From contig JARGFV010000136.1 in the NCBI GenBank assembly GCA_029210545.1, positions 1-5,677 of the forward strand: 5,677 nucleotides of DNA. Reading direction: 5' to 3'. Each line of letters begins with the position of its first letter. Within the stretch, counting starts at the first letter, position 1. The translations under genes were made by a program, and so were the position numbers. The notes beneath the pieces were generated by a model. It was not told the origin of the DNA. It searched no databases and saw only the letters and a list, made by a program, of their open reading frames with translations. This document shows, in pieces, positions 1 to 5,677 of the stretch. The DNA is from a bacterium (GTDB taxonomy: Bacteria > BMS3Abin14).

Positions 1-915
1 CACGGCGTGGAGGCCGCTGGCCGGGGCGAAAGAGTTGCCGCCGATGTACGAACCGCTGTGGCAGTCGGTGCAGAAGAGGGAACCGGTGAGCCACTCGTCG
101 GTGTCGGCCGCGAGGTGACAGGTGTTAACGCAGGTGCTGTCGGTCCCGTTGAAGGCGGAGATGCTCGTTCCGAGGACCGGGGAGGTCACCACGCTGTCGA
201 GGGTGCTGTGGCTGTTGGGGGCGTTGTTGTCGTTGTGGCAGTCCACGCAGTCACCCACACCAGAATCCACGTAGGCGGTGTTGTTGCGGTGGACGACGTG
301 GACACCCTGGACCGGCGGCCAGCCGCGTTCCAGGCGAAGGCCGGCAGCGTCGTGGCAGTCGGTGCAGGAGAGGTCCGCGGGCGAGTCCAGCCAATCCCCG
401 GCCGAGGCGGCGTCCACCAGGTGGCACGTGTTGGCGCACCCGCCGGTGCCGGCATAATACGTCCCGATCTCCGCGGCGATGGTGATGTCGCTCACCGTGG
501 GCCCGTCGATGTGGGTGGGCACCGAGGCGCTGGGCCCGCCCTTGTGGCCGTGGCAGTCGGCGCAGTCGCCGGGCACGAAGAAGTCGTTGAAAAGGTGGAT
601 GCCGTGGCGGCCGGTGGCAGGTCCGGTGGCGCTGTCGATATCAGCAGCGACACCCCCGGCGACCAAGGTCCCGCCGCCGTTGTGGCAGTCGACACAGTCG
701 AGGGTCGTTCCCGAGGTCCAGTCCCGGCCGTCCACGACGGCGTGGCAGCTGTTGGCGCAGGTTCCGAGGGTATCGTCGTAGGCGCTGACCTGGCTGGCAA
801 AGGAGGCCGACTGGTTCACGTGGCCGATGTGGTCGCCGATGTCGGCGCCGGTGCCGTGGCACGGTTCGCAGTTGCTCACGTAGACGCTGCTGGCGATGTG
901 GGGCTGGTGGGCGCC
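1..915 (-). repeat. Tandem ~100-residue triheme protein modules within the cytochrome
   Basis: Protein-level repeats, not DNA-level. Each unit begins with a G-x-H-x-x-H type motif (residues 763, 864, 966, and 1063, where the window ends), giving periods of 101, 102 and 97 residues. Each has the same order: CXXCH about 15-20 residues in, a downstream His (approximately 794, 897, 998), a CX3CH of form C-[AV]-N-[ST]-C-H, a D/E-W pair, then C-[VT]-D-C-H. First Cys positions are 778/815/836, 880/922/946 and 985/1024/1044. The fourth unit is cut after five residues, so the array continues beyond base 1. Sequence between the motifs is only loosely conserved, which suggests old duplication. Confidence 0.85.
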
Positions 916-3201
916 CGAGGTGGGCGCCGCGTCGGCCAGGTTCCCGCTGTCGATCCCGTTGTTGTGGCAGGAGGTACAGGTGGTGGTCCCGCCCCACTGG
1001 GGGGTGGTCCCGTTGTGGCACCAGACGGATGAGCAGCTTTTGTCGGCGGTGCTCCACGTACCGGTGACGACGGTCAGATCGAAAACGACATCGATCTGCC
1101 GGTCGACGTGCTGCGTCCTGTCGAAGAGGGTCCAGCCGTCAGCCGGCACGGTGTCCCGGATGGTGTCGTAGTGGCAGATCGAGCAGGTGTAGCGTCCGTG
1201 CTTGGTGGTGTCGAGGTGGCTGTTGGCTTTCGTGTCGGGCTGGGTGATCCCGCTGCCAGGTGTGTAAACGGCATCCCCGGTCCCGCCGTTAGCGTAGTCG
1301 GGGGCCCCGAACCAGAGGGTCCCGGACGCGTCGGACCGAGTGGAACCGTGGCATCCCTCGCAGTCCAGGGTCGTGCCGAGATCCCCATCCCAGGCCTGGT
1401 CGGCGACCACCTGGGTGTTGTAGCGGTCGATGCCCTGCCCGTCCCCGTGGCAGTAGAGGTTGAGGCACACGTTGGGGGTGGGGGCGGAGATGGAGTAGGA
1501 GGGGCTGACCTTGTTCGCGCCTTCCGCTATGGCGTTGGGGTTGACGGATGGGTTGAAAACCACATTGCGGAAGGTGTTCGCCGCGGTGTCGTTGTAGTGG
1601 TAATCGGAATCGGTGAAGTGGAAGTGACAATAACGGCACTCATAGTTGTACCCTCCGTCGCCGGCGTGGACGGCGTGGGGTGTTTTGTCCTCAGCCTTGA
1701 AATAACCGGAATCCGCATAACCGGTCGCGAAACCGTTTGGGCCGCCCCCGTAGTTGGCAGTTGGAGGCTGGCCGTGGCAATTAGTGCATGAATCGGTAGC
1801 CATGAAAGCCCCTTTGCTGTCGTCGTGACTGTGGCAGGAGGTGCAGTTACTCGTGTAGCCGGTCCCACCGGAATGGATGGTATTGGTCGTGGCCGGGTCC
1901 ATAAGAACTGAGATAGGACCGGGCCCACCAGCAACCCCGTGGCAGTCCGCGTTATCGCACAACCAGTTGCTGAATTCCCCAATGGCTACGCTGCTGTTGT
2001 AATAGGCTCCGACCGTCTCGTAATAGAGTGAAACCGTGGGAGAAGCCACCGGTATCGCGTTTCTCACCATAGCGATGTTGTTCCCGACCCCGTGTCCGTG
2101 GGGATCGTGGCAGTCCAGGCAGCCCACCTGATAGGAGGTCCCGCCGTGGCTGGACTTGCCCACGTGGCAGTTGGAGCTGACGCAGTTCGACAGAAGGGAC
2201 TTCGACGTCAGGTTGGAGTCGGTGGCGGCTACTGAGAAGCTCAGCCGGGCACCGGTCGGAGTGCCGTCGGGGTTGAAGTGGTCCTGGCCCGAATCGTGGC
2301 AGCTGTTACAGGTGATGTTGCTGGTAGCCTCGAAACGGCCGTGGCCGTCACCGAAGAACTCGCTGCCGGCCCTGTTGGTCGGTGGATCGTCGAAGGTGTG
2401 GCAGACGCCGCAGTCGACTGGCTCCACCCTGCTCCCGTCGGACTTTTCCAGGGTGATGAGGTCCACGTTATTGGGCGAGTTGTGGACACCGTGGCATCCA
2501 GTGGCCGCCCCGTCCGTGCTCAGGCATCCCTGCACGGTGGTCGCAAAGGAGGACCCCTCCAGAGAGATGACACTGGAGGTGTAGGAGTGCTGCATGAGAG
2601 TCGGGGTGAAGATTGTCGCCGTCTCGTGGCAGTCCCGGCAGAGCTGGTTGTTGTCGCTGTTATAGGGGGATGACCTGAGAGTCGATGAGAGAGGAAGCGC
2701 ACTGCTTCCCGTCCAGCCTACTGTGGCCGTGTTGACGCCGTGAATGTTGGGGTTGAACGGATTCGTTCCGCCGCCGACGTAAGTGACGTTGGTGTGGCAA
2801 TCCACGCAGTCGAGCTGGGTGGGCTCGGTGTCGATATCGTTGGAAGTGTAGATGTTGAAAACGGGGTGCTTGGAGAGAGAGTAATCGGAGAAGTGGTTTT
2901 TGACGCCGACCTTGTTTGTGCGGACGGCGGAGTCGTCGTGGCAGTAGATGCAGGGAAGGGAGGAACCGCTGAGCCAGCCCCCGTTCTGGACCTCCACCAT
3001 GCGCGCGTCTTTCTTAACGAGACGCGTCCCCTGGACGATCATGTCCTTGGCACCGCCGACGGCATGGCAGTCGTAACAGATTTCCTCAACCAGCTTGTGG
3101 TCGGCTATGGCCGGACCAGCGGTCAGGAACAGACAGGCCAACGCACAGAATAGGACCAAAAAACAAACGGATACGGTTGAGGCAAACCTATCCAATTCCA
3201 T
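1..3201 (-). CDS. Large secreted multiheme cytochrome c (27 heme motifs visible), 3' end outside window
   Basis: The minus-strand frame is open for 1067 codons from ATG at 3201 to base 1 with no stop, so this is an N-terminal part. Residues 1-33 look like a Sec signal peptide: a hydrophobic stretch at about 11-30, then AIA before D34. Heme motifs (first Cys) are CXXCH at residues 42, 84, 132, 188, 264, 298, 361, 453, 472, 522, 614, 673, 742, 778, 836, 880, 946, 985, 1044; CX4CH at 340, 415, 579, 723; CX3CH at 815, 922, 1024; and CX9CH at 226. All lie in one frame. I count 32 further His, enough for bis-His ligation of every heme. Pairs such as CX4CH followed by CXXCH (723/742, and CXXCHG-QPP at 472) resemble Geobacter CxxxxCH/CxxCH cytochrome families. 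The likely role is periplasmic or outer-surface electron transfer, for example extracellular metal reduction; the acceptor cannot be told. The start is supported by AGGAG 7 nt upstream. I know no specific named homologue. Confidence 0.95.
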   Translation of the reverse strand, partial: MELDRFASTVSVCFLVLFCALACLFLTAGPAIADHKLVEEICYDCHAVGGAKDMIVQGTRLVKKDARMVEVQNGGWLSGSSLPCIYCHDDSAVRTNKVGVKNHFSDYSLSKHPVFNIYTSNDIDTEPTQLDCVDCHTNVTYVGGGTNPFNPNIHGVNTATVGWTGSSALPLSSTLRSSPYNSDNNQLCRDCHETATIFTPTLMQHSYTSSVISLEGSSFATTVQGCLSTDGAATGCHGVHNSPNNVDLITLEKSDGSRVEPVDCGVCHTFDDPPTNRAGSEFFGDGHGRFEATSNITCNSCHDSGQDHFNPDGTPTGARLSFSVAATDSNLTSKSLLSNCVSSNCHVGKSSHGGTSYQVGCLDCHDPHGHGVGNNIAMVRNAIPVASPTVSLYYETVGAYYNSSVAIGEFSNWLCDNADCHGVAGGPGPISVLMDPATTNTIHSGGTGYTSNCTSCHSHDDSKGAFMATDSCTNCHGQPPTANYGGGPNGFATGYADSGYFKAEDKTPHAVHAGDGGYNYECRYCHFHFTDSDYHYNDTAANTFRNVVFNPSVNPNAIAEGANKVSPSYSISAPTPNVCLNLYCHGDGQGIDRYNTQVVADQAWDGDLGTTLDCEGCHGSTRSDASGTLWFGAPDYANGGTGDAVYTPGSGITQPDTKANSHLDTTKHGRYTCSICHYDTIRDTVPADGWTLFDRTQHVDRQIDVVFDLTVVTGTWSTADKSCSSVWCHNGTTPQWGGTTTCTSCHNNGIDSGNLADAAPTSGAHQPHIASSVYVSNCEPCHGTGADIGDHIGHVNQSASFASQVSAYDDTLGTCANSCHAVVDGRDWTSGTTLDCVDCHNGGGTLVAGGVAADIDSATGPATGRHGIHLFNDFFVPGDCADCHGHKGGPSASVPTHIDGPTVSDITIAAEIGTYYAGTGGCANTCHLVDAASAGDWLDSPADLSCTDCHDAAGLRLERGWPPVQGVHVVHRNNTAYVDSGVGDCVDCHNDNNAPNSHSTLDSVVTSPVLGTSISAFNGTDSTCVNTCHLAADTDEWLTGSLFCTDCHSGSYIGGNSFAPASGLHAV

Positions 3202-3208
3202 CAAAAGG

Positions 3209-3213
3209 CTCCT
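3209..3213 (-). promoter_or_regulatory. Shine-Dalgarno of the cytochrome gene
   Basis: AGGAG on the minus strand, 7 nt before the ATG at 3201. It fixes the start, since the signal peptide follows immediately. Confidence 0.8.
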
Positions 3214-3309
3214 GGAAGGCTGGGCAGACCACCATCTACAGGGCGTCGGCCGTTTCCTGCTTTAGCGCATAACTTGTGGTTAATACCCCCTCCAACAGGA
3301 AAAGTTACA

Positions 3310-3339
3310 CCCGTTTCAGCACCCTGAAACGGGGGTTTC
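3310..3339 (-). promoter_or_regulatory. Leader hairpin with an alternative fold, upstream of the cytochrome gene
   Basis: CCCGTTTCAG (3310-3319) and CTGAAACGGG (3324-3333) are perfect 10-bp arms around a 4-base loop, about 110 nt upstream of the start codon. Read as minus-strand RNA, an earlier GAAAC (3335-3339) can instead pair with the GUUUC of the first arm around a CCCC loop, so two folds exclude each other. There is no clean U-tract directly after the long hairpin, so a simple terminator is not well supported. It may be an RNA control element or a protein-binding palindrome in DNA. Confidence 0.5.
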
Positions 3340-3352
3340 TCAAAATCGGCCC

Positions 3353-3381
3353 AATATACCCTAAAACAGTTGCAGGAGCAA
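3353..3381 (-). promoter_or_regulatory. Weak alternative sigma-70 promoter candidate for the cytochrome
   Basis: TTGCTC (3376-3381) and TATATT (3353-3358) on the minus strand are 17 nt apart. The -10 matches 5 of 6 bases, the -35 only 3 of 6. It lies just downstream of the sigma-54-like site and would give a leader of about 145 nt. Listed as an alternative, not a firm call. Confidence 0.25.
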
Positions 3382-3399
3382 TTTTTTACCATTTTTGAG

Positions 3400-3416
3400 A
3401 GCACGATGCGTGCCAC
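3400..3416 (-). promoter_or_regulatory. Candidate sigma-54 (-24/-12) promoter of the cytochrome gene
   Basis: The minus strand reads TGGCACG, four bases, GTGC, then T. The sigma-54 consensus is TGGCACG-N4-TTGC, so 10 of 11 specified bases match, with the essential GG and GC at correct spacing. Transcription would start near 3389, giving a leader of roughly 190 nt that contains the hairpin. Sigma-54 control of multiheme cytochromes is known in Geobacter. The site also contains GCACG-ATG-CGTGC, a short palindrome, so a repressor or activator site is an alternative reading. Confidence 0.5.
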
Positions 3417-3674
3417 TCGATACGGTTTCCAAACCCCTTTTAATTCAGCGTGTTACGCTTACATATCCGTCAGGCCCCGTTGCGCAATTGGAACTCTTTT
3501 AACCCAGAGTGGGTGCTTTGGCACATCCATAACAACAATTATGCCATCTCAAACTAAATTAACAGACCCGCGACGGTTGATATCCGGAAAAAAACGGGAA
3601 ATCAGGAAGTAGCTGTAAAACAGCTGTTCCGGGAATCGCCTGTCAAATTGAGGCACGAAGTGATTTCCATCTGA
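3417..3674. other. Non-coding stretch upstream of the cytochrome; no recognisable gene
   Basis: More AT-rich than the flanking genes. Frames that cross it are short, lack a Shine-Dalgarno and resemble no family. Small palindromes are visible: TTGCGCAA at 3480-3487, about 65 bp upstream of the -24 box where an enhancer-binding activator could sit, and AGCTG/CAGCT at 3611-3625. Neither can be assigned. Confidence 0.5.
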
Positions 3675-3715
3675 CGTCATTCCGGACAAGGTTTTTAAAA
3701 CACTTCCGGAACGTC
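3675..3715. repeat. Left copy of dispersed inverted-repeat element
   Basis: CGTCATTCCGGACAAGG (3675-3691) is identical over 17 bases to 5215-5231. Here it is followed by a T/A-rich loop and then CTTCCGGAACGT, making an imperfect TTCCGG/CCGGAA hairpin. The right half overlaps the last codons of the mazF-like gene, and its stop codon is in the loop. It resembles the short 'CGTCATTCCGG' palindromic repeats frequent in environmental proteobacterial genomes. Confidence 0.6.
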
Positions 3716-4078
3716 ATGGGCTCCGGATACGGAATAGCGCCGTTTTCCCCAGAGCCTGTTCAACGTCTGTTCTGTGGTTGCCCTGTCATTTTCGGACAAA
3801 CTGCCGCACCTGCGCAGGACCAGGTCCACGGGCAGCGTGAACAGCTTCATCCGGACCACAGACGGGGAAGAAAGCCCGGCGTCGGACAAATCCAGGATCG
3901 GGACGTCCAACGGCCAACTGCTGTGGCGAGCGCTGGTGATCATCGCCAGGATGAGATGCCCCGCAGAGTTATTGAACCCCCTGGAATCAGAAAGGACAAG
4001 AGCGGGCCGTCGTTTCTGTTTTTTCCTTTCCGCAAAGGGGAATGGAACGACGACAACATCGAACCTTTCATAGGTCAT
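3695..4078 (-). CDS. mazF: MazF/PemK-family type II toxin (endoribonuclease)
   Basis: 127 residues, normal for the family, which cleaves mRNA at specific short sequences. Family features in order: N-terminal RFDVVVVPFPF (5-15); the basic RRPALVLS strand (23-30), whose Arg24 fits the conserved catalytic Arg; ITS (47-49), whose Thr48 fits the conserved Thr; and a C-terminal LSSPSVVR...GSLS...LNRLWG helix region. A 13-codon extension upstream is in frame, but the family N-terminus begins at the ATG at 4078, which has GAGG 6 nt before it. The start lies inside the end of the upstream antitoxin gene (11-nt overlap), suggesting translational coupling. The last ~10 residues and the TAA lie in a repeat element, so the natural C-terminus may have been replaced. 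Cleavage specificity cannot be read from the sequence. Confidence 0.9.
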   Translation of the reverse strand: MTYERFDVVVVPFPFAERKKQKRRPALVLSDSRGFNNSAGHLILAMITSARHSSWPLDVPILDLSDAGLSSPSVVRMKLFTLPVDLVLRRCGSLSENDRATTEQTLNRLWGKRRYSVSGAHDVPEVF

Positions 4079-4301
4079 GGAACGCCTCGTCGTCTTCCCG
4101 GGACGACCATTCGCCAAGGGTTTCCATCACAGCACGGGTATAGGCCAGGTCTGCCGGGAGGGCCTTGCGTAAAACCACACCTTCCTTTGTTTCCTCGAAG
4201 CAGACCACGTCCCCTTTGCCAAGGCCCAGCTTCTTTCTGACGGCTGCGGGGATGGTCGCCTGGTACTTCGTCGTCAGCCTGGATGTCGCCAGTTTCTTCA
4301 T
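4068..4301 (-). CDS. AbrB/SpoVT-type antitoxin partner of the MazF-like toxin
   Basis: 77 residues. Residues about 5-45 form an AbrB-type swapped-hairpin DNA-binding domain: SRLTTKYQATIPAAVRKKLG (7-26), then a LGKGDVVCFEE strand. The acidic C-terminal tail (EWSSREDDEAFHDL, 64-77) is typical of the segment that wraps and neutralises a MazF/PemK toxin. It is the first gene of a leftward two-gene operon and should bind its own promoter as well as the toxin. The start is supported by GAGGTGA 4-7 nt upstream. MazE itself has this fold, but this protein is closer to generic AbrB-family antitoxins, so no symbol is given. Confidence 0.9.
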   Translation of the reverse strand: MKKLATSRLTTKYQATIPAAVRKKLGLGKGDVVCFEETKEGVVLRKALPADLAYTRAVMETLGEWSSREDDEAFHDL

Positions 4302-4305
4302 CTGA

Positions 4306-4312
4306 TCACCTC
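4306..4312 (-). promoter_or_regulatory. Shine-Dalgarno of the AbrB-type antitoxin
   Basis: GAGGTGA on the minus strand; its GAGG core lies 7 nt before the ATG at 4301. Confidence 0.7.
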
Positions 4313-4329
4313 ACCGTACCTGCTATTGC

Positions 4330-4366
4330 ATTATAGTAATGGGTAATGGTCCATTAAATATTACCA
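4330..4366 (-). promoter_or_regulatory. Promoter and operator candidate of the leftward TA operon
   Basis: A perfect TATAAT (4330-4335, minus strand) lies about 30 bp before the antitoxin start, with a poor -35 (TTTAAT at 4353-4358, spacing 17). Between and over these are repeated half-sites: TAATGG at 4337-4342 and 4344-4349, CCATTA at 4351-4356, and GGTAAT/ATTACC at 4342-4347 and 4360-4365. This clustering is what an autoregulating AbrB-type antitoxin or its toxin complex would occupy. Confidence 0.5.
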
Positions 4367-4429
4367 TACGATCTCAAAAACCACGATCATTTGATTTCCA
4401 CATTTTTTTATAATTCCGAAAACTACCAG

Positions 4430-4458
4430 TTGAAAAGGTTTCCGAAAGAGAATATAAT
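4430..4458 (+). promoter_or_regulatory. Sigma-70-type promoter of the vapBC operon
   Basis: TTGAAA (4430-4435) and TATAAT (4453-4458) are exactly 17 nt apart, matching 5/6 and 6/6 of the consensus. The start of transcription would fall near 4465, inside the palindrome that follows. Confidence 0.75.
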
Positions 4459-4496
4459 TCATTTCGTGAGTCATGCTGACTCACAAAATGAATTAT
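4454..4496. promoter_or_regulatory. Long palindromic operator of vapBC
   Basis: Arms at 4454-4473 and 4477-4496 pair over 20 bases with a single mismatch, around the loop TGC. The core is GTGAGTCA/TGACTCAC. The left arm overlaps the -10 box and the right arm reaches the ATG at 4495, so a bound VapB or VapBC complex would block transcription. The position and symmetry are typical of type II TA autoregulation. If transcription starts upstream of it, the RNA would also form a strong hairpin. Confidence 0.7.
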
Positions 4497-4512
4497 GGAG
4501 GTGGCAGATACT

Positions 4513-4770
4513 TTGCATTTGACTATACGGGGTATGGGAAAAGAAGTGGAAGAGGCGATCCGCCGAATGGCCCGCGAAAAGGGGATCAGCTTGAATAAAG
4601 CCGTCATCAGGATGCTGGAAAAGGCCATAGGCCGATCAGGTTCGTCCGGAAAACCACCAATACATGAGGAACTGGACCGTTTTTCCGGCGCCTGGTCCCC
4701 CGAGGAAGCAGCCGAGATCGAGGGCAGTTTGTCCGGTACCCGGACAGTGGACGAGGAGCTCTGGTCATGA
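4513..4770 (+). CDS. vapB: Ribbon-helix-helix VapB/FitA-type antitoxin
   Basis: About 85 residues from the TTG at 4513. A short beta strand (HLTIRG) is followed by helix KEVEEAIRRMAREKG, a turn, and helix SLNKAVIRMLEKAIG: the Arc/MetJ ribbon-helix-helix fold that binds DNA as a dimer. The C-terminal part (ELDRFSGAWSPEEAAEI...VDEELW) matches the acidic, Trp-bearing tail by which such antitoxins occupy the groove of a PIN toxin. Start choice: an in-frame ATG at 4495 would add MEVADT but has no Shine-Dalgarno and sits in the palindrome. TTG at 4513 is preceded by GGAGG (4497-4501, spacing 11) and puts the beta strand at the very N-terminus, as is usual in the family. ATG 4495 remains possible. 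It overlaps vapC by ATGA. Confidence 0.88.
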   Translation: MHLTIRGMGKEVEEAIRRMAREKGISLNKAVIRMLEKAIGRSGSSGKPPIHEELDRFSGAWSPEEAAEIEGSLSGTRTVDEELWS

Positions 4771-5174
4771 ACCAGGGACCCGCAAGGATCCTGCTGGACA
4801 CCTCCGCCTACTCGGCTCTCTTCCGTGGGGATGAGCAGGTCAGGGTTATCCTCCAGGAGGTCGAGGAGGTCGCCCTGAATCCGGTGATCCTGGGCGAACT
4901 GCTCGGAGGGTTTGCAGGTGGAATCTACGAAAAAAGAAACAGGGGACTGATCAAGGAGTTCCTATCCACGCCACGCGTCCGTGTTTATCCTATTGACGCC
5001 GACACCTCGGAACGTTATGCCGCCGTCTGGTTCCATCTTCGCCGCCAGGGTACTCCCATCCCCACCAACGACCTGTGGATCGCCGCTTCTGCCATGCAGC
5101 ACGGCCTGGCGGTGCTGACGGCAGACAGGCATTTCCTGAAGGTCCCACAGGTTCTGACCTGGATCCTGAACTGA
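4767..5174 (+). CDS. vapC: VapC PIN-domain ribonuclease toxin
   Basis: 135 residues, normal for VapC. The four acidic residues that bind metal in PIN domains are all present: D11 in LLDTSAYSAL, E44 in VILGELLGG, D102 in IPTNDLWIAA, and D120 in VLTADRHF, so the nuclease should be active. VapC toxins cleave tRNA or rRNA at specific sites, and the target here is unknown. Its ATG overlaps the vapB stop (ATGA), with GAGGAG (4753-4758) 8 nt upstream, so the two are translationally coupled. The sequence is closest in character to the VapC/FitB group paired with ribbon-helix-helix antitoxins. Confidence 0.95.
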   Translation: MNQGPARILLDTSAYSALFRGDEQVRVILQEVEEVALNPVILGELLGGFAGGIYEKRNRGLIKEFLSTPRVRVYPIDADTSERYAAVWFHLRRQGTPIPTNDLWIAASAMQHGLAVLTADRHFLKVPQVLTWILN

Positions 5175-5213
5175 GCTACCGCGTCCAAACCGTCTTTCCG
5201 GAGTGACCAACCC

Positions 5214-5282
5214 CCGTCATTCCGGACAAGGCAGGGCCTTGATCCGGAATCCATGGAGTCCGGGTCAGGCCCGTCGTGACGG
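5214..5282. repeat. 69-bp palindromic MITE/REP-like element
   Basis: The ends are CCGTCA (5214-5219) and TGACGG (5277-5282), a 6-bp terminal inverted repeat. Inside is a strong hairpin: ATTCCGGA (5219-5226) with TCCGGAAT (5243-5250), extended by CAAGGC (5227-5232) with GCCTTG (5236-5241). The first 17 bases (5215-5231) recur at 3675-3691, and a poorer copy of the beginning is at 5191-5205. No T-tract follows, so it is not an obvious terminator, though it lies 40 bp after vapC. The 38 bp between vapC and this element hold nothing else. Confidence 0.55.
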
Positions 5283-5332
5283 TAAATGGCCGGCCGGCTC
5301 CAGAACCCATGATTTCTAACTGCGGTTCCCTG

Positions 5333-5349
5333 CCCTTCGACAGGCTCAG
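5333..5349. repeat. Copy of the short dispersed repeat CCCTTCGACAGGCTCAG
   Basis: This 17-base motif is recognised from memory as a short intergenic repeat in many environmental bacterial genomes. Only one copy is in the window, so repetitiveness cannot be shown here. Confidence 0.4.
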
Positions 5350-5380
5350 TACTGGCGGGAACGCCGCCTCCCAGGCGCTG

Positions 5381-5568
5381 TCACGCGACCCAACCTCACT
5401 GGATTTTTACCGCCAAGCATGCCAGGAACGCCAAGAAAGGCAACAAACGAGATCAGGGTATAGCCGCGGTCATGCGACCCCACTTCCCTGAAATTTACCG
5501 CCAAGCACGCCAAGAACGCCAAGAAAAGCAACAAACAGGATGCAGGGTACAAACTCCGTCATATGACC
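5381..5568. repeat. 89-bp direct tandem repeat, two copies plus a partial third
   Basis: Units are 5381-5469 and 5470-5558; a third begins at 5559 (TCATATGACC) and fades after about 10-16 bases. The units agree at most positions, with small internal shifts. Each carries a GC-rich core of short GCCAAG sub-repeats (ACCGCCAAGCAC, GCCAAGAACGCCAAGAAA), a motif familiar from intergenic repeats of many deltaproteobacteria. No ORF here is credible: frames over it are by-products of the repeat. Confidence 0.8.
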
Positions 5569-5575
5569 CTGCATC
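5539..5575. repeat. Hairpin at the repeat-unit junction
   Basis: GATGCAGGGT (5539-5548) and ACCCTGCATC (5566-5575) are perfect 10-bp arms around a 17-base loop. The preceding junction keeps only GGGT...ACCC with the same 17-base loop (about 5476-5480 for the right arm), so the structure appears to be part of the unit and decayed there. Confidence 0.6.
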
Positions 5576-5677
5576 TCCAAGGTTACTTCCAGGCCTTTGA
5601 GCCATACGGCAAGAAAAACCCTTCTCTATCAACATGTTTTAGCTGCTGTTTTTGTGAGGTTCTCTGTGTCTGGATCC
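5576..5677. other. No recognisable feature
   Basis: AT-richer sequence ending in GGATCC. I see no gene start, no RNA gene and no further repeat copy. Confidence 0.4.

Follow-up and report, generated by a model that had tools for sequence, protein, structure and literature searches.

Tandem CX3CH triheme units in a probable giant secreted cytochrome, a putative variant of the TIGR01904-type unit

Here, we report three tandem triheme units in a multiheme c-type cytochrome gene truncated by a contig edge. TIGR01904/PF09698 describes a triheme unit in its CX4CH form; we class each of the three units as a CX3CH subtype of it, and as no plain member of that family. We consider it likely that the units are c7-like triheme modules, set in tandem in a giant modular cytochrome that would act as a long conductor and store for extracellular electron transfer. 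Our verdict is that the unit itself is a variant of the TIGR01904-type triheme unit, and that its length-variable middle heme is the part most deserving of pursuit. Very large cytochromes are thought to move electrons between cells and minerals, and their fast-diverging repeats hamper annotation.

The stretch of DNA analyzed (the window; 5,677 nucleotides, G000:C136:1-5677) carries the gene in an open frame that spans positions 1 to 3204 of the minus strand. Residues are numbered as in its translation (P0001), where residue 1 is the TTG at 3204. The features of the gene are as follows.

3209 to 3213, minus strand: probable ribosome binding site AGGAG, read in the sequence 7 nt upstream of the ATG
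1 to 3201, minus strand: gene for a predicted secreted multiheme c-type cytochrome; ATG start at 3201, 1,068 residues visible, open at the contig edge
3103 to 3201, minus strand: likely signal peptide, residues 2 to 34, read from the sequence with putative cleavage after ...PAIA and before DHKL
2491 to 2526, minus strand: CX9CH motif CLSTDGAATGCH, residues 227 to 238, invisible to CX2-4CH counting
1348 to 1677, minus strand: CX4CH triheme unit, residues 510 to 619, of TIGR01904/PF09698 type
964 to 1218, minus strand: CX4CH triheme unit, residues 663 to 747; its counterparts in the paralogs G000:C3 and G003:C40 are CX3CH
613 to 915, minus strand: CX3CH triheme unit 1, residues 764 to 864 (101 residues); HxxH, CEPCH, H795, CANSCH, W, CVDCH
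307 to 612, minus strand: CX3CH triheme unit 2, residues 865 to 966 (102 residues); HxxH, CADCH, THID, CANTCH, W, CTDCH
16 to 306, minus strand: CX3CH triheme unit 3, residues 967 to 1063 (97 residues); HxxH, CVDCH, SH, CVNTCH, W, CTDCH
1 to 15, minus strand: first residues of a further unit (GLHAV), truncated where the contig ends; the ortholog has a CX6CH triad here

Judging from its sequence, the encoded protein is probably a very large secreted cytochrome in which electrons pass down a line of hemes. The visible part contains 27 C-Xn-CH motifs (19 CX2, 3 CX3, 4 CX4, and 1 CX9), the pairing of which leaves no unpaired Cys in the mature protein; paralogs with a matching N-terminal region have CX8CH or CX9CH at the position of the CX9CH motif. 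Searched whole, the protein matched Pfam PF14522 (Cytochrome_C7; 6e-19), PF22113 (MtrC/MtrF domains II/IV; 1e-15), and PF09698 (GSu_C4xC__C2xCH), as well as NCBIfam TIGR01904 (3e-16), and its scores against TIGR01904 (58.9 bits) and PF09698 (25.0 bits) were both over the curated cutoffs (27 and 21.7 bits, respectively). The gene is under purifying selection: the ortholog G003:C66 is 72% identical across 1,066 codons (dN/dS, 0.17) and keeps 122 of the 125 C, H, and W residues that follow residue 40. With the ortholog sequence as the query, the C-terminal remainder of the protein was not found in the rest of the genome, and a plasmid collection gave no match.

Positions 3695 to 4301 of the window (minus strand) hold a MazF/PemK-type toxin gene (PF02452) with an overlapping MazE/PrlF-type antitoxin gene upstream, and positions 4495 to 5174 (plus strand) hold genes for a FitA-like ribbon-helix-helix antitoxin (a weak match) and a PIN-domain toxin. 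Directly before the FitA-like/PIN operon lies a near-perfect 20-bp inverted repeat (4454 to 4496) that overlaps a TATAAT-like hexamer and has the layout of a putative self-regulating toxin-antitoxin operator. A stretch like accgccaagcacgccaagaacgccaagaa is present twice at 5380 to 5535, with a 9-bp tandem CGCCAAGAA at 5499 to 5525, and looks like a dispersed intergenic repeat.

Units 1 to 3 form the C-terminal end of the visible protein, within a longer chain that runs off the contig. They start at G764, G865, and G967, and each has the order HxxH-CXXCH-H-CX3CH-(D/E)W-CXXCH, with leads GAHQPH, GRHGIH, and GVHVVH and D/E-W pairs RDW, GDW, and DEW, respectively, at about 33 residues per heme. 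An earlier note on this DNA had described three units of ~100 residues with the motif order CXXCH, CX3CH, CXXCH and a spacing of 101, 102, and 97 residues, and all of the features that it listed are present on the minus strand. Aligned with each other, the units gave pairwise scores of 107 to 122, against means of 36 to 53 (standard deviation, about 15) for shuffles holding every C and H in place; because none of 500 such shuffles scored as high for any pair, the units are alike beyond their heme motifs, and they are mutually homologous. The note also saw a fourth unit starting at the edge. A further unit does start there (ASGLHAV), at G1064, but it is probably not of the CX3CH kind, since the edge sequence opens a CXXCH-CX6CH-CXXCH triad in the ortholog, and in the paralog G000:C3 the corresponding GLHAV stands at the head of a CX13CH triad.

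Further copies of the CX3CH unit are present in paralogs and in relatives. The relative in the same genome (G000:C3) has at least 2,535 residues and 60 CX2-4CH motifs, and those in G003 have 3,325 residues (84 motifs), 2,201 residues (58), and 1,885 residues (35); the heme numbers are lower bounds, as C3 and the G003 relatives except the 1,885-residue one are cut by contig ends. The longest of these, G003:C40 (L024, 1 to 9975, minus strand; at least 3,325 residues), has CX7CH, CX8CH, and CX13CH motifs besides its 84 CX2-4CH motifs and is open at the contig end, with a terminal array of CX4CH triads. Two genomes share a similar gene order of a small gene, a 15-heme cytochrome, and a giant cytochrome (L023, 7786 to 11894, and L024, 10115 to 14271; both minus strand), and the small gene in G000 combines a zf-HC2 zinc finger with a CBM48/AMPK-type domain.

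The phylum of the window organism was sampled as 12 genomes of one family, outside which the CX3CH unit has a scattered distribution and is rarely met. Matches at E < 1e-13 occurred in 2 of 297 genomes (G041 and G166) of the phylum to which the organism of L003 belongs, and a domain-wide sample of about 370 genomes added one more (G595). Saprospiraceae matches were rejected as relatives; they look like matches of motif composition, their frames (L004) hold CXXCH-type repeats only, and the unit profile found nothing in the two such genomes searched. No meaningful relative emerged from the PDB when its sequences were searched with each of three kinds of query: the three units, the whole protein, and the CX4CH profile.

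How such chains grow can be read in G166:C1 (L071, 3 to 11240, minus strand), a cytochrome of at least 3,746 residues with five consecutive CX3CH triheme units. Three of its units are 61 to 75% identical in protein, and a 288-bp DNA tandem repeat detected with Tandem Repeats Finder corresponds to one 96-residue unit, which is direct evidence of chain growth via duplication of a single triheme unit. A tree computed without the middle spacer (102 units, 90 columns), of which we use only starred or named nodes because 45 of its 99 inner branches are unresolved, grouped each window unit with counterparts in other proteins and not with its neighbor (starred nodes, 97 to 99); the duplications in the window protein are thus old. 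Where the earlier note proposed a modular heme wire lengthened by duplication, the modular duplication is borne out by the homologous units, their recurrence, and the G166:C1 array, and a continuous heme wire is plausible.

The note further recognized no named domain in the unit. This holds for the exact CX3CH form, for which domain-model searches with the units found no existing model, but not for the wider kinship with the TIGR01904/PF09698 triad. An hhalign comparison of 15 CX3CH units (from G000, G003, and the Deltaproteobacteria MAG of L003) with 14 CX4CH units from relatives gave a probability of 97 and an E value of 6.2e-11 over 76 of 80 columns. Invariant in the 15 are HxxH, CXXCH, C-x-N-x-C-H, W, and CXXCH; common to the 14 are HxxH, CXXCH, a lone His, Tyr, CX4CH, W, and CXXCH. 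Both types have the conserved W and an H-[ILM]-[DN] past motif 1, and the commonest middle motif of either type has Asn two residues upstream of the second Cys. TIGR01904 hits 13 of the 14 CX4CH units and 11 of the 15 CX3CH units (E ≤ 0.01 for the CX3CH units). Taken singly, the window units reached 25.0, 20.9, and 14.7 bits against TIGR01904 and E values of 0.003 to 0.007 against PF14522, all under the curated cutoffs, and are for this reason called a subtype and not plain members. Against a profile built solely from CX4CH triads of other proteins, unit 1 reached 29 bits and unit 2 reached 31 bits, exceeding all 20 shuffles that preserve C, H, and W; unit 3, at 17.8 bits, stayed within its shuffles (maximum, 25.7). 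CX4CH followed by CXXCH, as in the TIGR01904/PF09698 domain, occurs in two triads elsewhere in the window protein and is absent from units 1 to 3, which carry CX3CH.

Spacer lengths were counted by assigning to each CH the closest Cys still available, which over the collected chains gave 512 CX2, 56 CX3, 95 CX4, and 24 CX5 to CX13 motifs. Most long relatives of the window protein are left with no unpaired Cys, so chance pairing is unlikely in them. Motifs other than CXXCH are flanked by two CXXCH in 162 cases (94 in shuffles; maximum, 118). From one odd motif to the next, the distance is exactly three hemes in 118 of 159 cases (shuffle mean, 23; maximum, 39). Units with spacers from CX3 to CX13 coexist in single chains of up to 84 or more hemes, and orthologous units can differ in spacer: C3 1875 (CX3) and C40 1859 (CX4) are united with a support of 98, and window 674 and C66 698 (both CX4) group with C3 713 and C40 708 (both CX3) with a support of 96. 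By position and spacing, C3 1676 (CX8CH) occupies the place of a CX3CH unit in C40, and CX3, CX6, CX8, and CX13 forms all occur in a subfamily marked by W-x-R-x-W downstream of the middle motif. The separate lineage of G595, looked at afterwards, has the period of three again (2-6-2 2-3-2 2-9-2 2-5-2 2-4-2 2-4-2 2-7-2), with some Cys unpaired. These patterns suggest that the middle heme is almost always the sole site of the triad with a length-free Cys-Cys spacer (3 to 13 residues), with CX3CH at the short end.

Each CX3CH unit provides six His, namely, two in HxxH, one or more in the stretch from motif 1 to motif 2 (found in 29 of 29 CX3CH triads and 49 of 49 CX4CH triads), and three in the heme motifs. 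By ligand count only, these would suffice for three bis-His hemes per unit, as in cytochrome c7. The axial roles of the His residues of PpcA are established. In the putative arrangement of heme occupancy and axial ligation, CXXCH, CX3CH, and CXXCH would provide the proximal His, and HxxH and the THID-type His would provide the distal ones. For unit 1, the ortholog has lost H792 and retained H795, which points to H795 as the ligand.

We propose that CX4CH (TIGR01904 type) and CX3CH triads side by side compose a giant secreted chain. The cytochrome would most likely sit outside the inner membrane as an electron conductor and store for extracellular electron transfer, with electrons hopping from heme to heme within a triad and then on to the next. 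At about 33 residues per heme and with six His apiece, the secreted triads fit a closely packed bis-His heme chain with putative heme contact from triad to triad. Counting against this reading, the window shows no porin or other conduit gene. The giant relatives adjoin beta-propeller and Ig-like secreted proteins, and these neighbors suggest a cell-surface role of the giant cytochromes. AlphaFold models from shallow alignments were poor, with a mean pLDDT of 46 and a pTM of 0.26 for unit 2 (10 sequences) and of 29 and 0.17 for units 1 to 3 (3 sequences).

Three other readings were weighed. A protein that works chiefly as a capacitor storing electrons, or as a redox coat on the surface, and not as a directional long-range wire, would suit the very high heme number, the absence of partner genes from the window, and the description of GSU1996, the best studied tandem triheme protein, as a capacitor (PMC10138318). 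We think this main role somewhat unlikely; storage and conduction are compatible, the sequence would permit conduction, storage, or both, and the beta-propeller/Ig-like neighbors fit a cell surface and do not separate wire from store. A reading as conductor and store is preferred.

The two remaining readings concern what the units are. It seems improbable that the CX3CH units are a separate triheme family, in which the HxxH/CXXCH/CXnCH/W/CXXCH layout arose independently and the likeness comes through shared C, H, and W. Single units do fall under the family cutoffs, unit 3 does not rise above its own shuffles, and CX3CH units with C-x-N-x-C-H form one tree group of 21 (support, 88); however, the profile-profile match (E = 6e-11) extends across nearly the full unit, the W, H-[ILM]-[DN], and Asn two before the second middle Cys are common to both types, and at starred nodes a single orthologous unit is represented by both its X3 and its X4 version. 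Even less credence goes to a decaying middle motif, with heme-free CX3CH sites and diheme units. CX3CH is a rare spacing at which heme attachment is a prediction, but its Cys and His are retained in the ortholog (with 122 of 125 C, H, and W kept and a dN/dS of 0.17), the sixth His for a third heme is retained in the unit, and C-x-N-x-C-H recurs across separate lineages. We keep to three hemes per unit and to kinship with the CX4CH triads.

For giant modular cytochromes as a whole class, we put forward a tentative proposal, about as apt to fail as to hold: the middle heme may be evolvable, its spacer sliding between 3 and 13 residues at homologous positions while CXXCH is retained at the two outer hemes; the change in length might adjust potential or lay a heme edge open to side contacts. 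Counts of CX2-4CH or CX2-5CH would then miss many of these hemes, and maturation enzymes would have to tolerate the range of spacers. Published heme counts use CX2-4CH (PMC5566968, PMC10734462) or CX2-5CH (PMC12545173), and a literature search, with most subscription papers outside its coverage, found no description of a period-three rule for the middle spacer. A triheme unit whose outer pair is fixed and whose middle heme varies in spacer length would give a parsing rule for giant cytochromes, recovering hemes overlooked by standard motif counts, and the ~100-residue module is a handle on spacer length versus heme attachment and potential.

Genome G000 holds one CcmF locus (System I) and two ResB (CcsB) loci (L085, L086, and L087; G000:C96, C13, and C12). 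These are apparently three cytochrome c maturation systems, perhaps with a division of labor by heme motif spacing, and the genome could thus encode machinery that handles unusual spacers.

Among known systems, TIGR01904/PF09698, the models of which span the second half of the triad only, has the same motif order, W before the last CXXCH, N-x-C-H middle, and tandem use per chain as the units reported here. The units differ in a middle motif that is one residue shorter (C-x-N-x-C-H) and in a lead (G-x-H-x-x-H...N-x-x-Y-V) and tail ((G)DW...L-x-C-[TV]-D-C-H) of their own. Cytochrome c7 PpcA (PF14522) and the units have in common the plan HxxH, CXXCH, lone His, CXXCH, CXXCH with six His, the units having CX3CH as the middle motif and a Trp in addition. 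Because the direct profile comparison with PpcA was not significant (hhalign probability, 7), we describe the units as built like cytochrome c7, with what appears to be the same ligand plan only, and not as a member of it.

Proteins of the GSU1996 type (TIGR04257 nanowire_3heme; four c7-like domains) likewise repeat a triheme domain with three hemes per about 100 residues, and in the GSU1996 crystal the tandem triheme domains form a heme wire with hemes 3 to 5 Å apart (PMC10138318). GSU1996 has one His-Met heme per domain and 12 hemes, whereas the window units have enough His for three bis-His hemes and the relatives here have 58 to 84 hemes or more. TIGR04257 had no match listed for the window CX3CH units or the 15-unit CX3CH set and hit one CX4CH unit under the cutoff (0.0027).

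The PCC3 extracellular cytochromes of iron oxidizers are also huge, repetitive, Ser/Thr/Gly/Ala-rich multiheme chains, with 10 to 63 motifs counted as CX2-4CH (PMC5566968, PMC10734462). The likeness is by description; no PCC3 porin or five-helix inner-membrane protein was seen in the window, where the downstream side of the gene is off the contig, or among the scanned flanking genes of relatives. MtrA has about 33 residues per heme, a ratio that has been read as a sign of a wire (PMC5566968). The OmcZ nanowire likewise has a noncanonical wide heme motif, a single CX14CH in which the extra residues form a surface loop (PMC11208441). OmcZ is an octaheme filament subunit, whereas here the repeated triad has its wide motifs (CX5 to CX13) at the middle heme and at no other.
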